This document shows, piece by piece, positions 1 through 64,000 of a stretch of DNA of 64,000 bases. The position numbers and the translations under genes were made by a program. Under the pieces are notes generated by a model that was given only the letters and a program-made list of their open reading frames with translations, ran no database searches and was not told the DNA's origin. This stretch comes from Paludisphaera mucosa (GTDB lineage Bacteria > Planctomycetota > Planctomycetia > Isosphaerales > Isosphaeraceae), in the NCBI RefSeq assembly GCF_029589435.1, contig NZ_JARRAG010000002.1, forward strand, positions 3,224,001 through 3,288,000, written 5' to 3'. The number at the start of each line of letters is the position of its first letter. The first letter of the stretch is position 1.

Positions 1-162
1 GCCGATGCAGTTCCGCTGGCGGAGCACCCGCAGGAACTCTTCCTCGCACCAGGGATACTCGAAGCTCGCGTGCTCGATGGCCAGGACTTCGGGCATGTCG
101 CGGCGGATCATCCAGCGGACGTGCACGCGAGTCTGCAATGGGGAGGTTGGTACCGTGCTCAT
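1..162 (-). CDS. rimI: Ribosomal protein S18-alanine N-acetyltransferase, N-terminal part
   Basis: The gene runs off the left edge, so only the first 54 codons are visible. The reading frame is open from the ATG at 162 to base 1. The protein has the GNAT opening pattern: a basic beta strand followed by MIRRDMPEVLAIE, then SFEYPW and LRQRNCIG, which matches the start of RimI proteins. RimI transfers an acetyl group from acetyl-CoA to the N-terminal alanine of ribosomal protein S18 in the cytoplasm. A strong Shine-Dalgarno sequence (AAGGAGG) lies 4-5 bases upstream of the ATG and fixes the start. The acetyl-CoA binding loop would lie outside the window, so another GNAT enzyme is possible, though the N-terminal pattern favours RimI. 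Confidence 0.75.
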   Translation of the reverse strand, partial: MSTVPTSPLQTRVHVRWMIRRDMPEVLAIEHASFEYPWCEEEFLRVLRQRNCIG

Positions 163-593
163 CGAGCCTCCTTCCATGGATCGGATCGATCGAAGGCCTG
201 GCGCCGTTCCGGCCCTGGAACGGCCTGCGGCCTGACGCAACATTAAACCCACGACGGCGCGGCGAAGAAGTGCAAGAACGCGGTCGCCTGTACGAAATCG
301 CGAAGATATGAGTCCAGCGATCGACCCGCTCGCCATCCTTGAAGCGGGCCGGATTCTAGCGAACCCCACCCTATCTGCCAAGGTCGCTTGGCGGCCCCTC
401 ATGCTCCCCTTCGGGCCGGAGACGTGATGGGGCGAGGGCCGAAGCGCGGCGGCGACGGTCGGTCGCCATCTCGAGTATCGGCTCGGCGTGGGCGGGCCAT
501 GAACTTTCCGGGGGCGGCCGTGGGATTCCACGCCGCCCCCCGATGATCACCTAGTTAGGCAGGATCCGATGCTGTCGACTTCCGGTCCCAGGC
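163..593. other. Intergenic gap with one strong hairpin
   Basis: No convincing gene was seen in these 431 bases, which lie between the start of rimI and the 3' end of the DUF1571 gene (both minus strand). It should hold the rimI promoter, but no clear -35/-10 pair stands out. The only structured element is the GC-rich hairpin at 510-540, annotated separately. The short plus-strand reading frame at 5-235 is an antisense shadow of rimI. Confidence 0.6.
510..540 (-). terminator. Terminator-like hairpin after the DUF1571 gene
   Basis: Bases 510-523 and 528-540 form a 13-bp GC-rich stem with one bulged base and a four-base loop (GATT), about 55 bases past the stop codon of the DUF1571 gene. There is no T-tract after the stem on the minus strand, so it is not a classical intrinsic terminator. 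It may protect the 3' end of the transcript or act with Rho. Confidence 0.4.
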
Positions 594-1577
594 TCAGAAG
601 CGGCCGAACGAGTAGAGCTGGTTGCCGGCGTCGAAGTCTTCCTCGCCGAGGCCGACGTTGAGCTTGATCTCGTCGTAGGCGTACTCTTCGAGCAGCTCGG
701 GGGCCTTGCCCGTCTTCTTGGGCCAGTCGTAGGCCTCGTAGCGGACGGGGATGCCCATCTCGGCGTCGATGAACAGCCGGACCTTGTGGAAGTAGAACTC
801 CGGCTTCTTCTCGGGGTGGATGGCCTCGATCAGGAGGCAGGGGGCGGATCCGAGCCGGATCTTGGAGTCGAACAGGACGATCGACTCCCGATCGTTCAAC
901 TCGGCCGTCCAGCGGTCGACGACCGTCTTGATGAGGTTGCCGACGCCGGCCTTCGTGATGGGGTGCCGGCAGTTCTCCATGGCGCGGCTGCCGTGGGGGT
1001 CGAGCTTCATCGTGCCGGCGAGCAGCTTGGTGAAGCCCACGTCGTGCGCCAGGACGTAGCCGCCGTTGCGGCCCTCGACGAAGATCGCCTCGCGGCCCTT
1101 GTTGGGCTGATGGAAGCGGAAATATACGCTGTGGGGCGCGTTCCGCATCTTCATGCTCATCACGTTCATGTCCGACAGCTTACCGTCGATGCGTTCACGC
1201 TTGTAAAACGTGCAGGTGTAGTCCTTCACCGCATCGAAGCGGGCCTGGCATTCGGTCATGGTGCGGATGGCGCGGGCGCTGGGGGCCTCGGCCGCGATCG
1301 AGGCGGCCTCGGCCCTGGCGGGGCCCTTGGCCGAAAGGTCGGGCTTCATGGCCGTGTGGGGCGGGGGCGTCGCATCCGAAAGTGCGACGCGGCGGTCCGC
1401 CCCGGCCTTGGGCTTTTCGGCCGCCTTCGCCGACGGCTCTTCGCCCTTGGGCGAATCGGCCGCGAGCGACAGCGAGAGGATCAGGGACGACGCGATGATG
1501 CGTTTCTTCAGCGACCCGACGAGGACGCGTCGCGAACTTGCCACCGCCAGCCCTCCGGATCGATTCCGATGCATCAT
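594..1577 (-). CDS. DUF1571 domain-containing secreted protein
   Basis: The C-terminal two thirds (about residues 105-325) have the DUF1571 pattern found mainly in Planctomycetota: TCTFYKRERIDG near the start, then FRFHQPNKGREAIFVEG, and a C-terminal EEYAYDEIKLNVGL. The role of this family is not established; its fold resembles outer-membrane lipoprotein sorting proteins (LolA-like), which is inference. Near the N-terminus a basic stretch with KKRIIASSLILSLSLAA looks like a secretion signal, followed by a low-complexity Ala/Pro/Glu-rich linker. The longest frame starts at 1640, but an AGGGGGG ribosome site sits just before the ATGs at 1577 and 1574, so the start was set at 1577. The gene stands alone, divergent from the downstream metallo-hydrolase. 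Confidence 0.8.
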   Translation of the reverse strand: MMHRNRSGGLAVASSRRVLVGSLKKRIIASSLILSLSLAADSPKGEEPSAKAAEKPKAGADRRVALSDATPPPHTAMKPDLSAKGPARAEAASIAAEAPSARAIRTMTECQARFDAVKDYTCTFYKRERIDGKLSDMNVMSMKMRNAPHSVYFRFHQPNKGREAIFVEGRNGGYVLAHDVGFTKLLAGTMKLDPHGSRAMENCRHPITKAGVGNLIKTVVDRWTAELNDRESIVLFDSKIRLGSAPCLLIEAIHPEKKPEFYFHKVRLFIDAEMGIPVRYEAYDWPKKTGKAPELLEEYAYDEIKLNVGLGEEDFDAGNQLYSFGRF

Positions 1578-1936
1578 CCCGCATCCCCCCTGGAAGAATT
1601 CCGCACCCCATCGCCCGATCCCGACGACGCCCGCCGCCACGCCCGCGAGTCCCCGGATCGGTGCGCGCCGACGCAGACGACGAGACGAAAGACAAGGCTC
1701 TCGTCCCTCGGACGTCCCTCTCGCATACCGTTACGCGGGCCCACCAGGAATATAACACGCAATTCGCAGGCCGACGCCGCGACTCGCGTTTCGCCCGGTT
1801 TCGCGATATGATCTGCGGTCGCCGGACGATCCCCCGACGTCTATCATCGGCGAGCCGCCGGCCCCGCATCAAGAGCAACGTACGAACAAAGTTGGAAATG
1901 ATTGTCCGAGCCACGGAACGAAGGAGTCCGGCCGCC
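1578..1936. other. Divergent intergenic region
   Basis: This 359-base gap separates the divergent DUF1571 and metallo-hydrolase genes and should hold promoters for both. A TATGAT hexamer at 1807-1812 could be a plus-strand -10 box, and the TTATATT on the minus strand near 1748-1754 could serve the DUF1571 gene. Neither has a good -35 at normal spacing, so both are weak. No gene was found here. Confidence 0.4.
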
Positions 1937-2623
1937 ATGGCGGAATACACCATCGACGTCGTCGAGTCCGCGCCGTTCGCCCAGATGGCCTACGTGCTCT
2001 GGCGTCCGGGGCGTTCCGATGCGATCGTCGTCGACCCCGGCTTCGACTCCAGGACGATCCTCGACCTGCTTCAGAACGACGGCAAGACCCTGGCCGCGAT
2101 CCTCAACACCCACGGCCACGTCGACCACATCGCCGGCAACGCCGCGCTCAAGGAAGCCCACCCCGACGCGCCCCTGATCATCGGCCGCGGCGACGCCTCG
2201 ATGCTCACCGACGCGGCGAGCAACCTCAGCATGCCGTTCGGCGAGCCGATCCTCAGCCCCCCCGCCGACCGTCTCGTCGACGAGGGCGATCGGCTCGACC
2301 TGGCCGGCTTCTCGATGCTCGTCCGCGAGGTCCCCGGCCACAGCCCCGGCTCGGTCGTCTACGTGCTCGACGCCGAGGACCCGCCGATCGTGCTGGGGGG
2401 CGACGTCCTCTTCGCGGGCTCGATCGGCCGCACCGACTTCGGCCGCGACTCGGCGGCGGACCTGGAACGGCTGATGTCCGGCATCGTCGCCAAGCTCCTC
2501 CCCCTGCCCGACGAGGCCCGCGTCTACCCCGGGCACGGCGGCGTCACCTCGATCGGCTCGGAGCGTCGGACCAACCCGTTCATCCGCGACTACCTGGCCC
2601 GGACGCGGCCGACCGGGGCATGA
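1937..2623 (+). CDS. MBL-fold metallo-hydrolase (glyoxalase II-like)
   Basis: This 228-residue protein has the full set of metallo-beta-lactamase fold motifs: the THGHVDH metal site (about residues 58-64), GHSPGS, the bridging aspartate in GGDVLF, GRTDF, and a late YPGHGG histidine. This arrangement is that of glyoxalase II and related thioester or persulfide hydrolases with two metal ions. The exact substrate cannot be read from sequence; glyoxalase II proper usually carries an extra C-terminal helical domain absent here. The frame is open far upstream, but GAAGGAG at 1919-1925 places the start at the ATG at 1937. Its TGA overlaps the ATG of the next gene (ATGA at 2620), so the two are translationally coupled. 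Confidence 0.9.
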   Translation: MAEYTIDVVESAPFAQMAYVLWRPGRSDAIVVDPGFDSRTILDLLQNDGKTLAAILNTHGHVDHIAGNAALKEAHPDAPLIIGRGDASMLTDAASNLSMPFGEPILSPPADRLVDEGDRLDLAGFSMLVREVPGHSPGSVVYVLDAEDPPIVLGGDVLFAGSIGRTDFGRDSAADLERLMSGIVAKLLPLPDEARVYPGHGGVTSIGSERRTNPFIRDYLARTRPTGA

Positions 2624-3330
2624 CGGTCTGGGCCATCTCGGACCTGCACCTCTCGCTCGCCCGGCCCGACGGCCGCGAGCGGTACGGGGACCGCTGGCGC
2701 GACCACGTCCCCAGGATCGAGGCCGAGTGGCGCGCCGTCGTCGGCCGCGACGACCTCGTGCTCCTGCCCGGCGACCTCTCGATGGCGCGGAACCACCGCG
2801 AGCTCCAGCCCGACCTCCGCTGGCTCGACCAGCTCCCGGGCCGGAAGGTCCTCGCGCCGGGGAATCACGACGGTTGGTGGAACAGCCTCGCCAAGATCCG
2901 CCCCATGCTCAGGCCCTCGCTCAAGGCCGTCGACGGCACGGCCGAGCTGGTCGACGGATTGGTGATCGCCGGCGCGCGCTCGACGGCCGTCCCGCGCGTC
3001 GACGACCCCGACGCCCCCGAAGACGAGAAGGCCGTCGCGAAGGCCCTCGCCAGCCTCGAAGCCGCCCTCACGGCCGCGGCCCTCCTCCGCTCACGTCCCG
3101 ATCAGCCCCTCATCCTGCTCTGGCACTTCCCGCCGTTCGACGCCTTCGGCCGGCCCGGCCCGTGGATCGAGCGTTTCGCACGCCACGGCGTGACCCACTG
3201 CCTGTACGGGCATCTCCACATGGAGTCTCAGTGGTCCGCAGCCGTCCAGGGTTTGCGCGGCCGCGTCCGCTACCAGTGCGTCGCCGCCGACGCCGTGGGA
3301 TTCCGACCGATCCGGGTCGCCGGGGCCTGA
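2620..3330 (+). CDS. Metallophosphoesterase (calcineurin-like)
   Basis: This 236-residue protein carries the ordered calcineurin-like phosphoesterase motifs: SDLHLS at residues 7-12, PGDLS, PGNHDGWW, WHFPP and GHLH near the C-terminus. These residues bind two metal ions and hydrolyse a phosphomonoester or phosphodiester. It resembles small cytoplasmic bacterial phosphoesterases of unknown substrate. It starts inside the stop codon of the metallo-hydrolase gene, so both are made together. No signal peptide is visible. A terminator-like structure follows about 65 bases after the stop. Confidence 0.9.
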   Translation: MTVWAISDLHLSLARPDGRERYGDRWRDHVPRIEAEWRAVVGRDDLVLLPGDLSMARNHRELQPDLRWLDQLPGRKVLAPGNHDGWWNSLAKIRPMLRPSLKAVDGTAELVDGLVIAGARSTAVPRVDDPDAPEDEKAVAKALASLEAALTAAALLRSRPDQPLILLWHFPPFDAFGRPGPWIERFARHGVTHCLYGHLHMESQWSAAVQGLRGRVRYQCVAADAVGFRPIRVAGA

Positions 3331-3380
3331 GTGAATATCTGGCTTCCCGTTTTTACAAGCACGTTCCGGAAGGAGTGAGC

Positions 3381-3428
3381 ATGTTGACAGTCCTAGGTCC
3401 TACGCCGGACCGACGCAAAGGACCTTGA
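3381..3428 (+). CDS. Possible 15-codon leader peptide
   Basis: An ATG at 3381 sits 4-5 bases after GGAAGGAG, one of the best ribosome sites in the window, and opens a frame of 15 codons ending in TGA at 3428. The peptide would read MLTVLGPTPDRRKGP. The ORF covers the hairpin arms at 3395-3425 and ends two bases before a T-tract. This layout resembles leader peptides of attenuators, but the codons show no amino-acid run that would point to a ligand. It could also be chance overlap between a ribosome-site-like sequence and the terminator of the upstream operon. Confidence 0.3.
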   Translation: MLTVLGPTPDRRKGP

Positions 3429-3436
3429 GTTTTTTT
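3395..3436 (+). terminator. Intrinsic terminator or attenuator
   Basis: AGGTCCT at 3395-3401 pairs with AGGACCT at 3419-3425 to give a 7-bp stem, followed after four bases by seven T at 3430-3436. Inside the loop, GGACC at 3407-3411 can instead pair with GGTCC at 3396-3400, so two mutually exclusive hairpins exist. It lies after the phosphoesterase gene and 145 bases before csrA. It most simply ends the upstream operon; its coincidence with a short ORF also allows attenuation. Confidence 0.55.
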
Positions 3437-3580
3437 CTAAAACATCGCGGCCAAAGCCTTTAACATCGTCGAAATGCACCTGAGAATAGCTCTCGGCGCG
3501 CGATGTGCTTTACATCTTTACGAAACGCGACCCAACGGGGTCCTTCAACACGAGCACGACGACATCCGGGAGTCGAGACC

Positions 3581-3766
3581 ATGCTGGTTCTAAGCAGGAA
3601 GCTGGGAGAGAAGATCGTCATCGGCGACAACATCGTGGTGACGGTGGTCAAGATCGACCGCAACCAGATCCGGATCGGGATCGAAGCGCCCCACGACGTC
3701 CCCGTGTATCGCGAAGAGATCGCGCCGCAGCGGACGAATCGCCAGGTCGAAGAGGTCGCCGTCTGA
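3581..3766 (+). CDS. csrA: Carbon storage regulator CsrA
   Basis: This 61-residue protein begins [15 protein letters not shown] and has the family core [16 protein letters not shown] followed by VPVYREEI, which includes the RNA-contacting arginine. CsrA is a small dimeric beta protein that binds GGA-containing loops near ribosome sites and changes translation or stability of target mRNAs. Length is typical (about 60-65 residues). The frame extends upstream to 3503, but the conserved N-terminus and GGGAG about 8-12 bases before 3581 set the start. The short tail ends in EEVAV. It is a single-gene unit; the flagellar neighbours often found with csrA are absent here. Confidence 0.95.
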
Positions 3767-3866
3767 CGAGCCGCCCTCTCCGCCCCGCTCTCCCTTTCCG
3801 TACGACAGGCTGACTGGACCCGGGCCGGGACGTCCTCTCGGCTTCGTGCCTCGGCTCCGCGGCGCG

Positions 3867-4769
3867 TCATCCCGTGGTCCTCGGCGACGGCCAGACCCCG
3901 CGCAGGGCTTCCCGCGTCATCCCCGCCCTTTCCAGGGGATCGGCCGACGGGAACGATCGGCTCTCCGTCAGCGGCTCCGCCGTGACCGGTCCGTCGTAGC
4001 CTCGTCCCGCCAGCGTTTCGAGAAGCGAGCGACAGATCCCCACGGGCGATTCGCCGGGGAGCAGCCGCTCGACGTCGCGCATCGACGCCCGATCCGGGTT
4101 CGCCGGGTCGGCGACGTGGACCCAGGTGATCGCGTCCACGCCCCAGGCCAGCGCGGCCTCCGCCGATTCGCCGGCCGCATACAGGTGGTATGCGTCGGCG
4201 AGCACGCCGATGTTCGCGTGCGCGCGGGGGAGATCGGCGAACGCCCTGAGCAGCTCGGAATAGGTCGCGATCAGCGGCACCCCGCGCCCGGTGCGCTCGG
4301 CGCGCGAGCCGATGATCTCCAGGCCGATCCGAGTGCCGTGCTCGGCCAGGACCGTCGCCATGCGACCCAGGCGTTCCGCCTGCCACGCAGTGGTTCGCTC
4401 GACCATCCGCCGGCGTTGCTCCTCGTCGTCGAGGCTGTCGAGACCCACCGGATCGGATTCGAAGCGCACCCAGGTTCCCGTCCGGAACAGGCCGAGCGTC
4501 GCCGCCGTCTCGGCGTAGAGGGGCAGCCGCTCCAGGTCGGCCTCGAAGGCGGCCGGCTCGTTCTTCCAGTTCATCGGGAGGGTCCAGCCCCCTCCCCGCA
4601 GGCCCAGGTCGTCCATCCGGCGTCGCAATTCGGCCGCGTCGGCGCCCGAATCGACGACGTCGCGGACCAGCAGGTCGACGCCCTCGAAACCGGCCTCGGC
4701 CGCGAGCGCGATCGTCGCCTCCGCCGTCAGCGCGAGCCCGACCGCCCGGGCGTTCCAGCATGGATACAC
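3867..4769 (-). CDS. Sugar phosphate isomerase/epimerase family (TIM barrel)
   Basis: This 300-residue protein has the xylose isomerase-like TIM-barrel pattern of the AP endonuclease 2 family: AGFEGVDLL near residues 26-34, RIGLEIIGS in the middle (a metal-binding glutamate strand), NIGVLADAYHLY, and ITWVHVADP towards the C-terminus, where Asp and His would bind the divalent metal. Such enzymes usually isomerise or epimerise sugars or inositol derivatives; the substrate here is unknown. There is no signal peptide, so it is cytoplasmic. It follows the 199-residue unknown protein on the same strand after 53 bases and converges on csrA. Confidence 0.85.
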   Translation of the reverse strand: MYPCWNARAVGLALTAEATIALAAEAGFEGVDLLVRDVVDSGADAAELRRRMDDLGLRGGGWTLPMNWKNEPAAFEADLERLPLYAETAATLGLFRTGTWVRFESDPVGLDSLDDEEQRRRMVERTTAWQAERLGRMATVLAEHGTRIGLEIIGSRAERTGRGVPLIATYSELLRAFADLPRAHANIGVLADAYHLYAAGESAEAALAWGVDAITWVHVADPANPDRASMRDVERLLPGESPVGICRSLLETLAGRGYDGPVTAEPLTESRSFPSADPLERAGMTREALRGVWPSPRTTG

Positions 4770-4822
4770 GTCGACCTCCGCTTAACCACATCTGAGTACC
4801 GAGTACCGTCTCGATGGGGAGA

Positions 4823-5422
4823 TCAGAGTGCGACGCCGGGGTCTCGCTCCTGGGCCGCGCCGATCCGGCAGAGGCGGTCGAGCACGGCGGCGAACAGGTC
4901 GAACAGGTCCTTGAGCCGGTCCACCTCCTTGAGCACGCCGACGACCTGGAAGTGCAGCTCGTCGACGTCCTCGGGGAAGGCGGGGCCGAACCAGCCCTCG
5001 CTGTCCTTGACCGTCAGCCGGAGCGTAGGCTGGGCCAGAGCGAGCGAGCGCAACTTTTTGTCATCGAACAGCTTCTGAATCCTCGTCTCGTCGTTCCCCT
5101 TGATGATGAACGCGTCGTCGAACTCGGAATCGCCGATCTCGATGTCCTGCATGCCCAGGAATTTGCCCAGATCGCTGAAGACGCCCTTGCGGTAGATCGT
5201 GAACTTCAATCCCTCGGAATTGACGAACGGGGCCCGCATCCGGGTGTAGGTGATGTGGGCGTGCCCCGTGTGGACGGCGTGGGTGTCGAGCGTCACCGTC
5301 CACGGGCCGACCCGGGCCTGGACCTTGCTGGGCTTCCAGAAACCGCCTTCGACGAAGTCGGCCCCCGCCTCGTCGCTCAACGTCCGCCAGACCTCGTCCC
5401 GACTCGCTCCGAACCAGCCCAT
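4823..5422 (-). CDS. Conserved hypothetical protein (MGWF... type)
   Basis: I do not recognise a named domain in this 199-residue protein. It begins MGWFGASRDEVW and contains GFWKPSKVQARVGPWTVTLD, IYRKGVFSDLGKFLGMQDIE and AFIIKGNDE, which suggests a soluble alpha/beta protein with a mostly beta N-terminal half and a helical C-terminus (EVDRLKDLFDLFAAVLDRL). It has no signal peptide or membrane segment. The open frame reaches back to 5857, but GGAGAG shortly before the ATG at 5422 and the loss of codon-like character upstream set the start. It is probably the first gene of a two-gene unit with the isomerase downstream. Confidence 0.75.
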   Translation of the reverse strand: MGWFGASRDEVWRTLSDEAGADFVEGGFWKPSKVQARVGPWTVTLDTHAVHTGHAHITYTRMRAPFVNSEGLKFTIYRKGVFSDLGKFLGMQDIEIGDSEFDDAFIIKGNDETRIQKLFDDKKLRSLALAQPTLRLTVKDSEGWFGPAFPEDVDELHFQVVGVLKEVDRLKDLFDLFAAVLDRLCRIGAAQERDPGVAL

Positions 5423-5768
5423 CGTCTTGCTCTCCAATACGCGTCGTTCCCCACGCAGATTCGCTCGTCGACCTCGATTATCGCAGACGATCCGACGGAT
5501 CGCCTCAACCGGGATTGCGTGATTCCCGCCTCCGTGACGAGACTTAGGCCTCACGATCGGCCCCTGGGCTCGGTCGACGGCGAGGCCCTCGCATGTCGCG
5601 AGCCGGCCCCCGGCGTCCCCTTGGCGCGAGGCCTGGAAAACCGGAGAATTCGAGAAACGTCGGCGGAATGTCGCGTGGTGCGATCGCGCGAGGGCGTCGA
5701 TCGCCCCGTCGCGCGCCTCCCCCCGCGCCCGCGACATGCTGCAAACGACGATGTGAGGCAATCCGGGC
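5423..5768. other. Divergent intergenic region
   Basis: This 346-base gap separates the divergent unknown protein gene and the GH15-like gene. No gene, clear promoter pair or stable hairpin was recognised. Long open frames crossing it on either strand are extensions or antisense shadows of the neighbours. Confidence 0.5.
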
Positions 5769-8516
5769 ATGGTGGCGACGTGGATCGAGTCGGCGGCGAA
5801 GGGTCGCAACGCGGGTCCCATCCGGGCAGGCATGTGGTCGGCCGCCGTCGTCGGCACCCACCCGATCGAGGCCGACCAGCGCGTCTGGCTCGAGCTTTAC
5901 GCCGACGACCTGGCCCTGGGCCGGATCCCCACGTTCTGGATCGAGAATAAGGCCGGCAACAGCTACTGGCACGCGCCGATCCCGCCCCAGGCCGTCGGCG
6001 TCCGGCTCCACTACCGCTCGGTCGCCGAGCATCGCGACTCCGAGACGGCCTATAGCGCCTATCAAGATTCGATCGTCCGCCCCAACCTGCCCGACCGCAC
6101 CGAGGCCCCCGACCTGCTCTCGCCCGCGCTCGAAGGGCTGGTCGGCAACCGTCACATGACCGTGCGGGTGGACGGCCGGGGATCGACCTACGACGTCTAC
6201 TTCCCCACCGTCGGCCTGCACTCGAACGTCCGGCCGAAGGAAGGGGACCTGCCCCAGAGCCGCTCGCACTTCCGGGCGATCGTCGGCGGCCTGGCGGTCG
6301 GCCGCCGCCTCGACTGGTTCACCGAGCGTTCGGCCTGGGACGCCTTCCAGAACTACTCGGGCGCCACGAACTTGCTGACCACCGACCTGGCCTGGCGCCA
6401 GGGGCCGGTCCGCGTCCACATCACCGACTTCGTGGCGATGGGCGACACGCTCCCCAGCAACGCGGGGATGGAGAAGTCGCCGGGCCAGTACATCAAGCGG
6501 TTCCGGATCAAGAACGAGGGGCCGGAGACCCGCCAGGCGATCTTCGGGGTCTACGTCCAGGCCGAGGTCAACGGCGGCGTGGGCGACACCGGCCTGAGCT
6601 GGCACGACCAGGACCGGGCCCTGCTGGCGATCAACCGCGGCCACGGCCATTCGAACCGCAAGCTGGCCCGCGACGCGACGGTCGAGTTCGCGCTCGCCCT
6701 CGACCCCCGGGGCGACGTCGCCTGCGAGCCGACCGGGCCCAACGAGGCGATCCTCTACCGCTGGATCGAGCTGCCGCCCGGCGAGTCCGTGACCGTCGAC
6801 CTGCTGGTCAGCGGCGCCTTCACGGGCTGGCGGGGCGACCAGGGCACCTTCGTCCACTGGCTGCGGCCGGCCCTGAACTGGTTCCGCTCGACCGACCTCG
6901 ACGCCGTCGAGCAGAGCACGGCCCGCGAGTGGGACGATTTCGTCGAGCCGATCCCGACGCTCCACCTGCCGCGCGCCGCCTACGCCGTCAGCCTCCGCCG
7001 CTCGGCGCTGGCGGCGGCGCTCCACGCCGACATCGACGCCGGCTCGGTCGCGGCCGGGCTCGACCGAGGGCTCTCCGCCTATTGCTGGCCCCGCGACGCC
7101 ATCTGGGTCGGCGGCGCCCTGGCGCGGCTCGGCCACCCCGAGATCCTCCGCGGCGTCTTCGGCTGGCTCAACCGGGTCCGGGCCCGGAACAGCCCGTTCC
7201 TCTACTGGTTCCAGAAGTACTCGATCGACGGCATGCCCGAGTGGGAGACGCCGGCGGTCGACCAGACGGCGCTGATCCCCTGGGGCCTGGAGCGCTACTA
7301 CCGCGCGACCGGCGACCTGGCCTTCGTCGCCGGCGTCTGGCCGATGGTCGAGCAGGCCGCGCTCGTCTGCGGCGGCGACTCGGGGGGCCATCCCGGGCTC
7401 TTCTTCGACGAGACGCTGAACCTGGTCAGCTCCGCCGGCATGGGAGACCAGCTCTACGGCCGGTTCCTCTATTCGAACGCGGCGGTCGTCGCAGGCCTTC
7501 GCGCGGCGGCCCGGATGGCCGCGAGCCTGAATCGGACCGAGTCCGCCGACCGCTGGAACGCGCTCGCCGACCGGATCTGGAACGACGGCGTCATGAAGGC
7601 GGTCGCGACCGAACGCGAGGGGCTGCCGGGCCTGATCGACCCCGAGACCGGCCGCTTCCTCAGCGGGAGGGGTATCTCGATGCTGCGGGGCCTGTGGACC
7701 CAGAACCCCACCTTCGTCGCCGATCGTGCGGGCACCGTCGACGTCAACACCCTGGCCCTGGCCTCGCCGTTCCACCTGCTGCCCGCCACCGACCCCCATC
7801 TGCTGAAGACGGCCGAGACGATCCTCCGCGCCAACACGCCGCTCAGCGGCGACCCCAACGTCCTCGCCCGGATGTCCTACCCGCCGGTCGTCAGGGCCCG
7901 CACCGGCCACGTCGGCGAGCATCCCGAGATCTCCAGCCTGGCGACCTTCTGGATGATCCGCTACCTGATCGAGCTGGGCCGCGAATCGGGCCAGGGTCGG
8001 CACTGGACGCGGGCCATCACGATGATCGACGCGCTCCTCACACGCCTCGGCCCCCTCGGCCTGCTCTTCCGGTCCGGCGGCCGGCTGCACGAATCGGCCC
8101 GGATCGCCACGACCCCGGGGGGGACCGCCTGGGGCCTGCACGCCATGATGATCGAGACGATGCTCGACCTGGCGGGCCTCGAATACGACGCGGTCGCCCG
8201 CCGGCTTGAGATCCGCCCGGTCCTGGCCGGATCCTGGCCCCAGACCGGCGTCTCGCGCAAGTTCCCCTGCGGCGACGTCACGTATCGCCTGGAACGCCCC
8301 CTGGGGGGCGCGGTCCACCGGCTGACCTTCGACGCCGTGCTCACGGCGCCGATCACGCTCGACGTCGCCGTCACCTGCCCCGGCCTGACGGAACTCGGCC
8401 CCTGGCAGTCCACCCCCGACTCGCCCGCGCCGGAGTTCGACCCCAAGGCCGGCCGACTCTCCTGGACCCTCCCGATGGGGGCCGGCGACCACCGCTGCTC
8501 CTGGACCTGGGGCTGA
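5769..8516 (+). CDS. Glycoside hydrolase family 15-like protein (glucoamylase type)
   Basis: This 915-residue protein has a roughly 400-residue N-terminal beta-rich part and a C-terminal (alpha/alpha)6-barrel part. The barrel is marked by SAYCWPRDAIWVGG at about residue 435-448, the typical GH15 entry motif, and by EWETPAVDQTALIPWGLERYY near 491, where the catalytic acids are expected. GH15 enzymes release glucose from the non-reducing ends of starch-like glucans; some family members act on other glucans or trehalose, so the substrate is open. No signal peptide is seen, which points to internal glycogen or maltodextrin use. The ribosome site is weak and the start could lie slightly elsewhere. 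A Tet-like pump gene follows after 127 bases. Confidence 0.85.
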   Translation: MVATWIESAAKGRNAGPIRAGMWSAAVVGTHPIEADQRVWLELYADDLALGRIPTFWIENKAGNSYWHAPIPPQAVGVRLHYRSVAEHRDSETAYSAYQDSIVRPNLPDRTEAPDLLSPALEGLVGNRHMTVRVDGRGSTYDVYFPTVGLHSNVRPKEGDLPQSRSHFRAIVGGLAVGRRLDWFTERSAWDAFQNYSGATNLLTTDLAWRQGPVRVHITDFVAMGDTLPSNAGMEKSPGQYIKRFRIKNEGPETRQAIFGVYVQAEVNGGVGDTGLSWHDQDRALLAINRGHGHSNRKLARDATVEFALALDPRGDVACEPTGPNEAILYRWIELPPGESVTVDLLVSGAFTGWRGDQGTFVHWLRPALNWFRSTDLDAVEQSTAREWDDFVEPIPTLHLPRAAYAVSLRRSALAAALHADIDAGSVAAGLDRGLSAYCWPRDAIWVGGALARLGHPEILRGVFGWLNRVRARNSPFLYWFQKYSIDGMPEWETPAVDQTALIPWGLERYYRATGDLAFVAGVWPMVEQAALVCGGDSGGHPGLFFDETLNLVSSAGMGDQLYGRFLYSNAAVVAGLRAAARMAASLNRTESADRWNALADRIWNDGVMKAVATEREGLPGLIDPETGRFLSGRGISMLRGLWTQNPTFVADRAGTVDVNTLALASPFHLLPATDPHLLKTAETILRANTPLSGDPNVLARMSYPPVVRARTGHVGEHPEISSLATFWMIRYLIELGRESGQGRHWTRAITMIDALLTRLGPLGLLFRSGGRLHESARIATTPGGTAWGLHAMMIETMLDLAGLEYDAVARRLEIRPVLAGSWPQTGVSRKFPCGDVTYRLERPLGGAVHRLTFDAVLTAPITLDVAVTCPGLTELGPWQSTPDSPAPEFDPKAGRLSWTLPMGAGDHRCSWTWG

Positions 8517-8661
8517 TCTCGGGCCGCCTCGGCTTGACAGGCCCGGCGATTTCGCGAACCTCGCACGGCCGTCCTCCGTCCGGACGGTTGGACGGATCCT
8601 GCTGCGCCCCGCTCGCGGGGCGATCTCGACGCGAGGTATCGGCGTGATCGCACGAGGCTCG

Positions 8662-9975
8662 ATGAATCGCCCGCTCCTGGTCATCCTGATCACGGCCACG
8701 CTCGACGCGATCGGGATCGGCCTGGTCATGCCCGTCATGCCCAGCCTCCTGCGCGAGGTCTCGCAGCGCGAGGACGTCGCGGGGCACTTCGGCTACTTCC
8801 TATCGCTCTACGCGCTGATGCAATTCATCTTCTCGCCGATCCTGGGCGCGCTCAGCGACCGCTTCGGCCGCCGGCCGGTGCTGCTGCTCTCGCTCGCCGG
8901 GGCGGCGGTCGACTACACCCTGATGGCGTTCGCCCCGTCGCTCGCGCTCCTGTACGCCGGCCGGGTGATCGCCGGGATCACCGGCGCGAACATGGCCGTC
9001 GCCACGGCCTACCTCGCCGACATCTCGACCGAGGAGGAGCGCGCCAAACGCTATGGTTTCCTCAACGCGGCCTTCGGCGTGGGATTCGTCGTCGGGCCGA
9101 TCCTGGGGGGGCTGGTCGGCTCGTATTCGCCCCGCTACCCGTTCCTGGCGGCGGCCCTCTTCAACGGGCTGAACTTCCTGCTCGGCCTCTTCGTGCTGTC
9201 GGAATCGCACCACCCGGAGAAACAGGCGTTCGCCCTGCCCCACCTGAATCCCTTCCGCTCGCTGCGGTGGGTGTTCGGGCTCCGCGGCGTGCTGCCGTTC
9301 GTGCTCGTCTACGTGATCATCTGCTGCGTGGGTCAGGTCCCGCAGTCGCTCTGGATCCTCTACGGCGAGGACCGCTTCCGCTGGGACGCTCGCATGGTCG
9401 GGCTGAGCTTCGCCTTCTTCGGCATCCTGTACGCGGGCTCCCAGGGGTTCCTGACCGGCAGGCTCACCGCCCGATGGGGCGAGCGCGGGGCCTTGCTGCT
9501 GGCCCTGATCGCCGACAACGCGGGATTCCTGCTGATGGCCTTCGCGACTCAGGGCTGGATGGCGTTCGCGATCTGCATCCTCCTCGCGGTCGGCGGCATC
9601 GCGATGCCCGCGCTCCAGGCCTTGCTCTCCCAGCAGGTCGACGAGGACAAGCAGGGCGAGTTGCAGGGCACCCTCGTCAGCCTCATGAGCCTGGCGACGA
9701 TCGCCGGCCCCATCCTGGTCACGACCCTGTACGAGCGGACCAAGACGACCTACCCGAGCGTCGTCTGGATCTGCGGATCGGCCGTCTACCTGCTCTGCTT
9801 CCCGATCTTCTGGTACGGCCGGCGGAAGCCCGAAGGCCGTGTCTCGGACACGCCGTCGAATGGGCATGAGAATTCCCGGGAAGTCGCGATCGAAGATTCG
9901 CCCGCGGCGTCCGAATACCCAACAGTCCTCGCACCGAACGAGGGATCGTCGACATTCCGGGGAATCGGCTCATGA
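8662..9975 (+). CDS. MFS efflux pump closely resembling class A tetracycline transporters
   Basis: This 437-residue protein has 12 predicted membrane helices. Its N-terminus, MNRPLLVILITATLDAIGIG, lines up with the start of Tet(A)/Tet(C)-type exporters. It keeps motif A (GALSDRFGRRPVLL), AGRVIAGITGA, and the mid-protein VGQVP followed by GEDRFRWDA found in the same class. Such pumps exchange a tetracycline-metal complex for a proton; whether this protein exports tetracycline or another compound is not decided by sequence. No tetR-like repressor is adjacent. A GTG at 8644 with GAGG upstream gives six extra residues, but family alignment favours the ATG at 8662. Its stop overlaps the next start (ATGA at 9972). 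Confidence 0.85.
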   Translation: MNRPLLVILITATLDAIGIGLVMPVMPSLLREVSQREDVAGHFGYFLSLYALMQFIFSPILGALSDRFGRRPVLLLSLAGAAVDYTLMAFAPSLALLYAGRVIAGITGANMAVATAYLADISTEEERAKRYGFLNAAFGVGFVVGPILGGLVGSYSPRYPFLAAALFNGLNFLLGLFVLSESHHPEKQAFALPHLNPFRSLRWVFGLRGVLPFVLVYVIICCVGQVPQSLWILYGEDRFRWDARMVGLSFAFFGILYAGSQGFLTGRLTARWGERGALLLALIADNAGFLLMAFATQGWMAFAICILLAVGGIAMPALQALLSQQVDEDKQGELQGTLVSLMSLATIAGPILVTTLYERTKTTYPSVVWICGSAVYLLCFPIFWYGRRKPEGRVSDTPSNGHENSREVAIEDSPAASEYPTVLAPNEGSSTFRGIGS

Positions 9976-10544
9976 GCACGACTTCGACGCGATCGGCCGC
10001 CTTCGCCACCAGGGTCTCCTCGACGTGCGCCGTCGCGGCCGGGGCGCTCGGCATGTACGGGCTGACCGGCCTGTTCTTCCATTCGCCGGCCTCTCCCGCC
10101 CTGCTCCTCGGCTCGGTGGGCTGCGCGGCGGCCTCGTGGGTCCTGGCCTCGGCGGCCGTCCGGCCGGAACAGGTGGCCGACCTGCAGGAGCGCGTCACCC
10201 GCGCCTCGGAAACCGCCGTCGAGGAGATCCGCTACCTGCCCGACCGCGTGGCCCGGGCCTCCGTCGCCGCCGTCGAGGCCTTCCGCACGCCCCCGGGCCT
10301 GGCTCCGGGCGCCGCGAGGGACTGGCGAGGCCCGGCCGCCTCGAAGCCCGTCCCGCCCGCGGCCGAGCCGTACGCCGCGCAGCAAGCCCGTCGCTGGTTC
10401 CCCCGCCTGGTCAACCGCCGCAGCCCGGTCGCCGCCCGACGCGGCCTCACCGGTCGCATCCGGATGGTGAGCCACGCCGGCCGGTCGCGCCTGGCTCGCG
10501 TCCTCCACAAGGCGGCTTCGTTCGTCGCACCGACGAACGTCTGA
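9972..10544 (+). CDS. Unknown membrane protein coupled to the Tet-like pump
   Basis: I do not recognise this 190-residue protein. Residues about 18-36 and 43-62 form two hydrophobic segments (AGALGMYGLTGLFF and LLLGSVGCAAASWVLASAA). A helical, possibly coiled-coil, stretch with regularly spaced Glu and Arg follows (VADLQERVTRASETAVEEI), and the C-terminus is rich in Pro, Ala and Arg. This suggests a small inner-membrane protein with a basic cytoplasmic tail. It starts within the stop codon of the efflux pump gene, so its production is coupled to it, but no functional link is known. Confidence 0.65.
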   Translation: MSTTSTRSAAFATRVSSTCAVAAGALGMYGLTGLFFHSPASPALLLGSVGCAAASWVLASAAVRPEQVADLQERVTRASETAVEEIRYLPDRVARASVAAVEAFRTPPGLAPGAARDWRGPAASKPVPPAAEPYAAQQARRWFPRLVNRRSPVAARRGLTGRIRMVSHAGRSRLARVLHKAASFVAPTNV

Positions 10545-10990
10545 CCGGACGCTCCGACCTACCCTTTGACGTCGCGCCGGCCGCCGGGGCCGCCATCAGG
10601 CCCCGGGCGGGCTCGCCGACGCGCTCCGCGTCGGCGGCGACGCACCTCCTCGGGACCCACGAAGGTCAGTCCGGTTGATCCCTCGCGGAACGGCGTGCAT
10701 GGGGACCGGCCCGCCGATTCACGAGCGCGAACCGGGCGGCCGTCTCTATTCGAGCTTCCGCTCGCATAATAACTTCAGGGCCCCGCGGGATGCCGCCGAT
10801 CCGGCTGGGGAAGAAGGGCCTGAAAAAAAACACACGCAAAACGACGACCGAAGCCGATTCCTATCCGCCGTAATTGGATTTAAAATCCCGAATGGATTGG
10901 ACTTAGAACGAGACCACAATTCTTGCGACCGGCGAACGGAGCCGATGCGAAGCCATAACGAAGCCGGATCGAAGCCGAACCTGAGGTCGC
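10545..10990. other. Convergent gap with an AT-rich patch and short tandem repeats
   Basis: This 446-base region lies between the 3' ends of the unknown membrane protein gene and trpE. Its left half is GC-rich with no gene. Bases about 10824-10925 are strikingly AT-rich for this genome, with a run of eight A at 10823-10830 and a 13-bp near-perfect palindrome (GGATTT-A-AAATCC) at 10876-10888. Four 11-bp GAAGCC-type repeats follow at 10938-10981, just before the trpE stop. It probably holds termination signals for one or both genes. Confidence 0.5.
10938..10981. repeat. Four tandem 11-bp GAAGCC repeats
   Basis: Four units of exactly 11 bases, each starting GGAGCC or GAAGCC (at 10938, 10949, 10960 and 10971), lie directly before the 3' end of trpE. 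The units read GGAGCCGATGC, GAAGCCATAAC, GAAGCCGGATC and GAAGCCGAACC. The same unit occurs twice at 63341-63362, also in a convergent gap before the 3' end of a minus-strand gene. The 11-base period is close to one helical turn. Function unknown. Confidence 0.6.
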
Positions 10991-12490
10991 TCAGAGCTGG
11001 GTCTCGGCGATCTCGATGGCCTTGAGGAGCCCGCTGGCCTTGTTGACGGTCTCGTCGTACTCGTCGGCGGGGACGCTGTCGTAGACGACGCCGCCGCCGG
11101 CCTGGATGTAGGCGGTGTCGCCCCGGAGGACCAGGGTCCTCAGGGCGATGCAGGTGTCCATGTTGCCGGTGAAGTCGATGTAGCCGACGGCCCCGGCGTA
11201 CGGGCCGCGTTTGGTCGGCTCCATCTCGTCGATGATCTCCATCGCCCGGACCTTGGGGGCCCCCGAGACGGTCCCCGCCGGCAGGCCCGCGCGGAGGGCG
11301 TCGAACGCGGACTTGCCCGCCTTGAGCCTCCCCGTCACGTTCGACGTGATGTGCATGACGTGGGAGTAGCGCTCGACCTTCATGACGTCGGAGAGCGTCA
11401 CCGAGTCGTACTCGGCCACCCGGCCGACGTCGTTCCGGCCCAGGTCGACGAGCATGATGTGCTCGGCCCGCTCCTTGGGGTCGGCCAGCAGCTCTTCGGC
11501 GAGGGCCCGGTCCTCGGCCTCGTCCTTGCCGCGGCGGCGGGTGCCGGCGAGGGGGCGGATCGTCACCAGCCCTTCCTCGACGCGGACCAGGATCTCGGGC
11601 GAGCTGCCGATGAGCTGGAAGTCGTCGAAGGTCAGGTAGAAGAGGAAGGGGCTGGGGTTCACGACCCGCAGCACGCGGTAGATGTTGAAGGCCTTGGCCG
11701 TCGTCTTCAGCTCGAACCGCTGGCTGGGGACGACCTGAAAGACGTCGCCGGCCTTGATATACTCCTGGCAGCGGCGGACGACGTCCTCGTAGCCCTCGCG
11801 GGTGAAGTTGGAGCGGGGGGCGAGGCGGACCGGGCCGGCGGTGTCGATGTCGCGGAGCGGCAGGACGGCGGCCGGCGTCCCCAGGCGGTCGACCAGCTCG
11901 TCGACGCGGGCGCAGGCGCGACGGTAGACTTCCTCCAGGTCGCAGCCGGGATCCAGCTGGGCCTGGGCGACCACGAGCACCGTCTTGCGGATGTGGTCGA
12001 AGAGGACCATGCGGTCGAAGAAGGCGAACGAGAGGTCGGGCAGGTTGCGGTCGTCGGCGGGGGCGTTCGGCAGGTTCTCGGTGTAGCGGACGGCGTCGTA
12101 GGCGGCGTAGCCGACCGCCCCGCCGGTGAACCGCGGCAGCCCCGGGACGTGCGCGGCCCTGTGGCACTCGACCAGGTGCTGCAGCTCGCCGAAGGGGTCG
12201 TCGGAATGGTAGCGGCACTCGACGTCGGGATGGGCCGCGTCGGTGACGACGATCTCGCGGCCCCGGGCCTCGAACCGCAGGAAGGGCTCGGTCCCCAGGA
12301 AGCTGTAGCGGCCGACCTTCTCGCCGCCCACGACGCTCTCGAACAGGAAGGACGGCGCCGACCGCTCGATCCGGCTGAAGGCCGAGACGGGCGTGAGGTC
12401 GTCGCCGACGAGCTGACGGTAGACCGGGACGCAGGCCGCGGTGCCGGCGAGGGCGGCGAAGTCCTCGAACGAAGGGCGATGGATGCTCAT
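10991..12490 (-). CDS. trpE: Anthranilate synthase component I
   Basis: This 499-residue protein has the length and order of TrpE: an N-terminal domain with the [14 protein letters not shown] region that forms the tryptophan feedback site, then the chorismate-binding domain with [63 protein letters not shown] and [11 protein letters not shown]. It makes anthranilate from chorismate with ammonia supplied by a TrpG glutaminase, the first committed step of tryptophan synthesis. No trpG or other trp gene is adjacent, so the partner must be encoded elsewhere. The open frame runs on to 13435, but homology places the start at the ATG at 12490 ([11 protein letters not shown]). The ribosome site is poor. 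Confidence 0.95.
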
Positions 12491-12835
12491 GTCGGGTGGC
12501 GGAGTCCAGGGTCCCGGGGCCGTAAGGCGTGTTGGTGAATACGTTAGCAGCCCGGACCAAACCCGGCAAGCCGGGCGGCCCGGGAACCGAGGACGCCGCG
12601 CCGGCCGCCGACTCGGACGGTCGCGACGGCGGGAGGTTCGCGAGGCCCCGAGGGCGCTTCGGCCCGCATTCCGGTTTCTTGACAGCCCACCGGGGTCAAC
12701 TAGAATGAAAAATACGGCAAGATGCAGATGAGATCGCGAGGGCGCCGCACGCTCGAATCGGGAGTCCCGCCCGTCGGGAGTCCCCCGGACCACGGTCCGT
12801 CGCCGGCCTTGCGGGAGCTGGCGGAGAAACCACCC
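12491..12835. other. Divergent intergenic region with a strong promoter
   Basis: This 345-base gap separates the divergent trpE and mcsA-like genes. It contains the sigma70-type promoter annotated at 12679-12706 for the mcs operon. No trp leader peptide with tandem Trp codons was seen on the minus strand, and no gene was recognised. Confidence 0.5.
12679..12706 (+). promoter_or_regulatory. Sigma70-type promoter of the mcsA-mcsA-mcsB operon
   Basis: TTGACA at 12679-12684 and TAGAAT at 12701-12706 are separated by 16 bases. The first matches the -35 consensus exactly and the second matches the -10 consensus at five of six positions. It is followed by an A-rich start region and a leader of about 120 bases before the first mcsA-like gene. 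This is the best consensus promoter noticed in the window. Confidence 0.6.
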
Positions 12836-13360
12836 ATGAAATGCCAGAAGTGTGCGAAGCCGGCGACCTTCCACATCACCGACGTGGTCGAGAAGGGGAA
12901 GCATCAGGAGTTCCACTTCTGCGACGAGCACGCGCGCCAGCACCTCGCCCCGCCCGAGGAGGCCGCCGAGACCCAGACGATGGGCGAGCTGGCCTCGAAG
13001 CTCGCCGCCGCGCCCGGGACGTCCGGGGCCCCGGGCTCGATGCGCGAGGCGTCGGCGGCCGACAAGCAGGTCTGCCCGGTCTGCCAGATCACCTTCCTGG
13101 AGTTCCGCAACTCGGGCCGGCTGGGCTGCCCTTACGACTACGAGGTCTTCCGCGACGAGCTGATGCCGCTTCTGGAGAGCATCCACGGCGACACCCGGCA
13201 CTCCGGCAAGGTCCCCAAGCGGGCCCCCCGCAACACCCAGCAGCAGACCACCCTGATCCAGCTCCGCAACGAGCTCAAGCGGGCCGTCGCCGCCGAGGAC
13301 TACGAGGCCGCCGCGCGGCTCCGCGACAAGATCCAGGGGATCGAGCAGGACCCCGCTTGA
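12836..13360 (+). CDS. McsA-like zinc-finger/UVR protein, first copy
   Basis: This 174-residue protein has the McsA layout: a CQKC pair at residues 3-6 with CDEH further on, a second cysteine region with CPVC and [10 protein letters not shown], and a C-terminal UVR helix pair ([20 protein letters not shown]). In Firmicutes McsA is the activator of the protein arginine kinase McsB, and its UVR motif mediates protein contact. The start at 12836 is fixed by the family N-terminus MKCQKC and a GGAG site about 11-14 bases upstream. The 73-base gap to a second similar gene and to mcsB indicates one operon. Confidence 0.85.
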
Positions 13361-13433
13361 TCGGGCCGCGGCGGGGCCCCGGCGATCGGGCCGGAGCCGG
13401 ATCGATGGCGACTTGCAGGGGGCGGACCCGGCC

Positions 13434-13919
13434 ATGACGTGTCAACGATGCCAGGACGAGGCCGTCGTCCACCTCACCGAGCTGGTCGACGGCCGGCGCA
13501 AGGAGACCCACCTGTGCGTCGCCTGCGCCCGGGCCTCGGGCCTGAGCCTGCCCGACGCCCCGCCCGACTTCGGCCTCGACGCGGTGCTCCAGGACCTCAT
13601 CAAGAAGCACGTCGGCGAGCTGGTGGGCGAGCTGGCCGAGTCGACCTGCCCCGACTGCCGGCTCCGCTACATGGACTTCCGGACCGGCGGCCGGCTGGGC
13701 TGCCCGCACGACTACCAGGTCTTCCGCAAGGGCCTGCTCCCCATGCTCCAGCGTTTCCACGGCGCCACCCGCCACGTCGGCAAGCGGGCCCGGGCCCGCC
13801 CCGGGGCGTCGCTCCGCCTCCGCCTCCGCTCCCAGCTCCGCCAGGCCGTCGCCCGCGAGGACTACGAGGAAGCCGCGAGGCTGCGCGACCAGATTCGCCT
13901 CAAGGATCAACACGCATGA
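13434..13919 (+). CDS. McsA-like zinc-finger/UVR protein, second copy
   Basis: This 161-residue protein repeats the architecture of the gene before it: CQRC at residues 3-6, CVAC, then CPDC with [18 protein letters not shown], and a C-terminal UVR motif ([20 protein letters not shown]). The two copies share the RLGCP-DY-VFR core but differ clearly, so the duplication is old. The start at 13434 follows an AGGGGG site; a start at 13413 would add seven residues unlike the family. Its stop overlaps the start of mcsB (ATGA at 13916), so this copy is translationally coupled to the kinase and is the likelier direct McsB activator. Confidence 0.85.
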
Positions 13920-14980
13920 CACTGGACGACCTGACGAGAACCTCCGGCGAATGGCTCCGCGGCGCGGGCCCCGAGAGCGACATCGTGATGTGCTCGCGCA
14001 TCCGCCTGGCCCGCAACCTGGCCGACTTCCCGTTCACCAACCGCGCCAGCCGCAACGAGAAGGCCGGGATCGAGTCGCAGGTCAAGTCGGCCGTCGACGC
14101 CGCCGGGCTCGACGTGGCCTACTTCGACGTCAACGGCATGAACAACCTCGACCGCCAGTTCCTGGTCGAGCGCCAGATCATCTCCCGCGAGCTCGCCGGC
14201 GGCGAGGGCCCGCGGGGCGTGGCCGTCACGCCCAAGGAGAACATCTCGATCATGGTGAACGAGGAGGACCACCTCCGCATCCAGTACATGCTCTCGGGCT
14301 TCCGCCTGAACGAGGTCTGGGACGAGATCACCGCGCTCGACGACCAGCTCGAGGACGACATCGCCTACGCCTACAGCTCGTCGCTGGGCTACCTCACCGC
14401 CTGCCCCACCAACGTCGGCACCGGCATCCGCGTCGGCGTCATGCTGCACCTGCCGGGCATCGTCGCCAACAAGCAGATCGACAAGGTCTTCCGCGCCCTC
14501 CAGAAGATCAACCTCGCCGTCCGCGGCCTCTACGGCGAGGGCTCCCAGGCGTTCGGCGACTTCTACCAGATCTCCAACCAGCAGACCCTGGGCAAGAGCG
14601 AGGAGGAGATCATCAAGATCCTCACCGACGTCGTACCCCAGGTCCTCCAGTTCGAGCGGTCGGCGCGGCAGGACCTCGTCACCGGCCGCCGCCAGCACCT
14701 CCACGACCAGGTCAGCCGGGCCTACGGCGTGCTCAAGACCGCCCAGACGATCTCCAGCGAGGAGACGATGCTGCTCCTTTCCAGCGTCCGCATGGGAATC
14801 AACCTAGGCTTGATCGACGACCTGTCCATTTCGACGGTCAACGAGCTGTTCATCCAGACCCAGCCGGCGTTCCTCCAGAAGCTCCGCGGCAGCGAGCTGG
14901 GCGTCGAGGAGCGGAACGTCGCCCGGGCCTCCTACCTGCGCAGCCGGCTGGCGAACGGCCGGGCCGTCGAGGACGAATAG
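13916..14980 (+). CDS. mcsB: Protein arginine kinase McsB
   Basis: This 354-residue protein has the ATP:guanido phosphotransferase pattern of McsB: SDIVMCSRIRLARNLADFPF near residues 21-40, the central FDVNGMNNLDRQFLVERQIIS, NEEDHLRIQ, SSLGYLTACPTNVGTG, and SVRMGINLGLI near the C-terminus. McsB phosphorylates arginine residues on damaged proteins and so marks them for the ClpCP protease in Gram-positive bacteria. The length matches family members. No clpC or ctsR gene is in the window, so the protease partner and regulator must lie elsewhere or differ. Its start overlaps the stop of the second mcsA-like gene. Confidence 0.93.
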   Translation: MTLDDLTRTSGEWLRGAGPESDIVMCSRIRLARNLADFPFTNRASRNEKAGIESQVKSAVDAAGLDVAYFDVNGMNNLDRQFLVERQIISRELAGGEGPRGVAVTPKENISIMVNEEDHLRIQYMLSGFRLNEVWDEITALDDQLEDDIAYAYSSSLGYLTACPTNVGTGIRVGVMLHLPGIVANKQIDKVFRALQKINLAVRGLYGEGSQAFGDFYQISNQQTLGKSEEEIIKILTDVVPQVLQFERSARQDLVTGRRQHLHDQVSRAYGVLKTAQTISSEETMLLLSSVRMGINLGLIDDLSISTVNELFIQTQPAFLQKLRGSELGVEERNVARASYLRSRLANGRAVEDE

Positions 14981-15063
14981 AGGCCCCGCCCCCTCGCCCG
15001 AATCCGGCCCGGGCCGGGTCGAGGTCGAACCGCCCCTCCCCCCAACCGGACAGGATCGACGCG

Positions 15064-15819
15064 TTGCCATCCTTCAGCTTCGACATCGACCCCTACAAGG
15101 TCCTCGGCGTCACCAGCGAGGCCTCGCTCCAGGAGATCCGCGAGGCCTATCGGGCGAAGACCAAGAAATACCACCCCGACGTCGGCGGCGAGGACTGGAC
15201 CTTCCGCATCCTCTCGCAGGCGTACGAGCTGCTGAGCACCAACCGCGTCATGCGGGCGACCCACGCCGAGGCCCCGCGGCCCCGGCCGGCCGCGCCCGTC
15301 GGCGGCCACCACGACCGCCACGCCCACGACCGCCACGGGCCGCATCGGCCCGAGCCCAAGTCCGAGTCGGTCTACGCCGGCATCATCGACAAGCAGACCC
15401 CCGCGCACCGGCGGGCGGCCGTCGAGGTGCTCAGCGTGCGCTACCTCTGGGACCAGGCCTCGTACCTCTGGCTCAACCAGAAGTCGTCCGAGGACGACCG
15501 CTTCCTGAGCTGCAGCGTCAACGTCTCGTGGCCCGACCGGGGCCAGGGGGACGGGCAGGGCCCGGGGCAGACCGCCGCGGCAGAGGAGTCCGAGATCCTG
15601 GCCTCGCTGAGCGAGGTCTTCGATCACCTCGTGCTGGAGACCCGCGCCGTCAGCTCGCGGTGCCACGCCGGCGAGGACGGGTTCAGCGGCTGGCTGACCT
15701 ACACCAACTTCGACCGCACCTGGAAGGCGGTCCGCATGCTCCAGGAGCGGCTCCACGCCCGCAACCTGGGCATGCGGCAGTGGTCGCGCGACCTGTTCAT
15801 CCCCAAGAACTGGAGCTGA
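15064..15819 (+). CDS. J-domain protein following mcsB
   Basis: This 251-residue protein begins with a J domain (residues about 8-65: DPYKVLGV, then YHPDVGG with the HPD triad at residues 37-39) that would stimulate the ATPase of a DnaK-type chaperone. A His/Pro-rich linker follows, then a C-terminal region of about 150 residues with CHAGEDGFSGWLTYTNFDRTW that I do not recognise; it lacks the DnaJ zinc-finger and substrate domains. The start appears to be the TTG at 15064 with an AGGA site upstream, since no ATG or GTG fits the J domain. It lies 83 bases after mcsB on the same strand, which suggests a role in the same protein quality control. Confidence 0.75.
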   Translation: MPSFSFDIDPYKVLGVTSEASLQEIREAYRAKTKKYHPDVGGEDWTFRILSQAYELLSTNRVMRATHAEAPRPRPAAPVGGHHDRHAHDRHGPHRPEPKSESVYAGIIDKQTPAHRRAAVEVLSVRYLWDQASYLWLNQKSSEDDRFLSCSVNVSWPDRGQGDGQGPGQTAAAEESEILASLSEVFDHLVLETRAVSSRCHAGEDGFSGWLTYTNFDRTWKAVRMLQERLHARNLGMRQWSRDLFIPKNWS

Positions 15820-15884
15820 GCGGGGCCCGGGCCCGCGACCCGGCCCCGACGCTTCGGACGAGGGTCCGTGGGATCGACCGGCCC

Positions 15885-16382
15885 TCAGGCGTGCGGGCCG
15901 GCGGCCGAGGCATCGGCGGTGCGGACGTCTCGTCCGAAGCCCGAAGCCTCGAGCGCTTCCCCGACCGTGAACAGGGCCGCCCCCAGCAGCACGACGTCCT
16001 TGAGCAGGAATTGCCCCGGCATGGCCGACAAGGCCGGGAAGCCGCCCAGGCTCGGCTCCCAACCGGGGGTCGAGATCAGGAAGCTCAGGGTGGTCAGGAA
16101 CATCCCCACCGCGAGCCCACTCCCCGCGGCCGAGCCGAGGGGCCAGATCGGACGCACAGCGATCAGCAGCCCGACGGCGATCTCCACGACGCCCAGGAAG
16201 GCGGCGAAGCCGCCGACGCTCACGACGTCGTAGACCCAGCGCATCGGCGGGCTGTTCGCCACCAAAGGCCTGATCCCCTCGGCTTCGTAGGCGGTGAATT
16301 TCATCCCGCCGATCCAGAGCAGGACGAGGACCAGCCCATAGCGGGTGACGTGCAAACCGATCGACTTCAGACGGTCGCCCAT
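15885..16382 (-). CDS. DUF417 (YkgB/RclC-like) inner-membrane protein
   Basis: This 165-residue protein has about four hydrophobic helices and the DUF417 signature LVLLWIGGMKFTAYEAEGIRPLV near the N-terminus, with ANSPPMRWVYD next. DUF417 includes E. coli YkgB (RclC), which takes part in resistance to reactive chlorine species; the biochemical role is unknown. A GAGGAG site nine bases before the ATG at 16382 sets the start. It is the last gene of a minus-strand unit that begins with a Crp/Fnr regulator and two cytochromes P460, which suggests a role in oxidant or nitrosative stress at the membrane. Confidence 0.85.
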   Translation of the reverse strand: MGDRLKSIGLHVTRYGLVLVLLWIGGMKFTAYEAEGIRPLVANSPPMRWVYDVVSVGGFAAFLGVVEIAVGLLIAVRPIWPLGSAAGSGLAVGMFLTTLSFLISTPGWEPSLGGFPALSAMPGQFLLKDVVLLGAALFTVGEALEASGFGRDVRTADASAAGPHA

Positions 16383-16434
16383 GGGGGACGGCTCCTCGAG
16401 CATCGGGGTGGATGGAGCTTCTCGCAGCGGGATC

Positions 16435-17043
16435 TTACTTCGAAGGGTCGGCCTTCGTCAGCGAAGGGTAGCCGCGGACGTAGATCCAGTCGTCTTTCCT
16501 GGCCGGGACGTGGCACGACTTGCAGTCGATCTCGTGGTCGGTCGCCACGTTGCGATCCGGTGCGTCGGCCTTGAACAGGGCCCATCCCCAGCCGTCGCCC
16601 CACAGGGCGTTGTCCGGGAACCGGCCCCTGGCGTCCTTGACCATGACGAACCAGAGCTTGACGCCGTCCTCCCAGTGGGCCTGCCCCGTCGTCATGCGAT
16701 CCGACTTGATCCCGTCGACCTCCTTCACCAGGACCGCGCCGTCGGGGAACTTGCCGTCTCGCCGGTAGGCTTTCACGTCCTCCGGCCGGGAATAGACCAC
16801 GTGCATCTCGTCGACCGGCTGGCCGGGCTTCGTGGCCACCGCGTAGGCGCCGAGGTACTGGAAGGTGTCGCGATAGTCGGTCGGCCGCGTGATCGCGCCG
16901 TCTTTCGCGACGTACGGCGAAAATTCGCCGGCGCGGGCGGGCGGGTCGTCGGGCCCTGGAGCTCCGGACGCGATCGTCGCCGCGACGATCGCCGTCGCGG
17001 TCAGGCAGCCGGCGACGAGCCGGCGGGGGGCCTTGATACTCAT
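16435..17043 (-). CDS. Cytochrome P460 family protein, second in operon
   Basis: This 202-residue protein has an N-terminal signal sequence (basic start, then CLTATAIVAATIASGAPG) and a cytochrome P460-type domain with YLGAYAVATKPG, MHVVYSRPEDV, FPDGAVLVKEV and a C-terminal haem c site CKSCH at about residues 174-178. P460 proteins are periplasmic haem proteins with an unusual lysine-haem crosslink; characterised members oxidise hydroxylamine or bind nitric oxide. The start at 17043 (MSIKAPRRL) leaves the signal peptide intact. It lies 58 bases downstream of a paralogous P460 gene and 52 bases upstream of the DUF417 gene. Confidence 0.88.
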   Translation of the reverse strand: MSIKAPRRLVAGCLTATAIVAATIASGAPGPDDPPARAGEFSPYVAKDGAITRPTDYRDTFQYLGAYAVATKPGQPVDEMHVVYSRPEDVKAYRRDGKFPDGAVLVKEVDGIKSDRMTTGQAHWEDGVKLWFVMVKDARGRFPDNALWGDGWGWALFKADAPDRNVATDHEIDCKSCHVPARKDDWIYVRGYPSLTKADPSK

Positions 17044-17101
17044 GGGATGTACCGCCTGGGGTTGGAGGCCACGATCCGGACGAGACGAGCCGCGCCGCAT
17101 G

Positions 17102-17698
17102 TCACTTCGTCTTCGGCGACGCCGCGCGAAGGACGGGGTAGAACTGGGTGAAGACGTAGTCCTTGGCTGCGCTGGACTGGTGGCACGAGTTGCACGCCGC
17201 GGCGTCCTGCTTCGCGGCCTCGGCCTTGAGCGGGTACTTGTGGCCGAAGCTGAAGTAGCCCCAGTGGCCCGGCTCGTCCTGGAATCGTTTCGAGTCCTTG
17301 ATCGAGGCTTCCAGGCCGATGAAGTCGCCCATGAAGTAGCCGCTTCCGCTGGTCGCCTCCTTGGCCCCGACGGCGACGAGTTCCTTGATCATCACGGCGC
17401 CGTCGCGGAACTCGCCGGTCTTCTCGAAGTGGGCGAAGCTCTCCGGGTCGATGTAGACGGCGTGGAAGTCCGGGAACGGGGCCTCCCCGCCGTTGAGCTC
17501 GTTGGGAGTCAGGGGCGTGCCGACGTACACCCACCTGCGATAGCCCTCGGGCTTCCTGAGCTTCCCGTCCTGGGCGAACTCGACGAGGGACGCCGGCCCG
17601 TCGGGCGGCGCGGCCCCGGCCAGCACGTAAGTCATCGCGGCGATCCCGGCCAGGACCGCGGTCCCCAGGGCGATGCGCAAACGATTCGTTCCGACCAT
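17102..17698 (-). CDS. Cytochrome P460 family protein, first in operon
   Basis: This 198-residue protein has a signal peptide (LRIALGTAVLAGIAAMTYVLAG) and the P460 pattern: RRWVYVGTPLTPNELNGG, FHAVYIDPESFAHF, GEFRDGAVMIKEL, GHWGYFSFG, and a haem c motif CNSCH at residues 169-173. It is exported, carries covalent haem and probably handles hydroxylamine, nitric oxide or related species. It shares the family core with the next gene but the two are well diverged. The start at 17698 follows AGGACGAGG. A perfect inverted repeat at 17815-17830, in the gap after the regulator gene, lies 117 bases upstream. Confidence 0.88.
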   Translation of the reverse strand: MVGTNRLRIALGTAVLAGIAAMTYVLAGAAPPDGPASLVEFAQDGKLRKPEGYRRWVYVGTPLTPNELNGGEAPFPDFHAVYIDPESFAHFEKTGEFRDGAVMIKELVAVGAKEATSGSGYFMGDFIGLEASIKDSKRFQDEPGHWGYFSFGHKYPLKAEAAKQDAAACNSCHQSSAAKDYVFTQFYPVLRAASPKTK

Positions 17699-17814
17699 AA
17701 GGCGGCCTCGTCCTTTCGGTGTCAGGAGATTTGCGAGACCTCGCGCAGGGCGACGGCGGCTCCGCGCCTGCGGCGACTCAGGATGAGATGCTAACCCGGC
17801 CGCGGAGTTCAAGA

Positions 17815-17830
17815 TGTCATCGAGATGACA
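17815..17830. promoter_or_regulatory. Candidate Crp/Fnr-type operator
   Basis: TGTCAT at 17815-17820 and ATGACA at 17825-17830 are exact inverted repeats around four bases (CGAG). Dimeric Crp/Fnr proteins bind 14-16 bp inverted repeats of this size. The site lies between the stop of the Crp/Fnr gene and the first P460 gene, 117 bases before the P460 start. It differs from the E. coli Fnr (TTGAT) and Crp (TGTGA) half-sites. On the minus strand it is flanked by T, giving TTGTCAT as the first half-site. Confidence 0.5.
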
Positions 17831-17850
17831 ATCCGGAGGATTCGCGGAGA

Positions 17851-18528
17851 TCAACCGCCGGCGACGCGGTCCAGGCCGGCGAGGTCGTCCACGCAGAAAT
17901 GGCAGCGCGTGTACTCGATGAGTCCTTCGCGCCGCATCTTGACCAGCTCGGCGCTGACGACGGGGCGCGCCGCGCCGAGGATCTCGGACAGATCCTGATG
18001 GCTGAGTCGCACGTCGATCGTGTGGCCGTGCTTGCAGCGTTGTCCCTCGAAGCAGATGAGATCCCGCAGCGCGGCGGCCATTCGGGCCCGGAGCGGCGTG
18101 ATGATCTGCCAGAGCAGACGACGTTCGAGAAGCTGGGACCGGGCCGTCGTCGATTCGAGCAGCATGGACGCGAGCCCGGCGTCGGCGCGGGCGGCGGCTT
18201 CCAGCTCCGCCCGTCCCACCTCCACGACCTCGGCGGGGCCGTGGGCGACGGACAGCTCGGGCTGCGGCGAGAGGAACCCCCGAAACGCACGCCCGCCGAA
18301 CGGCCGATCGCCGAAGAGGCCGCCCCGGCCGAGGACCAGCCTCGTGAAGTGATCGCCGTCGGGCCGCGGGTCGACGACCTTGACGTATCCGGCCGCCACA
18401 ACCCAGCAGCGCCCCGCCGTCGGGTCCGTGCAGACCGTCTCCGCAGACTTCAACGACCGGCGACGAGCCGTCCGAACCTGGGCGGCGGCCTTGACGAAGT
18501 CCTCGGCCCAGCTTTTCTCAAGGATCAT
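17851..18528 (-). CDS. Crp/Fnr-family transcriptional regulator with Cys/His cluster
   Basis: This 225-residue protein has the Crp/Fnr layout: an N-terminal cyclic-nucleotide-like beta domain (CWVVAAGYVKVV, FTRLVLGRGGLFGD), a long dimer helix around residues 125-157, and a C-terminal winged helix with LSHQDLSEILGAARPVVSAEL as the DNA-reading helix-turn-helix. Unusually it has C159 and C165 with H167 and H169 just before the helix-turn-helix, and C209 with C212 near the C-terminus; C33 and C41 lie further up. These could bind a metal or Fe-S cluster (inference). It is followed on the same strand by two cytochromes P460 and a DUF417 gene, its likely targets. Confidence 0.85.
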   Translation of the reverse strand: MILEKSWAEDFVKAAAQVRTARRRSLKSAETVCTDPTAGRCWVVAAGYVKVVDPRPDGDHFTRLVLGRGGLFGDRPFGGRAFRGFLSPQPELSVAHGPAEVVEVGRAELEAAARADAGLASMLLESTTARSQLLERRLLWQIITPLRARMAAALRDLICFEGQRCKHGHTIDVRLSHQDLSEILGAARPVVSAELVKMRREGLIEYTRCHFCVDDLAGLDRVAGG

Positions 18529-18652
18529 CTCGACTCTCGCGACTCGGCCCTCGAGAACCTGACACGCCCGAGGCGGTGCGGACGAGCAGGATGGATCTCG
18601 CCGTGCGGACGTCTCCTGGAGATCGATCGGCCCCGGCTTCCCGCGCGAGTCC

Positions 18653-19234
18653 TCAGGGGGGCGTCGTCGGCGGGCTGGCGTCGCGCTTGTCGTAGTCGAC
18701 GTACGGGTCGACGGCCGGGTGGCGGCGGTTCTTGGCCAGGATCGGCTCGATCAGGATCTCGGGGACGAACAGCTTCAGGGCGTCGACCCCGCCGAACTTG
18801 GCGACCTGCCGCACCAGCGAGCTGGAGACGTGCGAGTACTGGCCGTCGGCCATCAGGAAGACGGTCTCGATCTCGGGGTCGAGCCGCTGGTTGGTCAGGG
18901 TCATCCCGAACTCGTATTCCATGTCGGTCAGCGTGCGGAGGCCGCGGAGGATCACCCGGGCCCCGATCCGCCGGACGTACTGGACGGTCAGCTCCTCGAA
19001 CGACTCGACCGAGACGTTGTCGAACGGGGCGACCACGCGCTCGGCCAGCTCGATGCGCTCCTCGACGGTGAACAGCGAGGTCTTGCTGGGATGGACGCCG
19101 ATCCCCACCACGAGGTGGTCGAAGAGCAGCCGGCCGCGGCGGATGACGTCGAGGTGGCCCAGCGAGATCGGGTCGAACGTGCCGGTGAACACCGCCGTCC
19201 GGAAGGGGTCGCGCGGGTGTTCGCTGGGACGCAT
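18653..19234 (-). CDS. coaD: Phosphopantetheine adenylyltransferase
   Basis: This 193-residue protein carries the nucleotidyltransferase motif FTGTFDPISLGHLDVI at its start, with the TxGH-type histidine, ILRGLRTLTDMEYEF, the substrate-binding MTLTNQRLDPEIETVFLM, and SHVSSSLVRQ, the ISSTxVR-type motif. CoaD joins ATP and 4'-phosphopantetheine to form dephospho-CoA, the penultimate step of coenzyme A synthesis. The protein is slightly longer than the usual 160-170 residues because of short tails at both ends. Its ATG at 19234 shares one base with the TGA of the aminotransferase gene, and GAGG lies seven bases upstream. It is the last gene of a six-gene minus-strand run. Confidence 0.93.
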   Translation of the reverse strand: MRPSEHPRDPFRTAVFTGTFDPISLGHLDVIRRGRLLFDHLVVGIGVHPSKTSLFTVEERIELAERVVAPFDNVSVESFEELTVQYVRRIGARVILRGLRTLTDMEYEFGMTLTNQRLDPEIETVFLMADGQYSHVSSSLVRQVAKFGGVDALKLFVPEILIEPILAKNRRHPAVDPYVDYDKRDASPPTTPP

Positions 19235-20403
19235 CAAGAACCTCTTCCGGATGGGGGGGCGACGCCCCTCGCCGCGGCGAGGCCGTCGCGCAGCCGCCGC
19301 AGGTCGTCGTCGTCGGTGTAGACGTGGGGGCTGATCCGGAGCCGGCCCCGGCGGCACGAGGCGATCACGCGGTGCGACCGCAGCAGGGTCGCCGCGGCCT
19401 CGGGGTCGACGCCGTCGGCCGCCGCGACCACGATCGCCGAGCGGTCCTCGGGCCGGGTCGAGCCCAGCACCCGCCAGCCCGCCTCGGCGACGGCCTCGCG
19501 CACGGCCTCGGCCCGGTCGAGGAGCCGCAGCGAGAGGTCGCGCGGGCCGATCTCGCGGAGCAGGGTCAGGCTCGCGGCGAAGCCCTGGAGGCCCGGCATG
19601 TTGCACGAGCCCCCCTCCCAGCGCTGGGCGTTGGGCTTGAGGGTGAAGTCGAGGCCGGGGGCGCTGAACGCCCCCGTCACGCTGTGCCAGCCGACGCCCA
19701 GCGGCCGGAGGCGGTCGATCCACTCGCGACGGACGTAGAGGAAGCCGGCCCCCTCGGGGCCCAGCAGCCACTTGTGGCCGTCGGCCGCGGCGAAGTCGAC
19801 GGGGGTCCGACGGACGTCCAGCTCCAGCGGGCCGAGCCCCTGGATGGCGTCGACGAAGAACGCGACGCCCCGCGAACGGCAAAGTTCGCCGATCGCGTCC
19901 AGGTCGTTGCGGAAGCCCGAGGCGAACTCGACGTGGCTCACGGCGAGCACCCGCGTGCGGTCGTCCATCGCGTCCCGCAGGTCCTCGATCCGGATGCGGT
20001 CGTCGCGCGAGGGGACGAGGCGGGTCTCGACGCCCCGGTCGGCCAGGTTCATCCACGGGTAGACGTTCGAGGGGTATTCCTCCGCCGGGACGACCACGTT
20101 GTCGCCGGCCTTCCAGGGGAACCCCTCGGCGACCAGGCCGATGCCGTGCGTCGTGTTGGCGACGAAGGCGATCTCGTCGGGGTGGGCGGCGATCCAGTCG
20201 GCGAGGTCGGTGCGGAGGGCCTCGATCCGGGCCCCCCACTCGCCCCAGCGGGTCGCGCCGTGGGCGGCCTGGCCTTCGGCCCAGAGGCGGAGGGCCTCGG
20301 CGGAGCGGCGGGGGATCGGGGCGACCGCCGCGTGGTCGAAGTAGGCCCATTCCCGGGCCACCGGGAATTCGGCCTCGCGGATCGCCGCCCAGTTCATCCC
20401 CAT
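19234..20403 (-). CDS. Class V aminotransferase (cysteine desulfurase/isopenicillin epimerase type)
   Basis: This 389-residue protein has the fold-type I PLP enzyme pattern of class V aminotransferases: YFDHAAVAPIP at the N-terminus, FVANTTHGIGLV, VSHVEFASGF, FFVDAIQGLGPLELDV, and the PLP-binding lysine K211 in DGHKWLLGPEG. The WHSV and LRISPHVY motifs near the C-terminus resemble isopenicillin-N-epimerase-like members. The conserved active-site cysteine loop of IscS-type desulfurases is not evident, so a lyase, epimerase or kynureninase-like role is as likely as desulfuration. It ends in a TGATG overlap with coaD. Confidence 0.88.
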   Translation of the reverse strand: MGMNWAAIREAEFPVAREWAYFDHAAVAPIPRRSAEALRLWAEGQAAHGATRWGEWGARIEALRTDLADWIAAHPDEIAFVANTTHGIGLVAEGFPWKAGDNVVVPAEEYPSNVYPWMNLADRGVETRLVPSRDDRIRIEDLRDAMDDRTRVLAVSHVEFASGFRNDLDAIGELCRSRGVAFFVDAIQGLGPLELDVRRTPVDFAAADGHKWLLGPEGAGFLYVRREWIDRLRPLGVGWHSVTGAFSAPGLDFTLKPNAQRWEGGSCNMPGLQGFAASLTLLREIGPRDLSLRLLDRAEAVREAVAEAGWRVLGSTRPEDRSAIVVAAADGVDPEAAATLLRSHRVIASCRRGRLRISPHVYTDDDDLRRLRDGLAAARGVAPPSGRGS

Positions 20404-20440
20404 CCCGTCCCGTCCCCCTCGCCTGACGACGCGCCCGGCC

Positions 20441-20650
20441 TCAGCGGCGGGCGCTCTTGCCGATGATGAAGACGGCCGCGGCGGCCAGGATGGCGGTGCC
20501 GAAGTAGCCGTCGAGCGAGCGGCCCTCGGCCTTCTCCTCGCCGCCGGCCTCTTCCTGGGCGCGAGCGACCGGGCCCGCCGCCAGGGTCAGCCCCAGGGCG
20601 ACCAGGCTTGCGGCGATCAGGCGGGTCCACCGACGTCTCGTGGGGTTCAT
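20441..20650 (-). CDS. Small membrane protein with signal peptide
   Basis: This 69-residue protein starts MNPTRRRWTRLIAASLVALG, a clear signal peptide ending near AQE, followed by a short acidic segment (EEAGGEEKAEG) and a C-terminal hydrophobic helix FGTAILAAAAVFIIGKSARR. It is probably exported and anchored by the C-terminal helix. I recognise no family. Its ATG overlaps the stop of the upstream HYExAFE gene (20647-20650), so it is translationally coupled and very likely real despite its size. Confidence 0.75.
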   Translation of the reverse strand: MNPTRRRWTRLIAASLVALGLTLAAGPVARAQEEAGGEEKAEGRSLDGYFGTAILAAAAVFIIGKSARR

Positions 20651-21204
20651 CGTTCGCGTTCCTTGACGGGTTTGGGGCGTCGGGGCGATTCGGCGAGCAT
20701 GGGGAGCCATTCGGAGAGCGGGCGGACGCGGCGGCGGAAGGCCTTGCGGGCCATCGCCACGGCCTTCCAGGCCGGGCCTCGCGATCGCAGGTGGGCCAGG
20801 TAGTCGTCGAGGCCGACCGCCCAGAAACGGTACTCCAGCCCCCGGAACGAATAGGCCCCGGCGTCGGGCAGGCCGAACTCCTGGGGGGCCTCGGCGTAGA
20901 CGAAGCTCAGGATCGGCCGGAAGCCGGGGCCGAACAGCTCACCCCAGCGGACCAGGCCGTCGAGGTCGTCGGTCGTCACCCAGTTCTCCCAGTCGCGGCG
21001 GCCCAGGCGATTCTTGGCCCGCTTCCCCTTCACTTCGACGACCAGGTTGTCCGCGAATCGAGGATACAGCAGGAAGTCGGGGTTTTTCACCCCCCCGTCG
21101 CCGAATATCGCCCGCTTGGCCTCGTCGACCGCCACGCATGGCACCCGCAGCGAGCGGACGTAACCCTCGAAGGCGGCCTCGTAGTGGTTGGAGCGGATGG
21201 CCAT
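20647..21204 (-). CDS. HYExAFE family protein (nuclease-like)
   Basis: This 185-residue protein begins MAIRSNHYEAAFEGY and contains the HYExAFE motif for which a planctomycete-rich protein family is named. PDFLLY (P42, D43) followed by VVEVKGK (E57, K59) fits the PD-(D/E)XK nuclease core, suggesting a DNA- or RNA-cleaving fold; that is inference, and no substrate is known. No membrane segment is present, so it is cytoplasmic. It overlaps the following small membrane protein gene by four bases and follows the YkgJ gene after 45 bases. Confidence 0.8.
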   Translation of the reverse strand: MAIRSNHYEAAFEGYVRSLRVPCVAVDEAKRAIFGDGGVKNPDFLLYPRFADNLVVEVKGKRAKNRLGRRDWENWVTTDDLDGLVRWGELFGPGFRPILSFVYAEAPQEFGLPDAGAYSFRGLEYRFWAVGLDDYLAHLRSRGPAWKAVAMARKAFRRRVRPLSEWLPMLAESPRRPKPVKERER

Positions 21205-21249
21205 GGGCGGAAGCTTTCGTCGCCGGGACGGCGGGGTCCCGGCATCCCG

Positions 21250-21714
21250 TCAGGGCAGGGTCACGATCGGCAGCAGGTCGGGCGCGGGGGCCGGCTTCGC
21301 CGCGGGCTTCTTCCGGGGGGGGAGCAGGGCCTCGGCATACTCCCAGATCTGCTCGGGGGTTTCGAAGAGCTTCTCGAACGACCAGTCGTCGTCGTACTCG
21401 CAGGCTTCCGTCGTGTAGTCGCGGCAGATCTTGGGGCGGTCGTGGTAGATGCCGCAGCGATGGTCGTCGAGCAGGTACTGGCACTTCGACGAGACCAGGA
21501 GATACCAGGTCTCCTCGTGAGTGTAGATCATCGTCTGGCCGTGCGCGAGGTACCAGCGGATCGCGTCGTAGTCGTCCCAGGTCGTCGGGCCGTCGATGGG
21601 GGCGGAGAAGTACCGGCAGCATTTGCCGGTGCAGTGGTCGCACAGCGACTCGCCGGGCTTCAGTTCGTCGCGACGGGGCTTGCGGGGGAGCGGCGGGAGG
21701 GCGGGCGGCTTCAA
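21250..21714 (-). CDS. YkgJ-family cysteine cluster protein
   Basis: This 154-residue protein has the CxxCxxxCC cluster of the YkgJ/UPF0153 family (C25, C28, C32, C33) and later cysteines in SSKCQYLLDDHRCGIYHDRPKICRDY, which together are thought to bind zinc or an Fe-S cluster. The function of the family is not settled. The C-terminus is Pro/Lys/Ala rich. It starts 16 bases after the stop of the site-2 protease gene on the same strand, so it is part of the same transcript. Confidence 0.88.
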   Translation of the reverse strand: MKPPALPPLPRKPRRDELKPGESLCDHCTGKCCRYFSAPIDGPTTWDDYDAIRWYLAHGQTMIYTHEETWYLLVSSKCQYLLDDHRCGIYHDRPKICRDYTTEACEYDDDWSFEKLFETPEQIWEYAEALLPPRKKPAAKPAPAPDLLPIVTLP

Positions 21715-21730
21715 CGAAAGGTCCCCCGGT

Positions 21731-22813
21731 TCAATCCTGGGTGTTCTGGCGATTGCGGAAACGGGCGCTCACGCGGACCAGGAAGCGGTGCTCCTCGTCG
21801 GTCAGGGCCGACCGGCCCTCGCGATGGAGCTTGTCGAGGATCTCGTCCATCCGACGCTCCTCGGCGACCTCCTGCATGATCCGGCGCTGGCGGCGCTGAT
21901 CCGACCGCCGCCGCCGCCAGCGCTTGATCGCGCTCTCGCGGTAGGGGCGGACCTTGGCCGCGCTGCTCTCCAGGCTCGTGTAGCCCTCCGAGAAATCGTA
22001 CCCGAAGACGCCGTCGTCGAAGTATCCCCCGTCCTCCAGCACCCGGGCTTCCGAGCGGACCATCATCTCGATCAGGACCGCCAGGAAGATGATCGTCAGG
22101 CCGTCCCAGCGCTGGCCGATCAAAAGCCGGACCATGCCGACGAGGAAGAGGATGGCGGCGGTCGTGCGGGCCGTCCAGGGGGCGACCATGCTGTCGCGGG
22201 CCGAGCCGATCGCGGTGTTGGCCAGGAACCACCGGAAGAGCCGGCCGCCGTCGAACGGCAGGGCGGGCAGGAGGTTCGCGAGGAAGATCAGGTAGTTGAT
22301 GTACCCGAACCAGCCGACCAGCCAGGGGGCGGTCATCGGCGCGGCCTTGACGGTGCCGTTGATCCAGGGCGCGCCGGCGTCGAGATCCTTGCCGAGCGGG
22401 TGCCAGGCGAACTGGGCGTCCCAGGCGAAGCCGAGGATCGCCGCGACCAGCAGCGCGAGCGTGCCGCTGACGAACGGGCCGGCGACCACGACCAGCATGT
22501 AGTTGGTGTTCCGGGACTGGGTCGTGGGGCCGACCAGGTTCCCGAGCGGCCAGAGGTGGACGTCCTCCTGCTCGCAATCGACGAGGCGCGCGACCAGGGC
22601 GTGGGCCGCCTCGTGGAGCGCCAGGGCGAGCAGGAACAGGGCGGACCAGGCGAAGGCCTGGCCCACGTGGAAGGCCATCGAGCCCCGCGAGGCCTCCAGC
22701 GGGGCGGTGACGAGCAGCGATGCGACGAAGACGATCAGCGAGATGTGGACCCTGACCGTCGTCCCGAACCACCGCCCCAGATGAATCGGCGACCACGTCA
22801 GCAGATCGCTCAT
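21731..22813 (-). CDS. Site-2 protease-type M50 zinc metalloprotease
   Basis: This 360-residue membrane protein has the zinc motif HEAAH (H67, E68, H71) in a helix and the second site ALPFDGGRLF with D188, the hallmarks of M50 intramembrane proteases. Several further hydrophobic segments (for example LVVVAGPFVSGTLALLVAAI) form the membrane core. The C-terminal 80 residues are highly charged and end in a short helical domain (MDEILDKLHREGRSALTDEE) similar to tails on some bacterial rhomboid proteases. Such enzymes cut membrane-bound substrates such as anti-sigma factors; here the substrate is unknown. The ATG at 22813 matches the family N-terminus and heads a six-gene operon. Confidence 0.9.
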   Translation of the reverse strand: MSDLLTWSPIHLGRWFGTTVRVHISLIVFVASLLVTAPLEASRGSMAFHVGQAFAWSALFLLALALHEAAHALVARLVDCEQEDVHLWPLGNLVGPTTQSRNTNYMLVVVAGPFVSGTLALLVAAILGFAWDAQFAWHPLGKDLDAGAPWINGTVKAAPMTAPWLVGWFGYINYLIFLANLLPALPFDGGRLFRWFLANTAIGSARDSMVAPWTARTTAAILFLVGMVRLLIGQRWDGLTIIFLAVLIEMMVRSEARVLEDGGYFDDGVFGYDFSEGYTSLESSAAKVRPYRESAIKRWRRRRSDQRRQRRIMQEVAEERRMDEILDKLHREGRSALTDEEHRFLVRVSARFRNRQNTQD

Positions 22814-23122
22814 GTGCGGGGTGCTCGAAAGGGAGTGCCGTCTTGCGGTTTGCGGGCCGTCGAGCCAATCCAACTTTAGCAACCGGGTCAAGCAGCGTCG
22901 AGGCCGCCGACCGGCTCGTCCTGAACGCAAACTTCGATCGCCGGGCTCTTTAGTCCGCCGTGCATCGTCCATGCCGAGGCCGGCGAAACCGGAGGACGTC
23001 CGGGACACGGCGAAATCCCGGCATCGGCCCCGTCGCCCGGCGATGCGACGCCGAGCTATGGTACACTGGACGAGGCCGGGATCGCCGGCCGAAATTCCAG
23101 TCTGAAGGACCGGGCCGACGCC
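22814..23122. other. Divergent intergenic region
   Basis: This 309-base gap separates the divergent site-2 protease operon and aroB. On the plus strand CTATGGTACACTGG near 23055-23068 offers a possible -10 box for aroB, without a matching -35. No gene or stable structure was recognised. Confidence 0.4.
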
Positions 23123-24274
23123 ATGCCACGCTCTCTCGAGGACGCCCCCACGACCGTTCCGGTTCGGCTGGGCGAGCGTTCCTACGACATCGCGGTCGCC
23201 GATGGCGGCTGGGACGCCCTCCCCGCCTTCCTCAAGCCCGCGCTCGAACGCTCCTGGGCCGGCCGCGGCTGCCTCAAGGCGCTGATCCTGACCGACGACC
23301 ACGTCGCGAAGCTCCCCTACCCCGGATTGGTTGCTCGCGCCCTGGGATCGCTCGGGATCGAGGCGACGACCTCGGTCGTGCCGCACGGCGAGGCGAGCAA
23401 GGGGCTGGCGACGGCCGCCGGCCTCTACGAGGAGCTGGTCGCGACGGCCGCCGACCGTCACACGCTGGTGGTCGCGGTGGGCGGCGGGGTGATCGGCGAC
23501 CTCGGCGGGTTCGTGGCGGCGACCTTCGCGCGCGGGCTGCCGCTGCTGATGGTGCCGACGACGCTGCTCGCCCAGGTCGACAGCTCGGTCGGCGGCAAGG
23601 TCGGGGTCAACCTGCCGAAGGTCAAGAACATCGTCGGCTCGTTCCACCAGCCGATCGCCGTCTGGATCGACGTCGCCTCGCTGAACGACCTCCCCGACCG
23701 CGAGCTGCGCTGCGGGCTGGCCGAAGTGGTCAAGTACGGGGTCATCCTCGACGCCGCGTTCTTCGACTCGCTGGAAGCCGACGCCGAGGCGATCCTGGGC
23801 CGCCGGCCCGAGAGCCTGCGGCGGATCGTCGCCCGGAGCTGCGAGCTGAAGGCCGACGTGGTCTCGAAGGACGAGCGCGAGGAGACCGGCCTGCGGGCCG
23901 TGCTCAACTTCGGCCACACGATCGGCCACGCCGTCGAGGCGACGGCCGGCTACGGCGGCGCGTTCCAGCACGGGGAGGCCGTGGCCGTGGGCATGGTCGC
24001 CGAGAGCCGCCTGGCCGAGCGTCTGGGTTGGGTCGGCCGCGACTTCACGACCCGGCTGACCCGCCTTCTCGACCGCTTCGGCCTGCCGACCTCGATCGCC
24101 GGCCTGGACCCCGGCCCGCTGCTCGAGTCCATGGCCCGCGACAAGAAGAACCAGGGGGGACGGATCCGCCTGGTCCTCCCCCGGCGGATGGGCCACGTCG
24201 AGCTGACCGACGCGGCCGAGACGGCCGACCTGAAGAACCTGCTCGACGACCTCTGTGGACCGGCCCCCCTGTGA
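23123..24274 (+). CDS. aroB: 3-dehydroquinate synthase
   Basis: This 383-residue protein has the AroB motifs in order: a Rossmann-like N-terminal domain with VVAVGGGVIGDLGGFVAATF (NAD binding), VPTTLLAQVDSSVGGKVGVN, the metal-ligand region with LAEVVKYG, LNFGHTIGHA, and QHGEAVAVGM. It converts the heptulosonate DAHP to 3-dehydroquinate, the second step of the shikimate pathway, using NAD and a divalent metal in the cytoplasm. Its stop codon overlaps a GTG that can start dprA, so the two genes form an operon. trpE, also in aromatic synthesis, lies 11 kb away and is not linked. Confidence 0.95.
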   Translation: MPRSLEDAPTTVPVRLGERSYDIAVADGGWDALPAFLKPALERSWAGRGCLKALILTDDHVAKLPYPGLVARALGSLGIEATTSVVPHGEASKGLATAAGLYEELVATAADRHTLVVAVGGGVIGDLGGFVAATFARGLPLLMVPTTLLAQVDSSVGGKVGVNLPKVKNIVGSFHQPIAVWIDVASLNDLPDRELRCGLAEVVKYGVILDAAFFDSLEADAEAILGRRPESLRRIVARSCELKADVVSKDEREETGLRAVLNFGHTIGHAVEATAGYGGAFQHGEAVAVGMVAESRLAERLGWVGRDFTTRLTRLLDRFGLPTSIAGLDPGPLLESMARDKKNQGGRIRLVLPRRMGHVELTDAAETADLKNLLDDLCGPAPL

Positions 24275-25419
24275 ACGGCCCCGAGGACGATCCCGTGGAA
24301 CCGACCCCGGGCGACGCGGCCCTCCGCGACATGCTCGCCCTGATGCTGACGTCCGGCATCGGCCCACTCACCAGCCGGGCGCTGCTGGACCACTTCGGGA
24401 CGCCCGCCAAGGTCCTCGACGCGCCGGCGTCGCAGCTTCGCGACGTCCCCGGGATCGGCCCCAAGCTGGCCGACCGGATCAAGCACGCGCGGATCGACAA
24501 CGACCCCGACCGCGAGCTGGACGAGTGCCGCCGCCACGGCGTATCGCTCATCGCCCGCGGCGACGACCGCTACCCGCCGCCGCTCGACGAGATCCCCGAC
24601 CCCCCCGCTCTGCTCTATGTGAAGGGGACGATGGAGGCCCGCGACCAGCTCGCCATCGCGGTCGTCGGCTCCCGGCGCTGCACCCCCTACGGGATGCGTA
24701 CGGCCGAGCGGCTGGCGACCTCGCTGGCCCGCACCGGCTTCACGATCGTCTCGGGCCTGGCCCGTGGCATCGACGCCGCCGCGCACCGAGGGGCGCTCAA
24801 GGCCGGCGGCCGGACGATCGCCGTGCTCGGCAACGGCCTCTCGGCCATCTACCCCCCCGAGCACGAGGAGCTGGCCGCCGAGATCGTCGCCGGCCACGGC
24901 GTTTTGATGAGCGAGCTGCCGATGACCCAGGGGCCGCTCGCCGGCCTCTTCCCGCAACGCAACCGCGTCATCTCGGGCCTCTGCCTGGGCGTCATCGTGG
25001 TCGAGGCCGCGCCCCGGAGCGGGTCGCTGTCGACGGCCCATCACGCGATGGAGCAGAACCGCGAAGTCTTCGCAGTCCCCGGCCCGGTCGACAGCCTGGC
25101 CAGCCGGGGCTGCCACCGCCTGATCCGCGACGGCGCCCGCCTCGTCGAGACGGTCGACGACGTGATGGAGGAACTCGGCCCGCTCGTCCGCGAGATCCGC
25201 CGCGCCCCCGACGAGCCGGCCGTCCGCCACCCCGCCGAACTCGTCCTGACCGACCAGGAGCGCTCGCTCCTCGGCCACCTCGACGACTCCCCCAATGGCG
25301 TCGACGTCCTCATCGGCCTCACCGGCCTGACCGCGTCGCAGGTCATGGCCACGCTGAGCGTCCTGGAGCTGAAGCGGATGGTCCGCCGGCTGCCCGGGCA
25401 CCAGTTCGTCCGAGCGTGA
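24271..25419 (+). CDS. dprA: DNA-processing protein DprA
   Basis: This protein of about 382 residues has an N-terminal helix-hairpin-helix-like part (VPGIGPKLADRI), the Rossmann core with VVGSRRCTPYGMRTAERLA, SGLARGIDAAAHRGAL, LGNGLSAIYPPEHEEL and FPQRNRVISGL, and a C-terminal winged-helix domain of about 60 residues. DprA binds incoming single-stranded DNA and loads RecA during natural transformation. The GTG at 24271 overlaps the aroB stop codon. A second GTG in frame at 24295 has a better ribosome site (GAGGA seven bases upstream) and would give 374 residues; the choice is uncertain. A palindromic repeat element follows the stop. Confidence 0.93.
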   Translation: MNGPEDDPVEPTPGDAALRDMLALMLTSGIGPLTSRALLDHFGTPAKVLDAPASQLRDVPGIGPKLADRIKHARIDNDPDRELDECRRHGVSLIARGDDRYPPPLDEIPDPPALLYVKGTMEARDQLAIAVVGSRRCTPYGMRTAERLATSLARTGFTIVSGLARGIDAAAHRGALKAGGRTIAVLGNGLSAIYPPEHEELAAEIVAGHGVLMSELPMTQGPLAGLFPQRNRVISGLCLGVIVVEAAPRSGSLSTAHHAMEQNREVFAVPGPVDSLASRGCHRLIRDGARLVETVDDVMEELGPLVREIRRAPDEPAVRHPAELVLTDQERSLLGHLDDSPNGVDVLIGLTGLTASQVMATLSVLELKRMVRRLPGHQFVRA

Positions 25420-25442
25420 GCCCTCCCGAATGCCACCATAAC

Positions 25443-25615
25443 GGCCTTCCCCCCTCGCGGGGGAAGGTGGCCCGAAGGGCCGGATGAGGGGGAGACGAGC
25501 ACGAGGACCGTCGCTTCAACATCCGACCTGCCGGCGGATTCCGAAGGGGCCTCGCGCGTCTTCCCCCTCATCCGACCCCTGCGGGGTCTGCCTTCCCCCG
25601 CGAGGGGGGAAGGCC
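25443..25615. repeat. Palindromic repeat element, copy 1
   Basis: Exact 25-base inverted repeats at 25443-25467 and 25591-25615 enclose a 123-base interior. Each arm is itself nearly palindromic (CCTTCCCCC-GGGGGAAGG type). Inside them lie a side hairpin GGCCC-GAA-GGGCC, then CGGATGAGGGGGA pairing with TCCCCCTCATCCG further on, and a second side hairpin ACCCC-TGC-GGGGT. It sits between the convergent dprA and lipase genes. Interior sequence is clearly similar to copy 4 at 41790-41969, which shows common origin. There is no coding capacity. Confidence 0.85.
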
Positions 25616-25642
25616 GTGGATCGCCCCGATTTCGAGCGCCGT

Positions 25643-26509
25643 TCAGCCGTAGTGCGAACCGCCCAGCCGCGGGGCCAGCCAGCGGACGACGTCGTCGAGG
25701 ACGCGCTCGCGGCCCAGCTCGTTGAAGGGCTCGTGGGTCATGCTCGGGTAGAGCATGAGGGTCTTGTCTTCGATCGGGACGTCGTCGAAGAAGGCTCGCA
25801 CCGACGCGGGGTCGACGATCGAATCGTCGCCGCCGACGATCGTCAGCAGCGGCGTCCGGAATTCGCCGGCCCGTCGCAGGAGCAGCTCGCCGCCGTCGAT
25901 CATGCCGAAGTAGAAGGGCGGGTTGATGCGGTTGTGCCGCAGGACGTCCCGCCGGTACGCCTCCTGGACGGTCGGATGGCGGTTCTTGCCGTGCGAGTCG
26001 CTCATCGCGGGGAGGGTGGCCCACGGCGCCAGCCGCAGCAGCAGGCGGCCGAACGCGACCTTCAGCCGCGACACCCGGAGGGTCAGGCGGATCGAAGGGT
26101 TGGAGACGACCACGCCCGCGAGCCCGTCGCCGTGGTCGAGCGCGTACCGCAGCGCCACCTGGCCGCCGTTGGAGTGGCCGAGCAGGAACAGGGGGACGTG
26201 CGCGAAGTGCAGGCGGGCCCAGGAGGCCACCGCGTCCAGGTCGTCGATCAGGTCCTCGTAGCGGCGGACCACGCCGCGACGTCCCGGGCTGCGGCCGTGG
26301 CCGTGGAAGTCGTGGGCGACGACGTCGAGGTTCAGCTCGGAGCCCAGGTGCTCGGCGAGGTGCGTGTAGAGGCCGCCGTGCTCGCCGAAGCCGTGGGAGA
26401 CGACCACCACGCCTTCGGGCCGGCGGCGCCGCCACCATCGCCCCCTGAGCCGTCGGCCCCCGGGTGCGGTCACGGTCAATTCGGAGAGTCGCTGGCCGAC
26501 GGCGGTCAT
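25643..26509 (-). CDS. Alpha/beta hydrolase (monoacylglycerol lipase/lysophospholipase-like)
   Basis: This 288-residue protein has the serine-hydrolase pattern of the monoacylglycerol lipase group: VVVSHGFGEHGGLY (oxyanion region) near residue 35-48, HDFHGHGRSPG, the nucleophile elbow GHSNGG, the acid in VGGDDSIVDP and the histidine in MTHEPFNE. The nucleophile elbow has Asn after Ser rather than the usual Met, Leu or Gln, a minor variation. It should hydrolyse acylglycerols or lysophospholipids in the cytoplasm or at the membrane face. It converges on dprA, with repeat element copy 1 between them. Confidence 0.88.
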   Translation of the reverse strand: MTAVGQRLSELTVTAPGGRRLRGRWWRRRRPEGVVVVSHGFGEHGGLYTHLAEHLGSELNLDVVAHDFHGHGRSPGRRGVVRRYEDLIDDLDAVASWARLHFAHVPLFLLGHSNGGQVALRYALDHGDGLAGVVVSNPSIRLTLRVSRLKVAFGRLLLRLAPWATLPAMSDSHGKNRHPTVQEAYRRDVLRHNRINPPFYFGMIDGGELLLRRAGEFRTPLLTIVGGDDSIVDPASVRAFFDDVPIEDKTLMLYPSMTHEPFNELGRERVLDDVVRWLAPRLGGSHYG

Positions 26510-26617
26510 CCTTGGCCTGGGCTCCTTGGGGGCGGGGGTCGACGCGGGGAAGGCCCCGGGCCGTGAAGTTTAATGAGGGCCGCGAATCCGATCGAGGTCA
26601 ATTCGGACGCCGACCGG

Positions 26618-27754
26618 TCAGGCGTCGTCGCGGTCGAGGGTCAGCACGGTGACGTCGTCGTCGAACGCCGAGCCCCCGGCGAACGTCCGCACGGCGTCGA
26701 GCAGGGCGTCGAGCCGGGCCGCGCCGCGAAGCTCGGGCCGGCGGAAGACCTGCAGCATCCGTTCGAACCCGAACATCCCCCGCGGCGACCGCGCCTCGGT
26801 CACGCCGTCGGTGTAGAGCAGCAGGGAGCCGCCGGCCGCGAACGGGGCCGCGAGCTGCTCGCAGGGGAAGTCGCAGAGGGCCGACGAGAGGATCGGGCCG
26901 GTCGAGTGCAGCGAGCGCAGGCCGCCGGACGGGTCGCGGATGAACGCCTCGGGATGCCCCGCGTTGACGTAGATCAGCTCGTCGCGGTCGGGGTGGATGC
27001 GCACGCAGCAGAGGGTGACGAAGCGGCCGGGGTCGAAGTCGCGGATCCCCTCGCGGATCCGCTCGACGACCTTGCAGGGCTCGAAGTCGTCGACGTGCGA
27101 GGCGCGGAAGCCCGCCTTGACGACGCCCGTGACCATCGCCGCCGAGGTGCCGTGGCCGGCGACGTCGGCGATCAACAACGAGACGCCGCCGCCCCGGGTC
27201 TCGGCGTAGTCGTAGATGTCGCCGGCCAGCTCGTTCGACGCCTGGCATCGGGCCGCGATGGCGAGCCCCCGGGCGGAGTACGCCGGCGGCGGCAGCAGGC
27301 TGAGCTGGAACTGCCGGGCCTCCTCCAGCTCGCGGCCCACGCGGTCGAGGAACCGCTCGCGCTCCTCGCGGAGCCGGCGGAGTTCGAGGCAGCGGTTGAC
27401 CAGGGCGAGCATCACCCGGCGGTCGAAGGGCTTCTGGATGAAGTAGTACGCCCCCTCGTCGATCGCCCGCAGCAGGTTCTCGTCGGGCTCCTCGACGTTG
27501 CCGGTCATGAGGATGACGTCGAGGTCGGGCTGGTCGCGCTTGAGCGCGCGCATCAGGTCGAAGCCGTTCATCTCGGGCATCCGGACGTCGACGATGGCCA
27601 GGTCGAACGACTCCTCGCGGGCCGTCGCGATCGCCGTCGGGCCGCTCGTGGCGGCGACGACGCGGTTCTGGCGGCGGGCGAGGATCCGCGACACCGCGCG
27701 GAGGACCCCTTCGTCGTCGTCGACCACCAGGATCGAGGCGTCTCGCGTCTCCAT
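26618..27754 (-). CDS. Response regulator with PP2C/SpoIIE-type phosphatase output
   Basis: This 378-residue protein has an N-terminal receiver domain (D12, D13, phospho-acceptor D56 in AIVDVRMPEMNG, T84 region, K108 in YFIQKPF), a helical linker (residues about 118-145), and a C-terminal RsbU/SpoIIE-like phosphatase domain with ELAGDIYDY, LLIADVAGHGTSAAM, VNAGHPEAF, LLLYTDGVTEAR and FDDDVTVL, the metal-binding acids of PP2C enzymes. It likely dephosphorylates an anti-sigma antagonist when phosphorylated. A GGGAGGA site and a TGATG overlap with the kinase gene set the start at 27754, so the kinase is its likely partner. Confidence 0.9.
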   Translation of the reverse strand: METRDASILVVDDDEGVLRAVSRILARRQNRVVAATSGPTAIATAREESFDLAIVDVRMPEMNGFDLMRALKRDQPDLDVILMTGNVEEPDENLLRAIDEGAYYFIQKPFDRRVMLALVNRCLELRRLREERERFLDRVGRELEEARQFQLSLLPPPAYSARGLAIAARCQASNELAGDIYDYAETRGGGVSLLIADVAGHGTSAAMVTGVVKAGFRASHVDDFEPCKVVERIREGIRDFDPGRFVTLCCVRIHPDRDELIYVNAGHPEAFIRDPSGGLRSLHSTGPILSSALCDFPCEQLAAPFAAGGSLLLYTDGVTEARSPRGMFGFERMLQVFRRPELRGAARLDALLDAVRTFAGGSAFDDDVTVLTLDRDDA

Positions 27755-29469
27755 CAGAAATCCTCCCGGCCGCCGTCGATGGGGAAACTGACCTTCACCC
27801 GCGTCCCCTGCCCCAGGGTGCTGCGGATGTCGAAAAGGCCTCGGAGCTGCGCCGCGATCGAGCGGCAGATGGCGATGCCCAGGCCGTGGCCGTTCCGCTT
27901 GGTCGTGAAGAACGGCTCCTGGAGCTTGGCGAGGTCCTCGGGCGCTATGCCGGAGCCGGTGTCCTCGACCTCCAGCACCAGCCAGCCGCCGTCCTCGCGG
28001 GCCCGGATCGTCAGCCCGTCGCCCGGTCCGGTCGCGTCGCGGGCGTTGCTGATCAGGTTCAGCAGGAGCTGTTCGACGTCGGCCTGGACGGCGAACAGCC
28101 GCGGCAGGTCGGGCGAGACGTCGACCGCCAGGATCACGCCCCGCCGCTCCAGGCCCTCGCGGAAGATCACCAGCGCCGAGTCCACCGCCTGCCGGATCGA
28201 CACGTCGCTGGGGTTCCGGACGGAGCCCCGCGCGAAGTTGAGCATGCCGCCGAAGATCCGCCGGCAGACCCGGATCGAACGCTCGACCTGCAGCAGGTCG
28301 CCCGCGGCCAGCTCGGGGTCGAAGGCGTCGGTCTCCAGGTCGTCGAGGAGCTGCTGCACCAGCGGCAGGACCGCGCCCAGGGCGTTGTTGACGTCGTGCG
28401 CCACGCCCCGCGCCAGGTCGGCCATGGCGTGCTTGCGCTCGGCGTCGATCATCCGCCTTTCCAGCGACTCGGTCCGTCGCGCGTTCTGCAGCGAGACGGC
28501 CGCCTGGGGGAGGAACTGCGAGATCAGGTCGACCTCGTACTGGCAGAACGAGCCGGGGTGGATCGAGGCCACCTTGAGCACCCCGAGCAGGCCCGTCCGG
28601 GTGATCAGCGAGGCGCAGAGGATGGCCCCCTCGGGCGGGGCGAAGGCGCCGCGGCGGGGGAGGCGGTCGTAGTCGAGCAGCTCGGCGAGCGTCGACGAGC
28701 CGCCGCCGGTCCAGTCGGCCCAGCCGGTGCCGTCGCGGTCGAAGCCCAGGACGACCGGCTGCGCCAGCACCTCCTGGAGCGACGACTTGAGCGGGAACTT
28801 GCGGCCGACGTTCTCGCCCTTGGCCTTGCGCCAGGCGATCTGCTCGGCGACGACTTCCAGCACGCCGAGCTCGGCGTCGTGGATCAGGAGGGCCGCCGAG
28901 TGGTCGTACGAGATCAGCGAGCGGATGCCGTGCAGGACCTCGTACGACAGGTGCTTGGGGTGGCTCTGTTCGAGCACCTTGCGGTCGACCCGGGCCCGGA
29001 CCTCGCGGATCCGCTGCAGGTCGGCCTGGTCGATCAGCTCGTTGGCCAGGCCGCCGATCGTCGAGAAGGCCTGGCGGGCGTCCCAGAAGTAGTCCGCATC
29101 GGGGGACCGGAGGGCGAGCGCGCCCCACATCCGGCCGTGGCGGCGGATCCGGGCGAGCATCACGTCGTGCGGGACGGCGACCTTCTCGCCCCGGAGGAAC
29201 CCCGCCAGCAGCCGGCGGTCCCACGGGACGTCCTCGGGCGTCCGCTGGACGATCCGCGCCTCCGCCGCCCCGGTGTGGAGCGCGGCGACGCAGCCCTCGC
29301 TCGCGGCGAAGAGGTCCATGCCGAGCCGCAGGGCCCCCCGCAGGATCTTCTCCGGGTCGCGGCCGTCGCGATACTGGATGCGGAACCGCCAGAGATGATC
29401 GGTCAGGTCGGCCCACCCGCCGCCGGCGGCGGAATCGGGGTCGGGCGACCCGTCGCCTTCTGGTTTCAA
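27754..29469 (-). CDS. GAF-domain sensor histidine kinase
   Basis: This 571-residue protein lacks membrane segments. Its N-terminal half has two GAF-like parts (about residues 40-150 and 185-325, the latter with SLITRTGLLGVLKVASIHPG). The transmitter follows: H358 in ARGVAHDVNNALG, the N box NLISNARDA, DTGSGIAPEDLAKL, PFFTTKRNGHGLGIAI. It is a cytoplasmic kinase that autophosphorylates in response to a ligand or redox signal bound by GAF domains and passes the phosphate to a receiver. The downstream response regulator-phosphatase overlaps it by one base, a typical cognate pair. Confidence 0.9.
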   Translation of the reverse strand: MKPEGDGSPDPDSAAGGGWADLTDHLWRFRIQYRDGRDPEKILRGALRLGMDLFAASEGCVAALHTGAAEARIVQRTPEDVPWDRRLLAGFLRGEKVAVPHDVMLARIRRHGRMWGALALRSPDADYFWDARQAFSTIGGLANELIDQADLQRIREVRARVDRKVLEQSHPKHLSYEVLHGIRSLISYDHSAALLIHDAELGVLEVVAEQIAWRKAKGENVGRKFPLKSSLQEVLAQPVVLGFDRDGTGWADWTGGGSSTLAELLDYDRLPRRGAFAPPEGAILCASLITRTGLLGVLKVASIHPGSFCQYEVDLISQFLPQAAVSLQNARRTESLERRMIDAERKHAMADLARGVAHDVNNALGAVLPLVQQLLDDLETDAFDPELAAGDLLQVERSIRVCRRIFGGMLNFARGSVRNPSDVSIRQAVDSALVIFREGLERRGVILAVDVSPDLPRLFAVQADVEQLLLNLISNARDATGPGDGLTIRAREDGGWLVLEVEDTGSGIAPEDLAKLQEPFFTTKRNGHGLGIAICRSIAAQLRGLFDIRSTLGQGTRVKVSFPIDGGREDF

Positions 29470-29853
29470 GAGCCCTCCCGTCCCCAGGAGCTTCCCCGAC
29501 GCGAACCCTCCCGGAAGTGAAGACGTCGGAAGAGATTCGGACCCGCGCCCCCTGAATCATGGCTCGCGGAACGCGCATTGTCCACGCCTTCGCGATTCTC
29601 CACGCACGCCGCGGGCAGAGGCCGGGACCCGCGCGAGGCGGCTGCACCTGAGGTTGCTCGAGCCGTCTGGGAGACGCCGCGAGGGCTGGAAGCGACTCGT
29701 CCACCCCTTCCAAGCCCCGTTCGCGCTCTCCGGGCAATATCGGCCGGCGACGTCCGAAATGTAATCGGACGGTCGGTATTTCCTTGAAGGGTGCGAGCAT
29801 GCCTCGCACAATCGTACGGTCTCCGACGAACGTCGATCCGGCGAGGATGAAGG
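29470..29853. other. Divergent intergenic region with an inverted repeat
   Basis: This 384-base gap separates the divergent histidine kinase and ABC transporter operons. It contains a 7-bp inverted repeat with a 7-base spacer at 29751-29771, annotated separately. Open frames in this region are extensions or shadows, and no other gene was recognised. Confidence 0.5.
29751..29771. promoter_or_regulatory. Inverted repeat upstream of the ABC transporter
   Basis: CGTCCGA at 29751-29757 and TCGGACG at 29765-29771 are exact inverted repeats around AATGTAA. The site is 83 bases before the ATP-binding protein gene, suited to an operator or a hairpin in the leader. No local regulator gene is an obvious partner. 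Confidence 0.3.
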
Positions 29854-30783
29854 ATGCTCTCGATACGCGACCTGCGCGTCGATTACGACGAATTCTGCGC
29901 GGTGCACGACCTCTCGCTGGAGGTCGGGCCGGGCGAGGTCTGCGGCCTGATCGGCCCCAACGGGGCGGGCAAGACGACGACGATGCGGACCATCCTGGGG
30001 CTGATCGAGCCGACCTACGGCGAGGTCAAGATCCTGGGCACGAGCATCCACGAGGACCACGAGCTGGTCGGCCGCGCCGTGGGCTTCATGCCCGACTTCC
30101 CGCCCGTGTACGACGACCTGAAGGTCTGGGAGTTCCTCGACCTGTTCGCGGCCAGCTACCGCATCCCGCGATCGCGGCGGGCGGCGATCGTCGACCGTCA
30201 CCTGGAGATGGTCGGCCTCACCGAGAAGCGGGACGCGGGCGTCACCGGGCTGTCGCGGGGGATGCGGCAGCGGATGATGCTCGCCAAGACGCTGATCCCC
30301 GACCCGGCCGTCCTGCTGCTCGACGAGCCGGCCAGCGGCGTCGACCCCCAGGGGCGGATCGACCTCAAGAACATCCTCAAGCAGGTGTCGGCCGAGGGCA
30401 AGGCGGTCCTGATCTCGTCGCACATCCTGGCCGAGATGAACGAGTTCTGCACGTCGGTCGCGATCATGGAGCGGGGCCGCCTGGTCGTGGCCGGCCGGCT
30501 CGACGAGGTCAACCGGCGGATCATGGGCGACACGTCGCTCTCGGTCGAGGTCCTCGCGGGCGTCAACGACTTCCTGCGGATCGTCGCCGAGGACGAGCAC
30601 GCCAGCCCGGTCGAGCCCCGGGCCGGGAACGTCTACGAATTCCGCTTCCGCGGGGGCGCCGAGGAGGCCGGCGACCTGCTGGCGAAGCTCGTCGGCGGGG
30701 GCGTCCGGGTGGCCTCGTTCTCGCGGCGGAAGGACAACCTGGAAGAGCTGTTCCTGAAGGTCGGCGCGAAGGAGCTGTCGTGA
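29854..30783 (+). CDS. ABC transporter ATP-binding protein
   Basis: This 309-residue protein has Walker A GPNGAGKT (residues 34-41), the signature LSRGMRQRM near residue 133, Walker B VLLLDEPASGVD and the H-loop SSHIL. The approximately 80-residue C-terminal extension (EFRFRGGAEEAGDLL, RRKDNLEELFLKV) is that of ABC-2 type exporter subunits related to CcmA/NatA. It powers the permease encoded directly downstream; the start of that gene overlaps this stop (TGATG at 30781). The substrate is not indicated. Confidence 0.9.
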   Translation: MLSIRDLRVDYDEFCAVHDLSLEVGPGEVCGLIGPNGAGKTTTMRTILGLIEPTYGEVKILGTSIHEDHELVGRAVGFMPDFPPVYDDLKVWEFLDLFAASYRIPRSRRAAIVDRHLEMVGLTEKRDAGVTGLSRGMRQRMMLAKTLIPDPAVLLLDEPASGVDPQGRIDLKNILKQVSAEGKAVLISSHILAEMNEFCTSVAIMERGRLVVAGRLDEVNRRIMGDTSLSVEVLAGVNDFLRIVAEDEHASPVEPRAGNVYEFRFRGGAEEAGDLLAKLVGGGVRVASFSRRKDNLEELFLKVGAKELS

Positions 30784-32300
30784 TGTTCCGCGAGTGGCTG
30801 GACAACCCGATCTTCGTCAAGCACGTCCGCTCGCGTCTGCGATCGCAGGCGCTGGCGTCCTCGATCGCCGTCACGGTGCTGATCTGCCTTTGCATCATGT
30901 ACGGGACGTATCTCTCGGGCGTGTTCGGCTCGGGCGACGGCTTCACGGCCCTGCTGGTGCTGCAGTTCATCCTGCTGGGGGTCATGGGTTCGACGCAGGT
31001 GGGGGCCTCGGTGGGGAACGCCCGGGCCTCGGGGATCCTCGACTTCCATCGCGTCTCGCCCCAGAGCCCGCTGGAGCTGGCGTGCGGCTTCCTGTTCGGC
31101 GCCCCGGTGCGGGAATACCTGCTGGCGGCCCTGACCATCCCGTTCATGATCTTCTGCATCTGGATGGGCACGCTCGATTTCCGGGCCCTGCTCCAGGCCG
31201 AGATCCTCATGCTGTTCACGGCCTGGACGCTGCACGCGATCTCACTGCTGGGCGGGCTGGCGATGAAGGGTGCGGTGACGGGGCAGAATGCGCTGGGCTT
31301 CACCGTCGTCATCGGCGTCTTCGTGGTCGGGCCGCTGTTCGGGTCGTTCCGCTACCTGAACGGCCTGCTCAACGGCGAGGTGCACATGGATTTCTTCCGG
31401 CTGTCGCTGCCGTGGCTGGCGTTCGTGCTGCTGCACCTGATCGCCGTGCTCTTCTTCTTCATGCTCGCGGCGACGCGGAAGATGGGCTCGGAGCGCCTCC
31501 ACGGGCTCACCAAGCCCCAGGCCATGGCGGCGATGGCGACGATCGGCCTGCTCGCGGTCGGCGGCATGACCAACTGGTCGGGCGACGGCACGATCCACCT
31601 GATCGGCCTGTACATCCTGACGGTCGCGGGCCTGCTCCTGGTCGGGCTGACGACGCCGACGCTGGCGGAGTACGACAAGGGCCTGCGGCGGACGCGGAAG
31701 CTGGGGATCCCCCGCCTGTCGGCCTGGAGCGACGCCGCGCCCAATCGGCCGACGGTGGCGGCGATCTGCGGCATACTCCTGGTCGCGGGCACTCTCTTGG
31801 GCTTCGGGGTCGTCGACGGCTCGATGCGGTCCGGAGTCCCCACCGCCGCCGGGTTCCCGATGGCCGTCGCCGACGGCGTGCTGATCGTGGCCTATTTCGG
31901 CCTGTCGTACCAGTATTTCCTGCTCCGGTTCGGCCGCCGGTCTTCGAACTTCTTCGGCCTCTTCCTGTTCGTGGCCTGGGCGCTCCCGCTGGTGCTGGGC
32001 GTCATCACGATCGTCTCGATCGGCCCGAGGATGGGCGACTCGCGACCGGCCATGATCTTCTCGGCGACGCCCATCGTCGGCATCGCGGCGGCGACGGGCG
32101 TCTTCCAGAACGAGGCCGGATCGGGGCCGGTCATGGTGACGATCACGCTCGCGCTGCTCTTCACCTTCGTCTTCGCCCGGCTCTACGGCACGGCCGTGCG
32201 CCGGGCCCGGCTGGCCGTCGAGCACTCCGACGTCGCTCCGACCAAGCTCGAGCCCGAGGCGATCGACGTCGAGGTCGAGCCGGCCGCCTCGCCCGGCTGA
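30783..32300 (+). CDS. ABC-2 type permease
   Basis: This 505-residue integral membrane protein has about ten to twelve hydrophobic helices, starting with SSIAVTVLICLCIMYGTYLSG and including VVIGVFVVGPLFGSF and LLVGLTTPTLAEYDKG. The N-terminal cytoplasmic stretch MFREWLDNPIFVKHVRSRLR is basic. Planctomycete ABC-2 transporters often have such duplicated permease halves, and the length here would allow a complete 2 x 6-helix unit in one chain. It is translationally coupled to the ATP-binding protein and should form the membrane pore of an exporter with unknown cargo. The C-terminal tail is acidic. Confidence 0.85.
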   Translation: MFREWLDNPIFVKHVRSRLRSQALASSIAVTVLICLCIMYGTYLSGVFGSGDGFTALLVLQFILLGVMGSTQVGASVGNARASGILDFHRVSPQSPLELACGFLFGAPVREYLLAALTIPFMIFCIWMGTLDFRALLQAEILMLFTAWTLHAISLLGGLAMKGAVTGQNALGFTVVIGVFVVGPLFGSFRYLNGLLNGEVHMDFFRLSLPWLAFVLLHLIAVLFFFMLAATRKMGSERLHGLTKPQAMAAMATIGLLAVGGMTNWSGDGTIHLIGLYILTVAGLLLVGLTTPTLAEYDKGLRRTRKLGIPRLSAWSDAAPNRPTVAAICGILLVAGTLLGFGVVDGSMRSGVPTAAGFPMAVADGVLIVAYFGLSYQYFLLRFGRRSSNFFGLFLFVAWALPLVLGVITIVSIGPRMGDSRPAMIFSATPIVGIAAATGVFQNEAGSGPVMVTITLALLFTFVFARLYGTAVRRARLAVEHSDVAPTKLEPEAIDVEVEPAASPG

Positions 32301-32310
32301 GCGTGCGTCG

Positions 32311-33285
32311 TCAGCCCTTGGCCTTGATCAGCTTCGAGAGGACCTCTTCGAGCGCCCCGCCGCGCAGGTCCAGGCGGATGATCGTCCCCTGGGGGTCGAT
32401 GAGGTAGGTGGCGGGGATCGAACTGACGCCGAAGGCCTCGACGCAGTCGACGCCGGCGGTGGTGTTGTGGAGCTGGACCCAGGGGATCTTCCGGGCCTTG
32501 ACGAAGTCGACGACGGCCGTGCGGGTGTCGTCCAGGCTGACGCTGACGATCTCCAGGCCCGCGCCGTGGTATTTCTTGTAGGCGTCCTGGAGTCGCGGCA
32601 GCTCGACGATGTTGGGCGTGCACCAGGTCGCCCAGAAGTCGACCAGCACGAACTTGCCGCGGAGGTCGCCCAGCCGGACGGTCTTGCCTTCGAGGTCCTG
32701 CGCCTCGAGCGCCGGCGCCGGCTTGCCCACGCGGGCGAAGCGGCCCAGTTCGGTCTCGGCCTTCTGCTTGAGCGCCGCGCTGTCGGGGAACTTCGCGGCG
32801 AGCGACTGGTAGACCTGGGCGGCGACGTCGATCTCGCCGGCGGCGACGGCGGCGGTGGCGAAGGTCTCGGAGAAGCTGGCGGCGAACTCCTCCTGGTCGG
32901 CCATGGTCAGGCCCTGCAACAGCTCCTTGTAGCGGGCCAGGGCGTCCGGGAACCGCTTCGCCTTGGCCCGCGCCATGACGGTGATCACCTGCGCGAGCGA
33001 GCGGACGGGCCCCTCGGGCTCGTCCTTGAGGTACCGCTCGGCGGCCTCCTGGTTCTCGGCGAACCAGTCGTGCTCGATCGCCTTGTTGAAGAGCGCCGCG
33101 TAGGCCTGGTCGCGGTCCTCGGCCTTGGGGTTGCGGATCAGGTACTCGCCCAGCTCGCGGACGAGCGAGCGGTCGTGGCGGTTCTGGATCTCGGCGACGC
33201 TCTCGGGCGCGGCCGCCGGCTGCGCCGGCAGGTCGGCGGCCACCGCGACGAACAGGGTCAGGGCGAGCAGGCTTCGAGATTCCAC
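32311..33285 (-). CDS. TlpA-like thioredoxin-domain protein with monothiol active site
   Basis: This 324-residue protein has a signal peptide (LLALTLFVAVAADLPAQPAA), a helical N-terminal region of about 150 residues with TPR-like repeats (DALARYKELLQG, EIDVAAQVYQSLAAKFP), and a C-terminal TlpA/ResA-like domain from about residue 185. The active site reads WATWCTPNIVELP: the first cysteine C222 is kept but the second is replaced by N225, so a disulfide reductase cycle by the usual CxxC is impossible. The cis-proline region IPATYLI is intact. A GTG start at 33285 follows GGGAGGA. It is exported and may act as a peroxiredoxin-like or binding protein. Repeat element copy 2 lies upstream. Confidence 0.85.
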   Translation of the reverse strand: MESRSLLALTLFVAVAADLPAQPAAAPESVAEIQNRHDRSLVRELGEYLIRNPKAEDRDQAYAALFNKAIEHDWFAENQEAAERYLKDEPEGPVRSLAQVITVMARAKAKRFPDALARYKELLQGLTMADQEEFAASFSETFATAAVAAGEIDVAAQVYQSLAAKFPDSAALKQKAETELGRFARVGKPAPALEAQDLEGKTVRLGDLRGKFVLVDFWATWCTPNIVELPRLQDAYKKYHGAGLEIVSVSLDDTRTAVVDFVKARKIPWVQLHNTTAGVDCVEAFGVSSIPATYLIDPQGTIIRLDLRGGALEEVLSKLIKAKG

Positions 33286-33356
33286 GACTCGTTCCTCCCG
33301 GAAAGATTTCGGCTGGTTTCCAACGTCTGGCCACTACGTCCAGGAGGCTGTCCCCC

Positions 33357-33502
33357 CCCCTTCTCCCGCCGGGAGAAGGTGGCCGGTACGGCCGGATGAG
33401 GGTCGCGGCGTTTCGCGGATTCCTTCGCAAGCCGCACTCCCTCCGAACTCCGACGACCCTCATCCGCCGCTGCGCGGCACCTTCTCCCGGCGGGAGAAGG
33501 GG
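33357..33502. repeat. Palindromic repeat element, copy 2
   Basis: Exact 23-base inverted repeats at 33357-33379 and 33480-33502 (CCTTCTCCC-GGGAGAAGG type) enclose a 100-base interior with side hairpins GGCCG-GTA-CGGCC and GCCGC-TGC-GCGGC and the paired CGGATGAGG/CCTCATCCG motifs. It lies between two minus-strand genes, upstream of the TlpA-like gene and downstream of the glycosyltransferase gene, so it may overlap the promoter of the former. Confidence 0.85.
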
Positions 33503-33522
33503 GAGATGAGGCGGGCTCGTGT

Positions 33523-34926
33523 TCAGGCGATGTCCATGGCGCCGACCCTGGTCGCGACGGGGATCCGGCGCGGGGCGGGGGCGACGAGGCCGCGGGCGAG
33601 TTCGAACCACTGGAAGCAGCAGGGCCCCATCTCGTGCGAGGCGAGGAACGCCTGCCGGCCCTTCTCGCCCATCTGCCGGGCCAGGTTGCGGTCGGCTCGG
33701 AGGCGTTGCAGGGCCGCGACGACGCCGTCGGCGTCGCCGAACGGGACCGCGAAGCCGCCTCCCGAACGGCGGATCAGGTCGGCCGACTCGCAATGGGCCG
33801 GGCCGACGAAGAGCGCGGGGCGGGCCGCCGCCATGATCCCGTAGAGCTTGCCGGGCACGACGATCCCCGTCATCTCGGGCCGCATCGAGATCAGGTGGAC
33901 GTCGGCCGTCGAGAGCGACAGGTGCAGGTCTTCGCGAGGGACGTAGTCGAGGATCCGGACGTTGTCCAGGCCGTCGCGCTCCTTGGCCGCCTTCACCTCG
34001 GCGAGCCTCGGGCCGCCGCCCACGAACAGGAAGACGACGTCGGCCTGCTCGCGAAGCGCCTTCGCCGCGGCGAGGAACTCGTCGAACGTGTGGGCCAGGC
34101 CCAGGTTGCCCGAGTACATGCAGACCAGCTCGTCGCCGAACCCCAGCTTCTTCCGCAGGCCGTTGGTCGCCTGCGGGACGGGGTAGACCTCGTCCTTGCG
34201 GCTCCAGACGGGGATCGTGACGATGCGGTCGGGCCGGACCTTCTTCATCAGGATCCGGTCGGCCATGTACGGCCCCAGCACCACCACGCGGTCGGCCTGA
34301 CGCAGCACGGCGTCGCTCAGCCAGGCCAGCGAGCGGACGATCGGGTTCTTCGGCGACATCCGTTTCAGCGCCAGGCTGGCGTCGGGATGCAGGTCCATGC
34401 TCCAGCAGACGTGCGTCGAGCCCTTCAACCGCCGCAGGATCGCGCCGACCAGGCCGATGATCGGCGGAGTGGTCAGGGTCACGACGACGTCGGGACGGGG
34501 CAGGCGGAGGGCCTTGACGAACGCGCGGGCGTAGAAGCTCAGGTAGTCGGTCATCCGGCTGAGCGTGCTCTTGCGGCCCAGCGAGGTCGCCTTCACGCGA
34601 TGGATGTGGACGCCCTTGCGGACCTCCTCGGCGGGGGGCGTGGGCTCGCCGGGCTGGTAGCGGCCCTGGGCGCAGAGCACGTGGCATTCGAAGCCGCGTG
34701 CGGCCAGCGACTCGGCCAGGTCGGTCAGGTGCTGGGCCGTGGAGGCGTGGTCGGGCCAGTAGTACTGGTTGATGAAGAGGAGCCGCTTGCCGGGCTCGAC
34801 CCGGGCCGCAGCGGGCTCGGCGCCGTACGAGGGCCGATCGTCGGCGAAGAGGTGCGGGGCAGGCAGGGCCGCCGCCGGCCGCGCCGGCTCGGGGCCCCCG
34901 CGAAACCAGAGCTTCCGGTTCACCAT
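33523..34926 (-). CDS. Glycosyltransferase family 4 (WcaI-like)
   Basis: This 467-residue protein is a GT-B fold glycosyltransferase of family 4. After a Pro/Ala-rich N-terminal 50 residues it has LLFINQYYWPDHASTAQHLTDL, CWSMDLHPDASL, the domain-joining VRPDRIVTIPVWSRKDE, CMYSGNLGLAHTFDEFL, FLFVGGGPRL, and the donor-binding PEMTGIVVPGKLYGIMAA. It resembles WcaI-type enzymes in exopolysaccharide and capsule synthesis that use nucleotide sugars. The ATG at 34926 was preferred over a GTG at 34938. Its neighbour upstream is a nucleotide-sugar epimerase/dehydratase on the same strand 160 bases away. Confidence 0.88.
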   Translation of the reverse strand: MVNRKLWFRGGPEPARPAAALPAPHLFADDRPSYGAEPAAARVEPGKRLLFINQYYWPDHASTAQHLTDLAESLAARGFECHVLCAQGRYQPGEPTPPAEEVRKGVHIHRVKATSLGRKSTLSRMTDYLSFYARAFVKALRLPRPDVVVTLTTPPIIGLVGAILRRLKGSTHVCWSMDLHPDASLALKRMSPKNPIVRSLAWLSDAVLRQADRVVVLGPYMADRILMKKVRPDRIVTIPVWSRKDEVYPVPQATNGLRKKLGFGDELVCMYSGNLGLAHTFDEFLAAAKALREQADVVFLFVGGGPRLAEVKAAKERDGLDNVRILDYVPREDLHLSLSTADVHLISMRPEMTGIVVPGKLYGIMAAARPALFVGPAHCESADLIRRSGGGFAVPFGDADGVVAALQRLRADRNLARQMGEKGRQAFLASHEMGPCCFQWFELARGLVAPAPRRIPVATRVGAMDIA

Positions 34927-35086
34927 GAGGTCGTCCACCCTGGACCGTCGCGGCCCGCCAAGAAGTTGAAATTCGGGGGTGTGAGGCGAATGGAGACCCG
35001 CCGCGCCGGGGGGAGGGAGGGATCCCGGCCCGGGCGGCGAAGGGCTCGGGGGGCGCTGATGCGGCGGCCCCCCGTCGGACCGAGGA

Positions 35087-36016
35087 TCAGACGTTCGCGA
35101 ACGGGTTCTGGAACGAGATCAGCTGGGCCGCGCGGACCAGCTCGGCGATGCCGCGGTCCAGGTCGGTCGTGGTTTCGAAGCCCTTGGCCCGGATCTTCTC
35201 GTAAGAGACCTCGTAGTTGCGCTGGTCGGCGTCGCTGCCGACCTCGGCGAAGTGGAGGTAGAAGTCGGTGTGCTCGAGGATCTTGCGGGCCACGTCTTCC
35301 TTGGTGAAGTTCATGCTCTCGTGGCCGACGTTGTAGACGTCGTCCTTGACCTCGTTCCAGCGCTCCAGGGCGAAGATGAACGAGCGGGCCATGTCGCGGA
35401 CGTGGACGAAGGTCCGCTTGAAGCCGCCCTCGTACACGATGAGGTTGCGGTTCTTGACGGCCTGGTAGGTGAAGTCGTTGGGCATCAGGTCGAGCCGCAT
35501 GCGGTTGCTGACGCCGAAGGCGGTCGCGAACCGGTAGGCGATCCCGTTGCCGGCGTTGAGGACCATCTCCTCGGCCGCGCCCTTGGTCTCGCCGTAGAGC
35601 GTGATCGGGGCCCGGGGGGTGTCCTCGTTGCAGACGTAGTCGGGGATCGAGCCGTAGATGGAGCCGGTGGAGGCGAACAGGAACCGGGTGTCCTTGCTGC
35701 GGGCGGCCAGCAGGTTGCGGGTGCCCTCGACGTTGATCGCCTGGGCGAGCTGGGGCTCCTTCTTGCAGGCGGGATAGCCGACGATGGCCGCCAGGTGGAT
35801 GATCGCGTCGACGCCGTCGACGGCCTTCTTGACCGCGGCGGGGTCGCAGACGTCGCCCTGGTGCAGCTCGAAGAAGCGGTTCTGGCAGCAGGGGAGCAGG
35901 CCCTGGCCGCTGAAGCGGAGGTTGTCGAAGACCCGGACCCGGTGGCCCTGTTCGAGGAGCATCGGGACCAACGTGGAGCCGACGTAGCCGGCTCCGCCGG
36001 TGACGAGGATTCGCAT
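35087..36016 (-). CDS. NAD-dependent epimerase/dehydratase (extended SDR)
   Basis: This 309-residue protein has the NAD-binding TGGAGYVGS motif at residues 6-14, DVCDPAAVKKAVDGVDAIIHLAA, an active-site STGSIYG serine strand, and the catalytic YGETK tyrosine-lysine pair. It ends in a nucleotide-sugar-binding part with KRTFVHVRDMARSF. Such enzymes epimerise, dehydrate or reduce UDP-, GDP- or dTDP-linked sugars. The first ATG at 36028 has AAGG directly adjoining it, so the next ATG at 36016 (MRILVTGG) was chosen. With the nearby glycosyltransferase it may supply sugars for surface polysaccharide. Confidence 0.9.
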   Translation of the reverse strand: MRILVTGGAGYVGSTLVPMLLEQGHRVRVFDNLRFSGQGLLPCCQNRFFELHQGDVCDPAAVKKAVDGVDAIIHLAAIVGYPACKKEPQLAQAINVEGTRNLLAARSKDTRFLFASTGSIYGSIPDYVCNEDTPRAPITLYGETKGAAEEMVLNAGNGIAYRFATAFGVSNRMRLDLMPNDFTYQAVKNRNLIVYEGGFKRTFVHVRDMARSFIFALERWNEVKDDVYNVGHESMNFTKEDVARKILEHTDFYLHFAEVGSDADQRNYEVSYEKIRAKGFETTTDLDRGIAELVRAAQLISFQNPFANV

Positions 36017-36491
36017 GGCAGGTTCCATCCTTGGTGAAGTCGTGACGCGTCTGGGACGTCGTCGATCGAGCGTGCGTCAGTTGACGGGTAGCACGGCCGA
36101 CAAGGTGAGACGGGCTCTCAACGTCGCGATGCGTTGCGATGCGCGCCAGGCCCCCGTCCTTGTGGGCTCGTCCATGGGTTGCGAAACAGCGTCCTACTGC
36201 GGAACGGGCGGCGAGCTTCGAGACGGCCCCCGACCACCCTGCGGGCCTCCGTGAGAGGGCCGCTCGGGAGAGGGAGCCGGTCGCCCCGGTCCGTCGGCGA
36301 GAGTATCGGCCGGGCCGCCTTCGATGTCAACCGCACTTTCGACGGCCGACTTGAGGAATTTCCGAGAAAACCGGCCGCGAATTCGATCGCGTTGACGGAT
36401 CGGGCGCGGGCCGGGTAGGTATGGTTCGAGCGGACGGCGTCCGGGCCGGGGCCGTCGAGGACCGTCGCAACGCAACGGGGAGGCGTCGCCT
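36017..36491. other. Divergent intergenic region before glmS
   Basis: This 475-base gap separates the divergent epimerase gene and glmS. A TTGACG at 36392-36397 could be a -35 box for glmS, but the best downstream -10 candidates fit poorly. No ribozyme-like glmS leader was recognised, and no gene is supported. Confidence 0.5.
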
Positions 36492-38333
<1,842 letters not shown>

Positions 38334-38352
38334 CGCGCGGGGCGTCGACGAG

Positions 38353-38527
38353 CGTCCTTCTCCCCCTCGTGGGAGAAGGTGTCCGGTGGCCGGATGAGGG
38401 GCTCATCAGCCGACCCAGGCCTTCCGCATTTCACGACGCTGCGCCGGCCTCGAAGTTCGCCGGCCCAGTGGGCATCCCCTCGTCCGGCTCTTTCGGGCAA
38501 CCTTCCCCCACGAGGGGGAGAAGGACG
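38353..38527. repeat. Palindromic repeat element, copy 3
   Basis: Inverted repeats of 27 bases at 38353-38379 and 38501-38527 differ at one position. The interior has CGGATGAGGGG pairing with CCCCTCGTCCG (one changed base) and degenerate side hairpins. This copy is the most decayed of the five. It lies between the convergent glmS and VanZ-like genes. Confidence 0.8.
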
Positions 38528-38574
38528 ATTCGCCTCGCCCCGTCGTCTACGACCGAGGAGTGCGAAGTCCCCCT

Positions 38575-39030
38575 TCACCCGGGCTCGCCGGTGTGCCGCC
38601 GCTGCCTGAAGGAGGCCGTAAGCGCGGCCAGCGTCGCTCCCGAGACGTCGATCGCGACGTCGGTCCACGTCCCGCCGCGACCCGGGACGAACGTTTGATG
38701 GTACTCGTCCGAGATCGCGAAAAGGACGCAAAAGGCCAGCGCGATCGGGATGCGGCGTGAGGATCGCTGGCATCGGAGGGCGTCGAGCGTCGCCTTGGCG
38801 AGCAGGAACAGGATGGCGAACTCGGCCGCGTGCCAGCCCTTGACGACGGCGAACCAGCCGAGGCCCCAGAACACCCGGAAGCGCCGCATCGATTCGGCGT
38901 CGGGTAGGATGTGAGCGGCGATCCACGCGAAGAAATCGTGCGGCATCACGACCGTGCAGGACGTGCCGAAGATGAGGCCGGCCCACGCGGCGGCGGCCAG
39001 GATCGGCGGCCATTTCGATCGTGTTCTCAC
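38575..39030 (-). CDS. VanZ family membrane protein
   Basis: This 151-residue protein has three to four hydrophobic helices and the VanZ signature SDEYHQTFVPGRGGTWTD near residue 110-127 followed by VAIDVSGATLAAL. VanZ proteins are small inner-membrane proteins; the prototype raises teicoplanin resistance, but most chromosomal members have no known role. The gene is alone in its orientation between glmS (convergent) and the Spy-like gene upstream on the same strand. Confidence 0.88.
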   Translation of the reverse strand: MRTRSKWPPILAAAAWAGLIFGTSCTVVMPHDFFAWIAAHILPDAESMRRFRVFWGLGWFAVVKGWHAAEFAILFLLAKATLDALRCQRSSRRIPIALAFCVLFAISDEYHQTFVPGRGGTWTDVAIDVSGATLAALTASFRQRRHTGEPG

Positions 39031-39155
39031 CCGGGCCTCGATCGATGTGGGCGTCCGGCCTGGCCTCTCGCATGCCGGAAAACGACGCGGGCGCCGGCGG
39101 CCGAATTCGGCCCGCCGACGCCCGCGATTCGATCAATCAACGGCTCGAACGGCGA

Positions 39156-39815
39156 TCAACGGCCGGGGCCGCGACCTTCCATCTTGATCTCGAAGGGGCT
39201 GCCGAGGAGCTTGGCGTACTCGGCCTTCTGGTCGGCGGTGAGCTTGGCTTCGATCTTGGCGACCGTGGCCTTGCGGTGGTCGCGCATCTTGGCCATCATC
39301 GCCTCGCGGTCGCCGCCGCCGCCGCCCGCCTGGAACAGCTCTCGCATCTCGGTGTTCGAGGTCGAGACGATGGAGTCGATGGCCGACTTCTGCTCGCTCG
39401 TGATGCTGAGCTTCTTCTGGAGGTCTTCGGTCTCGAACGCGGCCGGGCCGGCGACCTGGTAGCGGATCTCGTGGAGCCGCGCGACCTGCTCGGGCTTCAG
39501 GACCTCGGCGGCCGCCTTGATGGCGTGGCCGTCGACTTCCTTCGACAGCTCGCGCATCTTGGCCATGCGCTCCTGGCCTTCGAGGCCTTCGGTGCCCGAG
39601 CGGTACTTCTCGCGGGCCTTCTCGGCGATGTCGCCGAGCTTGGACTTCTGCGAGTCGTCCAGCTTCAGCTCCTCCTGGACGCTGGCGTTCGAGAGCAGCA
39701 TGGCCACGCCCATGCCGCGCCCCATGCCGCCTCCGCCGCGCTGCTGGGCCGAGGCCGGGGCCGTCATCAGGGCGGCCAGGCCCAGGGCCATGAGGGACTT
39801 GCTCAGAGTCGTCAT
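39156..39815 (-). CDS. Spy/CpxP-like periplasmic LTxxQ repeat protein
   Basis: This 219-residue protein has a signal peptide (SLMALGLAALMTAPASAQQ), a short Gly/Arg/Met-rich stretch, and helical repeats with LTxxQ-like motifs: LKLDDSQKSKL, LKPEQVARL, LSITSEQKSAI and LTADQKAEY. This is the pattern of the Spy/CpxP group, periplasmic chaperones or signalling inhibitors induced by envelope stress. In planctomycetes such proteins are common and poorly studied. The ATG at 39815 gives an intact signal peptide. A VanZ-like gene lies downstream on the same strand. Confidence 0.8.
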   Translation of the reverse strand: MTTLSKSLMALGLAALMTAPASAQQRGGGGMGRGMGVAMLLSNASVQEELKLDDSQKSKLGDIAEKAREKYRSGTEGLEGQERMAKMRELSKEVDGHAIKAAAEVLKPEQVARLHEIRYQVAGPAAFETEDLQKKLSITSEQKSAIDSIVSTSNTEMRELFQAGGGGGDREAMMAKMRDHRKATVAKIEAKLTADQKAEYAKLLGSPFEIKMEGRGPGR

Positions 39816-40001
39816 CGCGTTCGTCTCCCGTACAAGGTGTGGATGCGTCGCCGTACGATCCGGGACCGTCTTGCGCCGACACGGCCGGCGCGGGGGGGAA
39901 GCTCAGGAGTCGGGATCGCCGGGGCCGCGCCCTTCTTGATTAAGGCGTCGTCTCCGGCTCGAAGGCCCGACTTTCCCCGCCGTCGGCCCCCGAAAAGCGG
40001 A

Positions 40002-40607
40002 TTATTCGGGCTTCTTGACGACCTCGTCCTCGATCAGCTTGAGGAAGTCGTCGTCGTCCTCGGCCTTCTTCGTCGGCCGGGGAGCGGGCTTCGACTTGAA
40101 GTGCTTGGGGACGGTGTCGTCGAACTCGCCCTCGTCGACCGAGAGCCGCTCGATCGCCGCGGGGGCCGTCCTGGGGCGGCTGACGCGCACGGCCTTGTCG
40201 TCGGTGTCCAGGCCCGCCAATTCCATCAACGAGTGCCGCTTGCGCTCGTCCTGCACGTTCTCGTCGAGCGTCTCGTGGCTGGAGATCAGCGACTCGGGGC
40301 CGCTGGGGACGTAGTCGATCGTGAAGAGGTGGCCGGCGAACCCCAGCTCGTCCTCGGGCATGACCGAGTGGGGGCTGCTGAGCCGCGAGCCGTTGACGCT
40401 CGTGCCGTTGGTGCTCCCCATGTCGCGGACGTGCCACAGGCCGTTCAACATCGTCAGGACGGCGTGCTTGCCCGACACGTTCTCGAAGTCGAGGCGGATG
40501 TCGCAGGCCGGCCGACGACCGACCACGATCTCGGTCTTGACCAGGGGGATCGGGTCGCCGCCCCCGACGGGGAGCAGGGTCCCGTAGGTCTCGCGCGTCG
40601 GTCCCAT
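40002..40607 (-). CDS. FHA-domain protein
   Basis: This 201-residue protein has an N-terminal forkhead-associated domain (about residues 8-100) with the phosphothreonine-binding residues in place: EIVVGRRPACDIRL, VSGKHA and MGSTNGTSVNGSRL. The C-terminal half is charged and low in hydrophobic residues, ending EDDDDFLKLIEDEVVKKPE, and is probably unstructured. It would read threonine phosphorylation by a Ser/Thr kinase in the cytoplasm. A GGAGG site five bases upstream sets the start at 40607; the open frame begins at 40685. No kinase gene is in the window. Confidence 0.88.
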   Translation of the reverse strand: MGPTRETYGTLLPVGGGDPIPLVKTEIVVGRRPACDIRLDFENVSGKHAVLTMLNGLWHVRDMGSTNGTSVNGSRLSSPHSVMPEDELGFAGHLFTIDYVPSGPESLISSHETLDENVQDERKRHSLMELAGLDTDDKAVRVSRPRTAPAAIERLSVDEGEFDDTVPKHFKSKPAPRPTKKAEDDDDFLKLIEDEVVKKPE

Positions 40608-40891
40608 CGTTCCTCCTCGACTTGAAAGCCCTCGCAAGGCGTCCGTCGTCAATTCGGGATCATAACCCAGCCCGGGAGGCGTCACAAGCGGCCCGCGAAA
40701 TGCCCGCTCCCGCCCCGCCGGAGCGGTTGCGGCCGCCGCGCCCGGGGAAACTCGAACGGCCGAGTAGTCCCTGGCGACGGGTCCGGGGGTGGGTTAGCCT
40801 CGCATGGCGGAGGGCGCGTGCGGCGGGGAGTCCCGTCCCGGCCCCCCGGGCGGCGCGACCGCCCGGCGAACTCAAGCCATGGGACCACACG

Positions 40892-41755
40892 ATGACGACG
40901 CGACGCGACGCGAATCTCTCCCGACGCGGGCTCCTGGGCGGCGGCCTGGCGGCGCTCGGCGCGCTGGCCGTCGGCCGGCCGCTGCGTGCGGGGGGGATCG
41001 GGGCCGCCTTCGCCAAGGCGCCCTTCCGGCTCGGCCTCCAGAGCTACTCGCTGCGGGGCTACAAGGTCGACGGCAAGTCGAGCCTGGAGAAGGCCCTGGC
41101 GGTCTCGAACGCCCTGGAGATCCGCAACTGGGAGGTCTACCCCGGCCACATCCCGATCACCGCCGACGCCGACGTCATCCGCAAGACCCAGGACGAGCTG
41201 AAGAAGGCCCAGGTCGACGTGGTGGGCTACGGCGTCATCCCCTTCAAGAAGGGCGACCCGAACAACCGCAAGCCGTTCGAATTCGCCAAGGCCATGGGCA
41301 TCGAATACCTCTCGGCCGACCCCGACCCGGACAGCTTCGACGAGCTGGACAAACTGGTCGAGGAGTTCGGCATCGGCGTGGGCATCCACAACCACGGCCC
41401 GGGCCACCGCTACGACCTGATCGACGTCATCGCCAAGGCGATCAAGGACCACAGCCCCAAGATCGGCTGCTGCATCGACGCCGGCCACTTCCTCCGCTCC
41501 AAAGAAGACCCCGTCCGCGCCGCCGAGGTCTTCGGCAAGCGCGTGTTCGGCGTCCACCTGAAGGACGTCAAGGACGCCACGACCTTCACCATCCTGGGCA
41601 AGGGCGACCTGAACTACCCGGGCCTGTTCAAGGTCCTCGCCGCCAACGACTACACCGGGCTGGTCGCCCTGGAGTACGAGGAGAACGAGGAGAACCCGGC
41701 CGACGACATCCGCGTCTGCCTGGAAGAGGCCCTCAAGGCCCTCGAACCCAACTGA
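40892..41755 (+). CDS. Exported sugar phosphate isomerase/epimerase-like protein (Tat signal)
   Basis: This 287-residue protein begins with a twin-arginine-type signal (NLSRRGLLGGGLAALGALAVG) and continues as a TIM-barrel of the xylose isomerase-like group: LGLQSYSLRG, GIGVGIHNHGPG, IGCCIDAGHFLRS (metal-binding Asp and His), VHLKDVKDA and VALEYEENEEN. The family acts on sugars and is frequently exported in planctomycetes. The start at 40892 is chosen because it gives the Tat signal; the ribosome site is weak and the frame is open from 40622. A methyltransferase gene follows after repeat copy 4. Confidence 0.85.
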   Translation: MTTRRDANLSRRGLLGGGLAALGALAVGRPLRAGGIGAAFAKAPFRLGLQSYSLRGYKVDGKSSLEKALAVSNALEIRNWEVYPGHIPITADADVIRKTQDELKKAQVDVVGYGVIPFKKGDPNNRKPFEFAKAMGIEYLSADPDPDSFDELDKLVEEFGIGVGIHNHGPGHRYDLIDVIAKAIKDHSPKIGCCIDAGHFLRSKEDPVRAAEVFGKRVFGVHLKDVKDATTFTILGKGDLNYPGLFKVLAANDYTGLVALEYEENEENPADDIRVCLEEALKALEPN

Positions 41756-41789
41756 GAGGCCGTATTACAAAGTCCTCCGCGCCGCCGAA

Positions 41790-41969
41790 CGACGGCCTTC
41801 CCCCCTCGCGGGGGAAGGTGGCCCGAAGGGACGGATGAGGGAGTGACGAGCACGGATGCCGTCACTCCAACATCCGACCTGCCGGTGGATTCCCACGCGG
41901 CTTCACGCGGGCTCCCCCTCATCCGACCCCTGCGGGGTCTGCCTTCCCCCGCGAGGGGGGAAGGCGTCG
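41790..41969. repeat. Palindromic repeat element, copy 4
   Basis: Arms at 41790-41818 and 41942-41969 are inverted copies of 28-29 bases with one base missing. The interior matches copy 1 closely: a GGCCC-GAA-GGG side hairpin, ACGAGCACGG, CCAACATCCGACCTGCCGG and the ACCCC-TGC-GGGGT side hairpin are shared or nearly so. It lies between two plus-strand genes. Its similarity to copy 1, 16 kb away, indicates a dispersed family rather than chance palindromes. Confidence 0.85.
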
Positions 41970-42021
41970 GGAGGCCTGATCTTCGCCGCTGATCGCGGCC
42001 CTCGACTGAAGGAATCCGCCG

Positions 42022-42693
42022 ATGATCCCGCGCGTCCTCGAGCCCGAGTCCATGGACGGCCCCGAAGAAGTCGCGCAGTACGACGCGATGGATCATCGGG
42101 CGGTCAACGACCGCTTCGTCGCCGACTTCCTCGCCGCCCACGGCCCCTGCCGCGGCGGCGAGGTCCTCGACGTCGGCACCGGCACCGCCCGCATCCCGAT
42201 CGCCCTGGCCCTCGCCGACCCGGCGGCGCGGGTCGTCGGCTTCGACCTCGCCCCGGCCATGATCGAACGCGCCGAGCGGAACGTCGCCGAGGCCGGCCTG
42301 TCCGACCGCATCCGATTCGTCCTCGGCGACGCCAAGGCCCCGACCGCTCTGGGCGAGGCCCGCTACGAGGGCGTCGTCTCGAACACGATCATCCACCACA
42401 TCCCCGACCCCCTGCCCGCCTTCGCGGCCATGGTCGATCGCCTCGCCCCCGGCGGCACGCTCCTGATCCGCGACCTCGCCCGCCCCGACGACCAGGCGCA
42501 GCTCGCCGGCCTCGTCGAACAGTACGCCGGCGATGAGTCCCCTGAGGCCCGCGAACTCTTCCGAGCCTCGCTCCACGCCGCGCTCACCGTCCCGGAGATC
42601 GCCCGCCTCGCCGCCCAGGTCGGCCTCCCCGCCGACTGCGTCGCGATGACCTCCGACCGCCACTGGACGCTGGCCTGGCGGCGTCCAGGCTGA
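42022..42693 (+). CDS. Class I SAM-dependent methyltransferase
   Basis: This 223-residue protein has the class I methyltransferase motifs: VLDVGTGTARIPIALA (SAM-binding loop) near residue 50-65, VVGFDLAPAMIERA with the acidic SAM-ribose contact, FVLGDAKAP, and SNTIIHHIPDP followed by LAPGGTLLIRDL. It is a cytoplasmic enzyme of unknown substrate, similar to small UbiE/Methyltransf_11-type proteins. It starts 53 bases after repeat element copy 4, and the nearest gene on the same strand (sugar epimerase) lies before that element. Confidence 0.85.
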   Translation: MIPRVLEPESMDGPEEVAQYDAMDHRAVNDRFVADFLAAHGPCRGGEVLDVGTGTARIPIALALADPAARVVGFDLAPAMIERAERNVAEAGLSDRIRFVLGDAKAPTALGEARYEGVVSNTIIHHIPDPLPAFAAMVDRLAPGGTLLIRDLARPDDQAQLAGLVEQYAGDESPEARELFRASLHAALTVPEIARLAAQVGLPADCVAMTSDRHWTLAWRRPG

Positions 42694-42796
42694 ACGCAGG
42701 GATGGGTATGATCGAGGAATCGCGGAGGCCGCGGCCGGACTCGCCACGATGCTGGGTTTCTTTTCCGACTCTCCGGTCGAGCCCTGATGAGTGCCG

Positions 42797-43438
42797 CTAC
42801 CCGCCATCCCAGATGCGGAGGAAAGGGCCCTCGGGGCGTGGCTCGCTCTCGATGACCAGGCGTCGAAATCCCGTCGCGCCGGATCGGCCGAGGAGGAAGA
42901 GGTCCCCGTCGTGGAACCCCCAGGCCATGCGGATCTCGGATTCAAGCCCCATCCCCTCGAACGCCTCGGCGAGGACGATGCCGCTATAGCCCAGGAAGAG
43001 GCTGTATTCCGCGAATTCCGAGAGCCTCCTCCATATCGGCCGCTCGTAGATCGCCTTCATCTCGTGCAGGCCGCGAATTAGATGCGGCTCGCCGTACCAC
43101 TCGCACCCCATCGTCCAGTTGAGATCGAAGCCCTCGGCATCGCAATTCGACGTGGCGGCGATCTCGACGTTGCCGCCGCGACCGTCGCTCGTGTCCATGG
43201 TGCTCAGTCCCAGGAAAAGGCCGCGGATCGGATCGGGCCCTCCCGAGGCCGTCGACTGGCCTTGAAGCCAGGCGCGGGCCTCCTCGACGTCCCTCGCCGG
43301 ATCGACCCGGTCGAATTTGTCCCAGAGGCGGCTCGGCCGAGATCGCCGACACAGCCCAAGGAGACGCTTCCACCCCAGGGTCGCGTCAGGGGCGTCGCGG
43401 ACAAGCTCGAGGATGGAACCGACGGGTGGATCGCTCAA
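42797..43438 (-). CDS. Hypothetical protein
   Basis: I do not recognise this 213-residue protein. It begins MSDPPVGSILELVRDAPDA and includes DPIRGLFLGLSTMDTSDG, WTMGCEWYGEPHLIRGLHEMKAIYE, YSLFLGYSGIVLAEAFEG and LLGRSGATGFRRLVIESE. The mixed strand-helix pattern with aromatic residues and no signal peptide suggests a soluble alpha/beta protein, similar in style to SMI1/KNR4-like or immunity-type proteins, though I cannot confirm that. The frame has normal codon use for this genome. It is divergent from the thioesterase gene. Confidence 0.55.
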   Translation of the reverse strand: MSDPPVGSILELVRDAPDATLGWKRLLGLCRRSRPSRLWDKFDRVDPARDVEEARAWLQGQSTASGGPDPIRGLFLGLSTMDTSDGRGGNVEIAATSNCDAEGFDLNWTMGCEWYGEPHLIRGLHEMKAIYERPIWRRLSEFAEYSLFLGYSGIVLAEAFEGMGLESEIRMAWGFHDGDLFLLGRSGATGFRRLVIESEPRPEGPFLRIWDGG

Positions 43439-43751
43439 GATTTGGCGCCGTCCAGGCCGATCGCGACTACGGAAGAGGGACCTCGAGCCGGACTGTGACC
43501 GAAGTCGTCGTGCGGACGACGATCGTGGGGTCGTTCAGCCTTATTCGCCGGGAGAGGAGTGGAAGATACCCCGTGGCCCGGGGTCCGATCCACATCATTC
43601 CGCCGTCAAGTCCCAAGGAAGTTCCACCATTCTGCGAGGCGATGGCGGCCCGATGCGTCCGCGCGTCGACGCCGCGCGGGTCCGCGGTTATCATCGGAGG
43701 CTCGAAACGAGCCGGAGGCCGGGCCGAGGGCATGAGGGGCGTCGGATCGAG
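43439..43751. other. Divergent intergenic region with a doubtful small ORF
   Basis: This 313-base gap lies between the hypothetical protein gene and the thioesterase gene. On the minus strand 43467-43598 could encode 43 residues (MMWIGPRATGYLPLL..., ending VRLEVPLP) that look protein-like, but there is no good ribosome site and the piece may be the remnant of a larger gene. A short inverted repeat GTCGTC-GTGCG-GACGAC lies at 43504-43520. Plus-strand frames here look like noise. Confidence 0.4.
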
Positions 43752-44213
43752 ATGAGCACGCCGGACGAGATGGAGCCACTCCTCGCGGACTACCGCGTGG
43801 TGATCGAGCAGCCCGTGCAGTGGGGCGAGCAGGACCTGTTCGGGCACGTCAACCACGTCCACTACTTCCGCTGGTACGAGTCGTCGCGGATCGCCTACGC
43901 GGAGCGAGTCGGCCTGATGCACCTCCACCGGGCCGAGCGGATCGGGCCGATCCTGGCCTCGATCGCGAACGACTACCGCCGGCAGCTGACATTCCCCGAC
44001 ACGGTCCACGTCGGCGTCCGCGTCACGCGGATCGGCGTGGCCAGCATCTCGCTCGAACATAAGATCTTCAGCCGATCCCAGCAGGCCCTCGCCGCCGAGG
44101 GGACCTCGACGCTGGTGATCTTCGACTACACCTACCAGCGGCCGACGCGAGTCCCCGAGACGATCCGCAAGGCCATCGAAGAGATGGAAGGCCGGGAGTT
44201 CCCCCGATCATGA
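43752..44213 (+). CDS. Acyl-CoA thioesterase (hotdog fold, YbgC-like)
   Basis: This 153-residue protein has the 4-hydroxybenzoyl-CoA thioesterase-like hotdog pattern: VQWGEQDLFGHVNHVHYFRWYESSRI with the catalytic acid and GHVN near residues 27-36, then NDYRRQLTFPDTVHVGVRVTRIG and SLEHKIFS. Such enzymes hydrolyse acyl-CoA thioesters in the cytoplasm. The frame is open upstream to 43317, but the ATG at 43752 gives the usual family length. The ATGA overlap at 44210 couples it to the OPA-type transporter gene that follows. Confidence 0.87.
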   Translation: MSTPDEMEPLLADYRVVIEQPVQWGEQDLFGHVNHVHYFRWYESSRIAYAERVGLMHLHRAERIGPILASIANDYRRQLTFPDTVHVGVRVTRIGVASISLEHKIFSRSQQALAAEGTSTLVIFDYTYQRPTRVPETIRKAIEEMEGREFPRS

Positions 44214-45547
44214 GCGACACGCCGACCGCCCCCGAGCCGACGCCGACCGAGGCCCCGGCCTCGTCCCGCCTCGTCCGCCACCAGTTCGCGACCGTCGCGC
44301 TGCTGGCGGCCGGCTATACCGGCTACTACTTCTGCCGGTCGAACTTCCCGGTGTGCAGCCCGATGATCCAGGAGGAGCTGGCCACGCGGGGGATGACCCT
44401 CGACCAGGCGAAGCTGGGGCTGGGCTCGATCATCACGCTGGGCGCGCTGGCGTACTCGGCGGGCAAGTTCCTGGGCGGCGGGATCACCGACCGACTGGGC
44501 GGGAGCCGGATCTTCCTGGCGGGGATGCTGGGCTCGATCCTCTGCACGATCGCCTTCACGTTCGGCGGCTCGCTGCCGTTCTTCACGATCGCGGCCGTGG
44601 GCAACCGGTTCATGCAGTCGCTGGGCTGGGTGGGGGTGGTGCGGGTCGTCTCGCGATGGTTCCCGCACCGCAAGTTCGGCACCGTGATGGGCTTCGTCAG
44701 CCTGAGCTACCTGTTCGGCGACGCGCTCTCGCGCAAGTTCATGAAGATCCTGCTCGACTGGGACTTCTCGTGGCGCGGGGTGTACTTCGCGACGGCCGGC
44801 GTGCTGGGCGTGATGTTCGTGGTGAACCTGTTCCTGCTCCGCGAGAGCCCGGCCGACGTCGGCGAGCCCGAGCCCCAGGCCAATCCCGACAACCTCTTCG
44901 GCGCGGAGGGTTCGAAGGCCGAGGCGCGGGGGCTCTGGGACGTGGTCGGCCCACTGCTCCGGAGCCGGGTCTTCGTCTACGCCTGCATGCTCTCGATCGG
45001 GCTGACTCTGCTCCGCGAGACCTTCCAGAACTGGACGCCGATCTACTTCACCGAGGACCTGCACCTGACCGCCGCGGAGGCCGCCGACAAGAGCGCCTGG
45101 TTCCCGTTCTTCGGCGGGATCTCGGTGCTGCTGGTCGGCTTCCTCAGCGACAAGCTGGGCCGGGGCGGGCGGGCGCTCGTGATCGTGGTCGGGCTGCTGG
45201 CGGCGGCGGTCGCCCTGATGTTCCTGGCGATGAGGGTCCCTCACGGGACGGCGTTCGGGCCCGAGGCCGTCGTGGCCCTGATCGGCTTCCTGCTCGTCGG
45301 GCCCTACTCGTTCCTGGCGGGGGCCGTGGCGCTCGACTTCGGGGGCAAGAAGGGCGCGGCGGCGGCGGCCGGGATCATCGACGGCGTCAGCTACATCGGC
45401 GCGATGCTCTCCGGCCTGGTCATGGCCCAGATCTCCGTCAAGTTCGGCTGGTCGGGCGCCTTCGCCGTTCTGGCGTTCGTCGCGCTCGCGACCGGGGGCG
45501 TCGCTCTGACGTTCTACCTGGACCAGCGGCGGCGACTCTCGATCTGA
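44210..45547 (+). CDS. MFS transporter of the organophosphate:phosphate antiporter (OPA) type
   Basis: This 445-residue protein has about twelve membrane helices. GYTGYYFCRSNFPVCSPMI at the N-terminus is typical of the OPA group (GlpT/UhpT/UhpC), as are AYSAGKFLGGGITDRLGG and RFMQSLGWVGVVRVVSRWF. The motif A-like loop is GITDRLGGSR. OPA carriers exchange sugar phosphates or glycerol-3-phosphate for phosphate, while UhpC-like members act as sensors. No two-component sensor partner is adjacent, which favours transport. It is translationally coupled to the preceding thioesterase gene and ends only nine bases before the convergent beta-helix gene. Confidence 0.85.
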   Translation: MSDTPTAPEPTPTEAPASSRLVRHQFATVALLAAGYTGYYFCRSNFPVCSPMIQEELATRGMTLDQAKLGLGSIITLGALAYSAGKFLGGGITDRLGGSRIFLAGMLGSILCTIAFTFGGSLPFFTIAAVGNRFMQSLGWVGVVRVVSRWFPHRKFGTVMGFVSLSYLFGDALSRKFMKILLDWDFSWRGVYFATAGVLGVMFVVNLFLLRESPADVGEPEPQANPDNLFGAEGSKAEARGLWDVVGPLLRSRVFVYACMLSIGLTLLRETFQNWTPIYFTEDLHLTAAEAADKSAWFPFFGGISVLLVGFLSDKLGRGGRALVIVVGLLAAAVALMFLAMRVPHGTAFGPEAVVALIGFLLVGPYSFLAGAVALDFGGKKGAAAAAGIIDGVSYIGAMLSGLVMAQISVKFGWSGAFAVLAFVALATGGVALTFYLDQRRRLSI

Positions 45548-45556
45548 CTCCGGGGC

Positions 45557-48304
45557 TCATTCGCCCGCCTCGGGCGTCCGCACCGGATGCTCGCGCGCGC
45601 CGGGGGCTTCGACGATCGGCCACGACGCCCGCAGGTCGTCCTTGTACGGCCCGATCTTCTCGACGGGGATCGGCTTGAAGCCGAGCTGGAACGCCGGCGA
45701 GCCGGGCTTGAGCCGGTAGTCGTCGTGCGCGGGGTCGACGAACTGGGGGTCGGCGACGACCGAGTGGGCGTCCATCCCCAGCGACCGCCACGAGGCCCAT
45801 TCGTCGAGCGTCTCGACCTCGTGCAGCGAGACCTTGCGGACCAGCAGCGCCCCCTCGTGGTCGGGGAAGTCGACCCGGACGCGGAAGTCCTTCATCGCCG
45901 CGTGATACCCCGACTGGCCGGGGCCGGGGATGGTGAAGACGAACTCGACGTCCTTCCAGTCGGTCCCGACCTTCGTCTCGTTCGGGTAGTTCGCCCAGAA
46001 GAAGGCGCCGGCCTCGTAGCCCTGGAGCATCACCTGGGCGCGGGCGTCGGGCCTGGTCGCCTTGAACGAGGCGCGGAGGCGATAGCTGCTCCCCGGCTTG
46101 GCCCGGAAGAGACGGCTGGCGACGATCGGATAATTGTCCCGCGGCTTCGATTCGTCGAAGGCCGCCTCGATCCGGATCGCCGGCTCGCCGCCGTCGCGCA
46201 CGAGGCCCGCGTGCGAGGTCGGCGTGTGGATCTGCCACTCCCACTCGGCGGGGAGCTTGCCCTCCTCGCCGCGCGCGAAATCGGCGTTGGGGACCAGCTC
46301 GTCGGAGATCTCGGGGCCCGGCTTGCGCTCGCCCGTCTTGATCGGCAGGCCGTGGTGCCAGACGAGGTTCGAGTCGAAGACGTTGTGGTCGAACGGGACG
46401 TCGTTGGTGCGCACGAGCGCGGCGTCGGGGCCGGCGTACGAGATGATGTTGCGCACGAAGACGTCGCCGGTCATGATCTGGCCGTTGGGCAGCGGGGCGT
46501 CCTGCGGCCGGGTCGACATCCCCCGCATGTTCTTCCAGGCCGGGTTGCCGATGACCTTCGCATACCCTTCGAGCATCGTCTTGAGGTGGTCCCTCCAGTA
46601 CGAGTGCTTGACCGTCCAGCCCGAGTACTCGAACTGCTGCTGGCCGTTCTCGGCGAAGACGTTGTTCTCGATCAGGTTGTCGCGACCGTTGTGCAGGTGC
46701 AGTCCGGCGCGGGAGCATCGGTAGACGATGTTGCCGATCACGTCGACGCCGCCGGTGTTGTCGTCCAGGTAGACGCCCCAGGCGAAGTGGGGCGATTCCC
46801 ACCGTCCCTGGGCGTCCTTGCCGAACCCGAGCATGTCGTGCATCAGGTTGTAGCGGATGACCGTCCCGCGGGACGAGATCCAGTCCCGCCCGCCGGTGTA
46901 GACCGCGCCGGTGTCCTCGGTCTCCAGGTTCATGTGGCGGATGTGGTTGTATTCGAGGACGAGGTTGTTGCCGCTGAACAGGATGCCCATGCGGGGCCCG
47001 TCGTGGATCAGGTTGTGCGAGGCGACGTTGCCCACCCCTTCCATCGAGACGCCGACGCCGTGCTTGTACAAAACGCCGACGTGGTGGAGGTAGTTGTTCT
47101 CCGCCCGGTTGTCGGCCGAGGTCAGCGACACCCGGTCGCCGCCGCTCAGGAAGATCCCGTGCGAGCCGACGTCGTACACGTCGTTGCCGACGATCCGGTT
47201 GTGCGAGCCTTCGAGCACGCCGATCGCGGCGTGGTTGTAGTCGCCGACGCCCCGCACCGTGCAGGCGGCGACGGTGCAGGATTCGACCTTGTCCAGCAGG
47301 ATCGCCTCGCCCGTGCAGGCTTCGAGCGTGAGGCCCCGGAACGTCACGTGCGACGCGCCGTCGACGACGTGGATGAGCGTCGAGACCACCGGCGCGGCGA
47401 CGACGTGAGCCGCATCGATCGGGGCCGGCGGCCAGAGGTAGAGCACGCCGGCCTCGCGGTCGACGTACCACTCGCCGGGCGCGTCGAGGTCCTCGCGGCC
47501 GCCGCGGAAGTAATAGCGGTCGCCGGGGCGGATCGGGTACGAGGCGTCGGCCGTGAGCGTGACCAGCCGCTTCTCGCGGTCGACCGAGCGCACCGGGACG
47601 ATGTTGTTCCACCAGTTGAAGCGGGGGAAGACGAAGACCTCGACCTCCTCGGGCTTCTTCCAGTCGCGGGCGTCCTTCGCCTTGTAGCTCAGCGTGTTGC
47701 GGACCTCGCCGGGGACGTCCTCGTACATCGGCAGCGGCTTGCCGTCGGCGAAGGCCCAGCCGCCGCCGTAGGGGTTGTCGGCCACGGCGTTCGGGTAGCG
47801 GGCCAGCGGCAGCCGCGCGCCGGCGAAGAACAGCTCGCGGAAGGTGAAGTCCGTGAACCCCTGCTTCTTGAGGTCGGCCTTGAGCACCTCCCCCTCGTGC
47901 GGGACGAACCCGCGGATGGACCGCCCGCCCCGGATGACGGCCTTCTCGCCGGGCGCGGCGCGGTAGACGATCGGGGCCCGGGCGGTCCCGCCGTCGTCTT
48001 TCGAGAGCTGGAAGGTCCGGCTCAGCGCGTACTCGCCGGCCCGCACGACGATCTCGACGCCGTCGCGGGCCTCGGGGCTGGTCTTGAGCGTGCGGACGAC
48101 GTCGCGGGCCTTTTCGAGCGTCGCCAGCGGGCCGTCGCCCCCGCCCGACCTGGGCTCGGCCAGCCTCCCCGACCAGGCGTCGTCGCCCCTGTTGGAGACG
48201 TAGACTTTCAGCGGCTCGGCCTGCAGCCGCCCCGCGACGAGCCACAGCCCGAGGACCGCCAGCGACCGCACGACCACGCGACGCACCCGATACGCACCGA
48301 CCAT
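45557..48304 (-). CDS. Secreted right-handed parallel beta-helix protein
   Basis: This 915-residue protein has a signal peptide (RRVVVRSLAVLGLWLVAGRLQA) and then the DUF1565-like opening with VYVSNRGDDAWSG. Regular beta-helix turns run from about residue 330 to 600 (HNRIVGNDVYDVGSHGIFLSG, ASHNLIHDGPRMGILFSG, IRYNLMHD, VDVIGNIVYRCSRAGLHLHNG, NLIENNVFAENG). The C-terminal part (about residues 690-830) resembles a carbohydrate-binding beta-sandwich (FRAKPGSSYRLRASFKA). Such proteins are usually polysaccharide lyases or hydrolases acting outside the cell; the substrate is unknown. A GAGAGG site seven bases upstream supports the ATG at 48304 rather than the longer frame. Confidence 0.87.
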   Translation of the reverse strand: MVGAYRVRRVVVRSLAVLGLWLVAGRLQAEPLKVYVSNRGDDAWSGRLAEPRSGGGDGPLATLEKARDVVRTLKTSPEARDGVEIVVRAGEYALSRTFQLSKDDGGTARAPIVYRAAPGEKAVIRGGRSIRGFVPHEGEVLKADLKKQGFTDFTFRELFFAGARLPLARYPNAVADNPYGGGWAFADGKPLPMYEDVPGEVRNTLSYKAKDARDWKKPEEVEVFVFPRFNWWNNIVPVRSVDREKRLVTLTADASYPIRPGDRYYFRGGREDLDAPGEWYVDREAGVLYLWPPAPIDAAHVVAAPVVSTLIHVVDGASHVTFRGLTLEACTGEAILLDKVESCTVAACTVRGVGDYNHAAIGVLEGSHNRIVGNDVYDVGSHGIFLSGGDRVSLTSADNRAENNYLHHVGVLYKHGVGVSMEGVGNVASHNLIHDGPRMGILFSGNNLVLEYNHIRHMNLETEDTGAVYTGGRDWISSRGTVIRYNLMHDMLGFGKDAQGRWESPHFAWGVYLDDNTGGVDVIGNIVYRCSRAGLHLHNGRDNLIENNVFAENGQQQFEYSGWTVKHSYWRDHLKTMLEGYAKVIGNPAWKNMRGMSTRPQDAPLPNGQIMTGDVFVRNIISYAGPDAALVRTNDVPFDHNVFDSNLVWHHGLPIKTGERKPGPEISDELVPNADFARGEEGKLPAEWEWQIHTPTSHAGLVRDGGEPAIRIEAAFDESKPRDNYPIVASRLFRAKPGSSYRLRASFKATRPDARAQVMLQGYEAGAFFWANYPNETKVGTDWKDVEFVFTIPGPGQSGYHAAMKDFRVRVDFPDHEGALLVRKVSLHEVETLDEWASWRSLGMDAHSVVADPQFVDPAHDDYRLKPGSPAFQLGFKPIPVEKIGPYKDDLRASWPIVEAPGAREHPVRTPEAGE

Positions 48305-48560
48305 CGCAACACCTCTCGATCCGGGAAGGAGACCCGCCCGGACAGTAACGCGCGCCGGGGCCCCCCGATAGGCGCCCGCGGCCTCGGGGCCCCGCGGGCC
48401 GTCGGCCCGAGCCGTCGCGAGGAGGTCTGGAATCGGGCCCGGCCGACGCCTTATCATCGCGTTTCGACGGGGGCCGCCGGCCCGCGCAGGGCGCTCGACG
48501 GGGCGGGATCGGTCCGCCCACGGCGGCGGTCCCGTCACCTTCCGGGATGGCCCGAGTCTC

Positions 48561-49502
48561 ATGATCTTGTGCGTAACCCTGAATCCCTGCCTGGACAAGA
48601 CGCTGTGGGCGCCGGCCTGGCGGCCCGGCGACTCGGTCCGGGGCCGGTCGCTGTGCGAGATCGTCGGCGGCAAGGGGGTCAACGTGGCCCGGGCGCTCGC
48701 TCGGCTGGGACGGGCGGCGCGGCCGGCGACCTTCCTCGGCGGGCCCGTGGGCGCGACCTGCCGCAGGCTGCTGACGGCGGACGACGGCCTGGGCCCGATC
48801 GTCGTGGAGACCGAGGCGGCGACGCGGGTGATCCTGACGGTCGCCACCGAGGGGACGACCGACCAATCGGCCTTCTTCGACCCCGACCCCGCGATCGCCC
48901 CGGCCGAGGCCGACGCGCTGGTCGCCGCGATCGAGAAGGCCCTCGACGAGGCCGGCGTGGAGGCGTTGACGCTCTCCGGGTCGAGCCCGTCGCCCGCGAC
49001 CCACGCCGTCTACAGCGAGCTGATCGCCCTGGCCCGCGCCCGCCGCATCCCGGTCTTCCTGGACACCTACGGGCCCGCGTTCGAGGCGATCTGGGGATTC
49101 TGGCCCACGGCCATCCAGATGAACCGCCGCGAGGCCGCGATGCGGCTGCGCCGGCCGACGGTGGGCGACGACGACGTGGTCGGGCTGCTCCGCGAGTGGC
49201 GGCGGCGGGGCGTCGCCTGCGGGATCGTGACCGACGGCCCGGCGGCGGCCCTCGTCCAGTTCGGCGACGTCCTCTTCCGCGCCTTCCCGCCCGAGATCGA
49301 GGTCGTCAACCCGATCGGTTCCGGCGACTCGATGCTCGCCGGCCTGGTCGACGCCTGGCTGGGCGGCGGCGGGCCCGAGGCGGTCCTCCGCCGCGCCCTC
49401 GCCTGCGGCGCCGCCAACGCCGCGGTCTGGGACGCCGGCTCGATCGAACCGCAAACGGTCGCCCGCCTGGAGCCGAGGGTCCGCCTCGAGCCCGTCCCCT
49501 GA
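48561..49502 (+). CDS. PfkB-family sugar kinase (1-phosphofructokinase type)
   Basis: This 313-residue protein has the PfkB pattern of the 1-phosphofructokinase/tagatose-6-phosphate kinase group: CVTLNPCLDKTLW at the N-terminus, IVGGKGVNVARALARLG, TLSGSSP, QMNRREA, GIVTDGPAAALV, and the C-terminal NPIGSGDSMLAGLVDAW with the catalytic aspartate. It phosphorylates a hexose phosphate with ATP in the cytoplasm; the substrate (fructose-1-phosphate or tagatose-6-phosphate) cannot be fixed. No PTS genes are nearby. The gene is divergent from the beta-helix gene. Confidence 0.9.
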   Translation: MILCVTLNPCLDKTLWAPAWRPGDSVRGRSLCEIVGGKGVNVARALARLGRAARPATFLGGPVGATCRRLLTADDGLGPIVVETEAATRVILTVATEGTTDQSAFFDPDPAIAPAEADALVAAIEKALDEAGVEALTLSGSSPSPATHAVYSELIALARARRIPVFLDTYGPAFEAIWGFWPTAIQMNRREAAMRLRRPTVGDDDVVGLLREWRRRGVACGIVTDGPAAALVQFGDVLFRAFPPEIEVVNPIGSGDSMLAGLVDAWLGGGGPEAVLRRALACGAANAAVWDAGSIEPQTVARLEPRVRLEPVP

Positions 49503-49526
49503 TCGGCCGGGGTCGAGCCCGGTCGT

Positions 49527-51245
49527 TCAGCGGGCCCGCGACGCCGACGCCGAGGCGTGCCCCTCCTCGATCTCGCGCAGGAGCCGAAGCTTCTCGGCCA
49601 GGGCCTTCATCTCGGAGACGCTCAGCTCGCCGCGGTTCGCCTTGTCCTTCTGCATCTGGAGCGGCGAGGCCTCGACCGGCGTCGCGGGCTCGTCCGGTTC
49701 GGCCGTCGAGACGACGAGCAGGCCGTCCTCGACGTAATACCTCAGACCGACCTGCCGCAGGACGAGCTGGAGGGTCTGCCGCAGGGGGACGCCCTCGACG
49801 TCGATGGCGACCGGCGAGCTCAGGGTCGCGCCGGCCTTCCGGAGCGCGACCGGGTCGACGTAGACCGGGAGGGCCGTGGCGTCGCCGCCGCTGGTGGACT
49901 CGCGGACGTATTTCAGGACCTGTTCGAGGGGCGTCGGCGTGCGGAAGTGCATCGCCGGCGTCATGTCGAGCTTCGCGAAGATCGCGGCCGAGCCGGCCGC
50001 GGCGCCGCCCGCGTCGTTCCGCCCGTGGCCCCCGACGGGCGCCGCGGTGCGGGCGGGCTCGCGCCCGCCGCGCGTCAACCAGAGCTCGGCCTCGGCCAGG
50101 ATCGCGTCGGCCTCGGCGACGATCGGCGCGTCGTCGCCCTTGGCGTGCGAATCGGCGGCGACCCGCCGGGCGACCTCGGCCATGCGGTCGCGGTGCTCCG
50201 CCAGCGAGTCCCGGCGCTGGGCGTCGGTCCTGGCGCGATCGAGCTGGGCGTCGAGGAGGAGACGCGACGTGCGATGGACCCGGTCCAGGGAGGCCCGATC
50301 CTCGTGGAATTCCTGGGCCGCCGCCAGGTAGGCGCGGCGCGCCGATTCGACGAGGTTGGACTGGAGGCGTTCCGTCCGGGCCAGGACGGACCGGGAGACG
50401 ACGGGCGACTGCGGCGCGGGGGTCGTCGGGGGCCCGGCCGTCGGATCGGCCTTGGTTCGGCCGGCCTCCTGGAGGGCCGCGAAGCTCACCCCGGCCCCGG
50501 TCAGGCCGACGAGCAGGGTCACGGCCGCCACCGCCTTGATCCGCCCCAAGATCATCCCGGCGACCGTCCGCCGGGCCAGCTCCAAGACGTCGGAGGAGAC
50601 CAGGGCGTCCCAGGCGCGGTCGCCCTCGAGGCGGGCCGCCGCCCGGATCACGGCCTCGCGGGTCGAGGCCGGCACCGAGGCGTCGGCGAGCGAGTCCAGC
50701 GACAGGAAGCCGGCGACCGTCCGCCGTCCCGCGGACTTGACGCGGCGTCGTAGGCGGGCGTCGATCGCGCCCCGAGCGGCGGCCAGCCGCTTCTCGACCG
50801 TCCGGACCGAGCAGCCCAGCCGGGCGGCGGCCTCCTGCCGCGAGAGCCCCATCAGGTGGCAGAGGATCACGGGCGCCCGACGCCAGAGGCGATCGATCTC
50901 GTGGTCGACCCAGGCCCGCAGGTCTAAGCCCCCCTCGGCGGACCTCGGCCCGGGCCGCTCGCCGCCGTTCAGGCGGCGCTTCGCGAGGGCGCGCCAGGCG
51001 ACCCGACACGCCACGCCGTGCAGCCAGACCGCGACGTCGGTCCGGGGCCGGAGCTTCGGCCCCCGCTTCAGCAGGACCAGGAAGACGGCCTGGAACGCCT
51101 CGTGGGCCTCGGCCCCGTCGCCCAGGGTCCGGAGGCAGACCCCCATCACGATCGAGCCGTACCGCGACAGCAGCGCGTCGAGCGCCGCCCGATCCCCGCC
51201 CGCCGCGATAGCCACCAGACACCGTCGTTCCTCGGAGCCGTTCAT
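49527..51245 (-). CDS. Membrane-tethered ECF sigma factor with STN-like domain, copy A
   Basis: This 572-residue protein has an ECF sigma factor N-terminus: region 2 (residues about 18-85, FQAVFLVLLK and VAVWLHGVACRVAWR) and region 4 (about 115-168, MGLSRQEAAARLGCSVRTVEKRL). One membrane helix follows at about 238-258 (AAVTLLVGLTGAGVSFAAL). The exported part has a helical linker and, at about residues 430-510, a secretin/TonB-short-N-terminus-like domain (TPLEQVLKYV, PVYVDPVAL, GVPLRQTLQLVLRQVGLRYYVEDGLLVVS). The layout suggests a sigma factor held at the membrane until a signal releases it. A paralog follows 174 bases upstream in the minus-strand sense. Confidence 0.87.
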   Translation of the reverse strand: MNGSEERRCLVAIAAGGDRAALDALLSRYGSIVMGVCLRTLGDGAEAHEAFQAVFLVLLKRGPKLRPRTDVAVWLHGVACRVAWRALAKRRLNGGERPGPRSAEGGLDLRAWVDHEIDRLWRRAPVILCHLMGLSRQEAAARLGCSVRTVEKRLAAARGAIDARLRRRVKSAGRRTVAGFLSLDSLADASVPASTREAVIRAAARLEGDRAWDALVSSDVLELARRTVAGMILGRIKAVAAVTLLVGLTGAGVSFAALQEAGRTKADPTAGPPTTPAPQSPVVSRSVLARTERLQSNLVESARRAYLAAAQEFHEDRASLDRVHRTSRLLLDAQLDRARTDAQRRDSLAEHRDRMAEVARRVAADSHAKGDDAPIVAEADAILAEAELWLTRGGREPARTAAPVGGHGRNDAGGAAAGSAAIFAKLDMTPAMHFRTPTPLEQVLKYVRESTSGGDATALPVYVDPVALRKAGATLSSPVAIDVEGVPLRQTLQLVLRQVGLRYYVEDGLLVVSTAEPDEPATPVEASPLQMQKDKANRGELSVSEMKALAEKLRLLREIEEGHASASASRAR

Positions 51246-51419
51246 GGTCCCCCTCCCGCGCGACGGCCTCGGCCCGCCCTCTGCCGACGAGGGAGGTTCT
51301 GACCGACTTCGATCCCGCTGGCGTCGCGGGCCGTCATCTCAATCCTAGTCCAGGATCGCGCGAGGGGAGGGCGAAACAATGAGGTTTCGGGTCGCCGCCC
51401 GGCCGACGGGGCCGGGCCC

Positions 51420-53264
51420 TTACTGGAAGCCCTTCTCGACGGGCTTGGCGGGCCCCTCCCGGATTTGACGGATCTCCTGGATGAGCTTCAACTTCTCGAT
51501 CAAATTCTTCATCTCGTCCATCGTCATCTCGCCGCGGTTCGCCTTCTCGACCTCCTCCACCAGGGGGGAGGGGCGGCTCATCTCGGGGCCGAGGCCGCTT
51601 TCCGAGGTGGAAGCGGTGATGACGATCATCCCGTCCTCGACGAAGTAGACGAGCCCCAGGGGCCTGAGCAGGAGTTGCAGCGTCCGCTTGAGGGGGACGC
51701 CCTCCAGTTCGAGGACGATCGGCGACGTCGAGGACCGGTCGGCCTCCTGGAGTCCGATCGGGTCGACGTACACGGGGATGCCGCCCGGGAAGTCCGGCGT
51801 CTCGGTGGCCTGCTTGACATACTTGAGGACGTCTTCCAGGGGCGTCTCGTTGGGGAAGTTCATCGCCAACGGCTCTTCGAGCTTCTTCAGGACGGCGGCC
51901 GTTTTGAGATTCTTCCCGCCCGGGTGGTCCGAAGGGGTCGCCCCGCCCTGGGAAAGTTCGTCGGCCATGGGCGGTTCGGCGGCGGTCCGGCCGCGGGCCA
52001 GCCAGAGGTCGGCCTCGGCGAGCATGGCGCGGGCCTCGGCGACGGGCGACGACGCGCCCCCGGAGTCGCGGTTCTCGACGAGGTCGGCGCGCGAGACGAC
52101 GCGGAGGCGGTCGCGGTGCTCGGCGAACGCGGCCTGGCGTTCATCCGGGGTCTTCGCGCGCTCCTTCTGGGCGTCCAGAAGGAGCCGCGAGGCCCGGTAG
52201 ACGCGTTCGAGCGAGACCCGGTTCTGGGCGTGATCCTCGGACGCGGCCAGGAAGGCGTGCCGTGCGTCGGCGAGGAACCGATCCTCGGGCCTGGCCGCCG
52301 CCGTCGGGGCGAGGCCCGGGAGGTCCGGCCGCGCCGGCTCGGGCCTGGCGGCGACCGCGGGGACGGGGGACCTGGGCTCGGGCTGGGGGTCCTCGCCGGG
52401 CTGGCGGGCCGCCACCCGCGCGCCGGCGGCCAGCAGGCCGACGATCGCCAACCCGGACGCGGCGGCCTTGATCTTCGTGACGAACATGGAAGCGATCGCT
52501 CCTTCCGAGAGGTGGACGACTTGGTGGGAGATGACGGAGCGCCACGCGGCCCCTTCGGCGAATCGGACGGCCGTCCGCAGCACGGAGCCGCGGAGGGCTT
52601 CGACGACGGCGGCCCCGGCCAGGCCCTCCAGCGCGACCGCGCCGGCGACGGCCCCCGCGCCCGTGGCGACCCCGCGGCGGCCCAGCCGCGCCCCGAGCAA
52701 GGCCCGGGCGCGGGCCAGCCGGCCCTTGACGGTCCCGACCGGCCAGTCGAGCCGACGCGCGGCCTCCTCGTGGGTGAGCCCTTCCAGGTAGCAAAGGGCG
52801 ACCGGCGCGCGATACTTCCAGGGGAGCCGCTCGACCTCCTCGTCGATCACCGCCTTCAAGGCGAAGTCGGGCGATCGCGACTCGGTCGAAGGAGGTTCGG
52901 GAGCCGGGCCGGTCCGCTCGCGGCGCTCGCGGCGCATACGATCGGACCGGGCCCGCCGCGCCACGCGGGTGGCGACGCCGTGCAGCCAGGCGGCGATCAC
53001 GTCGCCGGGGCCCAGGGTGGTCGCCCGGCGGACGAGGACCAGGATGGTCGCCTGGAACGCGTCGTCGACGTCCGCGGCGTCGCCGAGGATCCGCCGGCAG
53101 ACGCCCAGCACCATCGGCCCGTGCCGCGCCAGCAGCGCCTCGAACGCGGCCTGGTCGCCGTGGCGAGCGAACCGCTCCAAAAGCTGAAGCTCCGAGAGCC
53201 CGTTCAGCGTCCCCGCCTCGAACAGGGTCTGGACCTGCGACGCGACCCATCGATTGCTGCTCAT
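51420..53264 (-). CDS. Membrane-tethered ECF sigma factor with STN-like domain, copy B
   Basis: This 614-residue paralog of copy A has sigma region 2 (LLERFARHGDQAAFEALLARHG, DAFQATILVLVRRA), region 4 (EGLTHEEAARRLDWPVGTVKGRLARAR, residues about 161-188), a hydrophobic Ala/Gly-rich stretch at 201-225, and a membrane helix at about 265-285 (AASGLAIVGLLAAGARVAA). The exported C-terminus holds the same linker and STN-like domain (TPLEDVLKYVKQA, IPVYVDPIGL, GVPLKRTLQLLLRPLGLVYFVEDGMIVI) and ends with a short helical pair. Tandem arrangement with copy A points to gene duplication. No anti-sigma gene is next to it. Confidence 0.87.
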   Translation of the reverse strand: MSSNRWVASQVQTLFEAGTLNGLSELQLLERFARHGDQAAFEALLARHGPMVLGVCRRILGDAADVDDAFQATILVLVRRATTLGPGDVIAAWLHGVATRVARRARSDRMRRERRERTGPAPEPPSTESRSPDFALKAVIDEEVERLPWKYRAPVALCYLEGLTHEEAARRLDWPVGTVKGRLARARALLGARLGRRGVATGAGAVAGAVALEGLAGAAVVEALRGSVLRTAVRFAEGAAWRSVISHQVVHLSEGAIASMFVTKIKAAASGLAIVGLLAAGARVAARQPGEDPQPEPRSPVPAVAARPEPARPDLPGLAPTAAARPEDRFLADARHAFLAASEDHAQNRVSLERVYRASRLLLDAQKERAKTPDERQAAFAEHRDRLRVVSRADLVENRDSGGASSPVAEARAMLAEADLWLARGRTAAEPPMADELSQGGATPSDHPGGKNLKTAAVLKKLEEPLAMNFPNETPLEDVLKYVKQATETPDFPGGIPVYVDPIGLQEADRSSTSPIVLELEGVPLKRTLQLLLRPLGLVYFVEDGMIVITASTSESGLGPEMSRPSPLVEEVEKANRGEMTMDEMKNLIEKLKLIQEIRQIREGPAKPVEKGFQ

Positions 53265-53493
53265 GGCCGGCTCCTCGACATGGCGGACGCTTCATCATGC
53301 CTGGACGGGGCCGTCCGGATACGAAAAATGTTCGGATTCGCGTCCCGATCCCGGGGACGCGCTCGCACCCAGCCATGCACATCCGAATCCCGGTTGTCGA
53401 CGACGGGCGATTCTGGTAGGGATGTTCGCTGCTTGCGCCCTGGTCTCGCACGACGCGGCCGGGCGCGAGCCCCCCAAGGAGGGACTTCCGGAG

Positions 53494-54387
53494 ATGGACA
53501 CGACCTCCCCGACGATCGGATTCGCGGGCGACCTGAGCGACCCCTGGGTCGCCGACCTCGCCCAGGCGCTCTCCCGCTTCGACGTCGTCGCCTGCGAGCA
53601 GCACGGGTCCGAACTCCCGCGACGGGCCTTCGAGGCGGAGGACGGCGGCGGGGGCCGGACGAACATCCTGGTCCTGCACCGCTCGCGGCTCACCGGGGCC
53701 GACGTCGCCCGCCTGGAAGACCTCCGGCGCGGCCTGGGGCCGGAGAACTGGCCGCGGATCGTCCTCTGCGTGAGCCCCTACGTCCGCTACGCCGAGATCG
53801 AGCGCTGCGCCGGCCTGGTCGAGCTGGTCACGCCCGAGGCCACCGCGGCCGAGACCCTCCCCCGCCAGCTCGATCGCATGCTCGGCCAGATCCCGGGGCG
53901 GAATCGCCGCGAGATCGGCGAGGCGATCGGCGTGGACGTCGTCAGCACCGACTACGAGCTGCGGCAGGTCCTCTGCGAGGCCTGCCTGCGCGCCGGCTAC
54001 CGGGCGGTCGGCGAGGATCACCTGGCCTCGACGCCCGAGCCGACGGCCTGGGACGACGGCCTGCGGCTCACGGTCTGGGACGTGCCGGTGCTGGAGCCGC
54101 GGTGGGACGAGCGGCTGGAGCGTCGCAGCCGGCTGGGGCCGGTCGTGGCGCTTTTGGGCTTCGCCGACCGCGCCGCGGTCTCGATGGCGCGCGAGTCGGG
54201 GGCCTCGGCCTGCCTGGACCTCCCCTGCGCGATGGACGACCTGATCGTCGCCCTCGACCGCCTGGCGAAGGAGGCGGCCGCCCGCCCCCGCGCCGAGGCC
54301 GGCCACCCCACGCCCCCCGCCCCGGCCGCGCGAGCGGCCCGCGGCCGGCTCCGGGTCGCCCGGGGCCCGAGGGCGGCGGCCGAGTAG
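53494..54387 (+). CDS. Degenerate receiver-like protein
   Basis: This 297-residue protein has no clear family match. Two parts resemble receiver-type alpha/beta folds: the N-terminal TIGFAGDLSDPWVADLAQALSRF with a later ILVLHRSRLTG, and the C-terminal GPVVALLGFADRAAVSMARESG with ASACLDLPCAMDDLIVALDRL. The latter has the beta5-alpha5 shape of a response regulator, but Leu replaces the lysine and no phospho-acceptor site is evident, so it would be a pseudo-receiver. The C-terminus is Ala/Arg/Pro rich. AAGGAGG at 53477-53483 sets the start at 53494, although the frame opens at 53254. It is divergent from sigma factor copy B and precedes mfd by 97 bases. Confidence 0.6.
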   Translation: MDTTSPTIGFAGDLSDPWVADLAQALSRFDVVACEQHGSELPRRAFEAEDGGGGRTNILVLHRSRLTGADVARLEDLRRGLGPENWPRIVLCVSPYVRYAEIERCAGLVELVTPEATAAETLPRQLDRMLGQIPGRNRREIGEAIGVDVVSTDYELRQVLCEACLRAGYRAVGEDHLASTPEPTAWDDGLRLTVWDVPVLEPRWDERLERRSRLGPVVALLGFADRAAVSMARESGASACLDLPCAMDDLIVALDRLAKEAAARPRAEAGHPTPPAPAARAARGRLRVARGPRAAAE

Positions 54388-54484
54388 GCGTCGGCCGCGT
54401 TCGCGCCTAGAATGCAGAAGGACGCCTCCCACCGGCCGGATCCGCGGGGATCGGCGGCGACGTGAACCTCGTGAAGAGTCTCCG

Positions 54485-57760
<3,276 letters not shown>

Positions 57761-57778
57761 GGCAACCCACCGGGTCGG

Positions 57779-59527
57779 CTACTCGAACGGAGTCTTGCTC
57801 ACCTCGACCTTGCCGATCACGAACGGCACGGACTGCTCGGGGACGAAGCTGAAGTCATATCCCCACATCTTCGCGAAGCTGGCGTCGGCGACGCGCCAGG
57901 TGTGGGTCTGCCAGCCGGGATCGTCGGAGACCGCGAACCAATCGCCGCGATTGCGGTAGGGGTTCGCCCCCTGGCCGTCGGCGACCTCATAGCGAAGGTT
58001 CATGCCCAGGTTTCCGGGCCCGAGGCGGCGGACGGCGACTCGGACGTAGAACTCGCGGTCCTTGAGCGCGGCGAACGACGGGTGGACGTAGAAGCTCGCG
58101 GCCTGGTTGCTCGCCAGCCGGACGCCCGTCGAGCCGTCGGGGAACAGGTGGGGCGGGGTCGACGCGCCACGGACCTGGTGCAGGCCGCGGGTCGTCGGCA
58201 GGCCGTCGGCCTCGAACACGACGCGCTTCGCCCGCGAATGGTCGCCGCCCCAGGGGAAGGGCTTCGTCCGCTGCGCCTGCGCGACGAGGTCGCGGGGGAT
58301 GCCCTGGAGGATCACGGGCGAGTTGGTCAACGGCAGCTGCTGTCCCTTCCGCAGCAGGTAGTACAGCCCCACTGGCAGGGCGGCGACCGAGACGTCGCCG
58401 TCGAAGGCCAGGCTGTTGTCGGTCGCCCCCGCCGGCATCCAGGCCACGAGCACCGGCCCGCTGGGACACTCAAAGAGGAATCCGTAGCCCCGGCCGCCGA
58501 CGCCGAGGGCCAGCCAGCCGAGGTAGCGGGGGGTCGGGCCCATCATCTTCGCCATCATCCGGAGCGCCTTGTACGACTCGCGATCGCGCCCCGCCCGGTC
58601 GATCAGGCCGAACCCCGGCTCCTCGCCGGCCGGGTCGCGGGCCTCGAACCAGAGCGTCCGCGCGACCCCCTGCGCCATGGCCATCGCGTAGAGTTTCACC
58701 AGCGCCCGGGCGGCGTCGACCTCCTTGACCGCCTGGCCGTCGAGCCTCCGGCCGATCTCGGTGATCCAGATCTCGGCGTCGGCCTTCCCGGGCGAGGCGT
58801 CCCTGAGGGCGTCGCGGAGGAGCCGGGTCATCCCCAGGAAGGGGATCTCGCCGTCGGGGTCCGACAGGCCGTCGGCGATCTCGTAGGGGTGGATGCACAG
58901 GAAGTCGAAGGCGTCGGGCTTGCCCGCGTCCGCCATCGCCCGGATCGCCCGCAGCAGATAAGGGGCGTCGAAGCTGGCGACCGTCAGGCCCACCCGGGCC
59001 TCCGGATCACCGCGCCGGGCCGCCTCATACGTCGCGGCCGCCAGCCGGGCGTAGTCGGCGGTCGTGTGATGGTCGTCGTTGAACCCGCCGTTCCCCTCGT
59101 TCCAGACCTCTCAGCGCCGGACCTTCCCCCGGTATCGTCCGGCCGCGGCCGCGACGAAGTCGGACCAGTCCGCCAGGTTCGCCATCGGGAACGCGTGCGG
59201 CTTGCCGCCCGCCCAGCGGGCACCGCCCATGAGGACCGCTTCCAGCTCGATCCGATTCGCCGAAGCCGCCCCGACGAGCGTGTCGGCCGACTGCCACTGG
59301 AACTCCCCCTTCTTCGGCTCCAGGGCCCCCCATTCGGGGAAGAGCCGGACCGTCCGCACCCCTGCCGCGGCCGCTTTCGGCAGCCACTCGGCATGGTCCC
59401 CGTAGCCGCTCGCCGAGGAACTGACGCCCCACGGCGAGGCCGTCTGCCCGCACGCTTCCCGTCCCGCAACCCCCAAAACCCCAGCCGTCGCGATCAGGAT
59501 GAAGGTCGCATATCGAGCCGCGCGCAT
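57779..59527 (-). pseudogene. Secreted glycoside hydrolase (clan GH-A) with in-frame TGA
   Basis: The frame encodes 582 residues apart from a TGA at codon 139 (59113-59111). It has a signal peptide (YATFILIATAGVLGVAG) and a TIM-barrel glycosidase domain. The text around the stop reads RYRGKVRR-stop-EVWNEGNGGF, where clan GH-A enzymes have Trp-Glu-Val-Trp-Asn-Glu; a single G-to-A change turns TGG into TGA. The likely nucleophile lies in EIWITEIGRRLDG downstream, and the C-terminal part (about residue 400 on) resembles a sugar-binding sandwich. Downstream reading continues without other stops to 57779, so the break is recent or a sequence error. A GGAGA site seven bases upstream sets the start at 59527. 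Confidence 0.8.
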
Positions 59528-59583
59528 CCGATTCTCCAGGGTCGCGTCCTGACAAAAAGACTTCAAGGGCGGATGCCAGGCCT

Positions 59584-59720
59584 CCTTCTCCCCTCGTGGG
59601 AGAAGGTGCCGCGCAGCGGCGGATGAGGGGGGCGGGACTAGAAGCCAGCGACGTGAAGGCCAGCCTTGAGGATCCCCTCATCCGGCCCTTCGGGCCACCT
59701 TCTCCCACGAGGGGAGAAGG
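59584..59720. repeat. Palindromic repeat element, copy 5
   Basis: Exact 25-base inverted repeats at 59584-59608 and 59696-59720 (CCTTCTCCC-GGGAGAAGG core) enclose an 87-base interior with side hairpins GCCGC-GCA-GCGGC and GGCCC-TTC-GGGCC and paired CGGATGAGGGG/CCCCTCATCCG motifs. It sits between two minus-strand genes, in the promoter region of the interrupted glycosidase gene and just past the stop of the double-thioredoxin gene. Confidence 0.85.
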
Positions 59721-59741
59721 TGAATTCAGCCCTTCAGCCCA

Positions 59742-60716
59742 TCACCCCGCCTTGCGCTTCGCCATGTCGGCCTTGATCTGGGCGGCGGCCGCTTCGAGGC
59801 TCTTCTTGAGGGTTGCGAGCTGGGCGGGCTCCAGGGTGCCTTGCGACTCGAAGAGCTTGAGGAAGGCCTCGATCTCCTGGGGCTCGACCGGGTAGCCGAT
59901 GTTGCCGAACGAGGCGTCGGCCGTGCCCCTGGCCTGGCCCTTGGCGTCGAGGACGACGAACCAGGGGATGCCGCCGGAGTCGTCGGGGCGATAGCGCTTC
60001 ATGACGTCCTTGCCGTGGGTCATGCGGTCGACGTCGACCTTGGCGACGATGAAGTCGTCGGCGAGGGCCTTCGCGGGCTCGGGGAGGGCCAAAAAGTCTT
60101 CCAGGCGATGGCACCAGCCGCACCAGGGGGCTCCGAAGCTGAGGAAGACGCGCTTGTCCTCGGCCGTCGCCCGCGCCAGGGCGTCGCTGACGACGGACTC
60201 GGCGTCCTTCGGCTCGGCCTTCCACTTGGCGAGGAACGCCTTCACCTTGGCCGGGTCGTGGTGGTCGCCCTCTTCGAGCGGGTCGGTCTTCTGGCCGACG
60301 AGGAGCTTGCCGTCGGCGTCGAGCACGGCGAGGAACGGGAAGCCGACGCCGTCCTGGCCCTTGGACGTCTCCGCCAGCAGGGGCTCGGCGTTGCGGGCCT
60401 TGGTGTCGATCATCGTGAGGACGTATTCGTTGGACAGCAGCGTGGCGATCTCGCGGTCCTTCTCGAACAGCCCGTGCAGCTTGTGGCACCAGCCGCACCA
60501 GTCGCCGCCGAACATCAGGAGCACGCGCTTACCGTCCTTCTTGGCCCGGGCGGCGGCCTTGTCGACCTGCTCGCGGGCGTCGGCGGCCGCGTTGTAGATC
60601 GACTTCCGCTCCGGCTTGGCGCCGTCCTCGCCGCGGGCCGGGCCGAGCATCACGAGGCCCCCGAAGAGCACCGGCAACACGCCGCGCGCGACCGATCCGA
60701 ATCCCCTGACGAGCAT
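59742..60716 (-). CDS. Secreted protein with two thioredoxin-like domains
   Basis: This 324-residue protein has a signal peptide (VARGVLPVLFGGLVMLGPARG) and two thioredoxin-fold domains in tandem. Each has an active site WCGWCH: the first near residues 72-78 in LLMFGGDWCGWCHKL, the second near 200 in LSFGAPWCGWCHRLEDF, followed by cis-proline segments FPFLAVLD and IPWFVVLD. The WCGWCH form is that of DUF255/thioredoxin_7-type periplasmic proteins, probable disulfide reductases or reduced-thiol suppliers. The C-terminal 40 residues form a helix. It lies next to a sigma factor gene on the opposite strand. Confidence 0.87.
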   Translation of the reverse strand: MLVRGFGSVARGVLPVLFGGLVMLGPARGEDGAKPERKSIYNAAADAREQVDKAAARAKKDGKRVLLMFGGDWCGWCHKLHGLFEKDREIATLLSNEYVLTMIDTKARNAEPLLAETSKGQDGVGFPFLAVLDADGKLLVGQKTDPLEEGDHHDPAKVKAFLAKWKAEPKDAESVVSDALARATAEDKRVFLSFGAPWCGWCHRLEDFLALPEPAKALADDFIVAKVDVDRMTHGKDVMKRYRPDDSGGIPWFVVLDAKGQARGTADASFGNIGYPVEPQEIEAFLKLFESQGTLEPAQLATLKKSLEAAAAQIKADMAKRKAG

Positions 60717-60914
60717 GGCGTAGCCCTCGTATTGGCCGAGGTCGTCGCGCCGGGGGCCGCCCCGGCGCGTCCGCCTCGTCTCCTACGACTGTAACGGCCG
60801 AAGGCCGGCCCCCGAAAGGAAATCCGCCCCGGGCCGGCGAATCGGTGTGAGGATCGCGGCCGGCGGGGCACTATGGGGATGGAGGCGATCGGAACACGGG
60901 GAGAAGGCCGCACC

Positions 60915-62297
60915 ATGACGATCCCGAAACGACGCACGGCCGCCGGCCCGCTGCACGCGCTGATGACCTTCGGCGTGCTCGGCGAGGAGACCGACGCCCG
61001 GCTGCTGGAACTCTATCGATCCCGTCGCCCCGGCGGGGACGAGGCCTTCCGCATCCTGCTGGAACGCCATGGCGCGATGGTCCACTCCGTCTGCCGCAGC
61101 CTCGTCCGCGACACGTCCGAGGCCGACGACGCCTTCCAGGCCGTCTTCGTAGTCCTGGTCCGCCACGCCGAGGGCGTCCGCAAGGCCGAGTCGCTCGGCC
61201 CCTGGCTGCACGGCGTCGCGATCCGCGTCGCCCGGCGTGCGCGACGACGATCGCGGTCGCGGGCCTCGCGCCTCCGCGTCGTCGACCCCGCGAATCTGGA
61301 TCGGGTCGTCGGCCGGGCCGGCGCCCCGGACCATTCCGCGATGATCCACGCCGAGATCGATCGCCTGCCGGATCGCGATCGCCGTCCCCTGGTCCTCTGC
61401 GGGCTCGAAGGCCTGTCCTACGAGCAGGCCGCACGCACGCTCGGCGTTTCGGAGCCCACGCTCCGGGGCCGGCTGCATCGCGCCCGCAAGCGTCTCGAAG
61501 CCCGACTGAAGAAGCAGGACGTCGCCGTGCCGACGTCGCTCGTCCCCGCGGCCCCGCCCGCCCTGCTCGTCGAAACCGTGCTCGCCCAGGCCGCGGGCGT
61601 GTCGCTCGCGGCCATCCCCGTCCCGGTCTCGTCCCTCGCGAAAGGAGCGATCCTCGCCATGACGCTCTCGTCCCTGAAGCCGATCGTCTTCTCCTCGCTG
61701 GCCACGCTCGGCCTGGTCGGCTCGGTCGTGCTCGCCCAGCAGGCGGGTCCCTCCTCGGCCGAAAGCCATCAGCAGGCTCCGGCTTCCAAACCCGAGGAAG
61801 GGCGCAAGTCACCACCCGTCTCGACCCCGAAACCACCGAGGCTTCTAACGCCGGAGGAGCGGGAGGCCAGGAACAAGCTCATCCAGGCCGCCCTGGAGAA
61901 TCCGATCGACCTCGACTTCCCGGAAGGGATCGATCTGGAGGATCTGTTGAAGCACGTCAAGAAGGTGACAAGTTCGGCCGACGACGACGGCATCCCGTTT
62001 TACGTCAATCCGGTCGGCCTCGGCGTCACGCAGCAAACGATGTCGTCCGTCAGGATGACTCTGATATCCAAGGAGAAGCCCCTGGGCGAGGCCTTGAAGG
62101 GCTATCTCGGCACCCTCAATCTCGGTTACGTGATCAAGGACGGCTACGTCCTGATCGACTCCCGGGCCGCCACGGCCGAGGCCCGGATCGACGTCCTGGA
62201 GGCGAAGCTCGACGCCCTGATCAAGAGGTTGGATGCCGCGCCGTTTCGACCTTCCATCATCGAGCCGACGCCCGAAGGCTTGATTCGGAAATTTTAG
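60915..62297 (+). CDS. Membrane-tethered ECF sigma factor with STN-like domain, copy C
   Basis: This 460-residue protein has sigma region 2 (AFRILLERHGAMVHSVCRSL, DDAFQAVFVVLVR; about residues 44-110), region 4 (GLEGLSYEQAARTLGVSEPTLRGRL; about 153-190), a membrane helix at about 247-264 (PIVFSSLATLGLVGSVVLA), and an exported part with an STN-like domain at about 325-430 (IDLEDLLKHVKKV, IPFYVNPVGL, EKPLGEALKGYLGTLNLGYVIKDGYVLI) and a short C-terminal coiled coil. The start at 60915 follows GGAGAAGG; the frame opens at 60873. It has the same plan as copies A and B 10 kb upstream but a shorter linker. Confidence 0.86.
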   Translation: MTIPKRRTAAGPLHALMTFGVLGEETDARLLELYRSRRPGGDEAFRILLERHGAMVHSVCRSLVRDTSEADDAFQAVFVVLVRHAEGVRKAESLGPWLHGVAIRVARRARRRSRSRASRLRVVDPANLDRVVGRAGAPDHSAMIHAEIDRLPDRDRRPLVLCGLEGLSYEQAARTLGVSEPTLRGRLHRARKRLEARLKKQDVAVPTSLVPAAPPALLVETVLAQAAGVSLAAIPVPVSSLAKGAILAMTLSSLKPIVFSSLATLGLVGSVVLAQQAGPSSAESHQQAPASKPEEGRKSPPVSTPKPPRLLTPEEREARNKLIQAALENPIDLDFPEGIDLEDLLKHVKKVTSSADDDGIPFYVNPVGLGVTQQTMSSVRMTLISKEKPLGEALKGYLGTLNLGYVIKDGYVLIDSRAATAEARIDVLEAKLDALIKRLDAAPFRPSIIEPTPEGLIRKF

Positions 62298-62599
62298 CCT
62301 CGACGTGCGTCGATCGACGCCCACGAATTTCGAGGACCCGGGCTCGCGGGATTTTCTGATCCGCGTTCGTGGACCATGTTCCCCAGGAGGTCTTGCGCGA
62401 GATCACCGAGCGGCCCGGGGAGTCGTCGAGGCCGGCGTGAGAATCCGAGAGGGTTTCGGACGTCGACGTTTTCCTGTTCTAAGCTGCCTCCTGAGGACGC
62501 CGAGGACGAGCGGGGCCGCGGCCGGCTCGTCCGAAGTCCCGACTCCGCGTCCCCGACGGACGCGTGCGGGCCGACCCAACCCACGCGAGCACGACGACC
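62298..62599. other. Intergenic region with a 14-bp palindrome
   Basis: This 302-base gap holds the palindrome GCGTCGATCGACGC at 62307-62320, ten bases after the sigma factor stop, which could form a short hairpin but has no T-tract. No gene is supported. The rest may hold the promoter of the LEPR-XLL protein gene; no clear -35/-10 pair was seen. Confidence 0.4.
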
Positions 62600-63238
62600 A
62601 TGACGGACCGCCCCCCTCCCCGACGGTGCGCCTCTCGGATCGACCTGGAACCGCTCGAAGGCCGATTGCTCCTCTCGATGGCCCACGCCGCGCCGATGGC
62701 GCCCCCGCGGCACGCCTCGGCGCTCGTGAGCCACGTCGGCAAGCCGAGCCCGACGGCCTCGCGCTGGGGATGGCTGGCGAACACCTACTGGTACGTGCCG
62801 ACGGCCAACCTGCCCGCGACGATCTTCGACCCGGCCTCGGGGAGCCTCGTGCCGGTTCTCGACCAGACCGTGTACCACATCAGCGGCTATCGCAACGGCT
62901 ATTTCTGGGGCGAGACGGTCTCGCAGATCGGCCCCGGCTCGCCGGCCAGCTCCGCGCTCGTGGGGTCGGTCACGCCGCAGGGTCGGGTGCTCCTGTCGTT
63001 CACCTCGTCGACGGGGGTCGTCCAGGGCTACGGCGAGATGACCCGCCAGCACGGCCAGTGGACCATGGAGAACCAGATGTTCACGACCACCTCGTCCGGC
63101 ACCCAGATCGGCCACTGGGCGTACATGGTCCAGACCCGCCCGGGGATGAAGAGCTGGGCCTCGCTGCCGTCGGTCGGCGTCTCGGTGCCGACCTTCCTCG
63201 CCAACTATTCGGGGCCGACGCCCACGCCGGTCTTCTGA
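62600..63238 (+). CDS. LEPR-XLL type secreted protein
   Basis: This 212-residue protein has near its N-terminus the sequence IDLEPLEGRLLLS, the LEPR-XLL-type motif that planctomycetes place at the start of many large exported or surface proteins. The remainder has beta-rich repeats with SGYRNGYFWGETVSQI, LSFTSSTGVVQGYGEM and FTTTSSGTQIGHWAYMVQT and no known domain. It is short for a LEPR-XLL protein. The ATG at 62600 is preferred over 62564; the ribosome site is weak. The region after the stop is AT-rich. Confidence 0.7.
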   Translation: MTDRPPPRRCASRIDLEPLEGRLLLSMAHAAPMAPPRHASALVSHVGKPSPTASRWGWLANTYWYVPTANLPATIFDPASGSLVPVLDQTVYHISGYRNGYFWGETVSQIGPGSPASSALVGSVTPQGRVLLSFTSSTGVVQGYGEMTRQHGQWTMENQMFTTTSSGTQIGHWAYMVQTRPGMKSWASLPSVGVSVPTFLANYSGPTPTPVF

Positions 63239-63340
63239 AAAGAAAAAATCCCGGAGCCGCCGAAACCGCCGAAATATCGACGTAACCTCTAATATAATAT
63301 CGACTTCAGTCAACCGGCTTCGTTGGCTCTCGAGACGAAT

Positions 63341-63362
63341 GAAGCCGATCCGAAGCCAACAC
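63341..63362. repeat. Two tandem 11-bp GAAGCC repeats
   Basis: GAAGCCGATCC and GAAGCCAACAC lie back to back, 5 bases before the 3' end of the solute-binding protein gene. They match the four-unit array at 10938-10981, also in a convergent gap next to an AT-rich patch. GGCTTCGTTGGCT just upstream (63317-63329) can pair with parts of the repeat, so a hairpin is possible. Confidence 0.5.
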
Positions 63363-63366
63363 CACG

Positions 63367-64000
63367 TCAGTCCGCGAACTCCTTCGCCAGGAACGCGGCG
63401 GCGCGGTCCCAGGCGTCGGCGGCGGCCTGGAAGTCGACCTCCATGGCGTGGACGGTCGCCGGGGTCTCGACGCGGGCGGGCTTGGTCGCCGACTTGAGCA
63501 GGGGGATCTGGGCGCTCGGGCCATCGGCCAGGCGGTTCTCGACCTCGGCGGACAGGATGGCGTCGGCCAGCTTCCTCGCCGCCTCGGGGTGGGGGGCGTC
63601 CTTGATCAGGGCGAGCGTGTTGGGGATGAACAGGGTGCCGATCCCGCCCGGCTCGCGGTCGGGGTAGATGATCTCGACGGGGTTGCCGGCCTCGATCTCG
63701 AGCATGGCGTCGTCGGTGTCGGTCAGCCCGAAGACGAGCTGGCCCGAGCCGACCGCCGCGGCGACCTGGCGATTGCCCGAGAGGACCTGGACGTCGTTGG
63801 ACTTCAGGCTCCGGAAGAAGGCCTTGGCCCGGTCGTCGCCCCAGGCCGCGAAGAGGCAGGCGGCGTGGGTGGCGGTCGTGCCGAAGAGCGGCTTGGCGAT
63901 CCCCACGCGGCCGTTCCAGCGGAACCCGGCCAGGTCGGCGATCCCCCGAGGACGCTCGGGCTTGGGGACGAACCGGGTGTTGACGATCAGCACCCGCGCC
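63367..64000 (-). CDS. Iron-type ABC transporter substrate-binding protein, C-terminal part
   Basis: The gene runs off the right edge; about 210 C-terminal residues are present. They have the periplasmic binding protein type II pattern of the ferric iron (FbpA/AfuA-like) group: PRGIADLAGFRWNGRVGIAKP, FGTTATHAACLF, VLSGNRQVAAAVGSGQLVFG, GGIGTLFIPNTLALIKDAPHPEAARKLADAILS. Such proteins capture ferric iron or a small solute outside the membrane and deliver it to an ABC importer, whose genes are expected beyond the window. The signal peptide is not visible. The true start is outside the window. Confidence 0.85.
   Translation of the reverse strand, partial: ARVLIVNTRFVPKPERPRGIADLAGFRWNGRVGIAKPLFGTTATHAACLFAAWGDDRAKAFFRSLKSNDVQVLSGNRQVAAAVGSGQLVFGLTDTDDAMLEIEAGNPVEIIYPDREPGGIGTLFIPNTLALIKDAPHPEAARKLADAILSAEVENRLADGPSAQIPLLKSATKPARVETPATVHAMEVDFQAAADAWDRAAAFLAKEFAD

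Follow-up and report, generated by a model that had tools for sequence, protein, structure and literature searches.

A conserved operator-like repeat and a predicted class II promoter ahead of paired cytochrome P460 genes in planctomycetes

A Crp/Fnr-family gene followed on the same strand by two cytochrome P460 genes and a DUF417 gene raises the question of what switches the cytochromes on and which stress they answer. The locus lies in a stretch of 64,000 nucleotides from Paludisphaera mucosa (referred to as the window), where the first-pass annotation had proposed a single self-contained operon for sensing and detoxifying reactive nitrogen or oxygen species. The four minus-strand genes are present, each with a Pfam match, and the perfect TGTCAT-N4-ATGACA repeat between the regulator and the first P460 gene was confirmed in the sequence at 17815–17830. 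The features, with the basis for each, are as follows.

17851..18528, minus strand: Crp/Fnr-family regulator, 225 aa, NtcA-like (PF13545, E 1.6e-13)
17815..17830, no strand assigned: putative operator TGTCATCGAGATGACA, perfect TGTCAT-N4-ATGACA with core GTC-N8-GAC (repeat scan and conservation)
17788..17793, minus strand: predicted −10 hexamer TAGCAT (begins 22 nt beyond the operator end)
17781, minus strand: predicted transcription start, with the operator centre at −41.5 (from the −10 position)
17102..17698, minus strand: P460a, cytochrome P460 with CNSCH haem motif (PF16694, 4.6e-30)
16435..17043, minus strand: P460b, diverged P460 with CKSCH (PF16694, 4.4e-27)
15885..16403, minus strand: DUF417 protein, RclC-related, inner-membrane location predicted by family (PF04224, 2.1e-33), with an alternative Met start at 16382

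With up to three mismatches allowed, the window contains 6 matches to the repeat against 4.8 expected, too small a difference to be informative. The perfect repeat is present three times in the 8.2 Mb genome (the backward-read pattern once), and all three copies adjoin a copy of the regulator, two of them ahead of a P460 gene and one ahead of a DUF417 gene; the two that lie outside the window flank a second regulator copy, near another P460 and another DUF417 gene. A fourth genomic site (C2:2206864, one mismatch) lacks TAnnnT at +22 whichever way it is read, and was taken as a chance match. Excluding the window, the 13 further regulator loci contain 16 sites of no more than one mismatch, spread over 11 of them, compared with a mean of 0.32 and a maximum of 3 in 60 rounds of shuffling; the occurrence of the repeat is far above chance. 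The two loci without such a site (L056 and L058) each have a two-mismatch site ahead of P460a. Comparison with 20 P460 loci lacking the regulator shows how specific the repeat is, with one site of at most one mismatch against 0.52 by shuffling, and four distant P460 loci (L028–L031, 31–33% identity), scanned but kept outside the shuffle-comparison counts and the P460a tree, have none. Absence of the repeat from relatives that share the operon, which would have counted against the first-pass reading, was checked for; the repeat instead starts 92–154 bp ahead of P460a in 12/12 loci that have both regulator and P460a, window included (6 perfect, 4 with one mismatch and 2 with two). Five of the 16 perfect operators in regulator genomes are located elsewhere than at regulator loci, and a genome in which no regulator was found (G038) has a perfect operator, but the −10 box is missing.

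The repeat is also held at a fixed distance from a candidate −10 element. In 14 of 15 aligned repeats TAnnnT lies exactly 22 nt downstream, and the mean TATAAT match at this offset is 4.0, compared with 0.5–2.8 at the other 59 offsets, which places the repeat centre at −41.5 from the predicted start, the position of a class II activator. Exact TGTCA-N6-TGACA with this spacing and TAnnnT gave 17 matches in 26 genomes searched, all at regulator loci and within 10 of the 13 regulator genomes, and none in the 13 genomes without regulator. The pattern becomes unspecific when one mismatch is allowed; G092 and G113, for example, have 13 and 11 matches although both lack the regulator, and in several genomes the backward pattern is about as frequent. 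Conservation, specificity and the fixed −10 distance strongly support the earlier proposal that the repeat is the operator of the neighbouring Crp/Fnr protein. The accompanying idea that the regulator shares one operon with its targets does not fit; since the predicted promoter sits between the regulator and P460a, the regulator is probably a separate transcription unit, and P460a-P460b-DUF417 is the predicted regulated operon.

The regulator belongs to the Crp/Fnr family by its PF13545 match (50.8 bits, above the cut-off of 27), and PF00027, the cNMP-like beta roll, scores 18.2 bits, below the cut-off of 27.5. Its AlphaFold2 model (pLDDT 85) gives a TM-score of ~0.75 with the first CRP and NtcA matches. 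FNR proper uses an N-terminal cysteine motif for a 4Fe-4S cluster; an FNR-type N-terminal Fe-S regulator was rejected here, as the alignment contains no N-terminal Cys cluster and the conserved cysteines are 159, 165 and 212. The closest solved relatives by profile are the NtcA proteins of cyanobacteria (8h3v, 67 bits), and, in the part of PMC3898017 available, the NtcA operator has the same G-T-x-N8-x-A-C form, the same centre at −41.5 and the same TAN3T −10 box. The NtcA operator reads GTA-N8-TAC, in contrast to GTC-N8-GAC in the aligned sites, and these promoters are predicted to combine a GTC-N8-GAC address with NtcA-like geometry. The regulator scores 39.2 bits against the NtcA equivalog model, below its cut-off of 244.95, and differs from NtcA in its conserved C159, H169, C212 and R188-P189.

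There are 14 such regulator genes, in 13 of 397 genomes of the class. With a profile built from the same 14 regulators, whose own high scores follow by construction, the next matches appear only from 7e-31, and nothing falls between those and the 14. C159, C165, H169 and C212 are kept in 13 of the 14 aligned members and R188-P189 of the recognition helix in all 14, compared with R-E at this pair in 8/8 of the next subfamily, a split that fits the link between residues 180/181 and operator bases reported for Crp/Fnr proteins in passages of PMC1274295. The regulators in those passages are of the same family and their targets also handle nitrogen oxides, and HcpR2 has Pro at position 181, as here; the targets are hcp, nir, nor and nos, unlike the P460 and DUF417 genes described here. 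TGTCA-N6-TGACA is not among the operators in these passages, and the main text, as far as available, has no word beginning TGTCA.

P460a matches the P460 of Nitrosomonas europaea (NeP460, chain 2je2; E 1.5e-58, 201 bits), with Lys, Glu, Phe cap and CxxCH aligned. Counted from the Met at 17698, the residues are Phe cap F75, cross-link Lys K105 and distal Glu E130 (F76, K106 and E131 with one leading codon more). Comparison shows Phe cap, Lys and CxxCH in 31/31 P460a rows, with Glu (30) or Asp (1) as the carboxylate; the truncated L058 P460a and the second G730 P460a are left out of this count and of the P460a tree. Judged by sequence, P460a has the set of residues that marks a hydroxylamine-oxidising cytochrome P460 (CxxCH, Lys, carboxylate, Phe/Arg cap), which renders plausible the detoxification role that the first-pass annotation had assigned to the module. 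Unlike NeP460, it adjoins P460b and DUF417, under a Crp/Fnr-type regulator, in planctomycetes. In the tree the regulator-linked P460a genes do not form one clade (3 changes, with 1 of 500 shuffles as low). P460b keeps the cross-link Lys but has Phe in place of the distal carboxylate of hydroxylamine-oxidising P460 in 18/18 rows, and its cap is Val here and Val/Leu in 18/18. NsP460 and other ‘halfway house’ P460 proteins have, in the portion of PMC11928373 available, the cross-link Lys without distal carboxylate, as P460b does, whereas the Phe at the carboxylate position and the Val/Leu cap set P460b apart from the NsP460 type. Assignment of P460b as a cytochrome c′-beta was rejected on the cross-link Lys kept in 18/18, despite hydrophobic residues at the aligned pocket positions. 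In two species P460b is fused to cytochrome c domains.

With a probability of about three in four, we favour a reading in which a Crp/Fnr activator at −41.5 drives P460a-P460b-DUF417, with P460a oxidising hydroxylamine, P460b in an NO or electron role and DUF417 as an accessory. We infer that the regulator is the operator binder and acts as an activator; a dedicated Crp/Fnr-type dimer would bind TGTCAT-N4-ATGACA through its GTC-N8-GAC core and turn on a class II promoter from which P460a, P460b and DUF417 are transcribed. P460a would be exported, carry a c-haem whose porphyrin is cross-linked to lysine, and convert hydroxylamine to NO or N2O; P460b, without the catalytic carboxylate, would most likely bind NO or transfer electrons onward. 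DUF417 would be an accessory membrane protein in oxidant defence. As inducer, a reactive species of nitrogen, oxygen or chlorine is the most likely, and the regulator's conserved Cys/His set may be what senses it.

It is conceivable, at somewhat less than even odds, that the same regulator and operator serve a response to stress by oxidants or chlorine species (HOCl, HOSCN, electrophiles) in which DUF417 is the central target and P460 one detoxifying gene among several. The G011 operator stands before DUF417 only, and no P460 was found in that genome, and in G365, a regulator genome in which P460a was likewise not found, it precedes a bufferin-like/MNIO/DoxX operon. P460 is thus not an obligatory target, the range of signals may extend beyond hydroxylamine, and ‘self-contained’ was too strong a description of the module. 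RidA and alpha/beta hydrolase genes are found near the operators of G475 and G712, accompanied by ABM, CMD and SnoaL genes in G475 and by an RclA-like oxidoreductase in G712, and the DUF417 family counts among its members RclC and the homologous RcrB, known from HOSCN/HOCl defence (available part of PMC12096828). Against this, P460a is present in 11 of the 14 regulator loci (with one more at a contig-end cut) and keeps its catalytic residues, and the proteins resembling RclA and RclC fall far short of curated cut-offs. DUF417 reaches 94 bits against the RclC model NF040476 (cut-off 275), and orthology was rejected for both proteins, leaving DUF417 in the same Pfam family as RclC.

That the regulator is instead a repressor, with the repeat blocking RNA polymerase, is improbable. 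The predicted promoter has its −35 region partly covered by the operator, a position that would serve a repressor as well. A site at −41.5 combined with a TAN3T −10 box is, however, the arrangement described for NtcA as a class II activator (in the available part of PMC3898017), and a repressor would presumably not need a spacing fixed in 14/15 sites. The reading of the repeat as a terminator hairpin or a fortuitous palindrome downstream of the regulator, suggested by the 20 nt that separate the regulator stop codon from the repeat in the window, is effectively ruled out by divergent loci with the repeat upstream of both genes (L021, L053, L055, L056, L057 and L059), by the absence of a T run after the repeat in the window and by site counts ~50-fold above shuffles.

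In favour of the activator reading, regulator and P460a are found together in 10 of the 397 genomes, the regulator in 13 and P460a in 29 (hypergeometric 2e-10, with kinship among genomes not corrected for). On the other side, in 11 of the 20 P460 loci without regulator a sigma-54 activator gene is nearby instead, and sigma-54-like −24/−12 sites, counted at up to two mismatches with no shuffled control, are present in 7/20 of these loci and 0/12 with the regulator. Five loci (L022, L025, L026, L086 and L095) have the sigma-54 activator gene yet no −24/−12-like site, and L097 has such a site without the activator gene in view.

Ammonia mono-oxygenase (PF02461) was not detected in the 13 regulator genomes, a search that was also silent in control genomes, and the host genome encodes one octahaem cytochrome of hydroxylamine-oxidoreductase type (PF13447); the silent controls and this cytochrome both weaken a ‘non-nitrifying’ label. 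It is a speculative and rather unlikely extension that the regulators form an undescribed Crp/Fnr branch in which a Cys3-His site (C159, C165, H169, C212) in the DNA-binding domain would detect hydroxylamine, NO or a related oxidant by way of a metal, an Fe-S centre or thiols. In planctomycetes that lack ammonia mono-oxygenase, the regulator would then directly turn on a pathway of two cytochromes, an active P460a and a ‘halfway house’ P460b. Should this extension hold, it would provide a biological setting for P460b-type proteins and a regulated NO/N2O source in the nitrogen cycle.

Cytochrome P460 has been studied mainly in nitrifiers and methanotrophs, and the analysed sequences are called proteobacterial, in the available part of a 2025 review whose main text has no word beginning ‘planctomycet’ (PMC11928373). 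The locus offers a ready-made candidate regulon of a regulator, a 16-base address and a fixed promoter layout, and, with an active-type P460 repeatedly found beside a carboxylate-less one, the role of ‘halfway house’ proteins becomes directly testable. If the activator reading is true, the regulated P460 pair would bring hydroxylamine handling, possibly with NO/N2O release, to bacteria not counted as nitrifiers, and some planctomycetes would be overlooked regulated hydroxylamine handlers and a possible source of nitric or nitrous oxide.

The first-pass annotation had described four minus-strand genes and a perfect inverted repeat in this part of the window, and both were confirmed. The repeat, TGTCAT-N4-ATGACA (core GTC-N8-GAC), is here called the operator; P460a denotes the cytochrome P460 with a Phe cap, Lys and carboxylate, and P460b the diverged P460.

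15885-18528, minus strand: four genes, for a Crp/Fnr-family regulator, two cytochromes P460 and a DUF417 protein
17815-17830: repeat TGTCATCGAGATGACA, 20 nt past the regulator stop and 116 nt ahead of the P460a start codon at 17698

Of 397 class genomes, 13 contain the regulator (E at most 1e-20), as do 3 of 392 sampled evenly across the phylum; a profile made from the 14 regulator genes gives no match between E at most 1.5e-92, which its own members reach by construction, and 7e-31, where the next subfamily begins. P460a was found in 29/397 class genomes (E at most 1e-35), and the two occur together in 10 (hypergeometric 2e-10, relatedness not corrected), where the regulator adjoins P460a or lies within about 6 kb of it. 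In a further regulator genome (G658) P460a is a fragment cut off by the end of a contig, and in two others (G011 and G365) it was not found among the 7 or 8 first-look candidates scored per genome; both searches had this depth, so absences are not absolute.

The proposal that the repeat serves as an operator is strongly supported by its conservation and specificity. Perfect copies number 22 in 31 genomes: 11 of the 16 in the 13 regulator genomes are at regulator loci and one of the 6 in the 18 genomes lacking the regulator is at a P460 locus (G038), while the pattern read backwards occurs once in all 31, in the own genome. With the window left out, 16 sites with at most one mismatch (9 perfect) are present in 11/13 regulator loci, compared with a shuffled mean of 0.32 and a maximum of 3 in 60 rounds; the 20 P460 loci without regulator contain one such site, against 0.52 expected by shuffling. 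Motif conservation upstream of P460 in relatives, the check proposed for the annotation, was borne out: within 400 bp upstream of P460a a site starts at −92 to −154 (relative to approximate gene starts, taken from tblastn edges) in 12/12 regulator loci, window included, of which 6 are perfect, 4 have one mismatch and 2 have two. At up to two mismatches, upstream sites were also present in 3/20 P460a loci without regulator (L025, perfect; L026 and L096, two mismatches). At L025 (8869-12108, G038) the perfect operator precedes P460a, the regulator was not found and the −10 box is missing; a nearby σ54 activator gene is split over two frames, perhaps through decay or sequencing error.

Alignment of 20 operators, 15 of them facing P460a or DUF417, sharpened the operator to a predicted class II activator promoter. 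A TAnnnT hexamer starts exactly 22 nt past the operator end in 14 of the 15, the lone exception being L025, and the mean match to TATAAT at this offset is 4.0, compared with 0.5-2.8 over 59 other offsets. From this distance to the −10 box, the operator centre is predicted at −41.5, as in class II promoters. The single operon including the regulator, as first annotated, is corrected, since the predicted promoter (operator plus −10 box) sits between the regulator and P460a. Exact operator, spacing and TAnnnT together gave 17 matches in 26 genomes, all at regulator loci, in 10/13 regulator genomes and in none of the 13 others; one of them, at G475:C78:36591 in the plus direction, is directed into the regulator gene's 3' end and is unlikely to be a promoter. 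This specificity is lost when one mismatch is allowed, with 13 matches in G092 and 11 in G113, both without regulator, and similarly large backward-pattern counts in several genomes.

In G496, G624 and G731 −10 boxes lie at equal distance to either side of a single operator, which could therefore act as a bidirectional promoter for P460a and, in the opposite direction, for the regulator, with positive autoregulation. A genome-wide repeat scan found no operator/−10 site ahead of the window's regulator. The same scan of the 8.2 Mb own genome gave 3 perfect copies, the other two flanking a second regulator, 60% identical to the window's, at 336-338 kb. One of these two copies separates that regulator from a divergent P460 gene, and the second separates it from a DUF417 gene. 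This second module (L021 6188-10062; G000:C2 334-338 kb) comprises propeller, P460, regulator, DUF417 and two operators. Its P460a groups with that of G496, from another family (support 95/86), while both its regulator (60%) and its DUF417 (76%) belong to the window's type, a combination that would be a sign of mosaic transfer.

Other genes also lie at operators. A β-propeller protein of about 461 aa (PF10282 in the L021 copy) is encoded next to the P460 genes or between them in 7/14 regulator loci, and in G413 an operator/−10 match with one mismatch faces its gene. In G475 an exact match faces an ABM mono-oxygenase and a one-mismatch match an α/β hydrolase. After the regulator of G365 come an operator with a −10 box and then genes for a small Cys-rich protein, MNIO (PF05114), DoxX and DUF2063; the Cys-rich protein has no Pfam match and is presumably akin to 'bufferin'.

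L041 9145-13924 (G365): outlier regulator without the Cys set, then operator and bufferin-like/MNIO/DoxX/DUF2063 operon

The nearest solved structures to the regulator are NtcA by profile, and CRP and NtcA by fold. NtcA sites are described (PMC3898017) as GTA-N8-TAC near −41.5 followed by a −10 box of the form TAN3T, with a spacing of 22 nt in one example; the window family instead has GTC-N8-GAC, likewise 22 nt ahead of TAnnnT. In the alignment, CRP positions 180/181 correspond to R188-P189 in 14/14 regulators and to R-E in 8/8 of the next subfamily, whose 8 loci of 3.6 kb contain no operator at up to one mismatch, a weak negative; a change at position 181 has been linked with an altered operator (PMC1274295). 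C159, C165, H169 and C212, placed by a predicted model at a helix end and strands of the DNA-binding domain, are kept in 13/14 regulators, the exception being L041 (32% identity to the window's regulator). NtcA shares a Cys at the C165 position, and the set may form a metal or redox site.

P460a matches NeP460 at 201 bits. A review (PMC11928373) lists Lys and carboxylate in active P460s (Table 2) and reports NsP460 with Ala131 as inactive and its Ala131Glu variant as active. All 31 P460a rows have the Phe cap, Lys and CxxCH, and the carboxylate is Glu in 30 of them and Asp in 1. In all 18 P460b rows Lys is kept, Phe takes the place of the carboxylate and the cap residue is Val or Leu, which resembles the 'halfway house' type, whose functions are described in the review as still to be settled. 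Fusion of P460b to cytochrome c domains in G712 and G496 suggests electron transfer.

L054 8031-9470 and L059 4079-5533: P460b with C-terminal cytochrome c domains

Separately, a second P460a in G038 (L024 7649-8203) diverges from the family at its C-terminal end, straight after the haem motif, near genes that by eye resemble transposases.

Ammonia mono-oxygenase (PF02461) was found in 0/13 regulator genomes, in a search without positive control, and an octahaem cytochrome of hydroxylamine-oxidoreductase type (PF13447) in 1/13, the own genome, with no operator in the 5.5 kb region containing it.

L116 1834-3480 (G000:C2 3082.3-3084.0 kb): octahaem cytochrome, 8 CxxCH, PF13447 96.7 bits

Hydroxylamine for regulator genomes would thus come from neighbours or side reactions, and the octahaem cytochrome may be a second hydroxylamine enzyme in the own genome. 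Among the open-access papers listed on P460, DUF417 and planctomycetes with hydroxylamine, nitrous oxide or Crp/Fnr, no title or abstract opening contained a description of the module.

P460a loci lacking the regulator have other features nearby. A GAF-PAS-σ54 activator-type gene is close by in 11/20 (domains checked for L022), and a −24/−12-like site precedes P460a in 7/20, compared with 0/12 loci with the regulator, a comparison without shuffled control.

L090-L097, L022, L025, L026, L086: P460a loci with a σ54 activator gene and/or a −24/−12-like site, not a Crp-type regulator

These genes and sites suggest that planctomycete P460 is controlled by either of two types of activator.
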